From Sporosarcina jeotgali (GTDB lineage Bacteria; Bacillota; Bacilli; Bacillales_A; Planococcaceae), in assembly GCF_033304595.1 (NCBI RefSeq), contig NZ_CP116341.1, positions 787,001 to 851,000 on the forward strand: a DNA stretch of 64,000 nt. The letters run 5' to 3'. Below, one piece after another: positions 1 through 64,000 of the stretch (positions within the stretch are counted from its first letter, which is position 1; the number at the start of each line of letters is the position of its first letter). Under the pieces are notes generated by a model. That model saw only the letters and a list, made by a program, of their open reading frames with translations. It had not been told where the DNA came from and searched no databases. Both the position numbers and the translations under genes were made by a program.

Positions 1-288
1 GGAATGCTCGTAGGATTCGCAATGTACGGGGCACTTCTAGACAACGTAGGCGGGCGGAATGTGTGGCTGGACCGGCTGCTGATTGATGCCCAGCATCAGC
101 GGCGAGGATACGGGCGCCGGTTCACCGAACTGCTGATTGCGCGGCTAGAAGTGGAATACGGGAAACAGCCGATATACTTGAGTGTCTATGAGGAGAATGC
201 GAGCGCGAGAAAACTGTACGAGTCACTCGGGTTTCAATTTATCAATGAGTATGACGCAGACGGGGAATTGATTTATCGAAAAAAGTAA
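1..288 (+). CDS. GNAT family N-acetyltransferase, 5'-truncated by window edge
   Basis: The frame is open to the first base of the window, so only the C-terminal ~95 residues are visible. They carry the GNAT acetyl-CoA binding motif: 'LDRLLIDAQHQRRGYGRR' gives the Q/R-x-x-G-x-G/R pyrophosphate loop. A later segment, 'LSVYEENASARKLYESLGF', is the usual motif B region in which the Asn and Tyr contact CoA. The protein probably acetylates a small molecule or an amino group in the cytoplasm; the substrate cannot be read from the sequence. It ends at TAA 286-288 and converges on the broken DUF4188 gene, with a shared hairpin terminator between them. Family call is firm, function open. Confidence 0.85.
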   Translation, partial: GMLVGFAMYGALLDNVGGRNVWLDRLLIDAQHQRRGYGRRFTELLIARLEVEYGKQPIYLSVYEENASARKLYESLGFQFINEYDADGELIYRKK

Positions 289-418
289 ACTCAACTCAAT
301 AAGAAAAGCGGCCTCCCTACCGGGAAAGCCGCTTTTTTGCCGTCTGTTGTTCAAGTGTAATCGGCATGTACTCCGTCACTTTGCCTAGCCCATATTGGGG
401 CGTGTTGACATATACGGA
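271..418. repeat. Left copy of a ~148-bp duplicated segment flanking the ATPase/TOPRIM cassette
   Basis: This segment holds the last codons of the GNAT gene, the shared terminator and the last ~33 codons of the DUF4188 gene. It recurs in the same orientation at 3352-3500 with, by my hand alignment, about 10 substitutions and one 1-nt indel. The two copies bracket the two-gene cassette at 1183-3060. Confidence 0.85.
304..338. terminator. Shared hairpin terminator between GNAT gene and DUF4188 pseudogene
   Basis: AAAAGCGGC (304-312) pairs with GCCGCTTTT (328-336), with a T run to 338 on the + strand and an A run on the left arm that gives T's on the - strand. It can therefore serve both convergent genes. 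The DUF4188 stop codon (317-319) lies inside the loop. A near copy of this hairpin lies at 3386-3420. Confidence 0.8.
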
Positions 419-779
419 TTCATATTGACCTTTGGAAATTTTATACGTTTCATGGTAGATACCGACTGCATCATTCTTGGAGGTAAGCCGGTTGAACTTT
501 CAGGTGCTTTCCGTTCTTCGAATAGGCGAGCAGATCGTCGAGGGACCGCCAATACTGGATCAGTGCGGTAGTGCGCAGCTCGAAGTAATTTTCGGCGGAA
601 TGAAAACCAAGTTCTTTTTTATGTGTATACAATTCTTTTATCATGCCTGGCATTGCAAGAAAAACAGGCAGCCATCTGTGGACGGAAAGCCTTTTATTGA
701 TACGCATACCGATGATAAAGACCACGATGTCCTCCGAGTTGTCGGCTGTATGCCTGCCGTGTAAAATAGATGATGGCAT
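317..779 (-). pseudogene. DUF4188 (monooxygenase-like) gene, frameshifted
   Basis: Reading the - strand from ATG 777-779, the product shows the DUF4188 pattern: 'VVFIIGMRINKRLSVHRWLPV', then 'MPGMIKELY', then 'TTALIQYWRSLDDLLAYSKNGKHLK'. The frame then slips and hits TGA at 471-473 after 102 codons. The missing C-terminus is present in another frame: 'FNRLTSKNDAVGIYHETYK' through 'YVNTPQYGLGK' to a TAG at 317-319. Compared with the family, about three or four codons between HLK and FNR are lost, consistent with a deletion of roughly 10-11 bp near 485-500. Its promoter side abuts the AT-rich defence cassette. The family is a ferredoxin-like small haem/monooxygenase-like fold; no function is claimed for the broken copy. 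Confidence 0.75.
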
Positions 780-1182
780 GAAGTTAATCCTCCTTCGCTT
801 AGTCCTGTACCGCGTTTTTATCCACCACTATATCTCGTTTTCATCCCGCGTATGGTCACTAATTGATTTTTGTAGTGTTGAAAGAATGAGAATGGATAAG
901 CATCTTACAGGGGGAAGCTAGGTATTTATGATCTGTTTGTTGATTCTTGCACAGTTTGAATCACCATTGAACTTTGTACACGATTTATTTAAGAATTTAT
1001 CTCGGATTACCTATTAGTTTAATGTACAAACCACTTCTACAGCGAAGGCTAAGTAATTCAGGTATAATAATATCTAAGAAAAGCAAGTGTCTACCTTTGT
1101 CGTTTTTTTATTATCGAAAAAGACAGTGGTTTACGTAATAATGCGTTATGATTAATAAAAGTGCTTTACAAGGAGGTTGACG
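780..1182 (+). other. Gene-free leader upstream of the ATPase/TOPRIM cassette
   Basis: No supported gene. The stretch becomes clearly AT-rich from about 900. A TATAAT at 1063-1068 could be a -10 box for the cassette, but I see no convincing -35 at 16-18 bp. The Shine-Dalgarno AGGAGG at 1171-1176 belongs to the next gene. Confidence 0.5.
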
Positions 1183-2301
1183 ATGAGCCAGCTAACATCT
1201 GCACATATTAAATATTATCGCGGACTGCAAGATATTGATATCAAGGAACTAACCGCTGTCAATATTTTTGTTGGTGAAAATAACAGCGGTAAAACATCTA
1301 TATTGGAAGCAATTCAATTAATGTCCAACCCACTGTCATTGAGAGAATTTCGCTCGGTATCAAGAATGAGAGAGCGCTTTTTTGTTGGACACAGATATAC
1401 CTCATCTGAGGAATTGATCTCTTGGATGTTTTCATTAAATCGGGATAAACAGCGTGAAAATATTTGTTTGGCATTCGAACTGGATTCAAATTACTTTAAC
1501 TTAAAATATTCATTGCATGAAGAAGAATACATTGTTATCGGAACGGATAACTTATCAACTGATACCAATGAAGTGCAAGAGGACACGTATTATAGGGAAG
1601 ATACAGTAAAACAATTAACTATCGATGTAGAAGTTAAAAAAAATCAAAAAGAAGCTATTACTGAAAAATATATTTTTAATGAATTTAAACCACAAGAGTT
1701 CCAATTACTAGAACAAAGAAAAGAGATATTTTCATCCTCTTTTATTTCGGCCATGGATCACCGCATACAACCTTTATCACCTTTGCTTGTGAATGAATTG
1801 ATTAAAAGTGGAGACAGACCCAAATTTATAGAAGCCTTACAACAATTTGACCCTCAAATCAGTGGGATTGAACTATTGATGGATACAACATCTCGTCGAA
1901 AGTCTGCTCCGGTACCTTACATTCAACACGAAACGCTTGGATTAGTTCCTGTATCAATATTTGGAGATGGTCTAAGAAAAGCATTATTAATCGCCTCTCG
2001 GATAGTGCGTTCTGAAAATAGTGTACTTCTAATAGATGAACTCGAAACTGGTATTCATACGAAGTTACTCCCGACCTTTTTTAAATGGGTTATTCAAATG
2101 TGTAAGGACTATAATGTGCAAATTATTGCGACGACACATAGTCTTGAAGCTTTAGATGGTATGCTTCAAGCCAATTCTAATGATGTCAATCGGTTAACTG
2201 TTTATCGGTTGGAAAGTGATGAGGAAAAGACGAAAATTCGTCATTTTACAGGGGATCAGTTGAAAAAGTTACGCTATACGCTTGGACAGGATGTGCGATA
2301 A
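1183..2301 (+). CDS. AAA/ABC-type ATPase of a two-gene OLD/PARIS-like module
   Basis: A 372-residue P-loop ATPase of the AAA_15/AAA_21 (SMC/OLD-like) kind. The Walker A is 'GENNSGKTS' near residue 31. An ABC-type signature-like segment 'IFGDGLRKALLIASRI' lies near 262. Walker B is 'SVLLIDELETGIH' near 284, followed by the H-loop 'IIATTHSLEAL' near 317. The central ~150 residues are a family-variable insertion. I start at ATG 1183 because AGGAGG ends at 1176; the in-frame TTG at 1177 would overlap the ribosome binding site. The TAA abuts the ATG of the next gene, so the two are translationally coupled. Codon use is far more A/T-rich than in flanking genes, suggesting horizontal transfer. The pairing with a separate TOPRIM protein resembles PARIS (AriA/AriB) and OLD nucleases. 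The anti-phage role is inference. Confidence 0.85.
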   Translation: MSQLTSAHIKYYRGLQDIDIKELTAVNIFVGENNSGKTSILEAIQLMSNPLSLREFRSVSRMRERFFVGHRYTSSEELISWMFSLNRDKQRENICLAFELDSNYFNLKYSLHEEEYIVIGTDNLSTDTNEVQEDTYYREDTVKQLTIDVEVKKNQKEAITEKYIFNEFKPQEFQLLEQRKEIFSSSFISAMDHRIQPLSPLLVNELIKSGDRPKFIEALQQFDPQISGIELLMDTTSRRKSAPVPYIQHETLGLVPVSIFGDGLRKALLIASRIVRSENSVLLIDELETGIHTKLLPTFFKWVIQMCKDYNVQIIATTHSLEALDGMLQANSNDVNRLTVYRLESDEEKTKIRHFTGDQLKKLRYTLGQDVR

Positions 2302-3060
2302 ATGAAGAAACATTATTACTTTATCGTAGAGGGTGTTCATGATACCGCTGCAATTGGTCGGTTTTTAAAACAGTTTAATCTTTCGCGTATTCAACGGATT
2401 GAAAAGCTAGATCCTTTTTGGGAGCGGACAATTCCGAAGTCATTTCCACATGAGGGAGATTTACTTAAAAGGGTGCCAGTTCCGATGTATTTCCAAAATG
2501 ATGTGATATCTGTCGCTATACAGACGGCGGGTAGTGATTCTCTTATTGCAGCTACATTTAATGGATTGGTAAATATCGATTATGACGAATTATCCGGGAT
2601 TGCAGTTTTTTGTGATGCGGATGAAAAAGTAGCTGAAGAACGCTTTGAACAAGTTTATCAATCATTACTAAAAAGTTCCGAATATGAAATGAAGGTATTT
2701 ATAGAAAATGTACAATTTAACCGAATAAAACATCATCCTACAAAGTTTGGGATTTTCGTATTTCCAAATAATGAGGATAGCGGAACACTGGAACAATTGC
2801 TATTGGAGGGGGGAGAAGCTGCATACCCCGACTTGTTACATTCTGCGAAGAAGTATGTGGACGAAGTATCAGCTATATATAAACGCAAATGGACACAATC
2901 AAGTGAAGTAAAAGTTTTGTTTGGCGTTGCTGCAAATATATTAAAACCAGGTAAGGCAAACCAAGTCTCAATACAGGATAATGATTGGATTGGAACGAAA
3001 ACTATTGAACAGACAAATCAAATCAAATTAAAAAAATTTTTATCGGATATCCTTCAATAG
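2302..3060 (+). CDS. TOPRIM-like DUF3226-type protein, partner of the ATPase
   Basis: A 252-residue protein with a TOPRIM-like pattern. The N-terminal strand carries the invariant Glu ('YYFIVEGVHDTAAIGRFL', Glu near residue 9). A later strand carries the acidic pair ('GIAVFCDADEKVAEERF', near 101-115). 'FGIFVFPNNEDSGTLEQLL' near 152 is the hallmark of DUF3226 proteins. No membrane segment or signal peptide. Its ATG follows directly on the TAA of the ATPase gene without a good Shine-Dalgarno, so coupling is likely. By analogy with AriB of PARIS and the TOPRIM half of OLD proteins, it may be a metal-dependent nuclease or effector held in check by the ATPase. That is inference: DUF3226 is not DUF4435, and catalytic activity is not shown by the sequence alone. 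Confidence 0.75.
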   Translation: MKKHYYFIVEGVHDTAAIGRFLKQFNLSRIQRIEKLDPFWERTIPKSFPHEGDLLKRVPVPMYFQNDVISVAIQTAGSDSLIAATFNGLVNIDYDELSGIAVFCDADEKVAEERFEQVYQSLLKSSEYEMKVFIENVQFNRIKHHPTKFGIFVFPNNEDSGTLEQLLLEGGEAAYPDLLHSAKKYVDEVSAIYKRKWTQSSEVKVLFGVAANILKPGKANQVSIQDNDWIGTKTIEQTNQIKLKKFLSDILQ

Positions 3061-3072
3061 AAGGTTAGGCAG

Positions 3073-3106
3073 AAGAACTGGTGTTATTCAGTTCTTTTCT
3101 TTTTAT
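3073..3106 (+). terminator. Terminator of the ATPase/TOPRIM cassette
   Basis: AAGAACTG (3073-3080) pairs with CAGTTCTT (3089-3096) and is followed by a T-rich tail. It lies 12 nt after the TAG of the TOPRIM gene. Confidence 0.75.
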
Positions 3107-3351
3107 CAAAATTGTTCTACAAACTATCTTGCTAACAGCTTGCCTAACATATCTGTTAAAAACAAGATAGAAGGATGGGATTTTTTTTAAGGGATTTGCA
3201 ACGTAAGAAACTTTCGAGTTTGGTTAATAGTTGTATTAGCAAATAGTATTCAAAATTACTAGTTGTTTACAAATCCTTCATCAATGCATTATATAGCTGT
3301 CGTCACAGGCAACCATAAGAGAGCATTTAAAAAGTTTAATACCAGTTATGA
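3107..3351. other. AT-rich gene-free tail of the inserted region
   Basis: No open reading frame, RNA signature or inverted repeat that I can support. Base composition matches the cassette rather than the chromosome to the right. Includes a T run at 3180-3189. Confidence 0.4.
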
Positions 3352-3500
3352 ATTTATCGAAAAAAATAAACCCAACTCAATAAGTAAAGCGGCCTCCCTA
3401 CCGGGAAAGCCGCTTTTTTTGCTGTCTGTTGTTCAAGTGTAACCGGCATGTACCCCGTCGCTTTGTCTAGCCCATATAGGGGCATGTTGACATATACGGA
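3352..3500. repeat. Right copy of the ~148-bp duplicated segment
   Basis: About 93% identical to 271-418 by hand alignment, same orientation. It contains the 3' tail of GNAT and the 3' end of the DUF4188 gene, here reading VYVNMPLYGLDKATGYMP on the - strand. An extra T in the hairpin tail shifts the final codons. It is an orphan fragment without the body of either gene. Confidence 0.85.
3386..3420. terminator. Second copy of the GNAT/DUF4188 terminator hairpin
   Basis: AAAGCGGC (3386-3393) pairs with GCCGCTTT (3409-3416), with a T run to 3420. It now acts as an extra barrier between the cassette and the Tat operon. Confidence 0.7.
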
Positions 3501-3626
3501 CAACCTTTTTAATTGAACCAATATCCTACATAACTTTCCCCAGACTCTCAGGAAAATTCCAAGAAGAGACTAAATCGCTAACCAACTGGTCAAACTGGCA
3601 GTAACGAAGCTATAGGAGGAGAACAT

Positions 3627-4382
3627 GTGGACAATCCTAAAAAGGGTACTTCCAGAAGAGACTTTTTGAAAACAAGTGGTATTGCAGCGGGGGCGCTCGT
3701 CGGCGGCGGGGTGCTCGGCGGTCTTGTCGGCTATAATGCGAAAGGCGGGAACGGCAAGTCGGGAGGAGAACAGACAAAAGATCCTGCGAACAAGCATGAG
3801 ATGCAGACACGGGGACTGATGTTCTTCCAGAATCCTGAAGAATTCAATGTGCTGTCCCAAGCGACTGAAAGGATTTTTCCTGAAGACGACCTGGGGCCGG
3901 GTGCCATTGGCTTGGGCGTCCCTTATTTCATAGATAACCAGCTTGCGGGCAACTACGGCAGCAATGCGAAGGAATATATGCAGGGACCGTTTTTCAATGG
4001 GGAAGCGACACAAGGCTATCAGAGCCGGCTGACCCGGGCTGAAATCTTCCGCCAAGGAATTGCGCTGATGGATGAGGAAGCCAATAAACGCTTCAAAAAG
4101 AACTTCACCGATCTTGAAGGCGGACAGATGGATGAAATCTTGACGGATTTCCAAAAGAATCAGATCGATATGAAAGGTGTTTCATCCGAATTCTTCTTTA
4201 AACTGCTTCGGCAGGCCACGCTGGAAGGTGCGTATGCGGATCCGATCTACAACGGGAATGCCAATATGGAAGGGTGGAAGATGAAAGGGTTCCCAGGACA
4301 TCAGATGGCGTATATCAATGTAATAGAAGATGAGAAGTTCCAGGTCATTGAACCTAAATCGATTAGCAGCATGCAACATTAA
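3627..4382 (+). CDS. Gluconate 2-dehydrogenase-type gamma subunit with Tat signal
   Basis: A 251-residue protein of the gluconate 2-dehydrogenase subunit 3 family. It has a twin-arginine signal peptide: 'SRRDFLKTSGIAAGALVGGG' near residues 9-28, with the RRDFLK core and a moderate hydrophobic stretch. The start is GTG 3627, placed 6 nt after AGGAGGA; an ATG at 3625 is out of frame. In this family the small subunit carries the Tat signal and escorts the flavoprotein across the membrane as a folded complex. That fits the next gene (GMC flavoprotein, 15 nt downstream) and tatA/tatC immediately after, so this is a self-contained export operon. The third subunit of classical enzymes, a multihaem cytochrome c, is not present in the operon. 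Confidence 0.85.
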   Translation: MDNPKKGTSRRDFLKTSGIAAGALVGGGVLGGLVGYNAKGGNGKSGGEQTKDPANKHEMQTRGLMFFQNPEEFNVLSQATERIFPEDDLGPGAIGLGVPYFIDNQLAGNYGSNAKEYMQGPFFNGEATQGYQSRLTRAEIFRQGIALMDEEANKRFKKNFTDLEGGQMDEILTDFQKNQIDMKGVSSEFFFKLLRQATLEGAYADPIYNGNANMEGWKMKGFPGHQMAYINVIEDEKFQVIEPKSISSMQH

Positions 4383-4397
4383 GGAGGATGACGGACG

Positions 4398-6110
4398 TTG
4401 GCAAAAACACTTGATAAAGTAGATGTAGTAACGGTAGGAGTCGGTTGGACAGGCGGTATCATTGCGGCTGAATGTGCAAAGCAGGGCATGAAAGTCCGCG
4501 GATTGGAGCGAGGAAAAGAACGGGGAACGAAAAACTATGCAATGATTCACGATGAATACCGGTATGCGATCCGCTACGAACTGATGCAGGATCTCTCACG
4601 GGAAACGATTACGTTCCGCAACAATTTGAAGATGCGTCCTTTGCCAATGCGGCAGATGGGTTCTTTCCTGCTGGGGGAAAATCTCGGGGGAGCGGGCACT
4701 CACTGGAATGGGATGACGTATCGCTTCCTGCCCTATGATTTTCAAATCAAGACGGAGACGGAGAAGAAGTACGGGAAAAACAAACTATCTTCCGACTACC
4801 TCCTGCAGGATTGGGGGATCACTTATGATGAGTTGGAACCTTATTTCGATAAATTCGAGAAGACGATCGGACTGTCAGGAGAAGATACGAATCCATTCTG
4901 GGGGAAACGTACATCGGACTTCCCGACGCCTCCTATGAAAAAGACCCCATTATTGAAAAAGTTTGAGAAAGCGACGAAAGACCTTGGGTATCATCCCTAT
5001 ATGGTGCCTTCCGCTAACCTTTCGGAACCGTACGAGAACCCGGATGGCTCAAAAATCAACGCCTGCCAGTATTGCGGATTCTGTGAACGGTTCGGCTGTG
5101 AGTATGGTGCAAAATCCTCGCCCGAAGTGACAGTCGTTCCAGCAGCGCTCAAAACTGGAAATTACGATATCACGTTCCACGCAAACGTCGTGGAAGTCTT
5201 GAAAAAAGGAAACAAAGTAACTGGTGTCCGCTATATCGACACGCAGACTGGCGAAGAATTCATCCAGCCGGCAGATGTCGTTGTCCTGACAAGTTACATT
5301 ATGAACAATGCGAAATTGCTGATGGTTTCGGACATCGGAGAACAGTATGACCCGAATACAGGAAAGGGCACGCTCGGGAAAAATTATTGCTACCAAATTG
5401 AGCCAGGGGCAACCGGGTTCTTTGACGACCAGATGAATGTGTTCATGGGAGCGGGTGCTCTTGGAATGACAATCGATGACTTCAATGGCGACAGCTTTGA
5501 CCATTCCAATGAAGGGTTCATTCACGGGGCAAGTATTTCGTTCACACAATCGGGAACACGCCCTATTTTGAGTAATCCTGTTCCGTCCGATGTACCTGTA
5601 TGGGGAGCGGAATTCAAGAAAGCGTCCATCGAAAACTATACACGATCACTTTCCGTATTCGGCCAAGGGGCTTCCATGCCTCATAAGAATAACTACTTGG
5701 CACTCGACTCGAATTATAAAGACAGATACGGCGTCCCTCTTTTACAGATGACGTATAACTTCACCGAACAGGACCGCAATCTCCATAAATTCATAACGGA
5801 TAAAACAGTGAAAATCATGAAGGAAATGGGCGCGAAAAAAACTGAGGGCGGTAATCCACTGACTGATTATGATATCGTGCCGTATCAATCGACACACAAT
5901 ACGGGCGGGACGACGATGGGTGCCGATCCGAATACGAGCGTCGTCAATAACTATTTACAGCATTGGGATATGGAAAACCTGTTTGTCGTCGGAGCAGGAA
6001 ACTTCAATCATAATAGCGGGTATAATCCGACAGCTACGGTTGGGGCACTCGCGTATCGTACAGCGGAAGGAATCCAAAAATATCGTGAAAAGGGCGGCAT
6101 GCTCGCCTGA
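4398..6110 (+). CDS. GMC family oxidoreductase, gluconate 2-dehydrogenase-like flavoprotein
   Basis: A 570-residue FAD-dependent GMC-type oxidoreductase. The N-terminal dinucleotide fold reads 'VVTVGVGWTGGIIAAECAKQG', a GxGxxG variant. A Cys-rich segment, 'CQYCGFCERFGCEYGAK', lies near residue 222. The C-terminal active-site block reads 'STHNTGGTTMGADPNTSVV', then 'VVGAGNFNHNSGYNPTATVG', with the conserved His/Asn of GMC enzymes. It has no signal of its own and is probably carried out by the Tat-tagged subunit encoded just upstream. The start is TTG 4398, about 10 nt after AAGGAGG. It likely oxidises a sugar acid or polyol at the outer face of the membrane; the substrate is unknown. The electron acceptor is unclear because no cytochrome subunit follows. 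Confidence 0.85.
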   Translation: MAKTLDKVDVVTVGVGWTGGIIAAECAKQGMKVRGLERGKERGTKNYAMIHDEYRYAIRYELMQDLSRETITFRNNLKMRPLPMRQMGSFLLGENLGGAGTHWNGMTYRFLPYDFQIKTETEKKYGKNKLSSDYLLQDWGITYDELEPYFDKFEKTIGLSGEDTNPFWGKRTSDFPTPPMKKTPLLKKFEKATKDLGYHPYMVPSANLSEPYENPDGSKINACQYCGFCERFGCEYGAKSSPEVTVVPAALKTGNYDITFHANVVEVLKKGNKVTGVRYIDTQTGEEFIQPADVVVLTSYIMNNAKLLMVSDIGEQYDPNTGKGTLGKNYCYQIEPGATGFFDDQMNVFMGAGALGMTIDDFNGDSFDHSNEGFIHGASISFTQSGTRPILSNPVPSDVPVWGAEFKKASIENYTRSLSVFGQGASMPHKNNYLALDSNYKDRYGVPLLQMTYNFTEQDRNLHKFITDKTVKIMKEMGAKKTEGGNPLTDYDIVPYQSTHNTGGTTMGADPNTSVVNNYLQHWDMENLFVVGAGNFNHNSGYNPTATVGALAYRTAEGIQKYREKGGMLA

Positions 6111-6135
6111 TTGACAGAGGAGGTACAGGACAGCG

Positions 6136-6336
6136 ATGAATCTAGCAGCGATTGGCGTACCGGGTTTAATTATCATTCTTGTGATTGTCCTCATATTGTT
6201 CGGGCCTCGCAAATTGCCTGAAGTCGGTTCGGCGGTGGGTAAGACATTATCCGAGTTCAAAAAGTCAGCAAAAGACATTATGGAGGATGACGAAGACAAA
6301 TCTGCCGTCAAGAAAACTTCAGACACTGAGAAGTAG
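6136..6336 (+). CDS. tatA: Sec-independent protein translocase TatA
   Basis: A 66-residue TatA/E protein. It has one N-terminal membrane helix (residues ~5-22), then the '[23 protein letters not shown]' hinge and amphipathic helix, and a charged tail. Its RBS is GAGGAGG upstream of ATG 6136. It forms the oligomeric pore for folded Tat substrates and lies between its probable substrate operon and tatC, an arrangement that suggests a dedicated TatAC pair like the substrate-linked pairs of B. subtilis. Confidence 0.93.
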
Positions 6337-6344
6337 GTGAGACG

Positions 6345-7229
6345 ATGGATCCGTATGGAGATCATAATCGGAAAATATTAAGTCCTTTGGACAAGATAGA
6401 TAAGATGAAACCGGAAGCCCCCACAGAGACGAAGCCGACTGCAGTCGATGCGGAAGTTCCGCAAACACCGGAGATACCGAAGCAGGAGGAACCGCAAAGC
6501 GAATTACCTGATGTGCAAGAAGGGGAAAACCCCAGTCTTGTGGAGCATTTAAGTGAACTGCGGAAACAGCTGATCAAAAGCTTGGCTGTTTTCCTGCTGT
6601 TCTTCATTGCAGCATTCAGTACTATCAATGTATGGTTCCCTTATATCACGCGGGGATATAAGCTGATTATTTTGAGTCCGATGGAAGTGATTTCGTTTTA
6701 CACAACCATTTCAGCTGCACTCGCATTTGGACTTTCAGTTCCATTCCTTTGCCATTTCTTATGGCAGTTTGTGAAACCGGGGCTCAATGAAAAGGAGAGT
6801 CGTTTCCTGAGTCTTTACTCACCTGCGATCCTTCTATTATTCGTTACCGGACTGGTATTCGGATACTACGTGGTGAACCCGCTAAGCTATAACTTCCTAG
6901 TCAATCTTGGGAAGATGAATTTCGATGTAATGGTATCAGCACAAGAGTATGCCCGCTTCCTCCTATTGACCACGATGCCGATCGGGTTACTTTTCGAATT
7001 ACCCGTCGTTGCGTTATTTCTCTCAGCAATCGGCATCCTCACTTCAGGTTCCATGAAAAAGGTGAGGAAATGGTCGTATGTAGTGCTCGGCGTCATCTCG
7101 GCGCTAATAACGCCTCCAGACTTTTTCAGTCAGCTTATTATTCTTATTCCGATGATCGGTTTGTATGAAGCGAGTATATTCCTCGTCATGAGAACTGAAA
7201 AGCGTCTGCAGGCTGTCGATGCAGCTTAG
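6345..7229 (+). CDS. tatC: Twin-arginine translocase subunit TatC with long acidic N-terminal extension
   Basis: A 294-residue protein. TatC proper starts near residue 65 ('SLVEHLSELRKQLIKS', the conserved N-terminal motif) and shows six membrane segments. The family's conserved periplasmic Pro/Phe and loop residues are visible in 'FLCHFLWQFVKPGLNEKE', with the functionally important Glu. TatC binds the RR signal peptide. The first ~60 residues are Pro/Glu/Thr-rich and not part of the usual ~240-250 residue protein. The ATG at 6345 has an AGGTGAG Shine-Dalgarno overlapping the tatA stop, so the extension is probably translated. Confidence 0.9.
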   Translation: MDPYGDHNRKILSPLDKIDKMKPEAPTETKPTAVDAEVPQTPEIPKQEEPQSELPDVQEGENPSLVEHLSELRKQLIKSLAVFLLFFIAAFSTINVWFPYITRGYKLIILSPMEVISFYTTISAALAFGLSVPFLCHFLWQFVKPGLNEKESRFLSLYSPAILLLFVTGLVFGYYVVNPLSYNFLVNLGKMNFDVMVSAQEYARFLLLTTMPIGLLFELPVVALFLSAIGILTSGSMKKVRKWSYVVLGVISALITPPDFFSQLIILIPMIGLYEASIFLVMRTEKRLQAVDAA

Positions 7230-7269
7230 GACTCAATCTATTCAGATTGTGCATTAATTCTCGCAAGAA

Positions 7270-7307
7270 AAGCCAGTCACCTAAACTCTGTGACTGGCTT
7301 ATTTTAT
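7270..7307 (+). terminator. Terminator after tatC
   Basis: AAGCCAGTCAC (7270-7280) pairs perfectly with GTGACTGGCTT (7290-7300), followed by ATTTTAT. Confidence 0.85.
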
Positions 7308-7487
7308 GGTCCGGTTATTGGGCATGGACATATGCCTCAATGCTACGGAAGGTTTTATTTAAGGACATATTGTCCGAATAGTTATTATGATTGAATCCAT
7401 TTTCTTTCGGGAATAGGAACAGGCACGCCTGAAACCGATTCCTTTCAAGGTAGGACGGTTTCAACTATTCCGAAGGGGGATTGCATC

Positions 7488-8192
7488 ATGAAACCAATTA
7501 TAGGCATTACATCTGACATAGACGAAAACGGTGAAACATTCCTGAAAGCTGACTACAGCAGGGCGGTTTTGCGCGCAGGAGGATTGCCGGTTGTCCTTCC
7601 GGCAGGGCTTGAAGATATTGAAGAAATCTGCGGCCGAATTGACGGCTTGCTATTAACGGGCGGGGAAGACGTGAACCCGCTTCTATTCGGGGAAGAACCG
7701 AAAAAAGAGCTTGGCAAGATTGCACCTGAACGGGATACGATGGAGATGGCACTTGCGAAGTGTGCAATGGGCAAGGATATGCCAGTGCTCGGTATATGCC
7801 GTGGCCATCAGATTTTGAATGTGGCTCTTGGCGGCACGATCTATCAGCACATTTACACGGATTTGGAAGGACCGTTATTACAGCATAAGCAGCAGGCGGA
7901 CCGGAATTACCCAACTCATACTGTACAAGTTTCAGAAGGTAGCCGTTTGTCAGAATTCGCTTCATCTGCAGAAATCCTTGTGAACTCTCTTCATCATCAG
8001 GCCGTGAATCTGGTGCCTGAACCGTTGAAAGTTATAGCGACTGCGAAAGACGGAATCATCGAAGCGTTAGAAAGTACGAAACATCGCTTTGTGATGAGTG
8101 TCCAATGGCATCCGGAGGCTTTGTCAAACCGAGCGGATGAAACTTCATTGAACTTATTTAAAGGTTTGATTAACGCTTCTAAAACGTTATAA
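7488..8192 (+). CDS. Gamma-glutamyl-gamma-aminobutyrate hydrolase (PuuD-like) family protein
   Basis: A 234-residue class I glutamine amidotransferase-like hydrolase (peptidase C26). The nucleophile elbow is 'VLGICRGHQILNVALGG' (Cys near residue 102) and the catalytic His-Glu pair is in 'SVQWHPEAL' near residue 206. 'LLLTGGEDVNPLLFGEE' near residue 63 is the oxyanion-hole region typical of PuuD-like enzymes, which cleave gamma-glutamyl amides in the cytoplasm. The RBS is GAAGGGGGA ahead of ATG 7488. It is monocistronic between terminators. Whether the real substrate is gamma-glutamyl-GABA is not known. Confidence 0.85.
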   Translation: MKPIIGITSDIDENGETFLKADYSRAVLRAGGLPVVLPAGLEDIEEICGRIDGLLLTGGEDVNPLLFGEEPKKELGKIAPERDTMEMALAKCAMGKDMPVLGICRGHQILNVALGGTIYQHIYTDLEGPLLQHKQQADRNYPTHTVQVSEGSRLSEFASSAEILVNSLHHQAVNLVPEPLKVIATAKDGIIEALESTKHRFVMSVQWHPEALSNRADETSLNLFKGLINASKTL

Positions 8193-8214
8193 CGTAGCGA
8201 GTGGATAACCAAAA

Positions 8215-8247
8215 GGGACTGCCAGAAGATTCGGCAGTCCCTCTTTG
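8215..8247. terminator. Bidirectional terminator between the PuuD-like gene and chemoreceptor 1
   Basis: GGGACTGCC (8215-8223) pairs with GGCAGTCCC (8233-8241). Weak T tail on the + strand, and a TTTT tail on the - strand from the preceding AAAA. Confidence 0.7.
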
Positions 8248-8254
8248 TAATCTT

Positions 8255-10237
8255 TTATACTTTAAACCGGTCAATCGCATGACTCAACTCTTCACTTAAG
8301 TTCGTCAGCGTCTCCGCAGCATACGTTACGGACTGAATCGCACGAAGTTGCTCCTCCGTAGAAGCACTCACTTCCTCACACGCTGCTGCCGTCTCCTGAG
8401 AAGTCGCCGCCATCGTTTGAATGGTCATGGCAACATCATCTTTATGATTCGATACCGCTGAAATCTCGATTGAAATCGTGTCAATAGATGCTTGCATGTC
8501 TTCCATTAAAGCAGACAACTGACCAAATGTTGTTTCCGTTTCTTGAACGACAACACCTTGGTCCCGGAACGTCGTAATTGTTTCTTCCATTTGCTCCGTT
8601 ACTAGACGTGATTCTTCTTGCAACTGCTGAACCGTCGATTGAACTTCTTTAGTAGCCTGTGCAGATTGTTCCGCAAGCTTGCGTACTTCTTCCGCCACAA
8701 CCGCGAATCCTTTCCCATGTTCACCTGCACGTGCGGCTTCAATACTTGCGTTCAATGCGAGTAAATTTGTTTGGGATGAAATATCCGTAATCGTATCCAT
8801 GACGCCGCCGATCGCTTGTACTTTCTCACCAAGGGTTGCAATGGCTTCGTTCATCGACTGCAAGTTAATACCTGAAGACTTGAATGTATCTTGCAACTGC
8901 GCCATTTGGGTTTGTCCGTTTGCATTCATACTTCCAGTACGTTCAGCGATTTCCGTCATCGATACGGCGCGTTCTGTAATGCCGTTAATCTGCCGGCCGA
9001 GCTCATCTGCACGTTCAGTTACTGTTTCTGCATCTTGTGCAGACTTCGATGCACCTTCAGCGATTTCATTCACCGCGTACGCAACTTCGGAACTGGATGC
9101 ATTCGTTTCTTCTGCCACCGCACTTAAACTTTCGGAGTTCGTGCGTACGTTATCCGCAGATTGATTCACAACCGAAATGATGCCATGCATACTCGTAATC
9201 ATCTCGTTGAAATTGTCACTCAGTTGGCCGATTTCATCTTTTGTTTGAATATCTGAGTGCGTCGTTAAGTCGCCTTCAGCAACGGCATCCATTGATTTTC
9301 GAAGACGCCCGATCGGCTTTAGCAATTTACCGATGATGAAAAACAGGCCGACTGCGACGATCGCTAACGTGATTGCAGAAATGATAAGAATGGAAGTTCT
9401 GAGCTGTTTCGCCATCACCATCAAGTTTTTCTCCTGATAAACGGTTCCCACTTTCCATCCAAAATGAGGTAACGTGGCAAAGACACTAATGGACGCATCT
9501 CCTTTATCATCTTTATATGTAAAGTCTCCGGATTCATACATATACATGTCTTCTACATAGCCGAGATTCATCATATTTTCACCGCTTTTCGTCGGGTGAG
9601 AAATTGCGGTGCCTTCTTTGTCGTATAGAATCGGATATCCGCCATATGCAATTTCGATGGAGTCTAACGCCTCTGACATGGAAGTCAATTGAATATCCAC
9701 GCCTGTCACACCTGCTAGCTTGTCACCTATAATTACGGCTTTTGAAGCGGTGATGACCATGTTGCCGGTCGCTTCATCGATATATGGTTTAGACCATTGA
9801 ACTTTGTCCGGATTCTCCGAAGCGAGCTGATACCATTCGCGGCTTGTAGGATCGAATCCCGTCAAATCGACTACAGGAGAAATTCCTGTGTATTTTGAAG
9901 GGAGTGCGTAATAGACCGATGAAGCGTCCGGATACTTGCTTAAGAACTCTTCAAGCTTCGCAATCAATTGCTCCTCGGTTACTTCTTTACCTTCGGGCCC
10001 TGTAAAAGCGGATAAGGTTTCAGATGTCCCTAACAAATCCAAACCTTTACTGTATTGACCCAGAAAATTCTCCACCGAAATGGCCATCTGATCGGAAAGA
10101 CCTGTGCTTGACGATATGACATTCTCTAATGAACGCTTTTTAACCTGGCCGTTCAACATGTATGCCATGAGTAAAATACCGATTAAAAATAGAACGATTG
10201 CTGCTGAAATTATTTTTGTCTTTAAAGACTTGAACAT
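8255..10237 (-). CDS. Methyl-accepting chemotaxis protein (dCache type), intact copy
   Basis: A 660-residue transmembrane chemoreceptor. It has a TM1 near residues 8-28, then an extracellular Cache domain with the '[11 protein letters not shown]' ligand-pocket motif near 131. TM2 is near 280-305, followed by HAMP ('[22 protein letters not shown]'). The cytoplasmic signalling hairpin has the conserved tip '[20 protein letters not shown]'. AGGAGG precedes ATG 10235-10237. It senses a small ligand and feeds CheA/CheW. The Cache motif resembles amino-acid or organic-acid receptors such as McpB/McpC, but the ligand is not read from sequence. A SigD-like promoter lies upstream. The next gene to the right is a tandem paralogue of exactly the same coding length. 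Confidence 0.93.
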
Positions 10238-10274
10238 GAAAAAGTCCTCCTATGTAAATTACTTATACTAGTTA

Positions 10275-10301
10275 TCTTCGGCAGTATCCGCATGAAGTTG
10301 A
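10275..10301 (-). promoter_or_regulatory. Probable SigD promoter of chemoreceptor 1
   Basis: On the - strand: TCAA (-35), a 15-nt spacer, then GCCGAAGA (-10), against the SigD consensus TAAA-N15-GCCGATAT. The same element with identical spacing precedes the paralogue at 12393-12419. Confidence 0.65.
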
Positions 10302-10369
10302 GTGGGATGTTTTGTATCAATGAAAAAAGAGATTGCCAAGATATCTGGCAGTCCCTTCTTGTAGATTAT

Positions 10370-12352
10370 TTACACTTTAAATCGGTCAATCGCATGGCTC
10401 AACTCTTCACTCAAGTTCGTCAGCGTTTCTGCGGCATCTGTCACAGACTGGATAGCCCGAAGCTGTTCTTCGGTCGAAGCACTCACTTCTTCACACGCAG
10501 CTGCTGTTTCTTGCGACGTCGCTGCCATCGTCTGGATCGTAGAAGCGACATCATCTTTATGATGCGATACAATTTCGATCTCAGAAGAAATCGATTCAAT
10601 AGATGCCTGCATATCTTCCATCAACGCGGATAACTCTGCAAAAGTCGTCTCTGTTTCCTGAACGACGATGCCTTAATCCCGGAACGTCGTAATCGTTTCA
10701 TCCATTTGCTCGGTCACGAGACGTGATTCTTCTTGCAGCTGTTGAACAGTTACTTGCACATCTTCAGTCGCTCGTGCCGATTGTTCCGCGAGTTTCCGAA
10801 CTTCTTCTGCTACGACTGCGAACCCTTTTCCGTGCTCTCCAGCGCGGGCTGCTTCAATACTCGCATTTAATGCTAACAAATTCGTTTGTGATGAAATATC
10901 CGTAATCGTATCCATCACGCCGCCGATTGCTTTCACTTTTTCGCCAAGTGTCACAATGGCTTCATTCATCGATTTCAAATTCATGCCCGATGACTGGAAC
11001 GTCTCTTGCAGCTGCGCCATTTGGGTTTGTCCATTCGAGTTCATATCCCCTGTACGGACTGCAATTTCATTCATGGAAACAGCACGTTCTGTAATTCCGG
11101 TAATTTGCCGGCCAAGTTCATCAGCACGTTCAGAGACCGTTTCCGCATCTTCTGCAGACTTTGAAGCACCTTCAGCGATTTCATTCACCGCATGTGCCAC
11201 TTCTGAGCTGGAAGCATTGGTTTCTTCTGCCACTGCACTTAAACTTTCGGAGTTTGTCCGGACGTTTTCAGCGGATGAATTCACCACGGATATAATGCTG
11301 TGCATATTTGAAATCATGCCGTTAAAGTTTTCACTTAACTGACCAATTTCATCTTTGGATTGGATATCAGATTGAACAGTTAAATCTCCGTCTGAAACTT
11401 CGTCCATCAACTTCCGAAGGCGTCCGATCGGTTTCAGCATTCTGCCGATAATGAAGTACAATCCAACGGCAACAATCACCAGCGTAATAAGTGAAATGAC
11501 AAAAATGGCATTCCGCAACTGAGTAGCCATTCCCATTAGTTTGTTTTGTTCGTAAACAGTACGGACTTTCCAGCCGAATTCAGGAACAGTGGAATAGACA
11601 GCTACTGTTTTAATTCCTTTTTCATCTGTGAATTCTAGATCCCCGCTGTCTTTTTCGTACATCGGTTTAATGTACGAGACATCCATCAAGTTCTCTCCTG
11701 CTTTCGTAGGGTGGGAAATTGCAGTTCCTTGCTGATCATAAAGCGCTGTGAAACCTTCATAAGGAACTGTTGTGGAAGTTAACAGTGCATTGATGGCAGT
11801 GAGCTCCAAGTCGATAGCAGCCACGCCTTTAATGCCCCCGTTTTCTTCTATCGCGTACGATCCTGTAATCATGAAGTTTCCACTCGTTGCATCCGTATAA
11901 GGCGCTGACCATTGGACAACTCCCGGAGCCGCAATCGCTTTTTGATACCATTCACGGGACGTCGGGTCATAACCGGTTAAATCTGCTTCAGGATAAAGAA
12001 TGGTGGACTTGTCAGGGGTTGCGTAGTAAAGTGCAACAGCATCTGAATACGTGTCCAGATTATCTTTCAGCATGTCCAGCAAGTGGGCTTCCGTAACAAC
12101 TTTCCCATCTTTTCCGGTATAATTGGCAATCGTTTCGGATTTAGCAATCGTCGTAATCCCTTTCGTATACTGGTCGATGAAATTATCGACTGTGAAAGCG
12201 GTTTGTTCCGCTAAACTTTCGCTGGAATCTATGACACGTTCCTGGGAAAGTTTTTTGACCTGGTCGTTTACCATATAAATCATAAGAATAATTCCGACTA
12301 AAAAAAGTGCAAGTGCAGCAGCGATGATTTTCGTTTTCAATGATTTCGCCAT
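10370..12352 (-). pseudogene. Methyl-accepting chemotaxis protein, tandem paralogue interrupted by in-frame TAA
   Basis: The undisturbed frame is 1983 nt, exactly the length of the intact paralogue at 8255-10237. It has the same TM-Cache-TM-HAMP-signalling layout, with '[11 protein letters not shown]' and '[20 protein letters not shown]'. At 10673-10675 the codon aligned with Gln (CAA) in the paralogue ('TFRDQG') is TAA, so translation stops after 559 residues. The last ~100 residues (the returning helix of the hairpin) are lost. The downstream 85 codons remain in frame and well conserved, so the lesion is probably recent. The truncated protein could still be made but could not form a complete four-helix signalling bundle. 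A sequencing error is possible. Confidence 0.85.
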
Positions 12353-12392
12353 AATCGTAATCCCCTATCTAAAAATTCTGGTATTTAGTATT

Positions 12393-12419
12393 TCTTCGGC
12401 TGCTAAGAGAAGAAGTTGA
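12393..12419 (-). promoter_or_regulatory. Probable SigD promoter of the interrupted chemoreceptor
   Basis: On the - strand: TCAA, a 15-nt spacer, then GCCGAAGA. Same boxes and spacing as at 10275-10301, showing that promoter and gene were duplicated together. Confidence 0.6.
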
Positions 12420-12440
12420 GTGGGATTTCTAGGAAAGATG

Positions 12441-12467
12441 TTAACTTTGATAATAGAGAACCGATAT
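12441..12467 (+). promoter_or_regulatory. Probable SigD promoter of the flaG-fliD-fliS-fliT operon
   Basis: TTAA (12441-12444), 15-nt spacer, ACCGATAT (12460-12467), one base off the SigD -10 consensus GCCGATAT. It lies 39 nt before the flaG ATG. The fliD operon is SigD-dependent in B. subtilis. Confidence 0.75.
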
Positions 12468-12506
12468 AATAAGTAATTGAGAGCGATATCTGAGGAGGAC
12501 GGAGAA

Positions 12507-12869
12507 ATGGTCAGTCAAATAGGGGGAGGCCAAGACCGGCAGCATGCAGTCGGGCCGACGGATGCAGCAGCACCCGGAATTGTGACAAAAGTTGAAGCCA
12601 TTCACGACCAAGCACAGCAACAAGCATCTAGAGAACGTGATTTACCTGTAAAAGAAGCCAAAGAACTCACAGCAGGCATGAATAAGTTTCTAGAAAGCGT
12701 AGACACCCAGCTGCGGTTTAAAATGCACGACGAATTGCACGAATACTATGTGACGATCGTAGACTCGAGAACCGAAGAAGTCATTAAAGAAATCCCGTCC
12801 AAAAAACTAATGGACATGCACGCGGAAATGAAAAAGTTCCTAGGACTGATGATCGACCGTAAAATCTAA
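12507..12869 (+). CDS. flaG: FlaG family flagellar protein
   Basis: A 120-residue FlaG/YvyC-type protein with a variable N-terminus. The conserved C-terminal domain reads 'LRFKMHDELHEYYVTIVDSRTEEVIKEIPSKKLMDM', the FlaG hallmark of a beta-rich 'V.IVD..T.EVIREIP'. It modulates filament length and assembly. I start at ATG 12507 because GAGGAGG sits 8 nt upstream; the frame itself extends further up to a TTG at 12477 inside the promoter. First gene of the cap/chaperone operon. Confidence 0.85.
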   Translation: MVSQIGGGQDRQHAVGPTDAAAPGIVTKVEAIHDQAQQQASRERDLPVKEAKELTAGMNKFLESVDTQLRFKMHDELHEYYVTIVDSRTEEVIKEIPSKKLMDMHAEMKKFLGLMIDRKI

Positions 12870-12882
12870 GGAGTGATTGGAT

Positions 12883-14352
12883 ATGAGAATTGGTGGACTG
12901 GCGAGTGGTATTGATACTGAATCGATTATTAAGGATTTAATGAAGGCTGAGAGAATTCCGTTAGATAAAGTTACACAAAAGAAACAGTATTTTGAGTGGC
13001 AGTTGGATGACTATCGCAGTGTGAGTAGAGATTTATTCAAGTATAAAGACAACCTTTTTGATAATTATGCATTGGGCAGAAATTACAATCAAAAAAATGT
13101 ATCTGTTTCTGATTCTGATATTGTTTCCATTAAATCGAAGTCAAACAATGATGACTTTACAGGATCTATAGTGGTTAAACAATTAGCTAAAAGTGCTACT
13201 ATTCAAGGTAATGCAATTCCTGATTCAGAAAATTTGAAAGCGGGAACGTTTTCCGTCAAAACGCCTGATGGCAAAACCCAAGACATTGTGGTTAAACAAG
13301 GTGACACCGTAGAGAATGTGATCAAGCAAATCAGTGAAAAAACTGGAGCCCGTGCTTTTTATGACAGTGCTTCAGGAAAAATTGGATTAACGTCTAAACA
13401 AAGCGGCGGAGTTGAAGGGGCAGCAGGTCAACCCAGCGTCGAAGGATTTATTGAACTCAGTGAAGTAGACGACAGCGGTGTTTTAGAAAGTTTAGGGTTA
13501 TCGAGTATTCCAACTAACCAAAAAACTGCAGGTATACATGCTATCGCTTCGTATAACGGGTTAGACATAGAGAGGAATTCTAACACTTTCGATTTAGACG
13601 GGCTAGAAGTTACACTGAAGACTAAGAGTGATAAACCTGTTACTTTTGAAGTAACAACTGATACTGAAAAGATTTATGATAAAGTAAAAAGCTTTGTAGA
13701 TGACTACAACAAAATAATTGAGGATTTAAATGCGAAAATCCGTGAACCAAAGTTTCGGAATTTCCAACCGTTATCGACTGAGCAAAAAGCAGATATGAAA
13801 GAAAAAGAAATAGAGCTCTGGGAAGAAAAAGCTAAAAGCGGAACATTGCGTAACGATCCAGAAATATCAAGTCTTTTAAATGAGTTAAGAACAATGCTAA
13901 CGGAATCAGTAGATATTGGAAATGGTCAATCTATCAGTTTGAGTGAAATAGGAATCACAACTAGTAAGAACTACTTAGACCACGGTAAATTAGTTATCGA
14001 TGAGACTAAACTAAAAGAGGCTATTTCAAAAGATTCTGGTGCTGTTGCAAAATTATTTAGTAATACTGGTGAAACCCCTGGGGAGTTAGGGATTGCACAT
14101 CGAATGAAAAAAACTGTTGAAACTAGTCAAAAAACAATTAAGGATAATGCAGGGTCTGCCGGCGCCAGCACGAAATCCTTTGATTTAGGTAGAACTTTGG
14201 ACAATATGAACAAACAAATTGAACGTTTCGAAGACCGGATGAAAATGGTGGAATCTCGCTACTGGAAACAGTTCAATGCCATGGAAAACGCAATTCAACG
14301 CGCAAATGCACAATCAGCAAGTCTTATGAGTGCACTCGGTGGCGGTGCTTAA
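12883..14352 (+). CDS. fliD: Flagellar filament cap protein FliD
   Basis: A 489-residue FliD (HAP2). The N-terminal domain begins 'MRIGGLASGIDTESIIKDLMKAERIPLDK' (only the first residues quoted are diagnostic: GLASGID and LM..ER.PLDK). The D2/D3 core is variable. The C-terminal coiled-coil region, 'LDNMNKQIERFEDRMKMVESRYWKQFNAME', is the FliD_C signature. It caps the growing filament outside the cell and folds exported flagellin. ATG 12883 follows AAGGAGTG; the in-frame TTG at 12877 is rejected. The gene is noticeably more A/T-rich than flaG and fliS around it, as expected for a surface-exposed, diversifying protein or for partial replacement by recombination. Confidence 0.92.
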   Translation: MRIGGLASGIDTESIIKDLMKAERIPLDKVTQKKQYFEWQLDDYRSVSRDLFKYKDNLFDNYALGRNYNQKNVSVSDSDIVSIKSKSNNDDFTGSIVVKQLAKSATIQGNAIPDSENLKAGTFSVKTPDGKTQDIVVKQGDTVENVIKQISEKTGARAFYDSASGKIGLTSKQSGGVEGAAGQPSVEGFIELSEVDDSGVLESLGLSSIPTNQKTAGIHAIASYNGLDIERNSNTFDLDGLEVTLKTKSDKPVTFEVTTDTEKIYDKVKSFVDDYNKIIEDLNAKIREPKFRNFQPLSTEQKADMKEKEIELWEEKAKSGTLRNDPEISSLLNELRTMLTESVDIGNGQSISLSEIGITTSKNYLDHGKLVIDETKLKEAISKDSGAVAKLFSNTGETPGELGIAHRMKKTVETSQKTIKDNAGSAGASTKSFDLGRTLDNMNKQIERFEDRMKMVESRYWKQFNAMENAIQRANAQSASLMSALGGGA

Positions 14353-14386
14353 TTGAAACAGGTATTACAAAAGGAGAGTCTTGTAA

Positions 14387-14791
14387 ATGGTCATGCATAA
14401 TCCGTACGCTACGTATCAAAATAACTCGGTTACTACGTCGACGCCTGGGGAACTTACATTAATGCTTTATAACGGATGTTTAAAGTTTATTCAACAAGCA
14501 AAACGAGCTGTAGAAGTGAACAACCTTGAAGACAAGAATGTTGCCGTGCAAAAAGCACAGGCGATTATCTCGGAACTGATGATAACCTTAGATGTTACTG
14601 CATTCCCAGCTGCGAAAGACATGCTTGTCTTATATGAATTCGCGAACAGCCGACTCATAGATGGCAATATTAAGAATGACAGTGCGTTATTTGACGAAGC
14701 TGCGGGAATCATGACCGAGTTCCGAGATACATGGAAACAAGTCATTCAATTGAATCGTCAGAAGCAATACGGCAATGTGAGTGAAATATGA
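14387..14791 (+). CDS. fliS: Flagellin export chaperone FliS
   Basis: A 134-residue FliS. The hallmark start is 'NPYATYQNNSVTTSTPGELTLMLYNGCLKF', with the conserved NPY and P.ELTLMLY, then a four-helix bundle. It binds the C-terminus of flagellin in the cytoplasm to prevent early polymerisation. AAGGAGAG precedes ATG 14387. Its stop overlaps the fliT start (ATGA), so the two are coupled. The flagellin gene itself is not in this window. Confidence 0.95.
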   Translation: MVMHNPYATYQNNSVTTSTPGELTLMLYNGCLKFIQQAKRAVEVNNLEDKNVAVQKAQAIISELMITLDVTAFPAAKDMLVLYEFANSRLIDGNIKNDSALFDEAAGIMTEFRDTWKQVIQLNRQKQYGNVSEI

Positions 14792-15141
14792 TTCGACCGG
14801 AGCTTGTTCAGTGGAAAGACGCTACGGAGCGGATGCTGACACTTTCGATTTCAAACAATGAGGATCAGCGTGATATCATGATTGCTTCTATTGAAGCGAT
14901 ACTAGATGAGCGAGAGAAACTGCAGCCTTACATCCAACCTCCTTTTTCATCAGAAGAAGAAGTATACGGGAAAGAGCTCGTTGCTCAAGAGCTGAAAGTC
15001 GCTGTGAGATTGGAAAGCTATCTGAATGCAATTCGAAAAGATCTCTCAACGTCCCAGACGAAAAAGGACAGCGTTCGGAGTTATGTCAATCCATACAGCA
15101 AAGTTGCCCGTGACGGTACGTTCTATGATACGAAACAATAA
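14788..15141 (+). CDS. fliT: Flagellar protein FliT (export chaperone)
   Basis: A 117-residue helical, charged protein in the fliT position: it overlaps fliS by 4 nt and is followed by a terminator. FliT sequences are poorly conserved, so the call rests mostly on context and on length (B. subtilis FliT is of similar size). FliT binds FliD before export. No membrane segment or signal. Confidence 0.75.
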   Translation: MIRPELVQWKDATERMLTLSISNNEDQRDIMIASIEAILDEREKLQPYIQPPFSSEEEVYGKELVAQELKVAVRLESYLNAIRKDLSTSQTKKDSVRSYVNPYSKVARDGTFYDTKQ

Positions 15142-15147
15142 GCAGTA

Positions 15148-15180
15148 CCCGGTGAATGTTGCATTCATCGGGTTTTATTG
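15148..15180 (+). terminator. Terminator of the flaG-fliT operon
   Basis: CCCGGTGAATG (15148-15158) pairs with CATTCATCGGG (15162-15172, one G-U pair), followed by TTTTATT. Confidence 0.8.
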
Positions 15181-15270
15181 ACGCGTTAGAGTGGACCTTT
15201 ATGCCTAATTCCAATGAATAGTATACGGGTATGAAAGTATTAATTTAAAGAAGAATCTAGGAGTGATTGG

Positions 15271-16743
15271 ATGACGATTGAACAACTTAAACTAGCAGAC
15301 TGGATACGGAAAAACCATCTTCTGTATATCGGCTTTGCGACTGGCGGCGGCCTCGGCTTGCTTGCGCAGATTCTCTTGGGATCCAATATGCAGACGATCC
15401 TATCGATTGCCATTCCGTTTGCAATCGGCACTGCTTTTTATATCGCGTTTCGAATGACGAAACAGCCTTGGCTCACACAAAGCCTGCCATACATATTGTT
15501 ACTATCCACCTTCTCTGTGCTGTTAAGTATTATTTTATTGGTTGGCGCAAATTTAGCTTCTGTCGGGATCATCTTTTTCCTGCTTGTCCTGGGTGCTATC
15601 CATGGTCGGATGCTCATCATGGGCGTTGCCTATGTACTCAGTTTGGGTGCATTGATTTTAAATAACATGCTGTTTACCGCTCCTGAGCTTATCGCGGGAA
15701 GTGGATTGAATCTAGTGCTGGTCCATTACTTATGCGGTGTGATTCTCATACTGGTCGTCCGTCAAAATTCCAAGAACTTTACAGAGCTTGAACGGTTCAC
15801 GGCGTTGACTGCTGCTCAAATGAAAGAAGAAGAGGAACTGGCTGCGAAGTTGAACCAAACTGTGGATAAGATTACGGAGAATTTAAGCAAGCTTCGTGGT
15901 GCTTCCGGGACATCCCTCGCTTCACAGCGTGAAATGCTGACAGCAATTCAAGAAGTGAGCGGGGCCAGCCAGCACCAGGCGGATCACATATCGGATATTG
16001 CGGAACGCTCTGAAAAGACGCATGAATCAATTGAAAAGATTTCAACTGGACTTTCAGTGCTTGTGCAAAAAGCTAATGACGCGGGAGAACTCGCAGGTGA
16101 AGGAAGTTCGCGAATTGCTGGGCTGAAAAACGGAATTGATGCATTCGCTGACTTCTTTGAAGAACTGAATCGTACGTTCTTAGTGCTTTCTGAGAAAATT
16201 GCAGAAACTAATGCGTTTGCGGGTTCCATTAAAGAAATTACCGACCAGACGAATTTGCTTGCGTTGAATGCTTCCATTGAAGCCGCCAGGGCAGGGGAGC
16301 ACGGAAAAGGATTCGCGGTTGTTGCGGATGAAATCCGTAAGCTCGCGGGTATGACGGATGAGACGTTATCGAAAATCGATACGAATTTATCTGAAGTGAA
16401 TACATTCAACGAGCTGGCAGTGACGAAGTTATCGGCAGGTCAACAACAAATTTCTGAGCAGACGGAAGTCGCGGATTCATCCAACACGACGTTCACTGCA
16501 TTGCACGGAGAAATGCGTGACTTGCAGAAAGAAATGAAGTCATTCATCGAAGCGTTCAGAGAAATCACGGTGAACACGGATAATGTTCGCGGCCGTACGA
16601 TGGAATTTGCGTCCGTTATAGAAGAAAGCACCGCTGCGATTGAAGAGCTGGATGCGACCTTGACGCATCTTGTCGACGAACAAAGTGAAATCGACGCGTA
16701 TTTGCAAGAAACGCATAACGAAGCTCTTAGCCTCCGAGGATAA
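15271..16743 (+). CDS. Chemoreceptor-like protein with six-helix membrane domain
   Basis: A 490-residue protein. The N-terminal ~170 residues form about six membrane helices (for example '[21 protein letters not shown]' and '[19 protein letters not shown]'), with no extracellular sensor domain and no clear HAMP. The C-terminal part is an MCP signalling domain with the tip '[20 protein letters not shown]'. Proteins of this build may sense membrane state or partner with a transporter rather than bind a ligand outside. GAG-type RBS (AGGAGTG) precedes ATG 15271. It is inserted between fliT and hpf, which are adjacent in B. subtilis, so this segment is a lineage-specific addition to the motility region. 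Confidence 0.85.
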
Positions 16744-16749
16744 TCGGTT

Positions 16750-16778
16750 ACCGTTCTGCAGATGATGGACGGTTTTTA
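16750..16778 (+). terminator. Terminator after the six-helix chemoreceptor gene
   Basis: ACCGTTC (16750-16756) pairs imperfectly with GGACGGT (16767-16773), followed by TTTT. Confidence 0.55.
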
Positions 16779-16925
16779 TACATGAGCAGAAGGTCAGCAA
16801 CATAGTGTAAACGACGCCGACATTCTTGAAATCAGGTTTGGTAATGCGTCGGTTCGGTAATAGTAGAAGACGGAGCGCTAAATTAGGATTCCGGTAAAAT
16901 AATGGGCGCGAAGCTGGTAACTATT

Positions 16926-16934
16926 TGGTATACT
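16926..16934 (+). promoter_or_regulatory. Possible extended -10 promoter of the PilZ gene
   Basis: TGG followed by TATACT (16929-16934) matches an extended -10 element. No good -35. About 35 nt upstream of the gene start. Confidence 0.4.
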
Positions 16935-16968
16935 GAAGGGACTAGAGAAGTGGATGGAGTGTGAGTAT

Positions 16969-17331
16969 ATGCACTATAAACGTGATGAAGCTTTCAGATA
17001 TTCCTTTGATGAACCAATCCCTGCAGCATTCAGTATTTACCTTAAAAACAGTGACCGTCCCGGAACCGGAACAGGTGACTCCAAGTTGCTGGATATCAGT
17101 CCAGGCGGAACCCGAATGGAAACGTCTTTTGATATTCCAGTAAATCGAGACGAAGTGGCTCTCAAACTGCGCTTCCGCTTATACCAGCAGCCAATTGAGA
17201 CAGACGGTGTCATTGTCTGGAAAGAAGCGGTCGGGGCACGCTGGATATACGGCATAGATTTTGATGAGAACGAATCCGTAGCTGAAACCATCGTCAATGA
17301 TCTAAAGCTGCGCAGACAAGCTGAGCGGTAA
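16969..17331 (+). CDS. PilZ domain protein
   Basis: A 120-residue single-domain PilZ protein. The N-terminal 'YKRDEAFRYSF' supplies the RxxxR c-di-GMP motif (K-R-D-E-A-F-R), and the second motif is 'LLDISPGGTRMETS', close to the D/N-x-S-x-x-G consensus. I start at ATG 16969 (MHYKRDEAFRY), with GGAG about 9 nt upstream; an in-frame ATG at 16954 would add five residues and has no RBS. It likely binds cyclic di-GMP and adjusts motility, in keeping with neighbouring flagellar and chemotaxis genes. The target is unknown. Confidence 0.8.
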   Translation: MHYKRDEAFRYSFDEPIPAAFSIYLKNSDRPGTGTGDSKLLDISPGGTRMETSFDIPVNRDEVALKLRFRLYQQPIETDGVIVWKEAVGARWIYGIDFDENESVAETIVNDLKLRRQAER

Positions 17332-17454
17332 GCAGCTGGAAAAGCGCTTCGGCAGTATCCGACAAAGTTCTTTTTAATTTTCACTTAAAAAAGAAGGGTT
17401 TTAGTTGGGCAATGGAGAAGATAGAGATAGGGTCAAATTAAAGGAGGAGTTTAT

Positions 17455-18024
17455 ATGTTAGACTTCAACATTCGTGGCGAAAACATCGAGGTTACTCCAG
17501 CAATCCGGGAGCACGTCGAAAAGAAAGTCAGTAAACTGGAAAGGTACTTCACTGAGTCTTTGAAAGCAACAGCTCATGTGAACTTGAAAGTATACAGCGA
17601 TAAGCAAACTAAAGTTGAAATTACAATTCCAATGAAAAATTTGACACTCCGAGCAGAAGAACGTCATAACGATTTATACGCAGCCATTGACTTGATTGTC
17701 GATAAGCTTGAGCGTCAAATCCGTAAATATAAAACACGCGTGAACCGCAAGTTCCGTGAGCGCGAAGGCGTTGGCGCATTCTTACAGGCAACAATGGAAA
17801 ACGATTCGAATGAGCAAGAGTATGCCGATGACGAAAATGAGTTCAACGTAGTGCGTACAAAACAGCTCGATTTGAAGCCGATGGACCAGGAAGAAGCAAT
17901 TCTTCAAATGAACATGCTGGGTCACGATTTCTTCATCTTCACTGATGGTGAGTCTGATGCCACAAACATCGTCTACAAACGCCGTGATGGCAAGTACGGC
18001 TTGATTGAAACTGAAGCTAATTAA
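17455..18024 (+). CDS. hpf: Long-form ribosome hibernation promoting factor
   Basis: A 189-residue long HPF (YvyD). The N-terminal RaiA-type domain reads 'FNIRGENIEVTPAIREHVEKKVSKLERYF', with basic residues that bind the 30S decoding region. A linker follows, then the C-terminal dimerisation domain 'VVRTKQLDLKPMDQEEAILQMNMLGHDFFIF', which joins two 70S ribosomes into 100S. GGAGGAG precedes ATG 17455. It lies upstream of secA as in B. subtilis. No confident SigB or SigH promoter was found by eye. Confidence 0.95.
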   Translation: MLDFNIRGENIEVTPAIREHVEKKVSKLERYFTESLKATAHVNLKVYSDKQTKVEITIPMKNLTLRAEERHNDLYAAIDLIVDKLERQIRKYKTRVNRKFREREGVGAFLQATMENDSNEQEYADDENEFNVVRTKQLDLKPMDQEEAILQMNMLGHDFFIFTDGESDATNIVYKRRDGKYGLIETEAN

Positions 18025-18031
18025 TGTTTGG

Positions 18032-18061
18032 AAACCGCCTGTTACTTTGGGCGGTTTTTTT
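18032..18061 (+). terminator. Terminator after hpf
   Basis: AAACCGCC (18032-18039) pairs with GGGCGGTTT near 18049-18057, followed by a long T run. Confidence 0.85.
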
Positions 18062-18089
18062 GTTGGGGAAATTTAGTTTGTGGTTGAAC

Positions 18090-18223
18090 GCTCTATTAGC
18101 GAGGGGAAGCGCTCCATTCAGCTGGGTAAGCGATCCATTGAGTCGGGTAACCGCTCGATTCACCTGGCTAAGCGCTCCTTTTGCTAGGCTATCCGCTCCA
18201 TTCGCCTGTTTAAGCGCTCGATT
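18090..18223 (+). repeat. Array D: 7 units, exact 21-bp period, GMTC + CATT/GATT
   Basis: GCTC or GATC tetramers start at 18090, 18111, 18132, 18153, 18174, 18195 and 18216, each exactly 21 bp apart. Most are followed by CATT or GATT (GCTCTATT, GCTCCATT, GATCCATT, GCTCGATT). The intervening sequence is partly conserved (for example 'GGTAAGC'). The array starts 29 nt after the hpf terminator. Because 21 is divisible by 3, both strands show accidental heptapeptide-like open frames. Confidence 0.85.
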
Positions 18224-18239
18224 CACATGCTTTCTTGAT

Positions 18240-18463
18240 TGAGAGAGGTGGAGGTGATCGAGCAATCCGGTACTACTTTTACTCCCGCGGCATTATTCCT
18301 ATTCCAATTCTATCCCAACTCGCGACAAATCCATCTTTCCCCGGTTAAAACCAAGATTAATTGGTGGGCTCCGCTTCGCTGCGCATTTAGGGATGAGGTA
18401 GGGTGGGAAAAGGGTTCTCTCTACCGCAGCTTGTTGTAAAAGGTGTCCCCACGCATCATAGGT
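18240..18463. other. Gene-free spacer between arrays D and E
   Basis: No supported gene. It holds 'GATTAATTGGTGGGCTCCGC' near 18356, which resembles the 'GGATTAATTGGG(T/G)GCGCT' spacer inside array F (50.9-51.1 kb). That hints that the two loci share a degenerate element. Confidence 0.4.
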
Positions 18464-18575
18464 GATCAAGCAACAAGCGGATCCGCTCAAGCAAAGATAA
18501 AACTGATCAAGCACCACCAAAACACACTCAAGCCGACCCCAAAAAAGCTCAAGCACACACCCAATCCGCTCAAGC
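18464..18575 (+). repeat. Array E: 6 units, 20-21-bp period, GMTC + AAGC
   Basis: (G/A)(A/C)TCAAGC occurs at 18464, 18485, 18505, 18526, 18547 and 18568 (spacings 21, 20, 21, 21, 21). Spacer sequence is A/C-rich and not conserved. It has the same layout as array D, with a different tetramer after GMTC, and lies about 120 nt upstream of secA. Confidence 0.8.
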
Positions 18576-18693
18576 CACCCACCCCAACCTCCACCCCCAG
18601 TACAAAAGTCGGAAATTTCGTTGCATTGCATTTGCGCCTGCCCATTCACAATGTTAAAATGAAGGGTGAACTTTGTGAGGATGTGACCAAATT

Positions 18694-21201
18694 ATGCTAA
18701 GCGTATTGAATAAAATGTTTGATCCGAATAAACGTGATTTGAAACGACTAGAAAAGATTGCTGATCAGACTGAAGCCTTTGCTACTCAAATGGAGCAGCT
18801 TTCGGATACTGATTTAACTGCGAAAACGGCAGAATTCCAGCAGCGCGTGAACAATGGAGAGAGTCTTGACGACATTCAGCCGGAAGCATTTGCGGTTGTG
18901 CGTGAAGCAGCGCGCCGTGTTCTCGGCTTGTATCCATTCCGTGTTCAAATCGTGGGGGCTGCGGCTCTTCACGAGGGAAACATTGCGGAGATGAAAACCG
19001 GTGAAGGTAAGACGTTGACGTCAACGCTTGCGGTGTATTTGAATGCTCTAGATGGCAAAGGTGCACACGTTGTCACGGTCAACGAATACTTGGCTTCACG
19101 TGATGCTCAGGAAATGGGAAAGCTGTATGAGTTCCTTGGACTGACGGTCGGCTTGAACTTGAACAGTTTGAGTAAAGATGAAAAGCGTGATGCGTATCTT
19201 GCAGACGTGACGTATACGACGAACAATGAGCTTGGCTTTGACTATTTGCGCGACAACATGGTGCTGTACAGTGAGCACAAAGTACAGCGTCCGCTTCATT
19301 ATGCAGTCATTGACGAAGTTGACTCCATCTTAATTGACGAGGCGCGAACTCCGCTTATTATTTCAGGGCAGGCTGCTAAATCAGCAGAATTGTACCGTTT
19401 GGCGAACCGTTTCGTGATGACTTTGAAAAAAGAAGAGGACTTTGCGTATGATGAAACGACTAAAGGCGTAACGATGACCGAAGCGGGGATTGAGAAAGCG
19501 GAGCAGGCATTTGGAATCGATAACTTATTCGACTTGGAGCATGTGACACTCAACCACACGATTAATCAGTCATTAAAAGCGCATGTAAGTATGCATGTTG
19601 ACGTAGACTATGTCGTACAAGAAGGCGAAGTTGTCATTGTCGATTCATTCACAGGCCGTCTGATGAAAGGCCGCCGTTACAGCGATGGACTTCACCAAGC
19701 GATCGAGGCAAAAGAAGGACTTGAAGTCCAAAACGAATCGATGACGCTTGCAACGATTACATTCCAGAACTATTTCCGGATGTATGACAAGTTGTCTGGT
19801 ATGACGGGTACTGCGAAGACGGAAGAAGAGGAATTCCGCAACATTTACAACATGAACGTTGTAGCGATTCCGACCAACCGTCCGATTTCCCGTGATGACC
19901 GTCCAGATTTAATCTTCTCTTCAACGGAAGGGAAGTACAAAGCGGTTGCGGATGATATTAAAGAGCGGCATAAAAAAGGCCAGCCGGTTCTTGTCGGTAC
20001 GGTTGCGATTGAAACGTCTGAGATCATTTCGAACTTCTTGAAGAAGTACGGCGTGCCTCATAACGTGTTAAACGCGAAAAACCACGGTCGTGAAGCCGAA
20101 ATTATCGAGCAGGCAGGTCAGCCGGGTGCGGTTACCATCGCAACAAACATGGCTGGTCGCGGTACGGATATCAAGCTTGGAGAAGGCGTACAAGAAGTCG
20201 GCGGCCTTGCAGTTGTCGGTACCGAGCGCCATGAATCTCGCCGTATTGATAATCAGCTGCGCGGACGTTCTGGTCGTCAAGGGGACGCGGGTATTACACA
20301 GTTCTATCTGTCTTTAGAAGATGAATTGATGCGCCGTTTCGGTTCGGAGCAAATGAAAGGCATGATGACGAAACTCGGTATGGATGATGAAACACCAATC
20401 CAGTCGAAAATGGTCTCGCGCTCCGTCGAATCTGCTCAGAAACGCGTGGAGGGGAATAACTTCGATTCTCGTAAACGATTGCTTCAATATGATGATGTGT
20501 TGCGCCAGCAGCGTGAAATCATTTATAAAGAGCGTAATGACGTACTCGAATCAGACAATGTACGTCCAGTTCTGGAAGCGATGATTGAACGCGTGATTGA
20601 AAATGCGGTAGCGATTCATACAACAGAAGAAAAACAAGAAGACTGGGCATTAAAAGCTCTTGTCGACTATTTAGGCGCGAACTTCTTGCCTGAAGACCAG
20701 CTGACGGTTTCAGATTTAGAAGGTAAATCGGCACAGGAACTTACGGATTTCATCAAAACAGAAGTGTTGAAGCGTTATGATGAAAAAGAAGAGGAAATGT
20801 CCGAAGAAAAAATGCGCGAGTTTGAGAAAGTTGTCCTGCTTCGTGCCATCGATACAAAATGGATGGATCATATCGATGCGATGGATCAGCTGCGTCACGG
20901 AATTCACTTGCGTGCATACGGACAAAATGATCCGCTTCGCGAGTATCAAGCAGAAGGATTCGCGATGTTTGAAGAAATGGTGAACGCCATTGAAGCAGAT
21001 GCATCGAAGTACGTCATGAAGGCGGAAATCCGCAACAACCTGGAGCGTGAAGAAGTGGCAAAAGGCCAAGCGGTGAATCCGAAAGAAGATGGCGAGAAAC
21101 AAGTGAAGAAACCGGTACGCCGTTCAGTTAATATCGGACGCAACGACCCATGCCCTTGCGGCAGCGGGAAGAAATATAAGAACTGTCATGGTCAAGAGTA
21201 A
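18694..21201 (+). CDS. secA: Preprotein translocase motor ATPase SecA
   Basis: An 835-residue SecA. NBD1 has Walker A '[17 protein letters not shown]' and the DEAD-type '[18 protein letters not shown]'. The preprotein cross-linking domain follows, then NBD2 with '[16 protein letters not shown]' and '[10 protein letters not shown]'. The C-terminal Zn-binding motif is '[14 protein letters not shown]'. It drives Sec-dependent export through SecYEG. ATG 18694 overlaps no other gene, and a -10-like TTAAAAT lies near 18652. It is followed 36 nt later by prfB, probably in one transcript. Confidence 0.97.
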
Positions 21202-21237
21202 TCTGGCCGTGAACCTGAATTTTTGGAGGAACAAACT

Positions 21238-22342
21238 ATGATGGAATTATCAGATGTACGCAACGAGCTCGACAAAACAGCTAAGAAATTAGTGGACTTT
21301 AGGGGGTCTCTTTGACTTAGAAAACAAAGAGGCACGTATGCAGGAACTCGATGAAATGATGATGGACCCGACGTTTTGGGATAACCAAGATGCAGCGCAA
21401 GTCGTCATTTCTGAATCGAACGCACTCAAAGACAGCGTCGGTGAGTTCCATGCGATGAACGACGAACAAGAAAATCTGGAAATGACAGTCGAACTGTTGA
21501 AAGAAGAGCCGGATGAAGAGCTCCAGGAAGAACTCGTGAGCGAATTGAAAGCATTCTTGAAGCGTATGGAAGACTTCGATCTGCAGATGCTTCTAAGTGA
21601 AGAATATGACAGCAGCAGTGCTGTTCTTGAAATTCACTCAGGCGCTGGCGGTACGGAGTCTCAAGACTGGGCATCGATGATTTTACGGATGTATACACGC
21701 TGGGCTGAGCAGCACGGATACAAAGTGGAAACACTGGACTATCAGGCAGGCGACGAAGCTGGTGTGAAATCTGTAACGCTTTCCATCAAAGGTCACAATG
21801 CGTATGGTTACTTGAAAGCTGAAAAAGGCGTTCACCGTCTTGTTCGGATTTCACCGTTTGACTCATCAGGCCGTCGACACACGTCATTCTCTTCTGTTGA
21901 AGTGATGCCTGAATTCTCAGGTGACGTAGACATCGATTTGAAGATGGAAGACGTTAAAATTGATACGTACCGTTCGAGCGGTGCGGGTGGACAGCACGTT
22001 AACACGACAGATTCAGCTGTCCGCATGACCCACCTTCCAACAGGTGCAATCGTAACGTGTCAAACAGAGCGTTCACAGATTAAAAACCGTGAACGTGCGA
22101 TCAACTTGTTGAAAGCAAAAATTTATCAAATCCGTGTCGAAGAAGAAGAAGCGCGCCTTCTCGAAATTCGCGGCGACCAAAAAGAAATCGGCTGGGGAAG
22201 TCAGATCCGTTCTTACGTCTTCCACCCGTACTCAATGGTCAAAGATCACCGTACCAATGAAGAGACAGGTAACGTAGGTTCTGTGATGGACGGCGAAATT
22301 GATCCGTTCATCAACGCATTCTTGCGTTCACGTATTTCTTAA
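21238..22342 (+). CDS. prfB: Peptide chain release factor 2, with programmed +1 frameshift
   Basis: RF2 recognises UGA and UAA. The frame opens at ATG 21238 (RBS TGGAGGA) and meets an in-frame TGA at codon 26 (21313-21315), set in the classic recoding context: AGGGGG upstream and CTT-TGA-C. A +1 shift at CTT-T continues with GAC TTA GAA and reads to TAA at 22342, for 367 residues. The GGQ loop is in '[17 protein letters not shown]', which catalyses peptide release, and the anticodon-like stop-recognition region lies in domain 2. The short first frame is essential, so a start further down at 21338 would be wrong. Synteny secA-prfB supports the call. Confidence 0.96.
21301..21316 (+). promoter_or_regulatory. 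prfB programmed frameshift signal
   Basis: The internal Shine-Dalgarno-like AGGGGG (21301-21306) sits 3 nt before CTTTGAC (21310-21316). Low RF2 stalls ribosomes at the poor UGA context and promotes slippage, giving autoregulation. Confidence 0.95.
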
Positions 22343-22356
22343 TACAGCAAAAACAG

Positions 22357-22410
22357 CGAGGCTGTCCTCGAACGTCATGAAAATGACAATCGAAGGCAGC
22401 CTCGTTTTTT
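22357..22410 (+). terminator. Terminator after prfB
   Basis: CGAGGCTG (22357-22364) pairs with CAGCCTCG (22397-22404) around a long internal loop, followed by TTTTTT. Confidence 0.75.
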
Positions 22411-22666
22411 ACTATGATTCAATTGAAAATTCGATTCACTTACACAGAATTGTCATGTACTGGCGGCGAGCGTGTATTCTTTGCCTAATTAAGACAGAGA
22501 GCAGTTATACGTGACAGTCGTAAATTTCAGCCCGATTATTTGCTGAAGTTTTGTCAAAACAGGTTTGATTTTCGGGAAATAGAGAATACTAAATAGAAGG
22601 AGTTCGCTCCATGTTGGGTATTTGTCATGACTCTGTCACGCGTTTAAAGCGAACTAGGCCATTTTT

Positions 22667-22675
22667 TGCTATACT
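22667..22675 (+). promoter_or_regulatory. Extended -10 promoter of the cytochrome c-551 gene
   Basis: TGC followed by TATACT (22670-22675), 41 nt before the gene start. The -35 region is weak. The gene-free stretch 22411-22666 otherwise shows only a small GGAG-TTCG-CTCC hairpin near 22600. Confidence 0.5.
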
Positions 22676-22716
22676 AAGGAAGCACGTAATTCATTTATTC
22701 GAAGGAGGACACATTC

Positions 22717-23049
22717 ATGAAAATGAAAAACAAATTCTTAGCGACGATCTTTGGCGCTGCACTTGTACTTGGTGCTTGTGGCGGCGGCGGAGATGACAAA
22801 GCTGGAGACAAAGATTCAGCATCTGGAAATGTAGACGCTGAAAAAGTATTCCAAGCGAACTGTGCATCTTGTCACGGCGGCAACTTGGAAGGCGGAGCAG
22901 GTCCTGCTCTTGCTAACATCGGCGGAGAGCTGTCTGAAGACGAAATCCACGACATCATCGAAAACGGTAAATCCGGCGGAATGCCAGCTGGTCTTATTAA
23001 AGGCGAAGAGCTTGACGCTGTTGCAAAATGGCTTTCTGAAAAGAAATAA
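22717..23049 (+). CDS. cccB: Cytochrome c-551, membrane-anchored lipoprotein
   Basis: A 110-residue CccB-type cytochrome. The lipoprotein signal has lipobox 'LGAC' (Cys near residue 21), followed by a Gly/Asp/Lys linker. The haem c site is 'CASCH' and the distal Met ligand is in 'SGGMPAGLI'. It shuttles electrons on the outer face of the membrane towards a terminal oxidase. GAAGGAGG precedes ATG 22717. Its position between prfB and ftsE is the same as in B. subtilis. Confidence 0.93.
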   Translation: MKMKNKFLATIFGAALVLGACGGGGDDKAGDKDSASGNVDAEKVFQANCASCHGGNLEGGAGPALANIGGELSEDEIHDIIENGKSGGMPAGLIKGEELDAVAKWLSEKK

Positions 23050-23087
23050 GCTGTTTTAAAAAATGCTGATTAATTTGTAACACAACG

Positions 23088-23119
23088 AACAGAGACGCTA
23101 CGGCAGTCTCTGTTTTTTT
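23088..23119 (+). terminator. Terminator after cccB
   Basis: AACAGAGAC (23088-23096) pairs with GTCTCTGTT (23106-23114), then T's to 23119. Confidence 0.85.
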
Positions 23120-23261
23120 GTGCAGTTAAAATGAGCTGAATTTCGACAGCAACTCGCTCTTAAACTGTAAAAAATAGGATTGAACATTACAGGATTGTTG
23201 AAACGCGGTGAACGTTTTGGAGGAAATGAAATATTCCTGTAATACAGTGTAGGTTTATATC

Positions 23262-23270
23262 TGTTATACT
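23262..23270 (+). promoter_or_regulatory. Extended -10 promoter of ftsEX
   Basis: TGT followed by TATACT (23265-23270), 43 nt before the ftsE ATG. No clear -35. Confidence 0.45.
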
Positions 23271-23312
23271 TAAAAAGCTGAAGAAAAGTTTTCGATCAGG
23301 TGGTTACAAAAA

Positions 23313-23999
23313 ATGATTAAAATGAAGAATGTGTACAAAAAGTATTCGAACGGTGTCGTTGCCGCGAATGGTATAAATATCGACATTGACCGCGGTGAGT
23401 TTGTTTACGTCGTGGGGCCGAGTGGTGCAGGTAAATCGACATTCATCAAAATGATGTATCGCGAGGAAGCTCCAACCAGCGGACAGATCTTCATCGACGG
23501 AACAGACCTGAGTACGTTGAAAAACAAGGAAATACCCTACTTGCGAAGACAGATTGGTGTCGTTTTCCAAGACTTTAAATTGCTTCCAAGATTGAATGTT
23601 TATGAGAATGTGGCATTTGCGCTAGAAGTGATTGAAGAAGCACCCGCTGATATTCGTAAAAAAGTAACTGATGTTTTAGCGCTTGTCGGATTGTCCCAAA
23701 AAGCGAGAATGTTTCCTAACGAGTTATCAGGCGGAGAACAGCAGCGAGTGTCGATTGCGCGTTCGATTGTCAATGAGCCTAAAATGGTGATTGCAGACGA
23801 ACCGACAGGAAACCTCGATCCGGATACGTCGTTAGGCATCATGAACATCTTCGAAAAAATCAACAACCGTGGGACGACCATTGTGATGGCGACACACAAC
23901 AAAGATATTGTGAACAAAATCCGTCATCGCGTTTTATTAGTAGAAGGCGGAATGATCACAAGAGATGAATACGAAGGGGAATACAGCTATGAAGGGTAG
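23313..23999 (+). CDS. ftsE: Cell division ATP-binding protein FtsE
   Basis: A 228-residue ABC ATPase. Walker A is 'GPSGAGKSTFIK', the signature is 'LSGGEQQRVSIARSIV', Walker B is 'MVIADEPTGNLD', and the H-loop His is in 'MATHNKD'. It forms a complex with FtsX that transmits ATP hydrolysis to an extracellular cell-wall hydrolase. The final codons overlap the ftsX start. Confidence 0.96.
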   Translation: MIKMKNVYKKYSNGVVAANGINIDIDRGEFVYVVGPSGAGKSTFIKMMYREEAPTSGQIFIDGTDLSTLKNKEIPYLRRQIGVVFQDFKLLPRLNVYENVAFALEVIEEAPADIRKKVTDVLALVGLSQKARMFPNELSGGEQQRVSIARSIVNEPKMVIADEPTGNLDPDTSLGIMNIFEKINNRGTTIVMATHNKDIVNKIRHRVLLVEGGMITRDEYEGEYSYEG

Positions 24000-24873
24000 A
24001 ACGCTTGGCCGTCACTTCCGGGAGAGTTTTAAGAGCCTCGGACGAAATGGCTGGATGACGTTCGCCTCCATCAGCGCCGTTGCGGTAACGCTTCTGCTTG
24101 TGGGCAGTTTCATTGTTATGATGATGAACTTGAACAAGATGGCGGATAATATCGAGAACGACGTAGAAATTAAAGTGGTTGCGGACGCTGCAGCAAGTGA
24201 TGCGGCCGTGAAAGAGTTACAAGACAAAGTTCAGAAGATTGATGGAGTCGCAAGTGTTGAATTTGCGTCGAGAGAAGACGAACTGGACAAAATCATTAAA
24301 TCCTACGGTAAAGAACTCTCACTCTATAAACAAAGTAATCCACTAGGAAACGCGCTATATGTAAAAGCGGCGGATCCTCACGATACGGCTGCAATTGCAA
24401 AAAAGATCGATACATACGAGTACACAGCTGATGTTGTCTATGGAGCAGGAAAAGTCGAGAAATTGTTCAACGTCGTAAAAATCAGCCGGAATGTCGGATT
24501 GATTTTAATCGTAGCGCTGCTGTTTACGGCAATGTTCCTCATCTCCAATACAATTCGTTTGACGATCATTGCACGTGGTCGAGAGATTGAAATTATGAAA
24601 CTAGTCGGAGCGACAAATAACTTTGTCCGAATTCCGTTTATTTTAGAAGGTGCTTGGCTGGGGATCCTCGGATCGATTCTTCCAATGGCTGCTATCGCCA
24701 TTGCCTACCAGCAAATTTATGCATACTGGCAGCCTAAATTGGTGAATGAAATGTTCCAATTGCTCCATCCTGTACCGTTCATTATCCAGGTAGATGGTCT
24801 GCTGCTGTTCATGGGTGTGTTCATCGGCGTATGGGGCAGTATGATGTCCGTACGCAAATTCTTGAAAGTCTAA
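23989..24873 (+). CDS. ftsX: Cell division permease-like protein FtsX
   Basis: A 294-residue protein with four membrane helices: one near residue 25, a large extracellular loop, then three more in the last 120 residues. 'FLISNTIRLTIIARGREIEIMKLVGA' is the typical FtsX/MacB cytoplasmic coupling region. I choose ATG 23989 (MKGRTLGRHFRESFK), 11 nt inside ftsE and preceded by AAGGGG; an in-frame start at 23965 lacks an RBS. It works with FtsE to switch on a peptidoglycan hydrolase, very plausibly the M23 protein encoded next. Confidence 0.95.
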   Translation: MKGRTLGRHFRESFKSLGRNGWMTFASISAVAVTLLLVGSFIVMMMNLNKMADNIENDVEIKVVADAAASDAAVKELQDKVQKIDGVASVEFASREDELDKIIKSYGKELSLYKQSNPLGNALYVKAADPHDTAAIAKKIDTYEYTADVVYGAGKVEKLFNVVKISRNVGLILIVALLFTAMFLISNTIRLTIIARGREIEIMKLVGATNNFVRIPFILEGAWLGILGSILPMAAIAIAYQQIYAYWQPKLVNEMFQLLHPVPFIIQVDGLLLFMGVFIGVWGSMMSVRKFLKV

Positions 24874-24910
24874 CTAGCCGATTTGTATTATTGAAAGGGG
24901 AACTGGGACT

Positions 24911-26248
24911 GTGAGAAAGAATAAGGGAATCTTGCTATCTGCAATGGGTGTGTTGCTGCTTTCGACAACATTATCTGGAACAGCAGCATCTGCAAGCTCG
25001 TTGAAAGATATGCAAGATGAACAAAAGGTGCTGCAACAAAAGCAAAATGAGTTGAACAAGGGAATTCAAAACAAATCCAACGAGATTAATAAAAAGCAAA
25101 CTAAGAAACAATCCATTATGGAACAAATTACGAAGTTGAATGGTGAAATCGAAGCGAATAACGAAAAGATCCGCGACGTTAAGGAAAAAATCAGTCAGAC
25201 AACTACTGAAATCACGGAACTTCAAGCTTCTATTAAAACATTAGAAAAGCGGATTAAAGAACGGGATGAAGTTTTAAGAGAACGTGTTCGTACGATGCAG
25301 GTGAAGGGCGGAGACGTCAGCTACCTGGACGTGCTTCTTGGCGCGAACAGTTTTTCAGATTTCATTGACCGATTCTCTGCAGTTTCCACATTGATGGATG
25401 CTGACCGTAAAATCATGCAGCAGCAAGAAGACGACATGAATCAGCTGGAAAAAGAGAAGGAAATGGTAGAAACCAAACTTGCTCAGCAAGAAGAACGCAA
25501 AAACAAACTGACAGACTTGAAGAAAAAATTCGAAGCGCAAAAAGTTGAGAAGGACAAGCTGGTCGATCAACTAGAAGCTGAACAAGCCAAACTTTCTACT
25601 GAAAAAGCGGACTTGGAAAGCGAATTCGATGAAACTCATGAACTTTCTGCAGACCTTGTGAACAAGATTAGTGCAGAGCAGGATCGTTTGGCAGAAGTTG
25701 CACGTCAAGCAGAATTGCAGCGTAAACGTGATGCGGAAGCAGCTGCTAAACGCCGCGCTCAACAAGCAGCCAGTAATTCATCAAGTTCGTCCTCATCGAG
25801 CAGTCATGAAACAGCTGCACCGCCTGTTGCGAGCGGTACATGGACCAGTCCGGCAAGAGGACCGCTTACATCATCATTTGGATGGAGAATGCACCCGATC
25901 TTCCATACACAGAAACAGCACCGCGGACAAGATATCGGAGTTCCAGTCGGGACTACAGTCGTTTCTGCAGCTGAAGGCGTTGTATCCCATGCAGGACCGA
26001 TGGGCGGATTCGGTAACGCGATCATGGTTACCCATTCAATTGACGGACAAATCTTTACGTCTGTTTACGCACACTTATCGAATATCGGTGTGAGCACAGG
26101 ACAGCACGTAGGAAAAGGTCAATTCATCGGTAAATCGGGAAATACAGGAAATTCAACAGGGCCTCACTTGCACTTTGAAATTCACGTAGGCAACTTCTCT
26201 GCCTCTGGACCAAGTGCTGTGAATCCATTACGTTATGTATCATTCTAA
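24911..26248 (+). CDS. Coiled-coil M23 family peptidoglycan hydrolase (EnvC/PcsB-like layout)
   Basis: A 445-residue exported protein. The signal peptide ends near 'SGTAASA' (residues 1-27). A long Lys/Glu/Gln-rich coiled coil spans residues ~30-270. A Ser-rich linker then leads to a C-terminal LytM/M23 domain: 'HPIFHTQKQHRGQDIGVPVG', with zinc-ligand His and Asp, and 'HLHFEIH' with the final ligand His. An extracellular coiled coil plus M23 is the design of hydrolases or activators controlled by FtsEX. The gene starts with GTG 24911, 37 nt after ftsX, which supports a functional link; B. subtilis instead uses CwlO at another locus. Because the M23 zinc ligands are intact, it is probably an active endopeptidase rather than a pure activator. 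Confidence 0.88.
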   Translation: MRKNKGILLSAMGVLLLSTTLSGTAASASSLKDMQDEQKVLQQKQNELNKGIQNKSNEINKKQTKKQSIMEQITKLNGEIEANNEKIRDVKEKISQTTTEITELQASIKTLEKRIKERDEVLRERVRTMQVKGGDVSYLDVLLGANSFSDFIDRFSAVSTLMDADRKIMQQQEDDMNQLEKEKEMVETKLAQQEERKNKLTDLKKKFEAQKVEKDKLVDQLEAEQAKLSTEKADLESEFDETHELSADLVNKISAEQDRLAEVARQAELQRKRDAEAAAKRRAQQAASNSSSSSSSSSHETAAPPVASGTWTSPARGPLTSSFGWRMHPIFHTQKQHRGQDIGVPVGTTVVSAAEGVVSHAGPMGGFGNAIMVTHSIDGQIFTSVYAHLSNIGVSTGQHVGKGQFIGKSGNTGNSTGPHLHFEIHVGNFSASGPSAVNPLRYVSF

Positions 26249-26322
26249 GTAACGACTTATATATCTATTGCCGGTTTTTCCCTGTAACAAACATCTTGGC
26301 ACCAGGGAGCACCGATTACACA

Positions 26323-26354
26323 AAAGGCCCGCAGCCATGCGGGCCTTTTTCTTT
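26323..26354 (+). terminator. Terminator after the M23 hydrolase gene
   Basis: AAAGGCCCGC (26323-26332) pairs with GCGGGCCTTT (26339-26348), followed by TTCTTT. Confidence 0.88.
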
Positions 26355-26434
26355 AGGAACTATAAGGGCATTTTGTGGAGTTGACTGGCATTTTACGATA
26401 CCATGAGAGGTATACTGGACTAAAGGAGATTTCA

Positions 26435-27085
26435 ATGCCTGTCACAGACTATTTTTTACTATGGAAGGTCACGGTGCCTTCATCTTGGATTGCAGCGGTC
26501 ATCGGATTTATCCTGGCATGGCTTGCTGTTAAAATGAAATTCGGTAAACCCGTCGCAGATCTTTTTATCGACGCGCTGTTTACCACTATTATTGTATGGA
26601 AGCTGTCCGTAATTGTAACGGACTTTGAAACGGTACGTCGTGCTCCACTGGCTATTCTCTATTTCAATGGAGGTACGTTTGGATTTCTAGCTGGGCTGGT
26701 TGTCGCTGCGGTGGTTATTCTCTTATCTCGGAAACCTAAGCCGCCAATGATGAGCCAAGGTCTTTTGCTTGGAATCGTAACTGCCCAAGCAGGCTATCAA
26801 GTGATGATGGCTCTGTTGAATGAGAGTGCGTTCTTAATTGAAGGAATCACAATTGTCGTATTTGGGATGCTGGCAGTGCTTTCATTTGTTCATGCACAAA
26901 ATGAACGTATACCTATTGTCTACGGAGCAGGATTATTTGTAGCTGCCCACGCATTCATTGGAGCCTTGCAGCCCGTCGGATTTACAGGCATTCCATTCAC
27001 AGCAACAGTGCTTGCATGCATCTTAGCAGTACTAGTTACTTGGCGCTTCACACAACGTAAGGAAACAGATGGAGGGATACAATGA
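26435..27085 (+). CDS. Multi-pass membrane protein of unknown function, coupled to a thioredoxin-like gene
   Basis: A 216-residue protein with about seven hydrophobic segments, beginning 'WIAAVIGFILAWLAVKM'. No Cys pair and no motif I recognise with confidence. The layout, a hydrophobic core with 'FNGGTFGFLAGL', loosely recalls prolipoprotein diacylglyceryl transferase-like folds, but the Lgt signature is absent. I start at ATG 26435 because AAAGGAG lies just upstream; longer readings begin before the RBS. The last 4 nt overlap the start of the TlpA-like gene (ATGA), so the two products are made together and may cooperate at the membrane. Confidence 0.7.
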   Translation: MPVTDYFLLWKVTVPSSWIAAVIGFILAWLAVKMKFGKPVADLFIDALFTTIIVWKLSVIVTDFETVRRAPLAILYFNGGTFGFLAGLVVAAVVILLSRKPKPPMMSQGLLLGIVTAQAGYQVMMALLNESAFLIEGITIVVFGMLAVLSFVHAQNERIPIVYGAGLFVAAHAFIGALQPVGFTGIPFTATVLACILAVLVTWRFTQRKETDGGIQ

Positions 27086-27660
27086 ATAAAAAGTGGATTG
27101 GGTACGCAATCGCAATTCTCTTGATCGGTACGATGATCGTGATGATGGTGAAATCGAATTTGGATAAACCCGAAGTCATTGACACAGCTTCTACTGAAGC
27201 CATGTCTAAAAATACTGCGGGATCAGGACTGGATCAGGGCGACACACCGCCAGACTTTGAGCTTGAAACGCTGACGGGAGAAAAAGTCCGTCTTTCAGAC
27301 TTGAAAGGTAAGAAAGTCATTTTGAACTTCTGGGCAACCTGGTGCCCGCCATGTAAAGCAGAAATGCCGCATATGGAAAACTTCTATAAGAAATTAAAAC
27401 CGGAAGACAACGTGGAACTCGTTTCCGTCAACCTGACCTCTGCAGAAAATCGCGGACAGAAAGCCGTCGAAGAATTCGTAGATGCGTATAAGCTAACATT
27501 CCCGATCCTTCTCGACACAGAAGAACTTGGCATGACAGACTACAAAGTCTTCTCCATTCCCACCACCTACATCCTCGGAACCGACGGCACCATCGACAAC
27601 CAAATCGTCGGTCCTATGGACGAAGCAATGATGGAACAGCTAGTGAAGGATGTTAAATAA
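27082..27660 (+). CDS. Membrane-anchored thiol-disulfide oxidoreductase (TlpA/ResA-like)
   Basis: A 192-residue protein. It has an N-terminal membrane anchor (residues ~6-24), then a thioredoxin-like fold of the TlpA/ResA/StoA group. The active site is 'FWATWCPPCKAEMPH' (CPPC) and 'DFELETLTGEKVRLSDLKGK' is the family's N-terminal strand. The cis-Pro is in 'IPTTYILG'. It acts outside the membrane, reducing disulfides in exported proteins such as apocytochromes or sporulation factors. Which role applies here cannot be decided. No cytochrome maturation genes lie next to it; cccB is 4 kb upstream. Confidence 0.85.
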   Translation: MNKKWIGYAIAILLIGTMIVMMVKSNLDKPEVIDTASTEAMSKNTAGSGLDQGDTPPDFELETLTGEKVRLSDLKGKKVILNFWATWCPPCKAEMPHMENFYKKLKPEDNVELVSVNLTSAENRGQKAVEEFVDAYKLTFPILLDTEELGMTDYKVFSIPTTYILGTDGTIDNQIVGPMDEAMMEQLVKDVK

Positions 27661-27729
27661 ACGGTTTTGAACTAACTCTTTTTCTTTACTATCTTTTATT
27701 CAATGAAGATAATATTTCCAACCGTACTC

Positions 27730-27854
27730 GTTGATTGAAACGGAAGACGGCGACTCCTGCGGAATCAGCGAAGATCGAAGACCCCGCAGAAGCGAAGCGC
27801 CGAGGAGGCTGAGATCGAGCCCGCGGAAAGCGTCCGTCTGCAGTGTAAATCAAC
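27730..27854. repeat. 125-bp palindromic intergenic element (Bacillaceae/Planococcaceae type)
   Basis: Bounded by the perfect 7-bp inverted repeat GTTGATT ... AATCAAC. The inside is GC-rich and self-complementary, with 'GACTCCTGCGGAATCAGCG', 'GACCCCGCAG', 'CGAGGAGGCTGAGATCGAG' and 'CCCGCGGAAAGCGTCCGTCTG'. From memory, elements with this layout are scattered in intergenic regions of Bacillus-related genomes; their function is not established. No coding potential. It lies between the TlpA-like gene and ctpB, where no other terminator was found, so it could also end transcription. Confidence 0.75.
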
Positions 27855-27943
27855 CCCGTTAGATCTAATTTCAAATACCGGTTCCAGCTTGTCGTAACCT
27901 ACTCCCTTCTTTCATATAGTGGAAAGAGGAGGGGATGGTGACG

Positions 27944-29383
27944 ATGCGCAGGAGCCGGATTTTTGCGTTTGGTATTTTAGCCGCAGTTGCGGTTTGTCTC
28001 GTAATGGTGTTGGACGGCTGTGGGAAAAGTGAGGAGGCGACCCACGACTCAAGTGGGAAATTTGGAGTCATCGACGAAGCGTACGAAGTCATTACCGGAA
28101 ACGCCGTGTATCAGCTGAAAGACAACGACTTGATTGAAGGCGCGTTACGCGGAATGGCGGACGTAATCGGGGATCCGTATTCCACGTACTTAACGAAAGA
28201 AGAAGCGGCCTCCCACAAGGAATCACTCGCGGGGGAACGTGTCGGGATCGGTGCAGAAATCACGCGCACGAATGGCAAATTCATTATTGTGTCTCCTGTC
28301 AAAGGATCACCTTCAGAAAAAGCAGGATTGCTTCCGTATGACGAGCTCGTGCAAATTGACGGAGAGCGATTGGATGGATTGACGCTGAAAGAAGTCGTCA
28401 AACAAATCCGCGGCAAGCAAGGGACGTCTGTGAAACTGGTTGTCTATCGTCCGGAATCTGGGAAACACGTGGAAATGACAATTGAACGCGATGTCATTCC
28501 TGTTCACACGGTGTCTTCTGAAATATTAGAAGAGCGAGGCAAGAAAATCGGCTACATAGGGTTGACAATGTTTGGTGAAGACAGTGCAAAAGAGTGGCAG
28601 GCAGCGACTGAGATGCTCGTAAAGGACGGTGCGGAAGCCTTGCTGATTGACGTCCGCGGAAATCCAGGGGGCTACTTGCATGCGGTTGGAAATATCGCAG
28701 GGAGTATGCTTCCGGAAGACACGGTATTCGCCTATATGGAGGACGTAAAAGGGCAGCTGACGCCCCTTGTGACAGAGCAGCCAAAAGAGCTGAAGTTTAA
28801 TCCGAAATTGCAAGTCATTCCAGTGGTTTTATTGCAAGACAAAGGCAGCGCTTCTGCAAGTGAAGTATTGAGCGGCGCCCTTCAGGATCTCGGCCGCGGC
28901 TTCATAGTCGGAACAACGAGTTTCGGCAAAGGAACGGTCCAGGAGACGATGAAACTGTCAAACGGCGGTGAAGTGAAACTGTCGACCCATAAATGGCTGA
29001 CACCCAAAGAGCGCTGGATTCACACAGAAGGAATTGCGACGGACCTTGAAGTGAAGCAGAATAGCTTGTTCTCTGAGCATTTGAGAGTCATTGCAGAAAC
29101 GTATAAAGAACAGCAATTCCATGAAGATGTCGCCTATGCCCAGCGGATATTGAAAGCACTCGGATATGATCCGGGACGGGTGGATGGGTTCTTTGATGAA
29201 GCAACGGGTGAAGCCATTGCTAATTTCATGGAGCATGAAAAAGTGGATGCATCTGGAGATATGGACAGCAAGTTCTTCCAGACGCTGAAAGCGAGCGCAG
29301 AAAAGTATCGGAACGATCAAGAGAATGATAAACAGCTCGCGATGGCGCTCGGATATTTGCATCACGAATTATCTGGAAAGTGA
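27944..29383 (+). CDS. ctpB: Carboxy-terminal processing protease CtpB (S41)
   Basis: About 479 residues. N-terminal hydrophobic anchor, possibly a lipoprotein signal with Cys in 'LDGCG'. Then an S41 N-terminal domain, a PDZ domain ('IIVSPVKGSPSEKAGLLPYDELVQIDG' region, near residue 110) and the S41 core. The catalytic Ser is in 'GSASASEVLSGAL' and the Lys in 'TSFGKGTVQE'. A C-terminal peptidoglycan-binding domain has 'LGYDPGRVDGFFDEAT'. It cleaves exported regulators; B. subtilis CtpB acts in the SigK checkpoint. The start is ambiguous: AGGAGG at 27927-27932 is followed by ATG 27935, GTG 27938 and ATG 27944. Position between ftsEX and minJ matches B. subtilis. Confidence 0.92.
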   Translation: MRRSRIFAFGILAAVAVCLVMVLDGCGKSEEATHDSSGKFGVIDEAYEVITGNAVYQLKDNDLIEGALRGMADVIGDPYSTYLTKEEAASHKESLAGERVGIGAEITRTNGKFIIVSPVKGSPSEKAGLLPYDELVQIDGERLDGLTLKEVVKQIRGKQGTSVKLVVYRPESGKHVEMTIERDVIPVHTVSSEILEERGKKIGYIGLTMFGEDSAKEWQAATEMLVKDGAEALLIDVRGNPGGYLHAVGNIAGSMLPEDTVFAYMEDVKGQLTPLVTEQPKELKFNPKLQVIPVVLLQDKGSASASEVLSGALQDLGRGFIVGTTSFGKGTVQETMKLSNGGEVKLSTHKWLTPKERWIHTEGIATDLEVKQNSLFSEHLRVIAETYKEQQFHEDVAYAQRILKALGYDPGRVDGFFDEATGEAIANFMEHEKVDASGDMDSKFFQTLKASAEKYRNDQENDKQLAMALGYLHHELSGK

Positions 29384-29490
29384 TCGATTTGCCCTACGCA
29401 TAAATAACAGTCTGTCACGACTATCCATTCCATTCCAATCTTTGTTACAATAGAAGGAAACAGCGGGATTGGAATGGAGTGTGATAGAAC

Positions 29491-30660
29491 GTGTCTGAGA
29501 ATTGGTTGTTTGACATTTTACAAGCAGCAGCAGTCTTTTTCCTGAATCCACTATTCTGGCTGATTCTCCTCGTTGCGGTTGCGCTCGGGTACATGAGGGT
29601 GAAGCGGGAACGGAAAGACTTCAACATTCGGAAGCTGCCGGGGCTCACGGAATTGAGACGGCTCGTTGCAGATTCATGGGTGCATGCCCTCCTATTATCA
29701 GTCCTGTTAAGCGGGATCGGATTCGTGGCGGATGCAGGATGGATTGTCTTATTTTCGATTGTGATGATCATTGTACTCATCAGTTTTTATTACCAGTGGG
29801 GATCACCGATTTATACAGCGGCGATTGCGTTTTTTGGATTGGCTGCGTGGCAGAAATTCGGCGGATCGTTTTCGGTTCACGGATGGTCGCTGCAAGACGT
29901 GGATCTGCTTGACCAGCTGGCGGTAACGATTCCTGTCATTGCTGGACTTTTGTTAATTGCAGAAGGAATGCTGATTCGAAAGTCTACTGTGAAATACGCA
30001 TCCCCCCATTTAGAGAAGACGAGCAGAGGCCTTCGTGCAGCTGTCTTCAAAGTGAAAAAGATTTGGCTGCTTCCGGTACTTCTGTTAGTGCCTGGAGATA
30101 TGATTTCTGCATATGTGCCTTACTGGCCGCAGTTTACACTCGGTGCAGAATCGTTTAGTTTTGTGCCAGTGCCAGTGCTGATTGGCTTTAGCCAAATTGC
30201 ACGCAAGCGGTTTCCGGATGAGCTCTTCCCGAAATTCGGTGTGTTGGTGATTTGGACGGGCGTCGCTGTTACGGTACTCGCGTTCGGTGCTCTTTATGAA
30301 CCTATGATCGGCTGGGGCGCATTGGTTATGGGTGTCCTGCTTCGATCAGTTCTGACATTAGTCACAGCTGTTCAGGAACGGAGCGGCGGTTATGCAGCTT
30401 CGCCGAGTGCGAAGGGTGTTGTGATCGCAGGCGTTCTTCCTGGATCACCTGCTGAAAAACTCGGATTGCAGCCGGGGGAAGTCATTCGTGCGGTGAACGG
30501 AATGCAAGTTGCGAATGATAAAGAATTGTATGACGCGATCCAAGTGAATGCCGCCCATTGCCGTTTGCAAGTGGCGGATCGAAACGGAGAAGTCCGTCTT
30601 ATGCAGCAAGTGCTGTACCGGCATGATCATTATCAGCTCGGATTATTATTAGTAAGATAA
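29491..30660 (+). CDS. minJ: Division topology protein MinJ-like (PDZ domain membrane protein)
   Basis: A 389-residue protein with about eight membrane helices (for example 'LFWLILLVAVALGYMRV'), followed by a C-terminal PDZ domain (residues ~300-385: 'GVVIAGVLPGSPAEKLGLQPGEVIRAVNG'). This architecture and the position after ctpB match B. subtilis MinJ, which bridges DivIVA and MinD at the poles. It starts with GTG 29491. An upstream TACAAT at 29446-29451, preceded by TGT, may be an extended -10. Confidence 0.85.
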   Translation: MSENWLFDILQAAAVFFLNPLFWLILLVAVALGYMRVKRERKDFNIRKLPGLTELRRLVADSWVHALLLSVLLSGIGFVADAGWIVLFSIVMIIVLISFYYQWGSPIYTAAIAFFGLAAWQKFGGSFSVHGWSLQDVDLLDQLAVTIPVIAGLLLIAEGMLIRKSTVKYASPHLEKTSRGLRAAVFKVKKIWLLPVLLLVPGDMISAYVPYWPQFTLGAESFSFVPVPVLIGFSQIARKRFPDELFPKFGVLVIWTGVAVTVLAFGALYEPMIGWGALVMGVLLRSVLTLVTAVQERSGGYAASPSAKGVVIAGVLPGSPAEKLGLQPGEVIRAVNGMQVANDKELYDAIQVNAAHCRLQVADRNGEVRLMQQVLYRHDHYQLGLLLVR

Positions 30661-30684
30661 TAGATAAAAAGGAGGCGGTGCTGT

Positions 30685-30945
30685 GTGGAAAGTTTAGCGA
30701 CAAAATTGGTTATGGCGTTGTTCATTCCTGGAATTCTCGTTGTGTTCTTCACGCGGGTTACGTTTCATCAGCTTGTCGGATTAATCTTGACGATTGCACT
30801 CATCGCCGCCTCTGTTTATGCAGGTTATACGCATAACTGGATGCTGTACGTGGCAGATGCGCTGTCGCTGACGGTTGGATTCTGGTATGCCAATCGAATG
30901 GTTGCAAGCGCACATCGGCGGTCTAATGAAAATCTTCATGAATAA
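30685..30945 (+). CDS. csbA: CsbA family membrane protein (DUF2198)
   Basis: An 86-residue protein with three membrane helices and the CsbA pattern 'LVVFFTRVTFHQLVGLILTIALIAASVYAGY' (the diagnostic part is FTRVTF). In B. subtilis CsbA is a SigB-controlled protein of unknown function. AGGAGG precedes GTG 30685 and the gene follows minJ by 24 nt, so it may be cotranscribed here. Confidence 0.82.
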   Translation: MESLATKLVMALFIPGILVVFFTRVTFHQLVGLILTIALIAASVYAGYTHNWMLYVADALSLTVGFWYANRMVASAHRRSNENLHE

Positions 30946-30946
30946 C

Positions 30947-30979
30947 GAAAAAGCCTTGCACACGCTGCAGGGCTTTTTC
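30947..30979 (+). terminator. Terminator after csbA
   Basis: GAAAAAGCCTTGCA (30947-30960) pairs with TGCAGGGCTTTTTC (30966-30979, with a G-U pair). T-rich on both strands, so it may also help end the convergent azlCD transcript. Confidence 0.8.
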
Positions 30980-31039
30980 ATTTCTTCTATTCTATAAGTA
31001 TGAGAACCGGGATTTTTGGGTATGATAGGTTCAAAGGGG

Positions 31040-31348
31040 TTACATGAACAAACTGTAGACCGCGAGTACACCAATCGTTCCGAGGACGACGGTCATTAAT
31101 CCAAATCCGGAGACTGCTATGAGAAATGCAGTTGCGGCACCGATTAACCCGAATAAGAGATTGCCTTCTTGTACATAGAACACTGCCGGGAAAATGAGAG
31201 CGCCGAGCACAGCGTAAGGGATGTTGCTTAAAATTCCCGTAACGAACGGCGGCAGCTTTTTTCCATCGAGGATCGTGAGCGGAATCATGCGCGGAATGTA
31301 CGTCACAAGCGCCATTCCGAATAGCATCCACCAATAAGTCGGGCCCAT
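31040..31348 (-). CDS. azlD: Branched-chain amino acid export subunit AzlD
   Basis: A 102-residue small membrane protein of the AzlD family with 3-4 helices and the typical start 'WWMLFGMALVTYIPRMIPL'. It pairs with AzlC to export branched-chain amino acids and analogues. Its ATG overlaps the azlC stop by one base (TGATG), with GGAGGAG just upstream inside azlC. Confidence 0.88.
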   Translation of the reverse strand: MGPTYWWMLFGMALVTYIPRMIPLTILDGKKLPPFVTGILSNIPYAVLGALIFPAVFYVQEGNLLFGLIGAATAFLIAVSGFGLMTVVLGTIGVLAVYSLFM

Positions 31349-32088
31349 CAGTTCTCCTCCTTTTCAATGACAGGGATAGACCTGCGTCCGTATTTTGAAT
31401 AAATGAGTTCGATAATGATTGAAGAGAGCAAGGTCGATGCCAAAATTGCCCACCCTGTCGATAATAATTCGGTATAATAAAAGAAACAGTGCAGGATTGC
31501 CGCAAGACTCGCGAGCAGCACTACTTTCCGATTGCCTTTCATAGATGGGACAAGCAGTGCGATGAAGAGCGCATAGAGTGCGATGGACATGGCAGCTTGC
31601 AGGAATAACGGCAGGTTCGCGCCGATGACATGTCCTACAGCGGTGAAAACGACCCAGCTGCCGTAAGCGATCACGATGACGCCGAATGCATGAGCACTTG
31701 ACACTTTGTCTTGTTTACTCGTTGCAATGACGGAAAACGTTTCATCCGTGACTCCGAATGCGTATGCAGCTTTGACGGGTTTTGGAGCGGGCTGCATCTT
31801 TTCATTCAGCGAAGCCGTCATTAGAAAGTGACGGATGTTTACGATGAATGTATTCATGACGATTAATAATGGATCGACGCCAGCTGTGATGAGGCTGAGC
31901 GATATGTATTGGGCTGCGCCAGCAAAGACGAAAATACTCATTGCGGTCGCTTCGATCAGCGAAAGCCCAGTAGTCTTTGCAAGCAGGCCGAATGTAAGCG
32001 CGACGGGGAAATACCCGATGGCGATGCTGAGACCGGCGCGGAGGCCGTTGTTGAATTCACTGCGTTCCATTTGCATCCCAGCTTTCAT
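31348..32088 (-). CDS. azlC: Branched-chain amino acid exporter AzlC
   Basis: A 246-residue AzlC permease. The family signature is 'GYFPVALTFGLLAKTTGLSLIEATAMSIFVFAGAAQYI' (key parts P.A..FG and F.GAAQ), with about seven helices. The reading frame has three possible starts: ATG 32088, 32076 and 32070. The promoter at 32108-32135 would put transcription only ~12 nt before 32088, so the ATG at 32070 (MERSEF) may be the true one. It forms a two-gene operon with azlD. Confidence 0.9.
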   Translation of the reverse strand: MKAGMQMERSEFNNGLRAGLSIAIGYFPVALTFGLLAKTTGLSLIEATAMSIFVFAGAAQYISLSLITAGVDPLLIVMNTFIVNIRHFLMTASLNEKMQPAPKPVKAAYAFGVTDETFSVIATSKQDKVSSAHAFGVIVIAYGSWVVFTAVGHVIGANLPLFLQAAMSIALYALFIALLVPSMKGNRKVVLLASLAAILHCFFYYTELLSTGWAILASTLLSSIIIELIYSKYGRRSIPVIEKEEN

Positions 32089-32107
32089 ATGATTTTCAAT
32101 ACTAGTG

Positions 32108-32135
32108 ATTATACTACATCTGCTAAAGACAACAA
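32108..32135 (-). promoter_or_regulatory. Promoter of azlCD
   Basis: On the - strand: TTGTTG (-35), 16-nt spacer, TATAAT (-10, forward 32108-32113). Confidence 0.6.
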
Positions 32136-32189
32136 GACTGAATTTTTAAATGGTTATAAAAAGAGAGATTAAGGTTGGGGTGACTCGAG

Positions 32190-32819
32190 ATGCAAGAATG
32201 GTTAAGTGTGGATAAAGTTATCGAACTCGCAGAGCAATATAAGGCATTCGGTCCGTTCATCGGCATTTTACTGCCGTTCATCGAGTCATTCCTGCCTTTT
32301 TTACCGTTATTTGTGTTCGTCTTCGCGAATTCCGCAGCGTACGGATTATGGTTAGGCTTCATCCTATCCTGGGTCGGAACGACGGTCGGTTCCTACGTGG
32401 TGTTTTTGATTATCCGGAGATACGGGCAAAGCCGCTTACTGAACTTCATGACACGCCATAAAAAAGTGAAGAAGCTGATTTTGTGGGTGGAGAGCAATGG
32501 ATTCGGCCCGCTGTTCTTGTTCATCTGTTTCCCGTTTACGCCATCCGCGCTCGTGAATCTGGTTGCAGGATTGTCGAATATGCGGAAGACGTATTATTTG
32601 ATGATCTTAATGGCAGGGAAGTTTGTCATGATTTTCATGATCAGTTTCGTCGGCTACGATTTGAAAGCATTGCTGACCCAGCCGATCCGATCCGCAATTG
32701 TCGGCGCTGTGATTTTGATATTATGGTTCGCCGGCAAGTATTTTGAGCGGCGTTTGAATAAGAAGGTCGAGCGGCACGCGCGGGAATGGGACGGGAAAAA
32801 GCATTGGGAGGACAAGTAA
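32190..32819 (+). CDS. DedA/TVP38-type (VTT domain) membrane protein
   Basis: A 209-residue protein with a VTT/SNARE-associated domain: 'GILLPFIESFLPFLPLFVFVFANSAAYG', then 'GSYVVFLIIRRYG', 'FICFPFTPSALVNLVAGLS' and C-terminal helices. This matches YhjE-like proteins, which lie near addB in B. subtilis as well. Relatives act as lipid scramblases or flippases. The last ~25 residues form a basic cytoplasmic tail. Confidence 0.85.
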   Translation: MQEWLSVDKVIELAEQYKAFGPFIGILLPFIESFLPFLPLFVFVFANSAAYGLWLGFILSWVGTTVGSYVVFLIIRRYGQSRLLNFMTRHKKVKKLILWVESNGFGPLFLFICFPFTPSALVNLVAGLSNMRKTYYLMILMAGKFVMIFMISFVGYDLKALLTQPIRSAIVGAVILILWFAGKYFERRLNKKVERHAREWDGKKHWEDK

Positions 32820-32832
32820 TAGCAGTGCAGTG

Positions 32833-32858
32833 CGCTTCGCCTGGCGAAGCGTTTTTTT
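32833..32858 (+). terminator. Terminator after the DedA-like gene
   Basis: CGCTTCGCC (32833-32841) pairs with GGCGAAGCG (32843-32851), then seven T's. Confidence 0.88.
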
Positions 32859-32905
32859 ATTTGGATTAAACATCTTGTGGCACGCTTCAGGAATTGGGGG
32901 CGGGT

Positions 32906-33054
32906 GCTCATAAAAGTTATGAAACGCTCATAACGTCGGGGAAATGATCATAAATCTCGCGAAGTGCTCATAACCGTGGAAATGCGATCATAAATCACGA
33001 AATGTGATCATAAGACTTTTAAACTGATCATAAACCTCAAAAAACCGCTCATAA
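32906..33054 (+). repeat. Array A: 8 units, 20-bp period, GMTCATAA
   Basis: G(A/C)TCATAA starts at 32906, 32926, 32946, 32966, 32986, 33006, 33026 and 33047: seven exact or nearly exact 20-bp steps. GCTC at units 1, 2, 4 and 8; GATC at 3, 5, 6 and 7. The 12 nt between motifs vary. It begins 48 nt after the preceding terminator and lies upstream of the addBA promoter. Confidence 0.88.
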
Positions 33055-33160
33055 CCACTTCACGCCGCGCGCTATGCCCCTCAATCCTTCATCCAGCAAC
33101 CACACAAATGAACCATTTTCAGAAGTGCGAACATTTATTCGCAAAAGCACCTCTCAGACT

Positions 33161-33189
33161 TTGATTCTTCTAGTGAAAACCATTACAAT
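33161..33189 (+). promoter_or_regulatory. Promoter of addBA
   Basis: TTGATT (33161-33166), 17-nt spacer, TACAAT (33184-33189), 36 nt before the addB ATG. Confidence 0.65.
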
Positions 33190-33224
33190 GAGAAGACTAG
33201 TAACGAAGAGAGAGGGGCTATCTG

Positions 33225-36200
33225 ATGACGCTGCGATTTATAACGGGACGGTCAGGGACAGGGAAGACCTATACGATAGAGCAGGAAATTGTACAAGCAC
33301 TGCAGGCAGATCCGCTTGGCGCGCCGATTGTGCTGATTGTGCCGGACCAGATGTCGTATTCGCTGGAGCATAGTTTGGCTGCGCAATTCGGATTAAACGG
33401 CATGGTGCGTGCGCAAGTATTGACGTTCAAGCGGCTGGCATGGCGGGTGCTGCAGGAAACAGGCGGGATTACACGTCGCGAAGTGGACGGATTCGGATAT
33501 CGGATGCTTATCCGCAGTGTGCTGGAAGAAAATCGTGAGGATTTCAAGTTATTCCGACAAGCGGCTGATAAGCGCGGATTCACGGAGCAGGTAGAGGGTG
33601 TGTTGAAAGAGTTCAGCCGGTATTGTCTGGATCACACAACACTTGCACAGCTGCATACCCAGCTCGCTGCAGCATCAGCGCCGCGTTCTTTAGTTGATAA
33701 AGCAGGGGATTTGTCATTGCTGCTGGAAAAAGTGGAAGAGCGATTAGGGTCAGCATATGTCGATAGTGAAGGGCATTTAGCGATGCTTGCCGGTCAGGTC
33801 CAGTTTTCTTCCTACATTCAAGAAGCAGACATTTACATAGACGGTTTCGAATTATTGACGAACCGGGAGCATGAAATTATCCGTGAGCTATTAAAATATG
33901 CAAAACGGGTTACTGTTGCGCTGCCGACGGATGAGCAGGGAGAAGCGACAGAGGATCACGAGTTGTTTTTCAGTCCGATGCGCACGAAACAAATCATTAC
34001 AGAACTTGCGCGTGAGGAATCAGTAGAGATTGAAGCAGAGATGAAATTGACGACCGCACGCCGATTCCGAAATCCCGACGTGCTGCATCTCGAAGCTCAA
34101 TTTGATAAATATCCAGCCGCCCAGCAAGTCAGCAGCGGAGATGTTCGGGTTATTGAAGCAACGGATCGCCGAGCTGAAATGCATGCCGTAGCCCGTTCGA
34201 TTCGAAAGCTTGCGATGTCGGGGAAACGATACAACGATATGGCGATTTTGTATCGCCAGCCGGAAGTCTACGATGAATTGATCGAAACCATTTTCCCTCA
34301 GTATGATATTCCGGTCTTCATCAGCCAGAAAAAGCCGATGCTTCACCATCCGCTTATTGAATTTACGCGTTCTGTGCTGGAAGCAGTCACTGGAAACTGG
34401 TCCTACGAAGCAATTTTCCGTGCGGTGAAAACGGATTTGTTTTTCCCCCACGGAGAAGACCGTCAGATTTGGCGGGAACGTGCCGATCGGCTGGAGAACT
34501 ATGTGCTGGCACATGGAATCCATGGCCACCGGTGGTTTGACGATGTACGATGGCGGGTGAAAAAGTATCGCGGCCTGGAGCTGCATACCGAAGTTCAGAC
34601 AGATGAAGAACTCGCAATGCAGGCAGAGCTGCATAGTGTCCGGGATTTGATCCGCGGTCCTCTGGAAGGTCTGGGGAAGAAGTTGAAAGCTGCACAAGAC
34701 GGCAGACAAGCGGCAGAGGCGCTGTTTGCTTTCATGGAAGAACTCCATGTCTATGATAAAATCATCGATTTGCGTGCTGAAGAGGAGCGTGCAGGGCGAT
34801 TGCTCGGTGCGTCAGAACATGAACAGGCGTGGACAGGATGGATTAATATCCTGGATCAGTTTGTGCTCATGTTTGGAGATGTCAAGATGTCGCCGAAAGA
34901 TGCTGTGAGAGTTCTGGATGAAGGATTCGATACGCTGGAGTTTGCTCGGATTCCGCCATCTCTGGACCAAGTGACGGTAATGACGATTGACCTTGCAACG
35001 TTTTTAAGTATTGACGAAGTGTTTGTCATTGGAACGAATGACGGCGTGCTGCCGCAGCGAATTGACAACGAAGGACTCATATCCGATACGGATCGGCAAT
35101 GGTTTGAAAGGGTCGGATTTGAACTTGCCCCTTCTGCAAAATCCCGTTTGATGGATGAATCCTATAAAGCGTATCGTGCGTTCACTGCAGCTTCTGAAGG
35201 ATTGACCGTGTCGTACCCCATTGCAGATGAAGCGGGAAAAGCATTGATTTCATCGCTTTATATCCCAAGACTTGGTCAAGTGTTCGAAGGGTTACAGACA
35301 GAAATTGCGGTTACCGATCCATTGGATTTATTGGAGGATGCGGATGAACTGCCTTACATCAGTCATCCAAGATCTGCATTGCCTTATGCCTTTGCCCAAC
35401 TCCGCCATGCTGAAACTGAGGGAGGGGTATCGCCAATATGGCAGGCAGTCATTGCGTATTATGAGGACGATCCGCTTTGGTCATCGATTCTTTCTGGCAT
35501 CCAGGGAAAACGGAAGCACGGAACAGATACCGAGCGTTTGACACCGGATTTAACACATGGTTTGTACGGAGAAACGATGTCGTCCAGCGTATCACGCGTG
35601 GAATCTTATTACAGCTGTCCATTCCAGCATTTCGCGACCTATGGACTTGGGCTGCGCGAGCGCTCGGAATTCACGTTGGAAGCACCGGCGATTGGAGATT
35701 TGTTCCACGCTGCATTGAAATGGGTATCTGACGAAATTATGAGGACCGGTGCCACGTGGGCAGGGTTAACGAAAGAAGATTGCTTCCGTTTAGCACGAGA
35801 AGCTGTGGATGGCATCGCGCCTTATTTCTTCCATCGGATTTTACTGTCGACGAGCCGGCATGTCTATATTAAACGCAAGTTAACCCGCATTATTCAGCGG
35901 ACGCTGTTTGCGCTTCGCAGTCAGGCAACTGCTTCCAGCTTTGAACCGATTGCTGTGGAAGTTGGATTCGGACCGGGCGAGCAGATGCCGCCTCTGTCTA
36001 TTCCTTTAAAACGAGGAGGCCAGATGAATTTACGCGGGCGAATTGACCGAGTCGATGCATCGAATGTCAAGGATAAAACCTATATCCGTATTGTCGATTA
36101 TAAGTCTTCTTCGAAAGCTCTCGATTTGACTGAAGTGTATTACGGATTGTCGCTGCAAATGCTGACGTATCTGGACGTAGCGCTCGAGCATGCTGACGAA

Positions 36201-36725
36201 TGGCTGCATGTTCACGCGGATCCTGCGGGGATGCTGTATGTCCACGTCCATAATCCGATGGTGCGAAGCGTTCAGGAGCTGGCGGAAGAAGCGATTGAAG
36301 AAGAGATGTTGAAATCGTTTTCGATGAAAGGCTATGTGCTGGAGGATTTATCGGTCGTCAAAGAAATGGACAGTGATATTGAACGATCGTCCAAAATAAT
36401 TCCTGCCCGTGTGAAAAAAGATGGTTCGTTCTATGCGACCTCTAAAGTACTCGCACCTGACGATATGCAATTACTGCGCGGGGCAGTCCGTTCCCGCCAC
36501 CGTCAAGCGGGTGACGCGATGCTTGCAGGAGATGCACGGGTCTATCCATATCGATTGAAAGAGCGGATGCCGTGTAACTACTGTCCGTACCAAGGAGTTT
36601 GTCAGTTCGACACGACGGATCCGGACGCAAAGTACCGGAATTATGCAGAACTTTCTGCGAAAGAATCGCTTGAAAAAATGCGGAAGGAGGTTGAAGGCGA
36701 TGCACATACCACCGAAACCGAGTGA
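33225..36725 (+). CDS. addB: Helicase-exonuclease AddAB subunit AddB
   Basis: A 1166-residue AddB. The N-terminal ATP-binding-like motif is 'ITGRSGTGKTYTIEQEI'. The C-terminal RecB-type nuclease has 'LRGRIDRVDAS' and 'RIVDYKSSSKALDL' (Asp and Lys of the active site). Four Cys for an iron-sulfur cluster are visible as 'SYYSCPFQHF' and 'CNYCPYQGVCQF'. With AddA it resects double-strand breaks and responds to Chi (AGCGG in B. subtilis). Its last 26 nt overlap the addA start. Confidence 0.96.
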   Translation: MTLRFITGRSGTGKTYTIEQEIVQALQADPLGAPIVLIVPDQMSYSLEHSLAAQFGLNGMVRAQVLTFKRLAWRVLQETGGITRREVDGFGYRMLIRSVLEENREDFKLFRQAADKRGFTEQVEGVLKEFSRYCLDHTTLAQLHTQLAAASAPRSLVDKAGDLSLLLEKVEERLGSAYVDSEGHLAMLAGQVQFSSYIQEADIYIDGFELLTNREHEIIRELLKYAKRVTVALPTDEQGEATEDHELFFSPMRTKQIITELAREESVEIEAEMKLTTARRFRNPDVLHLEAQFDKYPAAQQVSSGDVRVIEATDRRAEMHAVARSIRKLAMSGKRYNDMAILYRQPEVYDELIETIFPQYDIPVFISQKKPMLHHPLIEFTRSVLEAVTGNWSYEAIFRAVKTDLFFPHGEDRQIWRERADRLENYVLAHGIHGHRWFDDVRWRVKKYRGLELHTEVQTDEELAMQAELHSVRDLIRGPLEGLGKKLKAAQDGRQAAEALFAFMEELHVYDKIIDLRAEEERAGRLLGASEHEQAWTGWINILDQFVLMFGDVKMSPKDAVRVLDEGFDTLEFARIPPSLDQVTVMTIDLATFLSIDEVFVIGTNDGVLPQRIDNEGLISDTDRQWFERVGFELAPSAKSRLMDESYKAYRAFTAASEGLTVSYPIADEAGKALISSLYIPRLGQVFEGLQTEIAVTDPLDLLEDADELPYISHPRSALPYAFAQLRHAETEGGVSPIWQAVIAYYEDDPLWSSILSGIQGKRKHGTDTERLTPDLTHGLYGETMSSSVSRVESYYSCPFQHFATYGLGLRERSEFTLEAPAIGDLFHAALKWVSDEIMRTGATWAGLTKEDCFRLAREAVDGIAPYFFHRILLSTSRHVYIKRKLTRIIQRTLFALRSQATASSFEPIAVEVGFGPGEQMPPLSIPLKRGGQMNLRGRIDRVDASNVKDKTYIRIVDYKSSSKALDLTEVYYGLSLQMLTYLDVALEHADEWLHVHADPAGMLYVHVHNPMVRSVQELAEEAIEEEMLKSFSMKGYVLEDLSVVKEMDSDIERSSKIIPARVKKDGSFYATSKVLAPDDMQLLRGAVRSRHRQAGDAMLAGDARVYPYRLKERMPCNYCPYQGVCQFDTTDPDAKYRNYAELSAKESLEKMRKEVEGDAHTTETE

Positions 36726-39700
36726 TGTAACGTTTACAGATGACCAGTGGAAAGCAATTTACGCATCTGGCCGGGATATTCTCGTTTCTGCTGCAGCGGG
36801 ATCTGGGAAAACGAAAGTGCTGATCACGCGTCTGATTCAAAAAGTTTTAGATGATAAAAATCCGATTAACGTGGATGAATTGCTTGTCGTGACCTTCACG
36901 AATGCTGCAGCTGCAGAAATGCGGCATCGAATGGGATCAGCCCTGGAGGAAGCAATCGCATTGCACCCAGAGTCTTCGCATCTGCGCAAACAGCTGAGTT
37001 TATTAAACAAAGCACAGATTTCTTCCATGCACTCATTCTGTTTGAATGTCGTGCGGCAATACGCGTATTTGCTTGATATCGATCCGGGATTCCGAATTGC
37101 GGATCCCACGGAAGCGGCGTTACTGCGAGACGATACGATTGCAGATGTGCTGGAAGACGCCTATAGCGCCGAAAATCCCGAAGCGGTGTATCGTTTGGCG
37201 GACAGTTTCACGTCTGACCGGAATGACCAGTCTTTGGAATTATTAATCGATCGGCTGTACGACTATTCCCGTGTTCATCCTGAACCTGAATCGTGGCTGC
37301 TGCAAATTCCTCAGCAATACGAAATTGGCGATGACATTACTATCGATGACTTGGAATTTATCGGACCGTTGAAATCGGCCATACAGCAAAAGCTGGAAGA
37401 AGCGGCCGCACTTGCAACGGATATGCACCGCATTGCAGATTTGCCAGATGGACCAACTGCTCTCATAAAGACGGCAGAAGCGGACTTAGTGTGGATCAAC
37501 GAAGCCATCCGTTCAATTTCAACAGGCACTTGGGAACAAACGCACGCGTTTTTCCAACAGCTGATCTGGGTGAAAGCAGGTGCTGTGAAAAAAGATTCGT
37601 GTGATGAAGAACTCGCAAAGCGCGCAAAATCGTTACGAGATTCCGTGAAAAAGCTGGTCACAGGTATCAAGGACGCCTATTTCGTCCGGACACCTGCGCG
37701 TTTGCTTACAGAGATCCGTTTAATGGCACCGATGATGCATACGCTCATTGAGCTGGTCATAGAATTTGGTCATCGCTATCGCACCGTTAAATCGGAGAAA
37801 GGGATTGTCGACTTTTCCGACCTCGAGCATTTCGCGCTGGATATTTTAACGAATCGTGAAGGTGACGTTCTGGTCCCATCTGATATAGCTATAGACTATC
37901 GGTCGAAGTTCAAAGAAGTGCTCGTCGATGAATACCAGGATACGAATTTACTGCAAGAAGCGATCGTCCAGTTCGTAAAAAGCGGGTCGGAATCAGACGG
38001 CAACTTGTTCATGGTAGGGGATGTGAAGCAGTCCATCTATCGTTTCCGTCTAGCTGAGCCGGGCTTATTCTTAGGCAAATACGGACGATTTACTGAAGAT
38101 GCGATAGATCAAGGATTGAAAATCGATTTGAACGCGAATTTCCGGAGCCGTAAAGAAGTGCTGGATGCGACAAACTTCATTTTCTCTCAAATCATGGGGG
38201 AACGAGTCGGAGAAATCGAATACGACGAAGCGGCAGAGCTGAAATACGGCGCGCGTTATCCGGAGACTGAAACGGCAGCACATTTGACCGTCCTATACTC
38301 AGAAGAGGAAGAGTTTGAAGACGAAATGGCGGAGGACTTGGAGAATCTGAAGAGCTCTCAAGCAGAAGCCCGTTATATGGTGAAGAAAATCAAACAGTGG
38401 ATGGCAGACGGACATGAAGTGTGCGATGCATTCAGCGGGGAAAAACGTCCAATCCGTTATAGCGATATTGTTGTTCTTATGCGTTCAATGACGTGGTCTG
38501 CTGAAATTGCAGAGGAATTCAAGCGGGCAGAAATTCCTGTGTACGTAGAGTTGTCCCGCGGCTATTTCGATGCACTGGAAGTAACGATTATGTTGAATAC
38601 GCTGCGGGTGATCGATAATCCGTATCAAGATATTCCGCTCGCGTCCGTTCTGCGTGCACCGTTTGTCGGCATGACGGAGAATGAGTTAGCACAAGTGCGG
38701 CTCGCTTCGAAAAACGCACCGTTTTATGAAGCGCTGAAGACGTTCATCGCAACGAAGGGATCTGGAATGGCGCCTGAAACACAGCAAAAGCTGCAGCGAT
38801 TCTTGCTTGCGTTTGAAGAGTGGCGGAATCTAGCGCGCAGGGGTTCATTGTCAAAACTCATTTGGCAGGTTTACAGTGATACGAACTACTATGAAATGGT
38901 AGGCAGCATGTCGAACGGAAAGCAGCGTCAAGCGAATTTGAGGGCGCTGCATGATCGTGCGATTGAATATGAGAAAACCTCATTCCGCGGCTTGTTCCGC
39001 TTTTTGCGTTTTGTCGCTCGGATGCAGCGGCGCGGAGATGATCTCGGAGCCGCCCGTTATTTGAGTGAAAAAGAGGATGTCGTGCGCATTATGACGATTC
39101 ACTCATCTAAAGGATTAGAATTTCCGAATGTGTTTGTCGCTGGGATGGGCAGGCAGTTCAACAAAATGGATTTCAATGAACCGTATTTGTTTGACCAGCA
39201 TTTCGGACTTGCGGTGAAAGCGATTGATCCGGATAAACGGGTTATGTATACATCGCTGCCGTTTTTAGCGATGAAAGAGCAGAAAGAGCTGGAGATGCGT
39301 TCTGAAGAAATGCGTATTTTGTATGTTGCGATGACACGGGCAAAAGAACAGCTGGAGTTAGTTGCGACAGTGAAAGATATCGAAAAGTCGATGACGAAGT
39401 GGCAAGATGCACAGCTCGTTGAACCCGGGCAGCGGTTACCGGATTACATGCGTTCGCGTGCGAATGGCTATTTGGATTGGATTGGGCCGGCGGTTGCGCG
39501 CCATGAAGACTTTGTAAAGTTCGGTTCGACGCAAGGTGCACTGGTGAATGATCACCCTTCAAAGTGGAACATCAATGCACTCCCGGTATCCTATTTCAGT
39601 GAATCCTTGGTTGAGCCAGAGTCCAGGGAGGATTTATCAGAAGCAGAAGAATTGTCGATCCCAGCTGTGGATGACTCTCTTCTTGTGGAAGTGAAGAGAC

Positions 39701-40410
39701 GGTTTGATTATCAATATCCGCACCTTGCATCTGTTAACAAGCGGTCGAAAGTTTCAGTGACAGAATTGAAACGGGTTGCACAATTAGAAGCAGAGTCGGC
39801 GCTGAATGATCCATTTGCGAATCGCGATGGGGAAGTGAGCCAGGCTTACTTGCACGAGCGCCCTGCTTTTTTACAGCAGCGATCGATTAGCGCAGCTGAA
39901 GTGGGAACCGCGATGCATACAGTGATGCAGCATATTGACCTGTCGAAAACGAATGATGTTGAGCGCGTTGAAGCGCTTTTGAATGATCTGGTGAATCGAC
40001 AATTGCTGACCGCAGAAGAAATAAAGGCGATAGACCGGGAGGCAATTGTCCAGTTTGTGAACTCATCGGTTGCGGTTCGGATGCAGCAGTCCGCACGGGT
40101 GCTAAAGGAACTGCCATTCACGTATGCATATGATGGAGCGGATGGAGATTCGCAGATTCTCCAGGGAATCGCGGATTGCTTATTTGAAGAACCTGACGGA
40201 TGGGTGCTGCTGGATTATAAGACCGATCGATTAAAAGGACGGTTTCCATCTGAAGAAGCGGCTGATCAGGAAATGCAGTCGCGCTATCGCATTCAGCTCA
40301 GTTTATATAAAACTGCAATTGAAGCAATTACACATGTAAAAATTAAAGAAATGCTGCTTTATTTGTTTGATGAAGGTCGGGCATTGACAGTTCAGGAGGA
40401 GACAGTTTGA
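36700..40410 (+). CDS. addA: Helicase-exonuclease AddAB subunit AddA
   Basis: A 1236-residue UvrD/Rep-type helicase-nuclease. Walker A is 'SAAAGSGKTKVLITRLI'. Motif II is in 'VLVDEYQDTN' and motif III/IV in 'VGDVKQSIYRFR'. A further helicase motif is 'IMTIHSSKGLEFPNVFV', and motif VI is 'LYVAMTRAKEQL'. The C-terminal nuclease has 'WVLLDYKTDRLKG'. I start at ATG 36700 because GGAGG precedes it; earlier in-frame ATGs lie within addB without an RBS. It supplies the motor of AddAB. Confidence 0.96.
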   Translation: MHIPPKPSDVTFTDDQWKAIYASGRDILVSAAAGSGKTKVLITRLIQKVLDDKNPINVDELLVVTFTNAAAAEMRHRMGSALEEAIALHPESSHLRKQLSLLNKAQISSMHSFCLNVVRQYAYLLDIDPGFRIADPTEAALLRDDTIADVLEDAYSAENPEAVYRLADSFTSDRNDQSLELLIDRLYDYSRVHPEPESWLLQIPQQYEIGDDITIDDLEFIGPLKSAIQQKLEEAAALATDMHRIADLPDGPTALIKTAEADLVWINEAIRSISTGTWEQTHAFFQQLIWVKAGAVKKDSCDEELAKRAKSLRDSVKKLVTGIKDAYFVRTPARLLTEIRLMAPMMHTLIELVIEFGHRYRTVKSEKGIVDFSDLEHFALDILTNREGDVLVPSDIAIDYRSKFKEVLVDEYQDTNLLQEAIVQFVKSGSESDGNLFMVGDVKQSIYRFRLAEPGLFLGKYGRFTEDAIDQGLKIDLNANFRSRKEVLDATNFIFSQIMGERVGEIEYDEAAELKYGARYPETETAAHLTVLYSEEEEFEDEMAEDLENLKSSQAEARYMVKKIKQWMADGHEVCDAFSGEKRPIRYSDIVVLMRSMTWSAEIAEEFKRAEIPVYVELSRGYFDALEVTIMLNTLRVIDNPYQDIPLASVLRAPFVGMTENELAQVRLASKNAPFYEALKTFIATKGSGMAPETQQKLQRFLLAFEEWRNLARRGSLSKLIWQVYSDTNYYEMVGSMSNGKQRQANLRALHDRAIEYEKTSFRGLFRFLRFVARMQRRGDDLGAARYLSEKEDVVRIMTIHSSKGLEFPNVFVAGMGRQFNKMDFNEPYLFDQHFGLAVKAIDPDKRVMYTSLPFLAMKEQKELEMRSEEMRILYVAMTRAKEQLELVATVKDIEKSMTKWQDAQLVEPGQRLPDYMRSRANGYLDWIGPAVARHEDFVKFGSTQGALVNDHPSKWNINALPVSYFSESLVEPESREDLSEAEELSIPAVDDSLLVEVKRRFDYQYPHLASVNKRSKVSVTELKRVAQLEAESALNDPFANRDGEVSQAYLHERPAFLQQRSISAAEVGTAMHTVMQHIDLSKTNDVERVEALLNDLVNRQLLTAEEIKAIDREAIVQFVNSSVAVRMQQSARVLKELPFTYAYDGADGDSQILQGIADCLFEEPDGWVLLDYKTDRLKGRFPSEEAADQEMQSRYRIQLSLYKTAIEAITHVKIKEMLLYLFDEGRALTVQEETV

Positions 40411-41603
40411 CTAGACTACCAACCGGCGATGCCGGACGGATTGAAGCGCTGGATATGCTTCGAGGATTTTCTTTACTAGGTATTTTCATCGCAAACATGC
40501 TCGTTTTTCACTCTCCCTATATGTATATGGATCCGTATAGCTGGTTCGCGGACAATGGTGAGGGACTGCCGTTCATGTGGGTTGATATTTTCATAGAAGC
40601 AAGTTTTTATCCGATATTTGCGATGCTTTTCGGGTATGGACTAAGTATGCAGTATGAAAAGTCATTGCTGCAGAAATCACCATTTGGACCTGTGGCAGTG
40701 CGCAGAATGTCGATTTTGCTTTTGTTCGGGCTCATCCATGGGTTCTTCATCTGGTCAGGAGATATTTTGTTCACGTACGCCATTATGGGCTTCGTCATGA
40801 TTGCACTTGTCCGGGTTCCACCCAAGTGGTTGTTTTTTGGAGCAATTGCGCTTTATGCCGTGCCGAACGGCTTGATCACTGGATTGTTGTACCTAGCTGA
40901 ACAATTCGATACAGGCGCTGGGCTATCCGAGTTTGCAGACATTCAGCAGCTCCAGGAATCAATTGAAGTATATGGGCATGGAAGCTACGCAGCAGCCCTC
41001 GCGTTCCGTGCAAAAGAATGGGTAATGATAAGCGGTTTAAACCTATTCTTAACGCCAGTGATGATTTTGCCGCTTATGATGATCGGGGCAGCGTTTGCGA
41101 AGTGGAAAATTTTTGAACGTGCGAAGGAATTGAAAAGCCGTTTAGTTGTCGTGGGATTAAGTACACTGATCATCGGCTTATTATTAAAGGCATTGCCATT
41201 CTTGATTGGACCTGATCCATCTATGCAGCTCGTTCAAACGTATTTCGGCGGACCGCTAGTTGCGATTGGATACGGGGCATTGGTTCTGCTGCTTTGTACA
41301 ACTTCATGGTTTACGAAAGTATTCCGCCCCATTGCCAAAGCAGGGCGTATGTCCATGACAACGTATATTGGTCAATCCGTCATCGCGACGCTCATCTTCT
41401 ATCACTATGGATTCGGCATGTACGGCAAAGTAGATATTATGACAGGAACGCTTATGGCTGTCGGAATCTTTGTCGTTCAAGCGCTGCTCGCAGACTTGTG
41501 GCTATCCCGCTACAAGATGGGACCTATCGAATGGGTATGGCGAATCGGAACGTATGGCACAATTTTATCGAATAAAAAGGAGAAACGACGAGACTTGTCG
41601 TAA
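40407..41603 (+). CDS. DUF418 family membrane protein (YeiB-like)
   Basis: A 398-residue protein of the DUF418 / heparan N-acetyltransferase-like family. The N-terminal signature is 'RIEALDMLRGFSLLGIFIANM', there are about nine membrane helices, and the C-terminal DUF418 block is 'AGRMSMTTYIGQSVIATLIFYHYGFGMYG'. It may be a membrane acyl-transfer or transport-related protein; the function is unknown. It starts with TTG 40407, overlapping the addA stop (TTTGA), with AGGAGGAG upstream, so it is part of the addBA operon. Confidence 0.85.
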   Translation: MTRLPTGDAGRIEALDMLRGFSLLGIFIANMLVFHSPYMYMDPYSWFADNGEGLPFMWVDIFIEASFYPIFAMLFGYGLSMQYEKSLLQKSPFGPVAVRRMSILLLFGLIHGFFIWSGDILFTYAIMGFVMIALVRVPPKWLFFGAIALYAVPNGLITGLLYLAEQFDTGAGLSEFADIQQLQESIEVYGHGSYAAALAFRAKEWVMISGLNLFLTPVMILPLMMIGAAFAKWKIFERAKELKSRLVVVGLSTLIIGLLLKALPFLIGPDPSMQLVQTYFGGPLVAIGYGALVLLLCTTSWFTKVFRPIAKAGRMSMTTYIGQSVIATLIFYHYGFGMYGKVDIMTGTLMAVGIFVVQALLADLWLSRYKMGPIEWVWRIGTYGTILSNKKEKRRDLS

Positions 41604-41646
41604 CAGTACGTAATGCAAACCAATGATGGAAGGGATGGACTACTCA

Positions 41647-42546
41647 ATGAAACTACTTTCGTTCAAGTATGACGGGAAGACATTATTCGGACCTAAAGTG
41701 AAAAAAGAGGAAGCGGTATGGGATGTACAGAAAATTGCTGAGGCAGTTGGCGTGCAAAACTTCCCAGAGTCGATTGCAGAAGGCGTAGCGAGCGGCATGG
41801 ATTTTGTCGAACAAATCCGTAATTTATGTGAGCAAGCGCGCGTGCATGAAGATATGAATGCGTTCAAGTATTCCTACGAAGCAATCGAATGGTTATCTCC
41901 AATTCCACGGACTCCTAAAAACGTCCTGTGCGTCGGTAAAAACTACGCGGATCACGCATCCGAAATGGGCGGAGAAGGCGCTCCGGAAAAAATGATGATC
42001 TTCACGAAAGCACACACTGCAATTGCAGCGGACGAACAGAAGTTGTCAGTCCATGAAAACGTAACAAATCAGCTTGACTATGAAGGGGAGCTTGCAGTTG
42101 TCATCGGAAAAGGCGGCCGCAATATTCCAAAACAGCTCGCATACGATACCGTTTTCGGCTATACGATTGCAAACGACTTGACTGCGCGTGATTTGCAGGC
42201 CGAGCGCAAGCAGTTCTTCCTAGGAAAAACACTTGACGGCAGCTGTCCGCTTGGTCCATATATCGTAACGAAAGACGAGATTCCGAATCCGCATAATTTG
42301 TCCATTGTGACAAAAGTGAACGATGATGTCCGTCAAAATGGCAATACCGGTTCTATGATCATTCCAATCGATGAAATCATTTCGGAACTTTCCAAGTTTG
42401 TCACACTTGAGCCGGGCGATGTCATTTTGACTGGGACTCCAGCAGGTGTGGGGAAAGCAATGGATCCGCCAAGCTACTTGAAAGCTGGGGACACTGTGAA
42501 AGTGTCTGTTGAAGGTATCGGAACACTCGTGAACTACTTCGAGTAA
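41647..42546 (+). CDS. Fumarylacetoacetate hydrolase family protein (YisK-like)
   Basis: A 299-residue FAH-family enzyme. The core is 'VLCVGKNYADHASEMG', followed by 'LDYEGELAVVIGKGGRN' (metal-binding Glu residues), then 'GYTIANDLTARDLQ' and 'GDVILTGTPAGVG'. Members cleave C-C bonds or decarboxylate oxaloacetate. B. subtilis YisK is an oxaloacetate decarboxylase and lies next to yisL, as here. ATG 41647 gives the product MKLLSFKYDG; an upstream in-frame ATG at 41623 would add eight residues and lacks a good RBS. Confidence 0.85.
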   Translation: MKLLSFKYDGKTLFGPKVKKEEAVWDVQKIAEAVGVQNFPESIAEGVASGMDFVEQIRNLCEQARVHEDMNAFKYSYEAIEWLSPIPRTPKNVLCVGKNYADHASEMGGEGAPEKMMIFTKAHTAIAADEQKLSVHENVTNQLDYEGELAVVIGKGGRNIPKQLAYDTVFGYTIANDLTARDLQAERKQFFLGKTLDGSCPLGPYIVTKDEIPNPHNLSIVTKVNDDVRQNGNTGSMIIPIDEIISELSKFVTLEPGDVILTGTPAGVGKAMDPPSYLKAGDTVKVSVEGIGTLVNYFE

Positions 42547-42624
42547 GAGTCCCTTATTTTGCCTGGCTTATGATGTATGGTAAGATAATACATGCATTTA
42601 AGACAATTGAATGAGGTGAATAAC

Positions 42625-42996
42625 TTGGATCTTTTAACAAACTCAACACACTTGCATATCTTTTCATGGGTTGTTGGCATTATCGTATTTCTAATTGCTG
42701 CGACGCAACCGCTTGACTCAAAAGGCCGTAAAATTTTGAAAATGGTATTACGTGTATTCTACATTTTGATCATTGGTACTGGATTAGCACTGTTCATTAA
42801 ATATATGAGCGGTGACGCTGCGTTGTATGGCGTGAAATTCCTATTTGGTATTTTGACAATCGGAATGATGGAAATGGTACTTGCACGTCAGGCGAAGCAC
42901 AAGCCCGCTCAACTATTTTGGATTTTGTTTGCCATTTCAGTATTGATTACTGTAGGACTTGGTTTCCACTTGCCGTTTGGTATCAAGCTCTTCTAA
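42625..42996 (+). CDS. yisL: YisL family membrane protein (DUF1516)
   Basis: A 123-residue protein with four membrane helices and the YisL pattern 'THLHIFSWVVGIIVFLIA' at the start. I choose TTG 42625, placed 7 nt after GAGGTGA; an ATG at 42592 would begin before this RBS. Function unknown. Adjacent to the yisK-like gene, as in B. subtilis. Confidence 0.82.
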   Translation: MDLLTNSTHLHIFSWVVGIIVFLIAATQPLDSKGRKILKMVLRVFYILIIGTGLALFIKYMSGDAALYGVKFLFGILTIGMMEMVLARQAKHKPAQLFWILFAISVLITVGLGFHLPFGIKLF

Positions 42997-43033
42997 TATT
43001 CTTTGTCGATGGACGAACGAAGGAGGGTTTCGA

Positions 43034-43150
43034 ATGGTCGGATGGACGGTATTGCTAGCTGTTTTCGGTATCATGCTTCTATTCGCACTCTCTGTAGTGG
43101 TCACAGCACGGAGAATGAAAGCGACGGAAGACAATGATGAGTTCGAGTGA
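43034..43150 (+). CDS. Small single-span membrane protein, 38 residues
   Basis: ATG 43034 follows AAGGAGGG by 6 nt. The product starts 'MVGWTVLLAVFGIMLLFALSVVV' (one membrane helix; first residues shown), then a basic/acidic tail 'RRMKATEDNDEFE'. It is followed 7 nt later by a strong terminator, which supports a real gene ending the yisK-yisL transcript. No family recognised. Confidence 0.6.
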   Translation: MVGWTVLLAVFGIMLLFALSVVVTARRMKATEDNDEFE

Positions 43151-43157
43151 AATCAGG

Positions 43158-43187
43158 AACCCGCTGAAACGTTTCAGCGGGTTTTGT
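43158..43187 (+). terminator. Terminator after the yisL/small ORF transcript
   Basis: AACCCGCTGAAAC (43158-43170) pairs perfectly with GTTTCAGCGGGTT (43171-43183), followed by TT. Confidence 0.88.
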
Positions 43188-43289
43188 TATGCCGTTTTCA
43201 CAGGATTGACTTATTTTTGAATGCTGGTTTTAGTTTTCTTCATAAACCATGGCGACGGATAGTGTGGTTTGGTAATATTAAGTGATGAG

Positions 43290-43760
43290 TTATGATCAGA
43301 ATTTGTGATTTATGAGCGGATTGCGCGGGTTATGATCATAATTTGAGATTTATGAGCGGATCGCGCGGTTTATGATCAGATTTTGTGATTTATGAGCGCG
43401 TCGCGCGGGTTTATGATCACATTTCGGGATTTATGAGCGGATTGAGCGGTTTATGATCACAATTCGAGATTTATGAGCGGATCGCGCGGTTTATGATCAC
43501 AATTCGAGATTTATGAGCGTTACGCGCGGGTTATGATCACAATTCGAGATTTATGAGCGTTACGCGCGGGTTTATGATTAGATTTCGAGATTTATGAGCG
43601 GGCCGCGCGGGTTATGATCATAATTTGAGATTTATGAGCGGATCGCGCGGTTTATGATCAGAATCCGAGATTTATGAGCGGATCGCGTGAGTTATGATCA
43701 GAATTTGTGATTTATGAGCGCGTCGCGCGGGTTTATGATCAGAATTCGAGATTTATGAGC
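43290..43760 (-). repeat. Array C: 24 units, 20-bp period, strictly alternating TTATGATC / TTATGAGC
   Basis: On the + strand TTATGATC (once TTATGATT) and TTATGAGC alternate without exception from 43290 to 43760: 43290, 43310, 43330, 43350, 43370, 43390, 43411, 43431 and so on to 43753. Steps are 20 bp, with 21 bp at three or four points, giving a 40-bp higher-order unit. These are the reverse complements of the GATCATAA/GCTCATAA motifs of arrays A and B. The GATC half is usually followed by 'A(G/C/T)AATT(T/C)G', and the GAGC half by 'GGATCGCGCGG'. No reading frame or promoter was identified inside. Confidence 0.92.
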
Positions 43761-43818
43761 GGACAGCACTAGTTATATTCAACACCCCATGGATTTATTG
43801 TAGAAGGAGGCTTTTTTA

Positions 43819-45270
43819 GTGAACGTCAAACGACTGATGAGTATAACGATGATGGTTCTTTTGCTGGGAACGACGGCACTTCCGGGCTTGGCTTCTGCTA
43901 AGGCTGAGCGGACCTTGAAAGACGAAAGTATATATGATTTATTGGTTGACCGTTTTAATAATGGGGACGGACGGAATGATGCAGACACCGATACTCAAGA
44001 TCTGTCTGCATTTAACGGAGGCGATTTCTCCGGGATTTCCCTTCGTTTGCAGCATATTTTAGATATGGGCTTTACCGCCGTTTCCATTGGGCCTGTTTTC
44101 CAGACCGCGTCTTATGACGGCAATGAAGTGCTGGATTACACGAAGTTCGAGAAGCATTTTGGCACCGAAGAAGACTTTAACGCGATGCTCGATGAATTGC
44201 ACGATAAAGACGTTCGTGTCATCGCAGACTTCCCATTAGCGGGAGTGAGCAAAAATCACGTATGGGCCAGCAAACTTCCGTTTACTCAAGGTGAAGGAGA
44301 TACGATTGATTGGAAAGCAGATGATGCGGACGTTCAGAAAACCCTTCTAGAAACTATGGTGGACTTCGTGAAAACGTATCCGCTGGACGGGCTTCGTTTA
44401 ACGAAAACGGAAGGGTATTCAAAAGAAGTCCTCAACCAATTTATAGCTGCATTGAAAAAGGCATCACCTGATTTGTATGTATTATCTGGTGAAGAAACTG
44501 AAGCGGATGTGGACTCTCAGCCAAACGATGCTTCCATCGAGGCTTTGCGTCAATCCTTCGTAAAAGTGGATCCGGATTCTTCTCCGATGAACCAATTTGA
44601 AACGAGCAATCCGAGTGACTTGATTGAATTTGATCAGTTAACGGGTCCGCGTTTCACATACGACATCGTTGAACAGCGCATGTTCCCTCCAACACGCTGG
44701 AAAGTAGCCGTCACTGCGCTATTTACGTTACCTGGAATTCCAGTTATGCCTTATGGCACTGAAATTGCAGTGAACGGAAAAGAAGCACCTGAAAGTCATC
44801 CATTGTTCAACTTTAAGACGGATATGGAACTGAAAGAACTCATTGGGAATTTGAATTCACTTCGGAACCAATCGAAAACACTTCGAAACGGTGACTTCAA
44901 AATGCTGCACAACAAAGATGGATACATGGTCTATAAAATCTACGACGAAGATGAATCGTGGATTATTGCTATCAATAATACATCTGAAACACAAAGTTAT
45001 GAACTGGATCCCGACGAGATTGGAAGCAAAAAGCGTCTGCGCGGACTGCTGGACAGCGACCAGATCGTAGAGACTGAAGATGACAAATACCACGTTGTTG
45101 TGGATCGCGAAATGGCGGAAATCTATTTGGTGAAAGACGATAAAGGGTTCAATATCCCTTATCTGATTGCGTCGATTATGGTCTATGTTTTATTCTTAAG
45201 CTTCCTTTGGGCAGTTTGGAGAAGAGGCCGTAAAGCACGTCAAGAACGAAAAGCAGCAGCGAAGAAGTAA
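43819..45270 (+). CDS. Membrane-anchored GH13 alpha-amylase homologue, catalytic residues lost
   Basis: A 483-residue protein. The signal peptide ends near 'LASAKA' (residue ~28), a GH13 (beta/alpha)8-type body follows, and a C-terminal membrane helix 'IPYLIASIMVYVLFLSFLWAV' precedes a basic tail. GH13 layout is evident ('ESIYDLLVDRFNNGDGRND', 'LPGIPVMPYGTEIA'), but the catalytic motifs are degraded. Region I reads 'DFPLAGVS' instead of D-x-x-x-N-H. Region II reads 'GLRLTKTEG', where the nucleophile Asp (R-x-D) is Thr. Region IV reads 'FDQLTGPRF', where NHD is replaced. Only the region III Glu-like 'SGEE' remains. It is therefore probably a non-enzymatic glucan-binding or scaffold protein on the outer surface. 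GTG 43819 follows AAGGAGG. Confidence 0.8.
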   Translation: MNVKRLMSITMMVLLLGTTALPGLASAKAERTLKDESIYDLLVDRFNNGDGRNDADTDTQDLSAFNGGDFSGISLRLQHILDMGFTAVSIGPVFQTASYDGNEVLDYTKFEKHFGTEEDFNAMLDELHDKDVRVIADFPLAGVSKNHVWASKLPFTQGEGDTIDWKADDADVQKTLLETMVDFVKTYPLDGLRLTKTEGYSKEVLNQFIAALKKASPDLYVLSGEETEADVDSQPNDASIEALRQSFVKVDPDSSPMNQFETSNPSDLIEFDQLTGPRFTYDIVEQRMFPPTRWKVAVTALFTLPGIPVMPYGTEIAVNGKEAPESHPLFNFKTDMELKELIGNLNSLRNQSKTLRNGDFKMLHNKDGYMVYKIYDEDESWIIAINNTSETQSYELDPDEIGSKKRLRGLLDSDQIVETEDDKYHVVVDREMAEIYLVKDDKGFNIPYLIASIMVYVLFLSFLWAVWRRGRKARQERKAAAKK

Positions 45271-45278
45271 GAATGAAG

Positions 45279-45307
45279 AAGAGCGCATCATGTGCTCTTT
45301 TATTTTA
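45279..45307 (+). terminator. First terminator after the GH13 homologue
   Basis: AAGAGC (45279-45284) pairs with GCTCTT (45294-45299), followed by TTATTTT. Confidence 0.65.
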
Positions 45308-45324
45308 AGAAAATGTACCACCAA

Positions 45325-45374
45325 AAAAGCAGTCCAGTCTCCCATGATGAATTCGGAGGACTGGGCTGTTTTTT
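45325..45374. terminator. Bidirectional terminator between the GH13 homologue and degV-like gene
   Basis: AGCAGTCCAGTC-TCC (about 45328-45342) pairs with GGAGGACTGGGCTG (45356-45369), with T's on the + strand. AAAAAA on the left gives T's on the - strand for the convergent DegV gene. Confidence 0.78.
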
Positions 45375-46221
45375 ATTGTTTATTCAAGAAAAATACTGAG
45401 AGTGTTCCAGGACCGGCATGTGAACCGATGACCGAACCAATCATATGAATTTGAATTTCTTTTGGATGGAACTTTTCTTCGATCAAGTCCCGTAACTCGT
45501 TAGCTCCAGCTTCGTCGTCACCGTGACTTATGGCAACCACTTGCTCGGAGACATGATCTCCGCGTTCTTCCATGAGCTCTAAAATTCTGCGGAACACTTT
45601 TTTACGGCCGCGATGTTTTTCAATGGGCACCAATCGTCCGCTCTCTACATGAAGTAACGGTTTGATGTTCAATAGTCCGCCGAAAAATGCACTTGCTTTC
45701 GACACTCGGCCGCCTTTAGCGAGGTAATCGAGATCTTCAACTGTGAACAGATGCTCCATATTGCCCGCCATTTTGCGAACTTTGCGTTCGATGGACCGCA
45801 CGTCCTCTCCGGCGTCCCGCAGGCGAACTGCTTCTTGGACAACTAACCCACAGCCAAGGGACGCACAACGCGTATCGACTACAATCAAGTTCATGCGCGG
45901 GTTGCCTTCTTTTACCTGATCGCGCATCATGACAGATGTCTGATATGTACCCGACAATTCGGAAGAGAACGCGATGTAAATTCCATCTTCTCCAGTCTCG
46001 GCGAATTCTTTCCACAAAGCGAGAACCCGGTCCGGTGAAACTTGGGATGTTTTCGGCTGCTTGCCAGCACGAATTGCTTGGAATACTTCTTTCGAGTCGA
46101 TATCCACAATATCTTGATATTCTTTCCCGTCCAGCAGCACTGTCAACGGCAGTAATGTAACATTATGTTCATCTAAATACGATTTCGGCAAGTCGCATCC
46201 ACTGTCTGCGAAAATTTTCAT
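45373..46221 (-). CDS. DegV family fatty-acid-binding protein (YitS-like)
   Basis: A 282-residue DegV/FakB protein. Its N-terminus is 'MKIFADSGCDLPKSYLDEHNV', with the lipid-binding Ser/Thr sites 'TSQVSP' and 'FSSELSGTY'. Relatives present bound fatty acids to a FakA kinase. In B. subtilis yitS, yitU, yitV and yitW lie together, and this window shows the same order. It forms a - strand operon with the HAD phosphatase (18 nt gap). Confidence 0.9.
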   Translation of the reverse strand: MKIFADSGCDLPKSYLDEHNVTLLPLTVLLDGKEYQDIVDIDSKEVFQAIRAGKQPKTSQVSPDRVLALWKEFAETGEDGIYIAFSSELSGTYQTSVMMRDQVKEGNPRMNLIVVDTRCASLGCGLVVQEAVRLRDAGEDVRSIERKVRKMAGNMEHLFTVEDLDYLAKGGRVSKASAFFGGLLNIKPLLHVESGRLVPIEKHRGRKKVFRRILELMEERGDHVSEQVVAISHGDDEAGANELRDLIEEKFHPKEIQIHMIGSVIGSHAGPGTLSVFFLNKQ

Positions 46222-46239
46222 GGGAATCCTCCAATCGCT

Positions 46240-47055
46240 TTATGAAGTTTTTAAATTCAATCGTTCTTGTAACATTATGGCAATGCCGTCTTCATTATTC
46301 GTAAGTGTGATTTCGTTCGCAATCGACTTCAGCTGATCAATCCCGTTGCCCATTGCAACCCCGATTCCTGCATAATCGATCATTTCTAAATCGTTATCTT
46401 CATCTCCGAACGCAATAATTCGTTCTTGCGGTATACCAATCCACTCCGAAACTTTGGAAATTCCGACCGCTTTGTTCAGGCCATGACGTATGACCTCAAC
46501 GATTTCCCACGGAGCCCCCCAGCGTCTATGCTCAATGACTTCCGCATGGACTTCCTCCAAATGCTTGCGAATCGGATCTGCCATTCCATCGCCGCCTTGA
46601 ATGAGCAGACTCGTAGGATTCACTTGTAAAGATTGACGAATGTCACCTTCTTGAATCTTCGGGCTTCCCGAACTGAAGATATCGAGGAGATGCTCGTCGT
46701 GGTACTGCAAATAGACGTCATCCATTACTTCTGCTACGATATTTTTCAGGTTAAAGTCCTGCATCGCATCTATAACGTCTTTGACAACTGGTAAATCAAT
46801 CGTTTCATGGAAAGTTTTCCAAGTCCGGTCAGTAGGGTGATGAACGAACGCGCCATTGAAGTTTACGATTGGCGTTTTCAGTCCAAGCTGACGGTAATAA
46901 ATTTCACTGGAACGATAGGGGCGTCCCGTCGCAATCATAATCTGATGGCCTTCCGATTCCGCTTGTTTCAATGCAGCTAGCGTTTTTTCAGAGATTACTT
47001 TTTTATCATTTAATAACGTTCCGTCTAAATCGAGTGCGATTAAATGTGGTTTCAT
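46240..47055 (-). CDS. yitU: Cof-type HAD hydrolase (YitU-like)
   Basis: A 271-residue HAD-superfamily class IIB (Cof) phosphatase. Motif I is 'ALDLDGTLLND' (nucleophile Asp), motif II Thr is in 'IMIATGRPY', the motif III Lys is in 'LNKAVGISKV', and motif IV is 'IAFGDEDNDLEMI'. It probably dephosphorylates sugar phosphates or cofactors such as FMN precursors; B. subtilis YitU has been linked to ARPP dephosphorylation in riboflavin synthesis. Cytoplasmic. Confidence 0.9.
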   Translation of the reverse strand: MKPHLIALDLDGTLLNDKKVISEKTLAALKQAESEGHQIMIATGRPYRSSEIYYRQLGLKTPIVNFNGAFVHHPTDRTWKTFHETIDLPVVKDVIDAMQDFNLKNIVAEVMDDVYLQYHDEHLLDIFSSGSPKIQEGDIRQSLQVNPTSLLIQGGDGMADPIRKHLEEVHAEVIEHRRWGAPWEIVEVIRHGLNKAVGISKVSEWIGIPQERIIAFGDEDNDLEMIDYAGIGVAMGNGIDQLKSIANEITLTNNEDGIAIMLQERLNLKTS

Positions 47056-47135
47056 GACAAAACGCCTCCTTCCTCATTCAAGTGTATCCTTTTGGAAGCA
47101 TGCAAGTCAAAAAAGTAATTACACGTGCGCAACTT

Positions 47136-47164
47136 TTGTTTTTTTAGAAAAACATTGGTATGCT
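47136..47164 (+). promoter_or_regulatory. Promoter of yitV
   Basis: TTGTTT (47136-47141), 17-nt spacer ending in TGG, then TATGCT (47159-47164). 28 nt before the yitV ATG. Confidence 0.55.
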
Positions 47165-47192
47165 CAACTAAACTAAAAACGAGGTGTCGCGG

Positions 47193-47978
47193 ATGATTAT
47201 CAGAGAAGAACAATGGGGTACCGAAGGACAGCATGCCATCCCTTTATTGCATATTGTGGATGAATATCAGGAATCATCTGAGATGCCAGTCGTCATCTTT
47301 TTCCACGGCTTTACAAGCGCCAAAGAACATAATTTGCATTACGCATTTAATCTTGCGAAAAAAGGCGTTCGTGTGCTATTGCCCGAAGCGCATCTTCATG
47401 GCGTCCGCTCCGAATCATTAGACGAAGTCCAGCTCAGTTTGCGTTTCTGGGAAATTGTACTGACTTCTATAGAAGAAGCAGGAATCTTACATCACCAATT
47501 GAAAGAAAAAGGCTTGTTAGAATCTGGCCGAATCGCGTTTTCAGGAACGTCAATGGGAGGAATTATAACACTTGGCTGCCTTGCTGCCTATCCTTGGATT
47601 CAAAGCGCTGCGGTTATGATGGGAACTCCGGGATATGTGAAACTCACAAAAGGTCAAATGAAGCAATTTGAAAATAAAGGATTTAAACTTCCGATGAAAG
47701 ACGAAGATGTTGAAAAATTATTGAAGACTCTCGCTGAATTTGACTTGACTCTGCATCCCGAGCGTTTGAATGATCGGCCGGTCTTTTTCTGGCACGGCAT
47801 GAACGATACAATGGTGCCGTTCGAACCGACACGCCATTTCTATAAAGCGGTCAAAGAGCAATACAATTCGCATCCGGAAGACTTTGAATTTATGGTGGAC
47901 GAGCATGCTGGCCACGCAGTTTCAAGACCTGGAATGCTTCGTGCGGTGGAGTTTCTTGCAGACCATTTGAACGATTGA
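47193..47978 (+). CDS. yitV: Alpha/beta hydrolase esterase (YitV-like)
   Basis: A 261-residue alpha/beta hydrolase. Oxyanion region is 'FFHGFTSAKEHN', the nucleophile elbow 'GTSMGG' (Ser), the acid 'FFWHGMNDTMVP' (Asp), and the His 'EHAGHAVSRPG'. ATG 47193 follows GAGGTG by 6 nt; an in-frame GTG at 47184 lies inside the RBS. Substrate unknown. Confidence 0.88.
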   Translation: MIIREEQWGTEGQHAIPLLHIVDEYQESSEMPVVIFFHGFTSAKEHNLHYAFNLAKKGVRVLLPEAHLHGVRSESLDEVQLSLRFWEIVLTSIEEAGILHHQLKEKGLLESGRIAFSGTSMGGIITLGCLAAYPWIQSAAVMMGTPGYVKLTKGQMKQFENKGFKLPMKDEDVEKLLKTLAEFDLTLHPERLNDRPVFFWHGMNDTMVPFEPTRHFYKAVKEQYNSHPEDFEFMVDEHAGHAVSRPGMLRAVEFLADHLND

Positions 47979-47995
47979 GTTCATTTTGCTATGAT
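47967..47995 (+). promoter_or_regulatory. Promoter of yitW
   Basis: TTGAAC (47967-47972), 17-nt spacer ending in TGC, TATGAT (47990-47995). It overlaps the 3' end of yitV. Confidence 0.65.
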
Positions 47996-48030
47996 GAGTA
48001 CAACGAATTGAAATGGAAAGGGGAATTCCA

Positions 48031-48339
48031 ATGGCTGATGAAATGAAAGAAAGCATGATGGGCGCACTTGAAAACGTTATTGACCCTGAGCTTGGTGTAG
48101 ATATTGTCAATCTTGGTCTCGTCTATGATGCAGAATTGCTTGAAGGCGGAATCGGTAAAGTGACCATGACACTTACATCAATCGGTTGTCCGATGGGACC
48201 GCAAATTGTTGCGAACGTGAAACAAGAACTAATGGAACTTCCAGAAATAAAAGAAGTTGAAGTCGACATCGTATGGAACCCGCCTTGGTCGCGTGAAAAC
48301 ATGTCCCGCTATGCTAAAATGGCACTTGGAGTCCGATAA
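48031..48339 (+). CDS. yitW: Iron-sulfur cluster assembly factor, MIP18/DUF59 family (YitW)
   Basis: A 102-residue MIP18-type protein: 'LENVIDPELGVDIVNLGLVYD' at the N-terminus and 'LTSIGCPMGPQI' with the reactive Cys. SufT/YitW relatives help mature iron-sulfur proteins. ATG 48031 follows AAAGGGGAA; an earlier in-frame ATG at 48013 precedes the RBS. Confidence 0.9.
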   Translation: MADEMKESMMGALENVIDPELGVDIVNLGLVYDAELLEGGIGKVTMTLTSIGCPMGPQIVANVKQELMELPEIKEVEVDIVWNPPWSRENMSRYAKMALGVR

Positions 48340-48353
48340 ATAAACAAAAAATG

Positions 48354-48389
48354 ATCCGATTAGTGAGTTTTTCACTGATCGGATTTTTT
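48354..48389 (+). terminator. Terminator after yitW
   Basis: ATCCGATTAGTGA (48354-48366) pairs with TCACTGATCGGAT (48372-48384, one mismatch), then T's. Confidence 0.85.
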
Positions 48390-48447
48390 GTCGTTTTATC
48401 CGGGTCCGCTTAGGGGAATACTAGTTATTGAGACCTAAGCTTTTGAC

Positions 48448-48499
48448 TTTACACATACGAAAAAGCGAGGTATACTAGTATTAGTCAAAGATAGTCAAA
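48448..48499 (+). promoter_or_regulatory. clpB promoter with CtsR operator
   Basis: TTTACA (48448-48453), 17-nt spacer, TATACT (48471-48476). Immediately downstream is AGTCAAA-GAT-AGTCAAA (48483-48499), which fits the CtsR heptad repeat (A/G)GTCAAA-N-A-N-(A/G)GTCAAA. It covers the likely transcription start. The gene is therefore expected to be induced by heat or protein stress. Confidence 0.88.
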
Positions 48500-48536
48500 G
48501 TCAAATTAACTAACAATAATAATGAGGTGAGGGTTC

Positions 48537-50678
48537 ATGAGAATGGACGGCGTACAGGAAGATCAGCGTTCCCCATTAGAGCAATTTGGGCGCAACCTAG
48601 TTGAAGATGTGAAAAACGGAAAAATGGATCCGGTTATTGGCCGGGATGAAGAAATTCGCAATGTCATCCGGATTTTATCTAGAAAAACGAAAAACAATCC
48701 CGTGTTAATCGGTGAACCGGGTGTTGGTAAAACGGCAATTGTGGAAGGATTAGCACAGCGGATTGTGAAAGGTGATGTGCCAGAAGGATTGAAAGACCGC
48801 CAGATTCACGAACTCGATATGAGTTCCTTAATTGCAGGAGCAAAATATCGCGGTGAATTTGAAGAACGTCTTAAAGCAGTGCTGAAACAAGTGAAAGACA
48901 GCAACGGTGAAATTATTTTGTTCATTGATGAAATCCATACGATCGTCGGAGCAGGCAAAACGGAAGGCGCTATGGATGCTGGTAACATGTTGAAACCGAT
49001 GCTTGCACGCGGTGAATTGTATTGTATTGGTGCAACAACTTTGGATGAATATCGGATGTACATCGAAAAAGATCCAGCACTTGAGCGGCGTTTCCAGCAA
49101 GTAATGGTACGCGAACCATCTGTTGAAGATACGATTTCCATTTTACGCGGATTAAAAGAGCGATTTGAATTGCACCATGGTGTTCGCATCCATGACCGTG
49201 CGCTGGTCGCGTCTGCAACGTTGTCAGATCGTTATTTGACAGAGCGTTTCATGCCGGACAAAGCAATTGACTTAATGGATGAAGCGAGTGCGATGATCCG
49301 TACTGAAATCGATTCCATGCCGCAAGAGCTTGATCAAGTGACTCGTCGTATTTTACAGCTGGAAATTGAAGAACAAGCATTGACGAAAGAAAAAGATGCC
49401 ATCAGTCAGAACCGTCTTGCTGCCTTACGTGACGAATTGAAAGAATTGAAAGAGTCTTCATCAGGAATGCGGGAGCAATGGGAAAACGAAAAGAAAAAGC
49501 TCCAGGAAGTGCAAGACGTGCGCGAAAAGTTGGACCGTTATCGTCGTGAATTGGAAGACGCGGAAAACAAATTCGACTTGAACAAAGCTGCCGAATTGCG
49601 TCATGGCAAAATTCCGACATTGGAGCACCGACTTCATGAATTGGAGGATCAGTTCAAAGGTGAGGAAGAAAACCGATTGATTCGTGAAGAAGTGACGGAA
49701 GATGAAATCGCGATGATTGTGGCACGCTGGACAGGGATTCCAGTGACGAAGCTGATGGAAGGCGAACGCGAGAAATTATTGCGCCTTGCTGATACATTAA
49801 AAGAACGCGTCATCGGTCAAGATAATGCTGTTCAACTTGTAACTGAAGCCGTATGGCGTGCGAGGTCAGGCATTAAGGACCCAGATAAGCCGATTGGATC
49901 GTTTTTATTTTTAGGACCAACAGGTGTCGGTAAAACGGAACTTGCGAAAACACTTGCAGGTACATTGTTCGACTCTGTGGATCATTTCATCCGTATCGAT
50001 ATGTCAGAGTATATGGAAAAGCATAGCGTGTCCCGACTTGTCGGAGCGCCTCCAGGATACATTGGCTATGAAGAAGGCGGGCAATTGACGGAAGCGGTGC
50101 GACGAAATCCGTATTCTGTTGTCTTGTTAGATGAAATTGAAAAAGCCCACCCAGATGTCTCTAATATTTTATTGCAAATCCTGGATGATGGCCGTATTAC
50201 GGATAGCCAAGGCCGGCTTGTAAGCTTCACAAATACAGTGGTGATCATGACGTCAAACATTGGCTCGCAGTATTTAATGAGCGGCCAATTCGAGTCTGAA
50301 GAACATGCGGCCGAAGATTTAGTCATGGCGGAGCTGCGTAATCACTTTAAACCCGAATTGTTGAATCGGATGGATGATATTATCATCTTCCATTCTCTAT
50401 CAGGCAATGCGTTTGTTGAAATCGCTCGGAAGATGCTCGAGGACCTTGTGCGCAGATTGGACGGTCAGGACATTCCATTAACGTATGAAGAACCTGTACT
50501 CGACTGGGTCGTTGCTGAAGGAACAGATGCTGATTTCGGGGCACGGCCATTGAAACGGTTCATTCAACGGTATGTGGAAACAGCGGTGGCTAAGGAAGTC
50601 ATCAAAGGTAATTTGGAAGAAGGGCAGCGCCTGCATCTTCGGATGGAAGATGGAGCGTTAGTTGTGGATACGTTATAA
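48537..50678 (+). CDS. clpB: ClpB-type AAA+ disaggregase lacking the N-terminal domain
   Basis: A 713-residue Hsp100. NBD1 has Walker A '[13 protein letters not shown]' near residue 60 and '[13 protein letters not shown]'. A long coiled-coil middle domain of ~110 residues spans about 270-390 ('[20 protein letters not shown]'), as in ClpB. NBD2 has '[16 protein letters not shown]', '[12 protein letters not shown]' and 'TSNIGSQYL'. I see no ClpP-binding IGF/LGF loop, so it should act as a disaggregase with DnaK rather than as a protease partner. Compared with full ClpB (~860 residues) the N-terminal substrate-binding domain is missing. The promoter and CtsR box directly upstream rule out a hidden 5' part. 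Some would name it ClpE/ClpC-like, but there is no zinc finger. Confidence 0.88.
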
Positions 50679-50687
50679 ATAAGGGGG

Positions 50688-50730
50688 CAAGTCACTTTTC
50701 GTGTAATGCGATGAGTGGCTTGTTTTTTTT
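50688..50730 (+). terminator. Terminator after clpB
   Basis: CAAGTCAC (50688-50695) pairs with GTGGCTTG (50715-50722, one G-U), then eight T's. Confidence 0.8.
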
Positions 50731-50766
50731 GTGTGAGGCTGAATGTGGTGTTTTTAAGTCAAAAAG

Positions 50767-51265
50767 AGGCGGGTGTCCACCACTGGGAAGCAGTTCTCCA
50801 TCACTCAAGCTCGTTTCTTGATCACTTAAGTAAATTTCTCGATAACAGGACACAATTCAACAGCGTTAAGGGATTAATTGGGTGCGCTTCGCTTGTCTAG
50901 GAAGGGGCTATGTCACTATGAAAACCGCCTATCCTACAGATCGTGCTGGTTGTCCGACACTGCCAAGCAGTTCTCCATCACTCAAGCTCGTTTCTCAATC
51001 ACTAAAGCAAACTTCTCCGACACATAGCGGAATTTCTCGATAACGGGGCACAATTCCACTGCGTTAAGGGATTAATTGGGGGCGCTGCGCTTGTCTAGGA
51101 AGGGGCTATGTCGCTTTGAAAACCGCCTATCCTACACATGGTGCTGGTTGTCCGACACTGGCAAGAAGTTCTCCATCACTCAAGCTCGTTTCTCAATCAC
51201 TTAAGCAAACTTCTCCGACACATAGCAGAATTTCTCGATAACAGGACACAATTCAATGGCGTTAA
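50767..51265 (+). repeat. Array F: three long direct repeats (177/198 bp) built on a 21-bp sub-unit
   Basis: TTCTCCATCACTCAAGCTCG recurs at 50794, 50971 and 51169. Inside each copy, blocks starting at ATCACTCAAG repeat every exactly 21 bp (50800, 50821, 50842; 50977, 50998, 51019, 51040; 51175, 51196, 51217, 51238). Copy 1 has three 21-mers and copies 2 and 3 have four, which explains the 177 versus 198 bp spacing. Between them lies a conserved ~110-bp spacer with 'GGATTAATTGGG' and 'AAAACCGCCTATCCTACA'. It lies between clpB and yjzD, after the clpB terminator. Short open frames here are repeat artefacts. Confidence 0.88.
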
Positions 51266-51373
51266 GGAGTTAATTGGAAACACCCAACTAGTTTATAGAA
51301 ACATGATGCCACTGCAGCAAGAACGCAATCATACTAACCATCCATCCATTCAACGCAAAACATCCATTCAACG

Positions 51374-51412
51374 CAAAAAAAACAGCAAAAGGGAAATTTC
51401 CCTCTTGCTGTT
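51374..51412 (-). terminator. Terminator of yjzD
   Basis: AACAGCAAAAGGGAAA (51381-51396) pairs with TTTCCCTCTTGCTGTT (51397-51412, near-perfect). On the - strand it is followed by a T run from the A's at 51374-51380. Confidence 0.85.
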
Positions 51413-51419
51413 ATAAGGA

Positions 51420-51605
51420 TCAATGTTCTGCAACTGGCTCGTCCGGGATAATCGCTGTAATTGCGAAAATCACAATAGACAAAACGAGTGAGACAATGAT
51501 TCCAGTTGTAAATTCAAACGTTGGCACGTTCGCAATAGCGCCTGCTACATAGTTGAGCATGGAAACTAAAAGGAATGACCAAACAAATGTCATGATGAAC
51601 TTCAT
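51420..51605 (-). CDS. yjzD: Small membrane protein YjzD (DUF2929)
   Basis: A 61-residue protein with two membrane helices: 'FIMTFVWSFLLVSMLNYVAG' and 'FTTGIIVSLVLSIVIFAITA'. It is DUF2929/YjzD, divergent from fabHA as in B. subtilis. The start is ATG 51603-51605, with AGAGGTGAT just upstream; the frame could extend nine bases further without RBS support. Function unknown. Confidence 0.82.
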   Translation of the reverse strand: MKFIMTFVWSFLLVSMLNYVAGAIANVPTFEFTTGIIVSLVLSIVIFAITAIIPDEPVAEH

Positions 51606-51717
51606 TGAAATCACCTCTAGAATACTTTTTCACCTTTCATCATATCATAGCGCCGCACGTTTCGAAACTTAATTTACAACGCGGATAAAAGAGTTTGACG
51701 GTTTCGTGTCTCCATTG

Positions 51718-51762
51718 TTGAAAAAATTCACGATATCTACTATGATTGATACCAGGTACTAA
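51718..51762 (+). promoter_or_regulatory. fabHA promoter with FapR operator
   Basis: TTGAAA (51718-51723), 17-nt spacer, TATGAT (51741-51746). Overlapping and following is the near-palindrome TTGATACCAGGTACTAA (51746-51762), which matches the FapR box (TTAGTACCT-N-GTACTAA type). FapR represses fatty acid synthesis genes until malonyl-CoA releases it. Confidence 0.85.
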
Positions 51763-51792
51763 CAATAGATAACAAGGAACGGGGTATGAGCA

Positions 51793-52725
51793 ATGGGTGT
51801 AGGACTTCTAAGTATTGGCAAGTATGTCCCTGAACACGTGCTGACAAACGCAGATCTTGAAAAAAGAATGGATACATCAGACGAATGGATTCGTACGCGC
51901 ACAGGAATTGAAGAACGCCGAATTGCAGATAATTGTACTGATACATCAGATATGGCTTATGAAGCTGCAAAAGAAGCAATCGAAAAAGCAGGAATCGAGC
52001 CTGAACAAATTGGAATGATTTTGGTTGCAACGGTTACGCCTGATCAACCGTTTCCGTCTGTATCAACAATGCTCCAAGCACGTCTTGGTGCTAAAAATGC
52101 CGCTGCAATGGATATTTCTGCAGCATGTGCAGGGTTCATGTACGGAGTGGTTACAGCGAAGCATTTCGTGGAAGCCGGCACACACGATTACGTCCTTGTC
52201 GTAGGAGTTGAAAAACTTTCTAAAATCACGGACTGGAAAGACCGCAACACAGCAGTTCTCTTCGGAGACGGCGCCGGTGCAGGAATCGTCGGTAAAGTTA
52301 GCGGAGACCGCGGTATTCTTGCGTTCGAGCTCGGAGCTGACGGAACAGGCGGCGAGCATCTTTATCAAGACCGTTATTTGAAGATGAATGGCCGTGAAGT
52401 GTTTAAGTTTGCGGTTCGTCAAATGGGGCAATCGGCTGTTAACGTTATTGAAAAAGCAGGTCTGTCAAAAGAGGACGTTGACTTCCTAATCCCTCACCAG
52501 GCAAACATTCGAATTATGGAAGCATCACGCGAGCGTCTAGAACTTCCTCCAGAAAAAATGTCCAAATCGGTTCATAAATACGGGAATACTTCCGCAGCAT
52601 CGATTCCGATTTCATTACACGACGATATCGAAGAGGGTCGCGTGAAAGACGACGACATTCTCGTACTTGTCGGTTTTGGCGGCGGCCTCACTTGGGGCGG
52701 CATTTGCATGCGCTGGGGCAAGTAA
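51793..52725 (+). CDS. fabHA: Beta-ketoacyl-ACP synthase III
   Basis: A 310-residue KAS III. Catalytic Cys in '[13 protein letters not shown]', His in '[10 protein letters not shown]', Asn in '[10 protein letters not shown]'. It condenses acetyl- or branched acyl-CoA with malonyl-ACP to start fatty acid synthesis; in this group it favours branched starters. AACGGGG-type RBS before ATG 51793. Followed by fabF with 79 nt between. Confidence 0.95.
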
Positions 52726-52804
52726 GTTAACTGGAAAAACAGCACACTAAACCATACAGATGGAAGCAACTATGCTATCTATGAAACGAAGGAGAGTTCA
52801 ACTA

Positions 52805-54043
52805 ATGGAAAAGCGACGCGTAGTCATTACCGGAATCGGGGCCGTTTCCCCGGTAGGAAATACGGCGGAGGAGTCATGGCAGTCCGTTCTTGACCGCAAG
52901 TCTGGGATCGGACCGCTGACACGTCTCGATACAGAGTTATTCCCAGTGAAAGTAGCTGCGGAAGTGAAAGACTTTGACATCGAAGAGTACTTGCCAAAGA
53001 AAGAAGCTCGTAAAATGGACCGTTTCACACATTACGCAATGGCGGCTTCCATCATGGCGATGAAAGATGCAGGTCTTGAAGAGCTGGATGCAGAGACAGC
53101 GCTCCGTACAGGGGTCTGGATCGGATCAGGAATCGGGGGAATGGAGACACACGAAAAGCAGTTCCTGACATTCCAGGAAAAAGGCTATCGCCGCGTCAGT
53201 CCGTTTTTCGTACCCATGATGATTCCGGATATGGCTTCCGGTCAAGTCTCAATTCACTTCGGTGCAAAAGGCATAAATTCATGTACGGTAACCGCGTGTG
53301 CGTCAGGCACAAACTCAATCGGAGATGCATTTGAAGTGATTCTCCGCGGTGATGCAGATGTCATGATCACAGGGGGAGCCGAGGCTCCGATCACGACGAT
53401 GTCTGTAGCAGGATTCTGTGCAAACACAGCGTTATCATTAAATCCGGATCCAAACACAGCATCACGTCCGTTTGATAAAGAACGCGATGGCTTTGTCATT
53501 GGTGAAGGTGCAGGAATTCTCATCTTGGAAGAGTATGAGCACGCAGTAAAACGCGGAGCTAAAATCTATGCAGAATTAGTGGGGTATGGGTCTACAGGGG
53601 ATGCACACCACATTACAGCACCCGCACCTGAAGGCGAAGGCGCAGTCCGTGCCATGCAGCAAGCGATTCAAAAGGCAGGAATCACTCCTGACGAAATTGG
53701 CTACATTAATGCACACGGTACAAGTACCGCATACAATGATTTGTTTGAAACGATGGCGGCAAAAACTGTATTCGGAGACCACGCATACAAACTTGCGATC
53801 AGTTCAACGAAGTCGATGACGGGTCACTTGCTTGGTGCTGCAGGCGGACTCGAAGCAATCTTCACTGCGAAAGCGCTGCAAGAAGGAATCTTGCCGCCAA
53901 CAACGAATTTTGAAAATCCGGATCCAGAGTGTGATCTCGACTACATTATTGACGGTCCACGCAAAGCGGACGTCACGTATGCGATGAGCAACTCTCTCGG
54001 GTTCGGCGGTCATAACGCCTCTCTTATTTTCAAAAAAATCTAA
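52805..54043 (+). CDS. fabF: Beta-ketoacyl-ACP synthase II
   Basis: A 412-residue KAS II: '[20 protein letters not shown]' at the start, catalytic Cys in '[13 protein letters not shown]', His in '[12 protein letters not shown]' and '[12 protein letters not shown]'. It elongates acyl-ACP chains. ATG 52805 follows GAAGGAGAG by 8 nt; an in-frame ATG at 52760 precedes the RBS. In the FapR-controlled fabHA-fabF operon. Confidence 0.95.
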
Positions 54044-54053
54044 TGGTCTCAAC

Positions 54054-54100
54054 AAAAAGAGCGCTTCTCGGATACTCTCCGATGCAGCGCTCTTTGCATT
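54054..54100 (+). terminator. Terminator after fabF
   Basis: AAAAAGAGCGCT (54054-54065) pairs with AGCGCTCTTT (54086-54095) with an inner CTCGG/CCG extension. The T tail is short. Confidence 0.7.
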
Positions 54101-54170
54101 ATACAATTGTCAGTCTTAAATTGTGCATAGCTCTCATATAGTAGGACAAAACTAAAAAAGGATCGATGTC

Positions 54171-55612
<1,442 letters not shown>

Positions 55613-55619
55613 TGGAGTA

Positions 55620-55648
55620 ATTATAATATGCATATTCAAGGAATGCAA
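55620..55648 (-). promoter_or_regulatory. Promoter of trpS
   Basis: On the - strand: TTGCAT (-35), 17-nt spacer, TATAAT (-10, forward 55620-55625), just upstream of the T-box leader. Confidence 0.75.
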
Positions 55649-56046
55649 GTCCTATTCCGTTTTAAAATGAATTCTACGGGAATACTCTAAATAATCAACG
55701 AAAGTTCATATCAATTTGGAACCTTTTGGAGTTTGAAACGTACTAGTAGACAGGAACACATTTTCACTTCGAATTTGTAATTGATAATACGAAATGAAAA
55801 AATTTGATGTTTAATCTCTTTCTAAAATGGGAATAACAGAAGAGATTACATAAATACAGAGTTGAGAACTGGCGATTATTGCGGAATTGTTACAAATAAG
55901 AAGCACTTAGGAAATATTTTTTAAAAAGTGTATTCATTGAGAACAAATGTGTGTATAATAGTCAATATGAAGATTAATTTAAAATAATTCTAATGTAAAA
56001 AAGTAGTCACCATTATAAGAAGCCGATTGAAAGGGAGTGTCAGCAA
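55649..56046 (+). other. Gene-free AT-rich region upstream of spxA
   Basis: No supported gene. A TATAAT at 55954-55959 may be the -10 of spxA, with only a weak -35 (TATTCA, 55931). B. subtilis spx has several promoters and a second gene (yjbC) upstream; no yjbC counterpart is seen here. RBS AAAGGGAG lies just before 56047. Confidence 0.5.
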
Positions 56047-56445
56047 ATGGGCGTTACATTATTTACATCACCAAGCTGTACATCATGTCGAAAAGCGAAA
56101 GCATGGTTAGAGGAACATGAAATTCCTTACGAGGAGCGTAATATTTTCTCTGAACCTCTAAATATTGATGAAATCAAACAAATCCTGCGCATGACCGAGG
56201 ATGGAACGGATGAAATCATTTCAACTCGCTCAAAGATCTTCCAAAAACTAAATGTTGACGTTGAAAGCCTGCCGCTTCAACGATTATATGAATTAATTCA
56301 AGAACACCCAGGTCTTTTGAGAAGACCAATCATCTTAGATGAAAAACGTCTTCAAGTAGGGTATAATGAAGATGAAATACGCCGCTTCTTACCAAGAAAG
56401 GTTAGAGCCTATCAGTTACTAGAAGCACGTCGCATGGTAAACTAA
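56047..56445 (+). CDS. spxA: Transcriptional regulator Spx
   Basis: A 132-residue ArsC-fold regulator with the redox switch '[17 protein letters not shown]' (CxxC near residues 10-13). '[11 protein letters not shown]' and '[26 protein letters not shown]' (R..I.DEKR.Q.GYNE.EIR signature) are typical. It binds RNA polymerase alpha to control the disulfide-stress response and is degraded by ClpXP with the help of YjbH/SpxH, whose gene lies 15 kb downstream. Confidence 0.96.
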
Positions 56446-56460
56446 CGAATACTTATAAAT

Positions 56461-56509
56461 AAGCTGATAGGGGATGTCATGGTGAATGCCGTAAACCTAT
56501 CAGCTTTTT
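56461..56509 (+). terminator. Terminator after spxA
   Basis: AAGCTGATAGG (56461-56471) pairs with CCTATCAGCTT (56496-56506), then T's, around a 24-nt loop. Confidence 0.8.
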
Positions 56510-56727
56510 CCATTCTCCAAGGTTCCGTGCACGATGCGTTAGATGAATTCTACTCAGTAACTTGGCGCAGGCAGCGGCTTTTCTTCGCTAAAAAAATTTT
56601 GTCTGCATTCTTCGAGGCAAAACCCTTTCGTTACTGGTGAATTGAACATATAGTAGAAGAAGCATCGCGGGAACGAAAAAAAGAAGTTGGACGTCACGTC
56701 TACTTCAGGGGAAAGGAGAGAAAAATC
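56510..56727 (+). other. Gene-free region upstream of mecA
   Basis: No gene or clear promoter. Only the mecA RBS (GAAAGGAGAG, ending near 56722) is evident. Confidence 0.4.
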
Positions 56728-57390
56728 ATGGAAATCGAGAGAATCAATGAGAATACGGTCAAATTTTACTTGTCCTATATGGATATCGAAGAGCGGGGCT
56801 TTACTCGTGAAGAAGTGTGGTATAACCGCGATAAGAGTGAGGAATTGTTTTGGGATATGATGGAGGAAATCGATTCGGAGTCTGACATTGAGTTTGAGAT
56901 TGAAGGACCTTTATGGATTCAAGTACATGCAATGAGTGGCGGGATTGAAGTTCTAGTTACTCGTGCGCAGCTCCCTGAAGATGGAGAATCGACGGAATAT
57001 CCTTATGGCATTGACGATCCTCGGAAACTCTTCCAGCCTGAACTTGAAGCATCGATTGACTCTTCGGAGTCGACAAATGAGCCTGTTGCAGAAAGCAGAA
57101 TGGCAACAGCGCGTGAGTTGTTCGTTTTCAAAGAATTTGATGATTTAATCCCTTTGGCTTCTCAACTTTCTAACTTTGACGAAACGACTGCATTGTATGC
57201 ATTCGAAGAGAAGTATTATTTGTATATAGATTATAGCTCATCAGATAAAGAAATCTCTGATAAAATAGATGTTGAAAGCATTATCCTTGAATATGGAACG
57301 CCTACGAACTTAACCATCCATCGTTTGAAAGAATATGGAACGGAAGTTATGGGCTCCAACGTATTCCAAACGATTGAATCCTATTTTTAA
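56728..57390 (+). CDS. mecA: Adaptor protein MecA
   Basis: A 220-residue MecA. The N-terminal substrate-binding domain begins 'MEIERINENTVKFYLSYMDIEERGFTREEVWYNR' (diagnostic: ERIN..T.KFY.SY.DIE.RGF). The acidic linker is followed by a C-terminal ClpC-binding domain, 'ELFVFKEFDDLIPLASQL'. It delivers ComK and other substrates to ClpCP. Its neighbours spxA and coiA fit the known competence/stress cluster. Confidence 0.95.
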   Translation: MEIERINENTVKFYLSYMDIEERGFTREEVWYNRDKSEELFWDMMEEIDSESDIEFEIEGPLWIQVHAMSGGIEVLVTRAQLPEDGESTEYPYGIDDPRKLFQPELEASIDSSESTNEPVAESRMATARELFVFKEFDDLIPLASQLSNFDETTALYAFEEKYYLYIDYSSSDKEISDKIDVESIILEYGTPTNLTIHRLKEYGTEVMGSNVFQTIESYF

Positions 57391-57399
57391 ATGAAGTTG

Positions 57400-57425
57400 A
57401 GCCACCTTCCGAGGTGGCTTTTTTG
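57400..57425 (+). terminator. Terminator after mecA
   Basis: AGCCACCT (57400-57407) pairs with AGGTGGCT (57412-57419), then six T's. Confidence 0.88.
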
Positions 57426-57551
57426 GTTCGAAATTCCCCTGCTTTCCAACGTTTAAATTGGTAAACACCATATGTGCTCAATTGAAAGATACAAAAACTA
57501 TGTTTTCAATTGCTATTTTGACTGAAAATTCGTAAACTATTCAGTGAAGGA

Positions 57552-58709
57552 GTGATTGATATACTAACAGCCAACTTAACTGATGGCACACCCGTTGTTT
57601 TGGATGATACCGTCAAACGAGAACATCTGAGAACGTGGCGCACCCATCAACAATTTAATTGTCCACAATGTGGAGAACGCGTGTTATTGAAAGTAGGATC
57701 TATCCGAATTCCGCATTTTGCACATGAAGTGGACTCGGCTTGTTCAGCCAGCTTTTCAGAAGGGGAGTCGGTCTCTCACCTTCAAGGAAAGCAGTTGCTG
57801 TATTCATTTTTTCAGCGCTTAGAGAAACCTTCTGTGCTGGAACCTTACCTTCCTGAGCTGGCACAACGACCTGACTTACTTGTACAGCATGACGGAGAAT
57901 CGATTCCGATTGAATTTCAATGCAGCCGGTTACCTGAAGAAGTGAAAAACAGCCGAACTGAAGGCTATCGATCTTTAGGAATGGAGCCTTTATGGATTTT
58001 ACAAACTCCTGAAAAATATCGTGAGCGCCCTGAAGGCATGGGAATCTATAGTTTTTCAGCTTTCTATCAACTGTTCTTTACAACGAGCTTATCCCCTGAA
58101 CATACACTGCTCACTCTATCCCCAGATACAAAGCAATTTCATTATTTTAGTCACCTACTTCCTATTGATGGAAATCGCTTTATCGCGATTCATCGCAAAT
58201 TGCCAACCGAAATCCAAACGTTTCCATTCGCTCGTCCGAAACTTCCTGATAAAGAAATTCTTCTGCATTACTATAAGTCTTACAAAATACATCGAACAAC
58301 TTACTTGCAACGTTCGATTTTTTTGAATCGGCGTGGCATTCAGGATCCATTTTTACGTCACTGTTACGAACTTAAATTACGTCCAGCTGAACTGCCGCTG
58401 TGGATAGGTGTTCCTGTAAAAGGGAATCGTGCATTTTCCGTTCATGATTGTGAATGGCAGCTTGCCTTAATTTACTTATTGCGTCGTTTTGAACTTACGC
58501 CTTCAAAAGTCCCTGTGCAGCGATTGCACAAATTTGTACATGCGTATACAGGCTGCAGTGAGCTGCAGGTTGAATCTTGTGTGAGATATTTGCAATTCCT
58601 CCAAAGAATTGAATGGAAAAAGAAGGACTCCATCCCGAATGAGCGAATAGAGAAAGAGATTGTTCACATACTTCTAGAGAGATTCCTTGCAATACAGATA
58701 GAAAATTGA
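57552..58709 (+). CDS. coiA: Competence protein CoiA, with unusual start
   Basis: About 382-385 residues. N-terminal zinc-finger-like 'FNCPQCGERVLLKVGSIRIPHFAH', then a restriction-endonuclease-like core with 'QRPDLLVQHDGESIPIEFQCS' (D...E-x-Q, PD-(D/E)xK-type) and a helical C-terminus. CoiA acts in processing or recombination of incoming DNA during transformation. The start is odd. The only standard in-frame codon nearby is GTG 57552, but it overlaps the last base of the ribosome binding site GAAGGAG (57546-57552). Family alignment instead places the first residue at ATA 57561 (where others read M-L-T-A), 8 nt from the RBS. The rest of the frame is intact. Confidence 0.85.
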   Translation: MIDILTANLTDGTPVVLDDTVKREHLRTWRTHQQFNCPQCGERVLLKVGSIRIPHFAHEVDSACSASFSEGESVSHLQGKQLLYSFFQRLEKPSVLEPYLPELAQRPDLLVQHDGESIPIEFQCSRLPEEVKNSRTEGYRSLGMEPLWILQTPEKYRERPEGMGIYSFSAFYQLFFTTSLSPEHTLLTLSPDTKQFHYFSHLLPIDGNRFIAIHRKLPTEIQTFPFARPKLPDKEILLHYYKSYKIHRTTYLQRSIFLNRRGIQDPFLRHCYELKLRPAELPLWIGVPVKGNRAFSVHDCEWQLALIYLLRRFELTPSKVPVQRLHKFVHAYTGCSELQVESCVRYLQFLQRIEWKKKDSIPNERIEKEIVHILLERFLAIQIEN

Positions 58710-58762
58710 GAAAATGATAAAAGATTCGATTCCCGAATTATTGGGATCAAGGAGGAATTACA

Positions 58763-60571
58763 TTGGCAGAGAAATTACTCACGCGTGATGAAGTGAATGT
58801 AGAAGAAACATGGAACTTAGAAAATATCTTTGAAAGCGATGCTGCCTGGGATGTAGAATACGCCGAAATTGAAAAGCTTTCATCTCAAGCGGAATCTTTC
58901 CAAGGAACATTGAATGATGGACCGGAAGCGCTTTTGAAAGCACTTTCTTATCGCGATGAACTCTCGCAGCGATTAGGTAAACTGTATACGTATTCACATT
59001 TGAAAACAGATCAGGATACAACAAATAGCACGTACCAGGCGATGGACAGCCGAGCAAAGTCTTTGGCTGTAAAAGTATCGACAAAGCTTTCATTTTTCTT
59101 GCCGGAATTACTTTCAATTGACGAAGCGCAGCTAGATCAACTAGTGGAAGAAAACGAAGGACTTTCGTTATACAAACAAGAAGTGAAAGAATTAAACAGC
59201 ATGCGTCCGCACGTACTTCCTGCAGAACAAGAATCACTGATTGCTCAAATGTCTGAAGTAGCACAAGGTTCCTCTAAAACGTTCAGCATGTTGAATAACG
59301 CGGACTTGACGTTCCCGACTGTGAAAAATGAAAAAGGGGAAGAAGTCGAGCTATCTCAAGGCCGCTTCATTAACTTCCTGGAAAGCCCCGACCGCTCAGT
59401 ACGCGAAGAGGCGTTCAAAGCGATGTATGCCACGTACGGTTCGTTTAAGAACACATTTGCTTCTACACTTTCGGGCAATGTGAAGACGAACAATGTCAAC
59501 GCAGCAATTCGTGATTATGCGTCAGCTCGCGATGCTGCTTTGTCTAATAACCATATTCCAGAGCAAGTGTATGAAAATCTAGTGAATACAATTTCCGACA
59601 ACGTTGGATTGTTGCACCGTTATATCGCACTTCGTAAAAAAGTGTTTGAATTGGACGATCTGCACATGTGGGATCTGTATGCACCGCTCGTGAAAGACCT
59701 GGATATGAAGATTTCTTATGAGGATGCTGCAAAGACGATGCTAGAGAGCTTTGAGCCGATGGGTGAAGAGTATCGTTCAATCATTAAAAAAGGACTTGAA
59801 AGCCGCTGGGTAGATGTCCGCGAGAACAAAGGGAAGCGCTCAGGTGCTTATTCTTCAGGATCTTATGGCACAAATCCATACATCTTAATGAACTGGCAGG
59901 ACAATGTGAATAACATGTTCACGCTAGCACACGAATTTGGCCATAGTGCACACAGTTATTACTCGCGCGCCAACCAGCCGTATATCTATAGCGGCTATTC
60001 AATTTTCGTAGCGGAAGTCGCATCAACTGTAAACGAAGCGCTGCTCAATGATTACTTGCTGAAAACAACGGATGATGATCAAAAACGCATCTACTTGTTG
60101 AACCATTGGCTGGACGGATTCCGCGGAACTGTCTTCCGTCAGACGATGTTTGCTGAGTTCGAACACAGAATTTATCAGTTAGATCAGCAAGGTGAGGCAT
60201 TGACAGCAGAGAAGCTCACAGAAGAGTATTATGCTTTGAATGAAAAGTATTTTGGCGGAGCTATGACTGTGGACGAGGAAATCGGATTAGAATGGTCACG
60301 GATTCCACACTTCTATATGAATTATTATGTGTACCAATATGCAACGGGTTACAGTGCTGCAGTAGCCTTAAGCCATCAGATCCTGAACGAAGGCGAACCC
60401 GCTGTAGAGCGCTACGTAACAAACTTCCTGAAAGCCGGATCATCAGATTACCCAATTGAAGTGTTGAAGAAAGCGGGAGTCGATATGACAACGACTGCAC
60501 CAATTGAGGAAGCATGCCGCGTATTCGAGGAACGTTTGAATGAGCTGGAAGACTTGCTTGCAAAACAATAA
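58763..60571 (+). CDS. pepF: Oligoendopeptidase F
   Basis: A 602-residue M3B metallopeptidase. Zinc site 'LAHEFGHSAHSYYS' (HEFGH) near residue 389, with the third ligand Glu in 'VAEVASTVNEALL'. It degrades peptides of roughly 7-17 residues in the cytoplasm. TTG 58763 follows AAGGAGG. Its position between coiA and yjbH matches B. subtilis. Confidence 0.95.
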   Translation: MAEKLLTRDEVNVEETWNLENIFESDAAWDVEYAEIEKLSSQAESFQGTLNDGPEALLKALSYRDELSQRLGKLYTYSHLKTDQDTTNSTYQAMDSRAKSLAVKVSTKLSFFLPELLSIDEAQLDQLVEENEGLSLYKQEVKELNSMRPHVLPAEQESLIAQMSEVAQGSSKTFSMLNNADLTFPTVKNEKGEEVELSQGRFINFLESPDRSVREEAFKAMYATYGSFKNTFASTLSGNVKTNNVNAAIRDYASARDAALSNNHIPEQVYENLVNTISDNVGLLHRYIALRKKVFELDDLHMWDLYAPLVKDLDMKISYEDAAKTMLESFEPMGEEYRSIIKKGLESRWVDVRENKGKRSGAYSSGSYGTNPYILMNWQDNVNNMFTLAHEFGHSAHSYYSRANQPYIYSGYSIFVAEVASTVNEALLNDYLLKTTDDDQKRIYLLNHWLDGFRGTVFRQTMFAEFEHRIYQLDQQGEALTAEKLTEEYYALNEKYFGGAMTVDEEIGLEWSRIPHFYMNYYVYQYATGYSAAVALSHQILNEGEPAVERYVTNFLKAGSSDYPIEVLKKAGVDMTTTAPIEEACRVFEERLNELEDLLAKQ

Positions 60572-60602
60572 GTGAGAATTATACTATATTAAAATATTAA
60601 AC

Positions 60603-60642
60603 AAACAGACCTTCATGGGAAGATGCCATGAAGGTCTGTTTT
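60603..60642 (+). terminator. Terminator after pepF
   Basis: AAACAGACCTTCATGG (60603-60618) pairs perfectly with CCATGAAGGTCTGTTT (60625-60640). Confidence 0.9.
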
Positions 60643-60712
60643 ACTGTTTAAAAAATAATCCTTTAAGTAAGCGTTTTCAAAGGTGTCATATGTGACAGAT
60701 CCATGAAATTGT

Positions 60713-60751
60713 TTGTGAAATGTTGATGTAACAATTATTTTGTGATAGATT
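60713..60751 (+). promoter_or_regulatory. roxS promoter with Rex-like operator
   Basis: TTGATG (60723-60728), 17-nt spacer, TAGATT (60746-60751). The -35 sits in the imperfect inverted repeat TTGTGAAATG...TGTAACAA (60713-60734), which resembles a Rex box. A second inverted repeat TTGTGA-N7-TCACAA spans the start of the RNA. roxS is controlled by ResD and Rex in B. subtilis. Confidence 0.6.
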
Positions 60752-60757
60752 TAACTT

Positions 60758-60864
60758 GTGAATGAAACTCACAAACCAAACATACACCCCTTTTGTTTGA
60801 ACGTGAACATTTTTCCCATTCCCTTTATACGAGCACCGCTCCCCCCCAGGAGCGGTGCTCTTTT
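60758..60864 (+). ncRNA. roxS: RoxS/RsaE regulatory small RNA
   Basis: The core matches RsaE/RoxS as I remember it: ACAAACATAC-type leader, then 'CCCCTTTTGTTTGAA', 'GTGAACATTTTTCCCATTCC', 'CTTTATA' and a final GC-rich hairpin. The C-rich single-stranded motifs (CCCC, TCCCA, TCCC) are those that pair with Shine-Dalgarno sequences of target mRNAs. RoxS adjusts central metabolism and redox balance, and its gene lies beside yjbH in B. subtilis. The predicted length (~107 nt) fits. The 5' end is inferred from the promoter. Confidence 0.85.
60831..60864 (+). terminator. Terminator hairpin of RoxS
   Basis: GAGCACCGCTCC (60831-60842) pairs with GGAGCGGTGCTC (60849-60860), with a C-only loop and TTTT tail. 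Confidence 0.9.
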
Positions 60865-60926
60865 CAATTTGAAAGAGGATCTTGCGTGTCTGTGGAGGGA
60901 AACGGTGGGGATAACTCGCGGGAAGT

Positions 60927-61314
60927 GATCATAAGTTTGAGAAAGCGCTCATAACCCGGGAGAAGTGATCATAAACCCGAGAAAGCGATCATAACCCAGA
61001 GAAAGCGCTCATATCCCGCGAAAAGTGATCATAACCCAGAGAAAGAGCTCATAACCCACGGATAGTGATCATAAACCAAGGAAAGCGCTCATAACCCGCG
61101 GGAAGTGATCATAAACCAGGGAAAGCGCTCATAACCCGCGGGAAGTGATCATAACCCAGAGAAAGCGCTCATAACTCAGGGGAAGTGATCATAAACCAGT
61201 TAAAGCGCTCATAACCCACGAAAAGTGATCATAACCCAGAGAAAGCGCTCATAACCCGCGAAAAGCGCTCATAACCCAGCCAAAGTGATCATAAGTCCAA
61301 GCAAGCCGCCCATA
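60927..61314 (+). repeat. Array B: 20 units, exact 20-bp period, GATCATAA/GCTCATAA
   Basis: Units start at 60927, 60947, 60967 and so on to 61307 without a single length change. GATC and GCTC mostly alternate. Consensus ATAACCCRNGRAAAGYGMTC. The base before the tetramer covaries with it: GATC units read TGATCA and GCTC units read AGCGCT, so nearly every unit centres on a 6-bp palindrome. The last unit has decayed to GCCC. It lies between the RoxS terminator and the convergent yjbH gene. Confidence 0.93.
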
Positions 61315-61341
61315 ACCCCCAGCATAACCTCACCCAAAAAC

Positions 61342-61376
61342 AAAAAAACAGATGGAGAAAACCTCTCCACCTGTTT
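61342..61376 (-). terminator. Terminator of the yjbI-yjbH operon
   Basis: ACAGATGGAG (61349-61358) pairs with CTCCACCTGT (61365-61374, one mismatch). On the - strand it is followed by TTTTTTT from the A's at 61342-61348. Confidence 0.8.
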
Positions 61377-61391
61377 CCTATCTCAAATCTC

Positions 61392-62204
61392 TCAGCGCTT
61401 GCGCCATAAGACTTTATCATTAATGAATATGCGTTCTACTTCTTGTTTCAACAAAAGTTTTTTGAGTTCCCGTTCGCTCTCTTTTTCAGGGACGCCATAG
61501 ATAGCTGCGATTTCACCAGTTGCGAGCATTTCGAAACGGCTGAACAACTCTTCCAGTGAAGGCGCGCGATCCCGGATGATGGGGGACCCTGTCAGCTCTT
61601 CAAGAATTTGCTCGTAGATTTCATAGCTGTATGAACCATCCACCATGAGTCCCTCGTCTTCAATGTTTTCATTGAAAAATACAAAGGTCGGGGATTTTAC
61701 TACGTCCATCTCTTTGGCTAAATGAAGATCGACTTGTAAGGATTGCAGAACATTCTTAGAGAAAAAGTCGCTTATGAATTCTTGTTTGTCCAAATTTAAC
61801 TTCTCAGCAATTTCAACGAGTACTGCAAATGATTTAACGTTACGTGACTTGAGAAATGAATACTCGAATAGTTTTGTTAGAAATTTAAAGCCAGCACGTT
61901 TTCCCTGGAACTCAGCCGCTTTGATGGCAATACTGGGGAACGCAGGATGTGCTTTTTCAAATGCACTTGACTCTTCACACGCATCATCAACTAAAGGCAA
62001 TGCTTTATAATTCATTTTAGGCAGAGATGTGAGCAGACCGATGCGCAAAGTGAAATACCGTTCGTATTCAACTTGCAATCTTCTTAGGATTGGTTGCAGC
62101 GCCCAGCAATCCTGACATAAAGGGTCAAGGAAAACGTATAATTCGATTGGCCGAGGATGTGCAATCGGCTGCTGTTCAACTTCTGCGAAAGTTCTTCGAT
62201 TCAC
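61392..62204 (-). CDS. spxH: ClpXP adaptor SpxH (YjbH)
   Basis: A 270-residue DsbA/thioredoxin-fold protein. 'IELYVFLDPLCQDCWALQPIL' carries the CxxC-like pair of Bacillus-type YjbH. It binds Spx and presents it to ClpXP in the cytoplasm; there is no signal peptide. GTG start at 62202-62204 overlaps the globin stop (GTGA), with GGAGGGAG upstream, so it is coupled to yjbI. Confidence 0.92.
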   Translation of the reverse strand: MNRRTFAEVEQQPIAHPRPIELYVFLDPLCQDCWALQPILRRLQVEYERYFTLRIGLLTSLPKMNYKALPLVDDACEESSAFEKAHPAFPSIAIKAAEFQGKRAGFKFLTKLFEYSFLKSRNVKSFAVLVEIAEKLNLDKQEFISDFFSKNVLQSLQVDLHLAKEMDVVKSPTFVFFNENIEDEGLMVDGSYSYEIYEQILEELTGSPIIRDRAPSLEELFSRFEMLATGEIAAIYGVPEKESERELKKLLLKQEVERIFINDKVLWRKR

Positions 62205-62602
62205 TGATCTCCCTCCTCGTTCCGATTCACCATGTGATTGGCAGTTAAGACGAGGCGCTGATAATAGATTTCACGAAGCGGTCCATCGAGACCGACCTCG
62301 TCCATTGCTTCAGCCATGCAGGCAAGCCAAGCTTCTGCACGCTTTGGTGTGATGGCAAATGGCATATGTCTAGCTTTCATCATCGGATGTCCGTGTTCTT
62401 CTGTATATAAATTAGGTCCGCCCAAATATTGCGTCTGGAATTGCTTTTGTTTGCGAGCGGTCTCTGTCAGGTCAGGCGGGAAAATGGGAATTAAGTCCGG
62501 GTGAACCGCCACTTTGGCGTAAAACCGGTCGATGAGTTCCGACAAACGTGCTTCACCGATCTCCTCATAGGGTATCAAAGGCTTTCGTGTCATGAATGTC
62601 AT
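62201..62602 (-). CDS. yjbI: Truncated haemoglobin (group II, YjbI-like)
   Basis: A ~130-residue group II truncated globin: 'IGEARLSELIDRFYAKVAVHPDL', 'FPPDLTETARKQKQFQTQYLGGPNLY', then 'HPMMKARHMPFAI' with the proximal His (R-H-x-x-F). Linked to peroxide or oxygen chemistry beside YjbH. The start may be ATG 62602 or, better spaced from AAAGGAG, ATG 62593. Confidence 0.92.
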   Translation of the reverse strand: MTFMTRKPLIPYEEIGEARLSELIDRFYAKVAVHPDLIPIFPPDLTETARKQKQFQTQYLGGPNLYTEEHGHPMMKARHMPFAITPKRAEAWLACMAEAMDEVGLDGPLREIYYQRLVLTANHMVNRNEEGDQ

Positions 62603-62688
62603 TCTCCTTTGTTGTTACTCTGTACTTCTATTTTATCAACCACATAAAACATTCACAAATAAATAGCTTTCGTTCGGCCGATTCATTC

Positions 62689-63396
62689 TTACACCGTATA
62701 CGTATTATAGTTGTTCATGACCTTCGTGACGTAGTTTTGTGTCTCACGGAAAGGCGGAATTCCACCGTATTTACGAACATTTCCGGGACCGGCGTTATAT
62801 GCGGCAAGCGATAGTTTTAAGTCGCCTCCAAATTGATCGAGCATTTGTCTTAAGTATTTCGCGCCGCCCATAATATTTTGTTCGGGATCAGATGCATTCG
62901 AAACACCCAGGAATTTTGCGGTGCCAGGCATGAGCTGCATGAGTCCAGTTGCTCCGGCATGGCTGACCACATCTTTATTGAAATTCGATTCTTGTTTAAT
63001 GACCGCGGCAATCAAAGCAGGCGGGACATCGTATTTTTTTGCAGCTTTACTAATCAAAGGTGCATATGCCGTGTTCACATTGCCTCCGTTATAGGCGAGC
63101 GGCGGGCGGCTGGCTGAAACTTGGTCAATGTACTGGGTCGCATCAGTAAGCGAATTGACAGATGGAGTTGTAAAGAACGCAAACGGATTACTTCCTTGCG
63201 GCGATTGAATACTGCCCAGTGTTGTCGCTGAGAAGCTAGAAAGTGAATCAGAAATTGAGCTTTCATTCGTCATTTCATTTAACAACGATTGAAAGAAATC
63301 TGTCCCTTCTGTGTTCGTTTCAGTTGCAGAGTGAACAGCTCCAAGTGACTGCAGAGTATTCAATTCGAACAGCGTACGAATCATTTTCGTGTCCAT
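62689..63396 (-). CDS. cwlQ: Lytic transglycosylase CwlQ (YjbJ)
   Basis: A 235-residue protein. Unstructured N-terminal ~120 residues, then a Slt-type domain: '[34 protein letters not shown]' (catalytic Glu in KQESNF), and '[29 protein letters not shown]'. It cleaves peptidoglycan with formation of anhydromuramic ends. No classic signal peptide, as for flagellum-linked relatives. AAAGGAT precedes ATG 63396. Confidence 0.88.
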
Positions 63397-63552
63397 GCTA
63401 ATCGATCCTTTCTGATACTTACTATCCGTGGCAATTCTAGTTCTTCTTTCAGTATATCAATTTCATGGCTGAAAGCACAATCCTGACTGCATCAGAGACG
63501 ACTCTATGGTAAACTATTCATACTGACTGATAGGGGAAGGGAAGAGGGAAAA

Positions 63553-63945
63553 GTGCGTATTGAACATCGAATAACTGAAGGGCAATTAAAAAAAGAAACC
63601 GTTTGTTTTACTTATGACGGAACGGCAGAACAGCTTGGAGACTCTCCTTCTGGGAAAATGATTACAGATTCAGATGCACTCAGTTTCGTGTATCTATTCG
63701 AAGATGGAGAAGAATATCGTTACCTCCATTTTACGCAGCAAGTATGGCCGCTCATGCAGCAGCTCATTGAGATGGATAATGGGGATCCCTTAATAGTGTG
63801 TGAAAACGGGACTGTACAATTAAAAGGATTTACTGAAGAACTGACGATGCTGGTTTTCAATATAGAAGGCAACGGAAATTACGGAGAAGAATTCATGCTT
63901 GCTGTGGAGCAGGCGTTCAAAGAAACCCTGCACCAGCATAGCTGA
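63553..63945 (+). CDS. UPF0738 family protein (YjbL-like)
   Basis: A 130-residue soluble acidic protein, mostly beta-type, with no catalytic motif. Position after cwlQ and the segment 'FVYLFEDGEEYRYLHFTQQVWP' suggest the UPF0738/YjbL family. GTG 63553 follows GAAGAGGG. Function unknown. Confidence 0.7.
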   Translation: MRIEHRITEGQLKKETVCFTYDGTAEQLGDSPSGKMITDSDALSFVYLFEDGEEYRYLHFTQQVWPLMQQLIEMDNGDPLIVCENGTVQLKGFTEELTMLVFNIEGNGNYGEEFMLAVEQAFKETLHQHS

Positions 63946-63972
63946 CAAGAACGGAACGGAGGAGGCATTTGT

Positions 63973-64000
63973 ATGAGAATGTGGAATGACTTTCTTGCTC
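63973..64000 (+). CDS. 5' end of a further gene, truncated by window edge
   Basis: ATG 63973 follows GGAGGAGG; only nine codons (MRMWNDFLA) are visible. By B. subtilis order (yjbL-yjbM) and the W..FL start it may be a small GTP pyrophosphokinase (RelQ type). This is a guess from context. Confidence 0.4.

Follow-up and report, generated by a model that had tools for sequence, protein, structure and literature searches.

Direct repeats spaced about two helical turns apart and read by a DNA-binding protein are familiar from iterons and plasmid centromeres. Those repeats serve one replication or partition site, whereas the arrays described here occupy dozens of chromosomal sites and their proposed partner carries a nuclease-type domain. 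A parallel in function is offered by RAYT-REP systems, for which the available part of one report describes an enzyme gene with an adjoining repeat cluster, intergenic dispersal of the repeats and several such pairs per genome (PMC3116915). The arrangement here is alike, with a single-copy enzyme gene beside its own flavour of repeat, repeats dispersed between genes and several pairs per genome. The components are unlike: RAYTs belong to the IS200-like tyrosine transposases and REPs are palindromic, whereas here a PD-(D/E)XK-like NERD protein with a winged helix accompanies non-palindromic direct repeats phased at two helical turns. The partner is not a Y1/HUH tyrosine transposase (NERD is the only significant Pfam match in the proteins scanned) and the repeats are direct repeats of a non-palindromic 8-bp word; because both enzyme and repeat type differ, the system is not a member of the RAYT-REP family. 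The best-supported reading is that of a nuclease with its own phased arrays, which would be functionally like RAYT-REP.

Intergenic direct repeats of the heptamer TAACTGA provide a second parallel. The part of the report available describes them from Beggiatoaceae, Cyanobacteria and Bacteroidetes, in up to 43 copies and with a patchy distribution across taxa, and proposes that they bind a post-transcriptional regulator (PMC4679880). They are likewise short fixed words directly repeated between genes at many sites; in that part of the report one heptamer spans distant phyla and no linked gene is given, whereas the words described here are lineage-specific and come with a NERD gene. The partner protein shares its PF08378 match with other NERD domain proteins and is unlike the staphylococcal NERD-like protein SmdA, a membrane-anchored cell-morphology factor according to the part consulted (PMC9040797). 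None of the literature matches listed links NERD proteins to repeat arrays, matches to NERD alone being judged by title, and the full-text matches listed for 8-mers and for intergenic or tandem repeats contain no description of such phased arrays. A further paper was set aside as unrelated to the arrays in the part available (PMC11417379).

Array C and its neighbourhood

The window analysed is a stretch of 64,000 nucleotides (C1:787001-851000) from the Sporosarcina jeotgali genome, which comprises 3,203,634 bases in one contig. The following features of the window bear on the arrays:

18103..18225, + strand: decayed remains of a 21-bp array of G[C/A]TCCATT, a related word that also flanks NERD genes of relatives (loci L279, L273 and L372)
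18340..18395, + strand: copy of a dispersed double-hairpin element that accompanies arrays
18464..18575, + strand: decayed 21-bp array of the word GMTCAAGC, which also flanks this genome's own NERD gene C1:378941-379978 (locus L263)
32906..33054, + strand: array A, 8 GMTCATAA units, upstream of addB
43230..43289, + strand: segment just 5' of array C (GGTTTGGTAATATTAAG), from a six-sequence alignment, kept in two array-free relatives and promoter-like by eye only
43290..43772, - strand: array C, 24 TTATGA[T/G]C units in 40-bp dimers, that is, GMTCATAA on the - strand
43819..45270, + strand: GH13-like (alpha-amylase-like) gene whose leader contains array C, with a partial match to Pfam PF00128 and a match to PF22026, and with a homologue in 60 of 61 genus genomes
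60927..61294, + strand: array B, 18 exact GMTCATAA units, between the convergent pepF and thioredoxin-like genes

The 24 units of array C occupy 43290-43760 and start between 43290 and 43753, and TTATGATC and TTATGAGC alternate strictly, the sole exception being TTATGATT at 43572. An earlier note on this DNA had described 24 units in GATC/GAGC alternation, inverted relative to arrays A and B; both observations are borne out, since A and B each bear GMTCATAA on the + strand. Its 20-bp step holds for 20 of the 23 intervals and is slightly off for the other three, which measure 21 bp. Tandem Repeats Finder (TRF) reported a period of 40 with 11.8 copies, 86% matches and a score of 636; periods of 121 and 161 bp score equal or higher (641 and 728). 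Spacer identity within the array is 0.78 at lag 2 versus 0.36 at lag 1, indicating a higher-order unit of at least 40 bp, and two pairs of 40-bp dimers are identical. Together these two results mark the alternation as the trace of a duplicated 40-bp dimer. Neighbouring dimers, which the earlier note had expected to be the most alike under slippage, are not clearly more similar to each other than random dimers (P = 0.15), so simple slippage between neighbours does not account for the array.

Array C is present at this place in seven genomes, with 24 units here, at least 14 in a metagenome-assembled genome where the contig ends (L148), 18 in BI001-red, about 5 in S. gallistercoris (a TRF value, as the unit walk ran beyond the array), 11 in ZBG7A, 20 in D27 and 18 in S. 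aquimarina MER 20. In ZBG7A, D27 and S. aquimarina MER 20 the units are nearly all GAGC, with one or two T units each, while the 40-bp period is kept. Recognition of pairs, which the earlier note had offered beside dimer duplication as a reason for the alternation, is therefore not required, and strict pair recognition was dropped. The note had also held that variable copy number among close strains, with no conserved alternation, would count against its view; copy number does vary (about 5 to 24) and alternation is lost in three of the seven orthologous arrays. Overall, its interpretation of array C is partly supported, and the genome-wide family with a likely cognate nuclease is not visible from one window.

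Array C appears to be a gain within the 5' leader of the GH13-like gene, where it separates the ribosome-binding site from a conserved segment upstream. The segment GGTTTG.TA.TAT is common to the six aligned sequences, and S. koreensis S-K12 and NCCP-2716, which are without array C, retain it and have the ribosome-binding site about 20 nt later, arguing for a gain. A consensus promoter scan of the segment did not score above shuffles. In the GH13-like protein, domain matches are confined to the beginning of the catalytic domain and to a C-terminal domain, and no catalytic motifs were found in it by a simple regular-expression scan.

Several known kinds of element were considered for the arrays and set aside. 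A CRISPR array was dropped, because the 12-nt spacers of any one array resemble each other (0.68 at lag 2), whereas CRISPR spacers are unrelated. DnaA boxes and AddAB Chi sites were also dropped on comparison of their words; AGCGG occurs in array C and is absent from array B. Phage or plasmid iterons were provisionally dropped after searches of plasmids, where array B found no match, and of viral contigs, where the only match (L149 2586-2660) is an unrelated 10-bp repeat (ATAAATGCTC) fitting the pattern by chance and AACTGT gave 0 matches. An RNA regulator was dropped because no Rfam family was found for the arrays in the window or at two array loci; the array C leader folds with z = -1.98, and 4 of 100 shuffles were equally stable. 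The only above-threshold Rfam match in the window is a T-box leader at 55386-55606 on the - strand. Elsewhere in the window, 50790-51278 is a decayed region that has a 198-bp tandem duplication and TTCTC[G/C]AT-like words spaced at 21 bp, and the syntenic place carries arrays of other words in several relatives.

The GMTCATAA arrays of the genome and the genus

Phased pairs of the form GMTCATAA-N10-15-GMTCATAA number 556 in the genome versus 0 for the reversed word, placing the phasing of array C far beyond chance. The word used as the reversed control proved to be genuine in three other genera, where AATACTCG forms 92, 9 and 15 pairs. Using BLAST with array B as query and lists of phased pairs, we located 53 arrays with at least three exact units, 601 units in total, in the fetched stretches and the window; this set is incomplete, since it accounts for 512 of the 556 pairs. 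All 53 lie between predicted genes, taken as the longest ORF calls without a gene finder, and one overlaps an ORF call by 16 nt. With degenerate in-phase units included there are 639 units, spaced at 20 bp (557), 21 bp (28) or 19 bp (1). Across arrays, lag-2 identity is 0.982 for the core, a value inflated at array ends since the word itself served to find the arrays, and 0.676 for the 12-nt spacer. The spacers are private: units of the same type are 0.42 identical between different arrays and 0.68 within an array at lag 2. One word combined with array-private spacers argues for a sequence-specific reader.

Unit variants covary with the preceding base (TGATCATAA 260, CGCTCATAA 247, TGCTCATAA 66, CGATCATAA 14 and others 14, of 601). 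The two distinct half-sites seen by the earlier note are thus real as alternating unit forms, and both are variants of a single word. Variants alternate in 412 of 512 adjacent pairs versus 264 expected; among the 44 arrays with at least six pairs, alternation is perfect in 15 and not above expectation in 9. Alternation is common, not obligatory.

The chromosome shows no depletion of isolated GMTCATAA words (7 and 9 counted versus 8.9 and 7.3 expected), indicating that the candidate reader protein described below is not an efficient restriction enzyme for single sites. Site avoidance of the restriction-modification kind was dropped, and this non-avoidance speaks against a restriction-like role.

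The arrays are not placed evenly among gaps between genes. The 44 array-bearing gaps that were classified comprise 18 convergent, 23 tandem and 3 divergent ones; the corresponding counts for the 76 array-free gaps of 100 nt or more in these stretches are 10, 46 and 20. Convergent gaps are enriched (Fisher P = 0.0008) and divergent gaps depleted (P = 0.009). With the terminus assumed at ~1.54 Mb from the base skew of sampled stretches, 33 of 44 gaps have GMTCATAA pointing the way replication runs. Among gaps with a lagging-strand gene on each side the word still follows replication in 4 of 5 (8 of the 10 genes flanking these gaps have a Pfam match), and in divergent gaps it does so in 0 of 3. 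Spacers are purine-rich on the leading strand in either word orientation, with a purine fraction of 0.60-0.64 in co-oriented arrays and, on the word strand, 0.38-0.44 in inverted ones. Array C is of the inverted type.

At five places in this genome (C1:2837145-2838580, 2775839-2776341, 1901976-1902402, 2002465-2003159 and 2608283-2608717) an array and a flanking segment are tandemly repeated together, in two to five copies with a period of ~300-400 bp, and several of these repeats share the double-hairpin element. Common flanking sequence connects only part of the dispersed arrays, so copying with flanks leaves the remainder unexplained. In the fetched stretches of this genome, 12 of 13 matches to the double-hairpin element lie within 130 bp of arrays; the thirteenth, at window 18340-18395, has arrays of other words on either side. 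The element is present in 9 of 61 genus genomes, the same nine that have more than 300 GMTCATAA pairs. At related loci, 30 of 46 matches (overlapping loci counted) lie within 200 bp of a GMTCATAA array; the ten loci without such an array nearby all have arrays of another word, one of the ten with degenerate units only. Some double-hairpin loci have a protein gene beside or between the arrays, and it was this gene that led to the NERD protein.

The distribution of the family is patchy. Exactly nine of the 61 genus genomes have more than 300 GMTCATAA pairs (316-639), the same nine that have the most similar GH13 gene; nine others have 12-125 and the remaining 43 have 0-11. Ten of the 61 genomes contain pairs of a second word, AACTGTNAKG (2-315 each); the nine GMTCATAA-rich genomes have none. 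The idea that AACTGTNA is exclusive to genomes without GMTCATAA was abandoned, since five genomes (G167, G149, G156, G127 and G146) have both. In the wider family sample, 29 of 121 genomes have at least one GMTCATAA pair, many of them a single pair that may be due to chance.

Downstream of pepF and close to the GH13 gene, the 20-21-bp arrays found in other species are built from different words. In fixed-coordinate 20-kb stretches from 12 Sporosarcina genomes, intergenic array periods are multiples of 20-21 bp in 11 of 14 cases; the figure is 3 of 5 for fixed-coordinate stretches of 8 genomes from other genera and 13 of 13 at the GH13 loci, which are known array places. Several arrays of period 41-42 in probably spurious ORFs are excluded from these intergenic counts. 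A tandem element of another kind, with ~124-bp units and no phased words, lies by the GH13 gene in genomes G125 and G150 (L105 1007-1378, L107 751-1371). Elsewhere, one 20-kb stretch (L170, G162:C1:500001-520000) holds several arrays of AAAAGTCCAAA-type words and a NERD homologue at 513329.

NERD genes, their arrays and the winged helix

The candidate reader gene lies outside the window at C1:282237-283205, between GMTCATAA arrays at 281397-281965 and 283344-283491; the former, with 29 strictly alternating units, is the longest of the 53. Its product is predicted to combine a NERD domain of PD-(D/E)XK type with a zinc ribbon of four cysteines and a winged helix at the C-terminus. The NERD profile PF08378 matched both proteins scanned above the gathering score (E = 2.2e-16 and 1.1e-16); both are orthologous to the copy at 1917454 in this genome, and one of them aligns with the GMTCATAA-linked copy at 54% identity. 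In all 11 aligned proteins the PD-(D/E)XK signature residues E54, D88, E101 and K103 (E54...D88...E101xK103) are invariant, as are the zinc-ribbon cysteines C240, C243, C258 and C261. In the predicted structure (pLDDT 90.8), residues 11-195 match the PD-(D/E)XK proteins Can2, Cdn1, Upx and VC1899 with Z 8.3-8.8 and McrC with Z 7.5, where values under 8 can be background, and residues 265-323 match winged helices (IclR type, CadC) with Z about 6. Foldseek matches to the model were weak (best E 2.1e-3), and a sequence search for solved relatives gave none at E 0.001, the best (0.027) being a ribosomal zinc protein. In defence libraries the NERD part matches only PglW and MAD6, weakly and far below cut-off, and PADLOC returned no match for three of four proteins.

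NERD homologues occur in 57 of the 61 genus genomes, with four in this genome and 0-14 matches per genome, the maximum coming from one partly contaminated assembly; some carry internal stops. We assessed their surroundings at a selected set of loci (two known, 30 chosen by tool and 60 by the authors, with 30 and 20 added later). The 92 loci examined gave 81 unique genes after removal of 11 duplicates, all from Sporosarcina. A phased array lies within 900 bp of 71 of these 81 genes and on both sides of 47, while none was detected at the other 10. Among 436 control genes of at least 250 aa, taken from 24 Sporosarcina stretches and 26 GH13 loci, 51 have an array and 4 have arrays on both sides; this control is conservative, because GH13 loci are known array places and NERD genes were left in. 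Where arrays lie on both sides, they have a common word (at least 7 exact letters) in 44 of 47 cases versus 10.9% after shuffling.

In all nine genomes with more than 300 pairs, the GMTCATAA NERD orthologue adjoins GMTCATAA arrays (L037, L266, L270, L274, L277, L280, L282, L353 and L354). In these nine the gene proper is free of stops; those that occur lie at position 3 of the matched stretch, ahead of the next methionine. Words follow NERD orthologue groups: GMTCAAGC beside this genome's copy at 378941 (L263) recurs in the decayed array at window position 18464, and GCTCCATT, which adjoins relatives of that copy (L279, L273 and L372), recurs in the decayed array at 18103. In the nine genomes with 12-125 pairs, a harder test, GMTCATAA adjoins a NERD gene in four (G147, G161, G167 and G169); as evidence against the pairing, exact GMTCATAA was found at none of the NERD copies examined in the other five (6 of 8 copies in G085, 4 of 5 in G151, 3 of 5 in G155, 3 of 5 in G156 and 5 of 9 in G166).

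Eight genomes from seven other genera, with words known from earlier counts, were also analysed. Five were named beforehand (G049, G035, G099, G026 and G065), adjacency having already been seen in G099, and three were added later (G036, G015 and G031). A phased array was found at 24 of 29 placeable NERD loci (one of 30 could not be placed), downstream in 23 of them, and none was detected at the other five. The known word adjoins a NERD gene in 6 of 6 genomes, once only in degenerate form:

L323, L328 and L332 (G049, G035 and G099): AATACTCG, 4, 16 and 10 copies downstream
L346 (G026): GATCATAA, 3 copies
L337 (G036): GCTCATAA or GATCATAA, 4 copies
L351 (G065): degenerate array with GCTCATAA in its consensus and one exact copy, a weak case

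TRF missed the arrays at L332 and L337. G015 has one GMTCATAA pair and G031 three, with three copies beside a NERD gene in the latter (L343). These results point to an undescribed nuclease-plus-repeat system in which many NERD proteins each lie beside arrays of their own word.

At the level of sequence, residues of the winged helix track the word. Among 75 genes (those with internal stops or without frequent 6-mers were dropped), frequent 6-mers are common to 22 of 25 gene pairs with C-terminal (winged-helix) identity of at least 80%, 12 of 35 pairs at 60-80%, 2 of 51 at 50-60%; under 50% identity the share drops to about 1% or less. Two motifs, picked after viewing the alignment, were then compared with words in 69 non-redundant proteins; these derive from 130 unique genes (114 with an array), of which 18 were removed, 16 for lack of an array and 2 for a stop in the C-terminal region. 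An association with GCTC is seen for the helix motif RHx[ASTV][KR] (17 of 19 versus 5 of 50); the wing motif G..K[ASG][ATSG].Y is associated in the same way with CATAA (9 of 13 versus 2 of 56). A tree built from the nuclease part alone requires 10 or more changes for CATAA. Of 9 independent pairs for wing and CATAA, a mean of 5.6 were concordant and 0.0 discordant (median p 0.031, range 0.031-0.125); for helix and GCTC the means were 3.3 and 0.0 (median p 0.25), too few for significance. Crossed controls were weaker (1.8 and 0.6; 2.3 and 0.1). One protein on another branch (L356) combines an RH helix, a K wing and GCTCATAA arrays on both sides, and its nearest relatives, 60% identical, have other words.

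These associations bear on two other explanations. It is very improbable that the arrays are ordinary minisatellites produced by replication slippage, with NERD genes merely situated in repeat-rich places. Copy number does differ among close relatives, units are closer within than across arrays and larger local duplications occur, all as slippage would have it; against this stand 53 arrays with one word and private spacers, the same word on both sides of the NERD gene in 44 of 47 cases and the concordance of winged-helix with word relatedness. Similarly, we consider it improbable that another, unlinked protein, such as a nucleoid or chromosome-organising factor, reads the arrays and that NERD proteins follow secondarily. 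The strong replication-direction bias and the leading-strand purine-rich spacers in either word orientation are typical of chromosome-wide signals and would suit such a factor. However, a universal factor would need no separate word for each NERD gene within one genome, and the word follows the NERD orthologue group and its winged helix.

The proposed nuclease and its target arrays

Our main reading, to which we assign a probability of roughly 0.7, is that array C is one dispersed target array of a sequence-specific nuclease encoded at C1:282237-283205. The NERD protein very probably binds the word, and probably cuts DNA; that such cutting drives the propagation of arrays is a more tentative proposal. 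The winged helix would read the 8-bp word G[A/C]TCATAA, its recognition helix (RHxAK) contacting the GCTC half and its wing (K-small-small motif) the ATAA half. A spacing of 20-21 bp would place all sites on one face of the helix, so that neighbouring protomers could touch; the two-turn phasing suggests such contact. Duplication of the 40-bp dimer, not of the single unit, would leave the two word variants alternating. Binding, together with nicking or cutting inside the array, may drive its growth, its loss and its copying to other intergenic places, and gene and arrays would persist as a RAYT-REP-like pair. A change in the winged helix would bring a change of word, with the old arrays left to decay.

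The conservation of each word favours real use, which could also take another form: the NERD protein may bind the arrays as a host-beneficial regulator, anchor or stored defence nuclease, the arrays being kept by selection at the level of the cell and not by self-propagation. We regard this as unlikely, while noting that several observations agree with it, namely the intact word amid diverging spacers (lag-2 core 0.98, spacer 0.68), the NERD homologues in 57 of 61 genus genomes, the preference for convergent gaps (18 of 44 versus 10 of 76) and avoidance of divergent ones, the prevailing replication direction (33 of 44 gaps) and the weak sub-threshold matches to the defence proteins PglW and MAD6. 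Host benefit is less readily reconciled with array numbers that are patchy among genomes, with 0-14 NERD matches per genome, some with internal stops, with the gain of array C inside the leader of one gene and with the absence of a PADLOC match for three of four proteins. Patchiness, broken copies and recent gain favour self-propagation, and an array may be at once a product of cutting and a useful anchor.

Extending the self-propagating nuclease beyond this genome, we lean slightly towards the view that NERD-winged-helix nucleases and helically phased word arrays constitute a new class of bacterial repeat system. Each protein would read its own 8-10-bp word by a partly modular code, the recognition helix reading one half and the wing the other, would seed and maintain intergenic tandem arrays genome-wide, and would switch word through winged-helix mutation, with generations of words succeeding one another at the same loci. 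If this is true, many puzzling intergenic tandem repeats in this bacterial family gain a defined protein partner, and sequence-specific DNA recognition becomes the function of one large group of NERD proteins. The dozens of natural pairs of protein and word, each with the target beside the gene, would then allow direct tests of the code by which a winged helix reads DNA and of how bacterial minisatellites arise.
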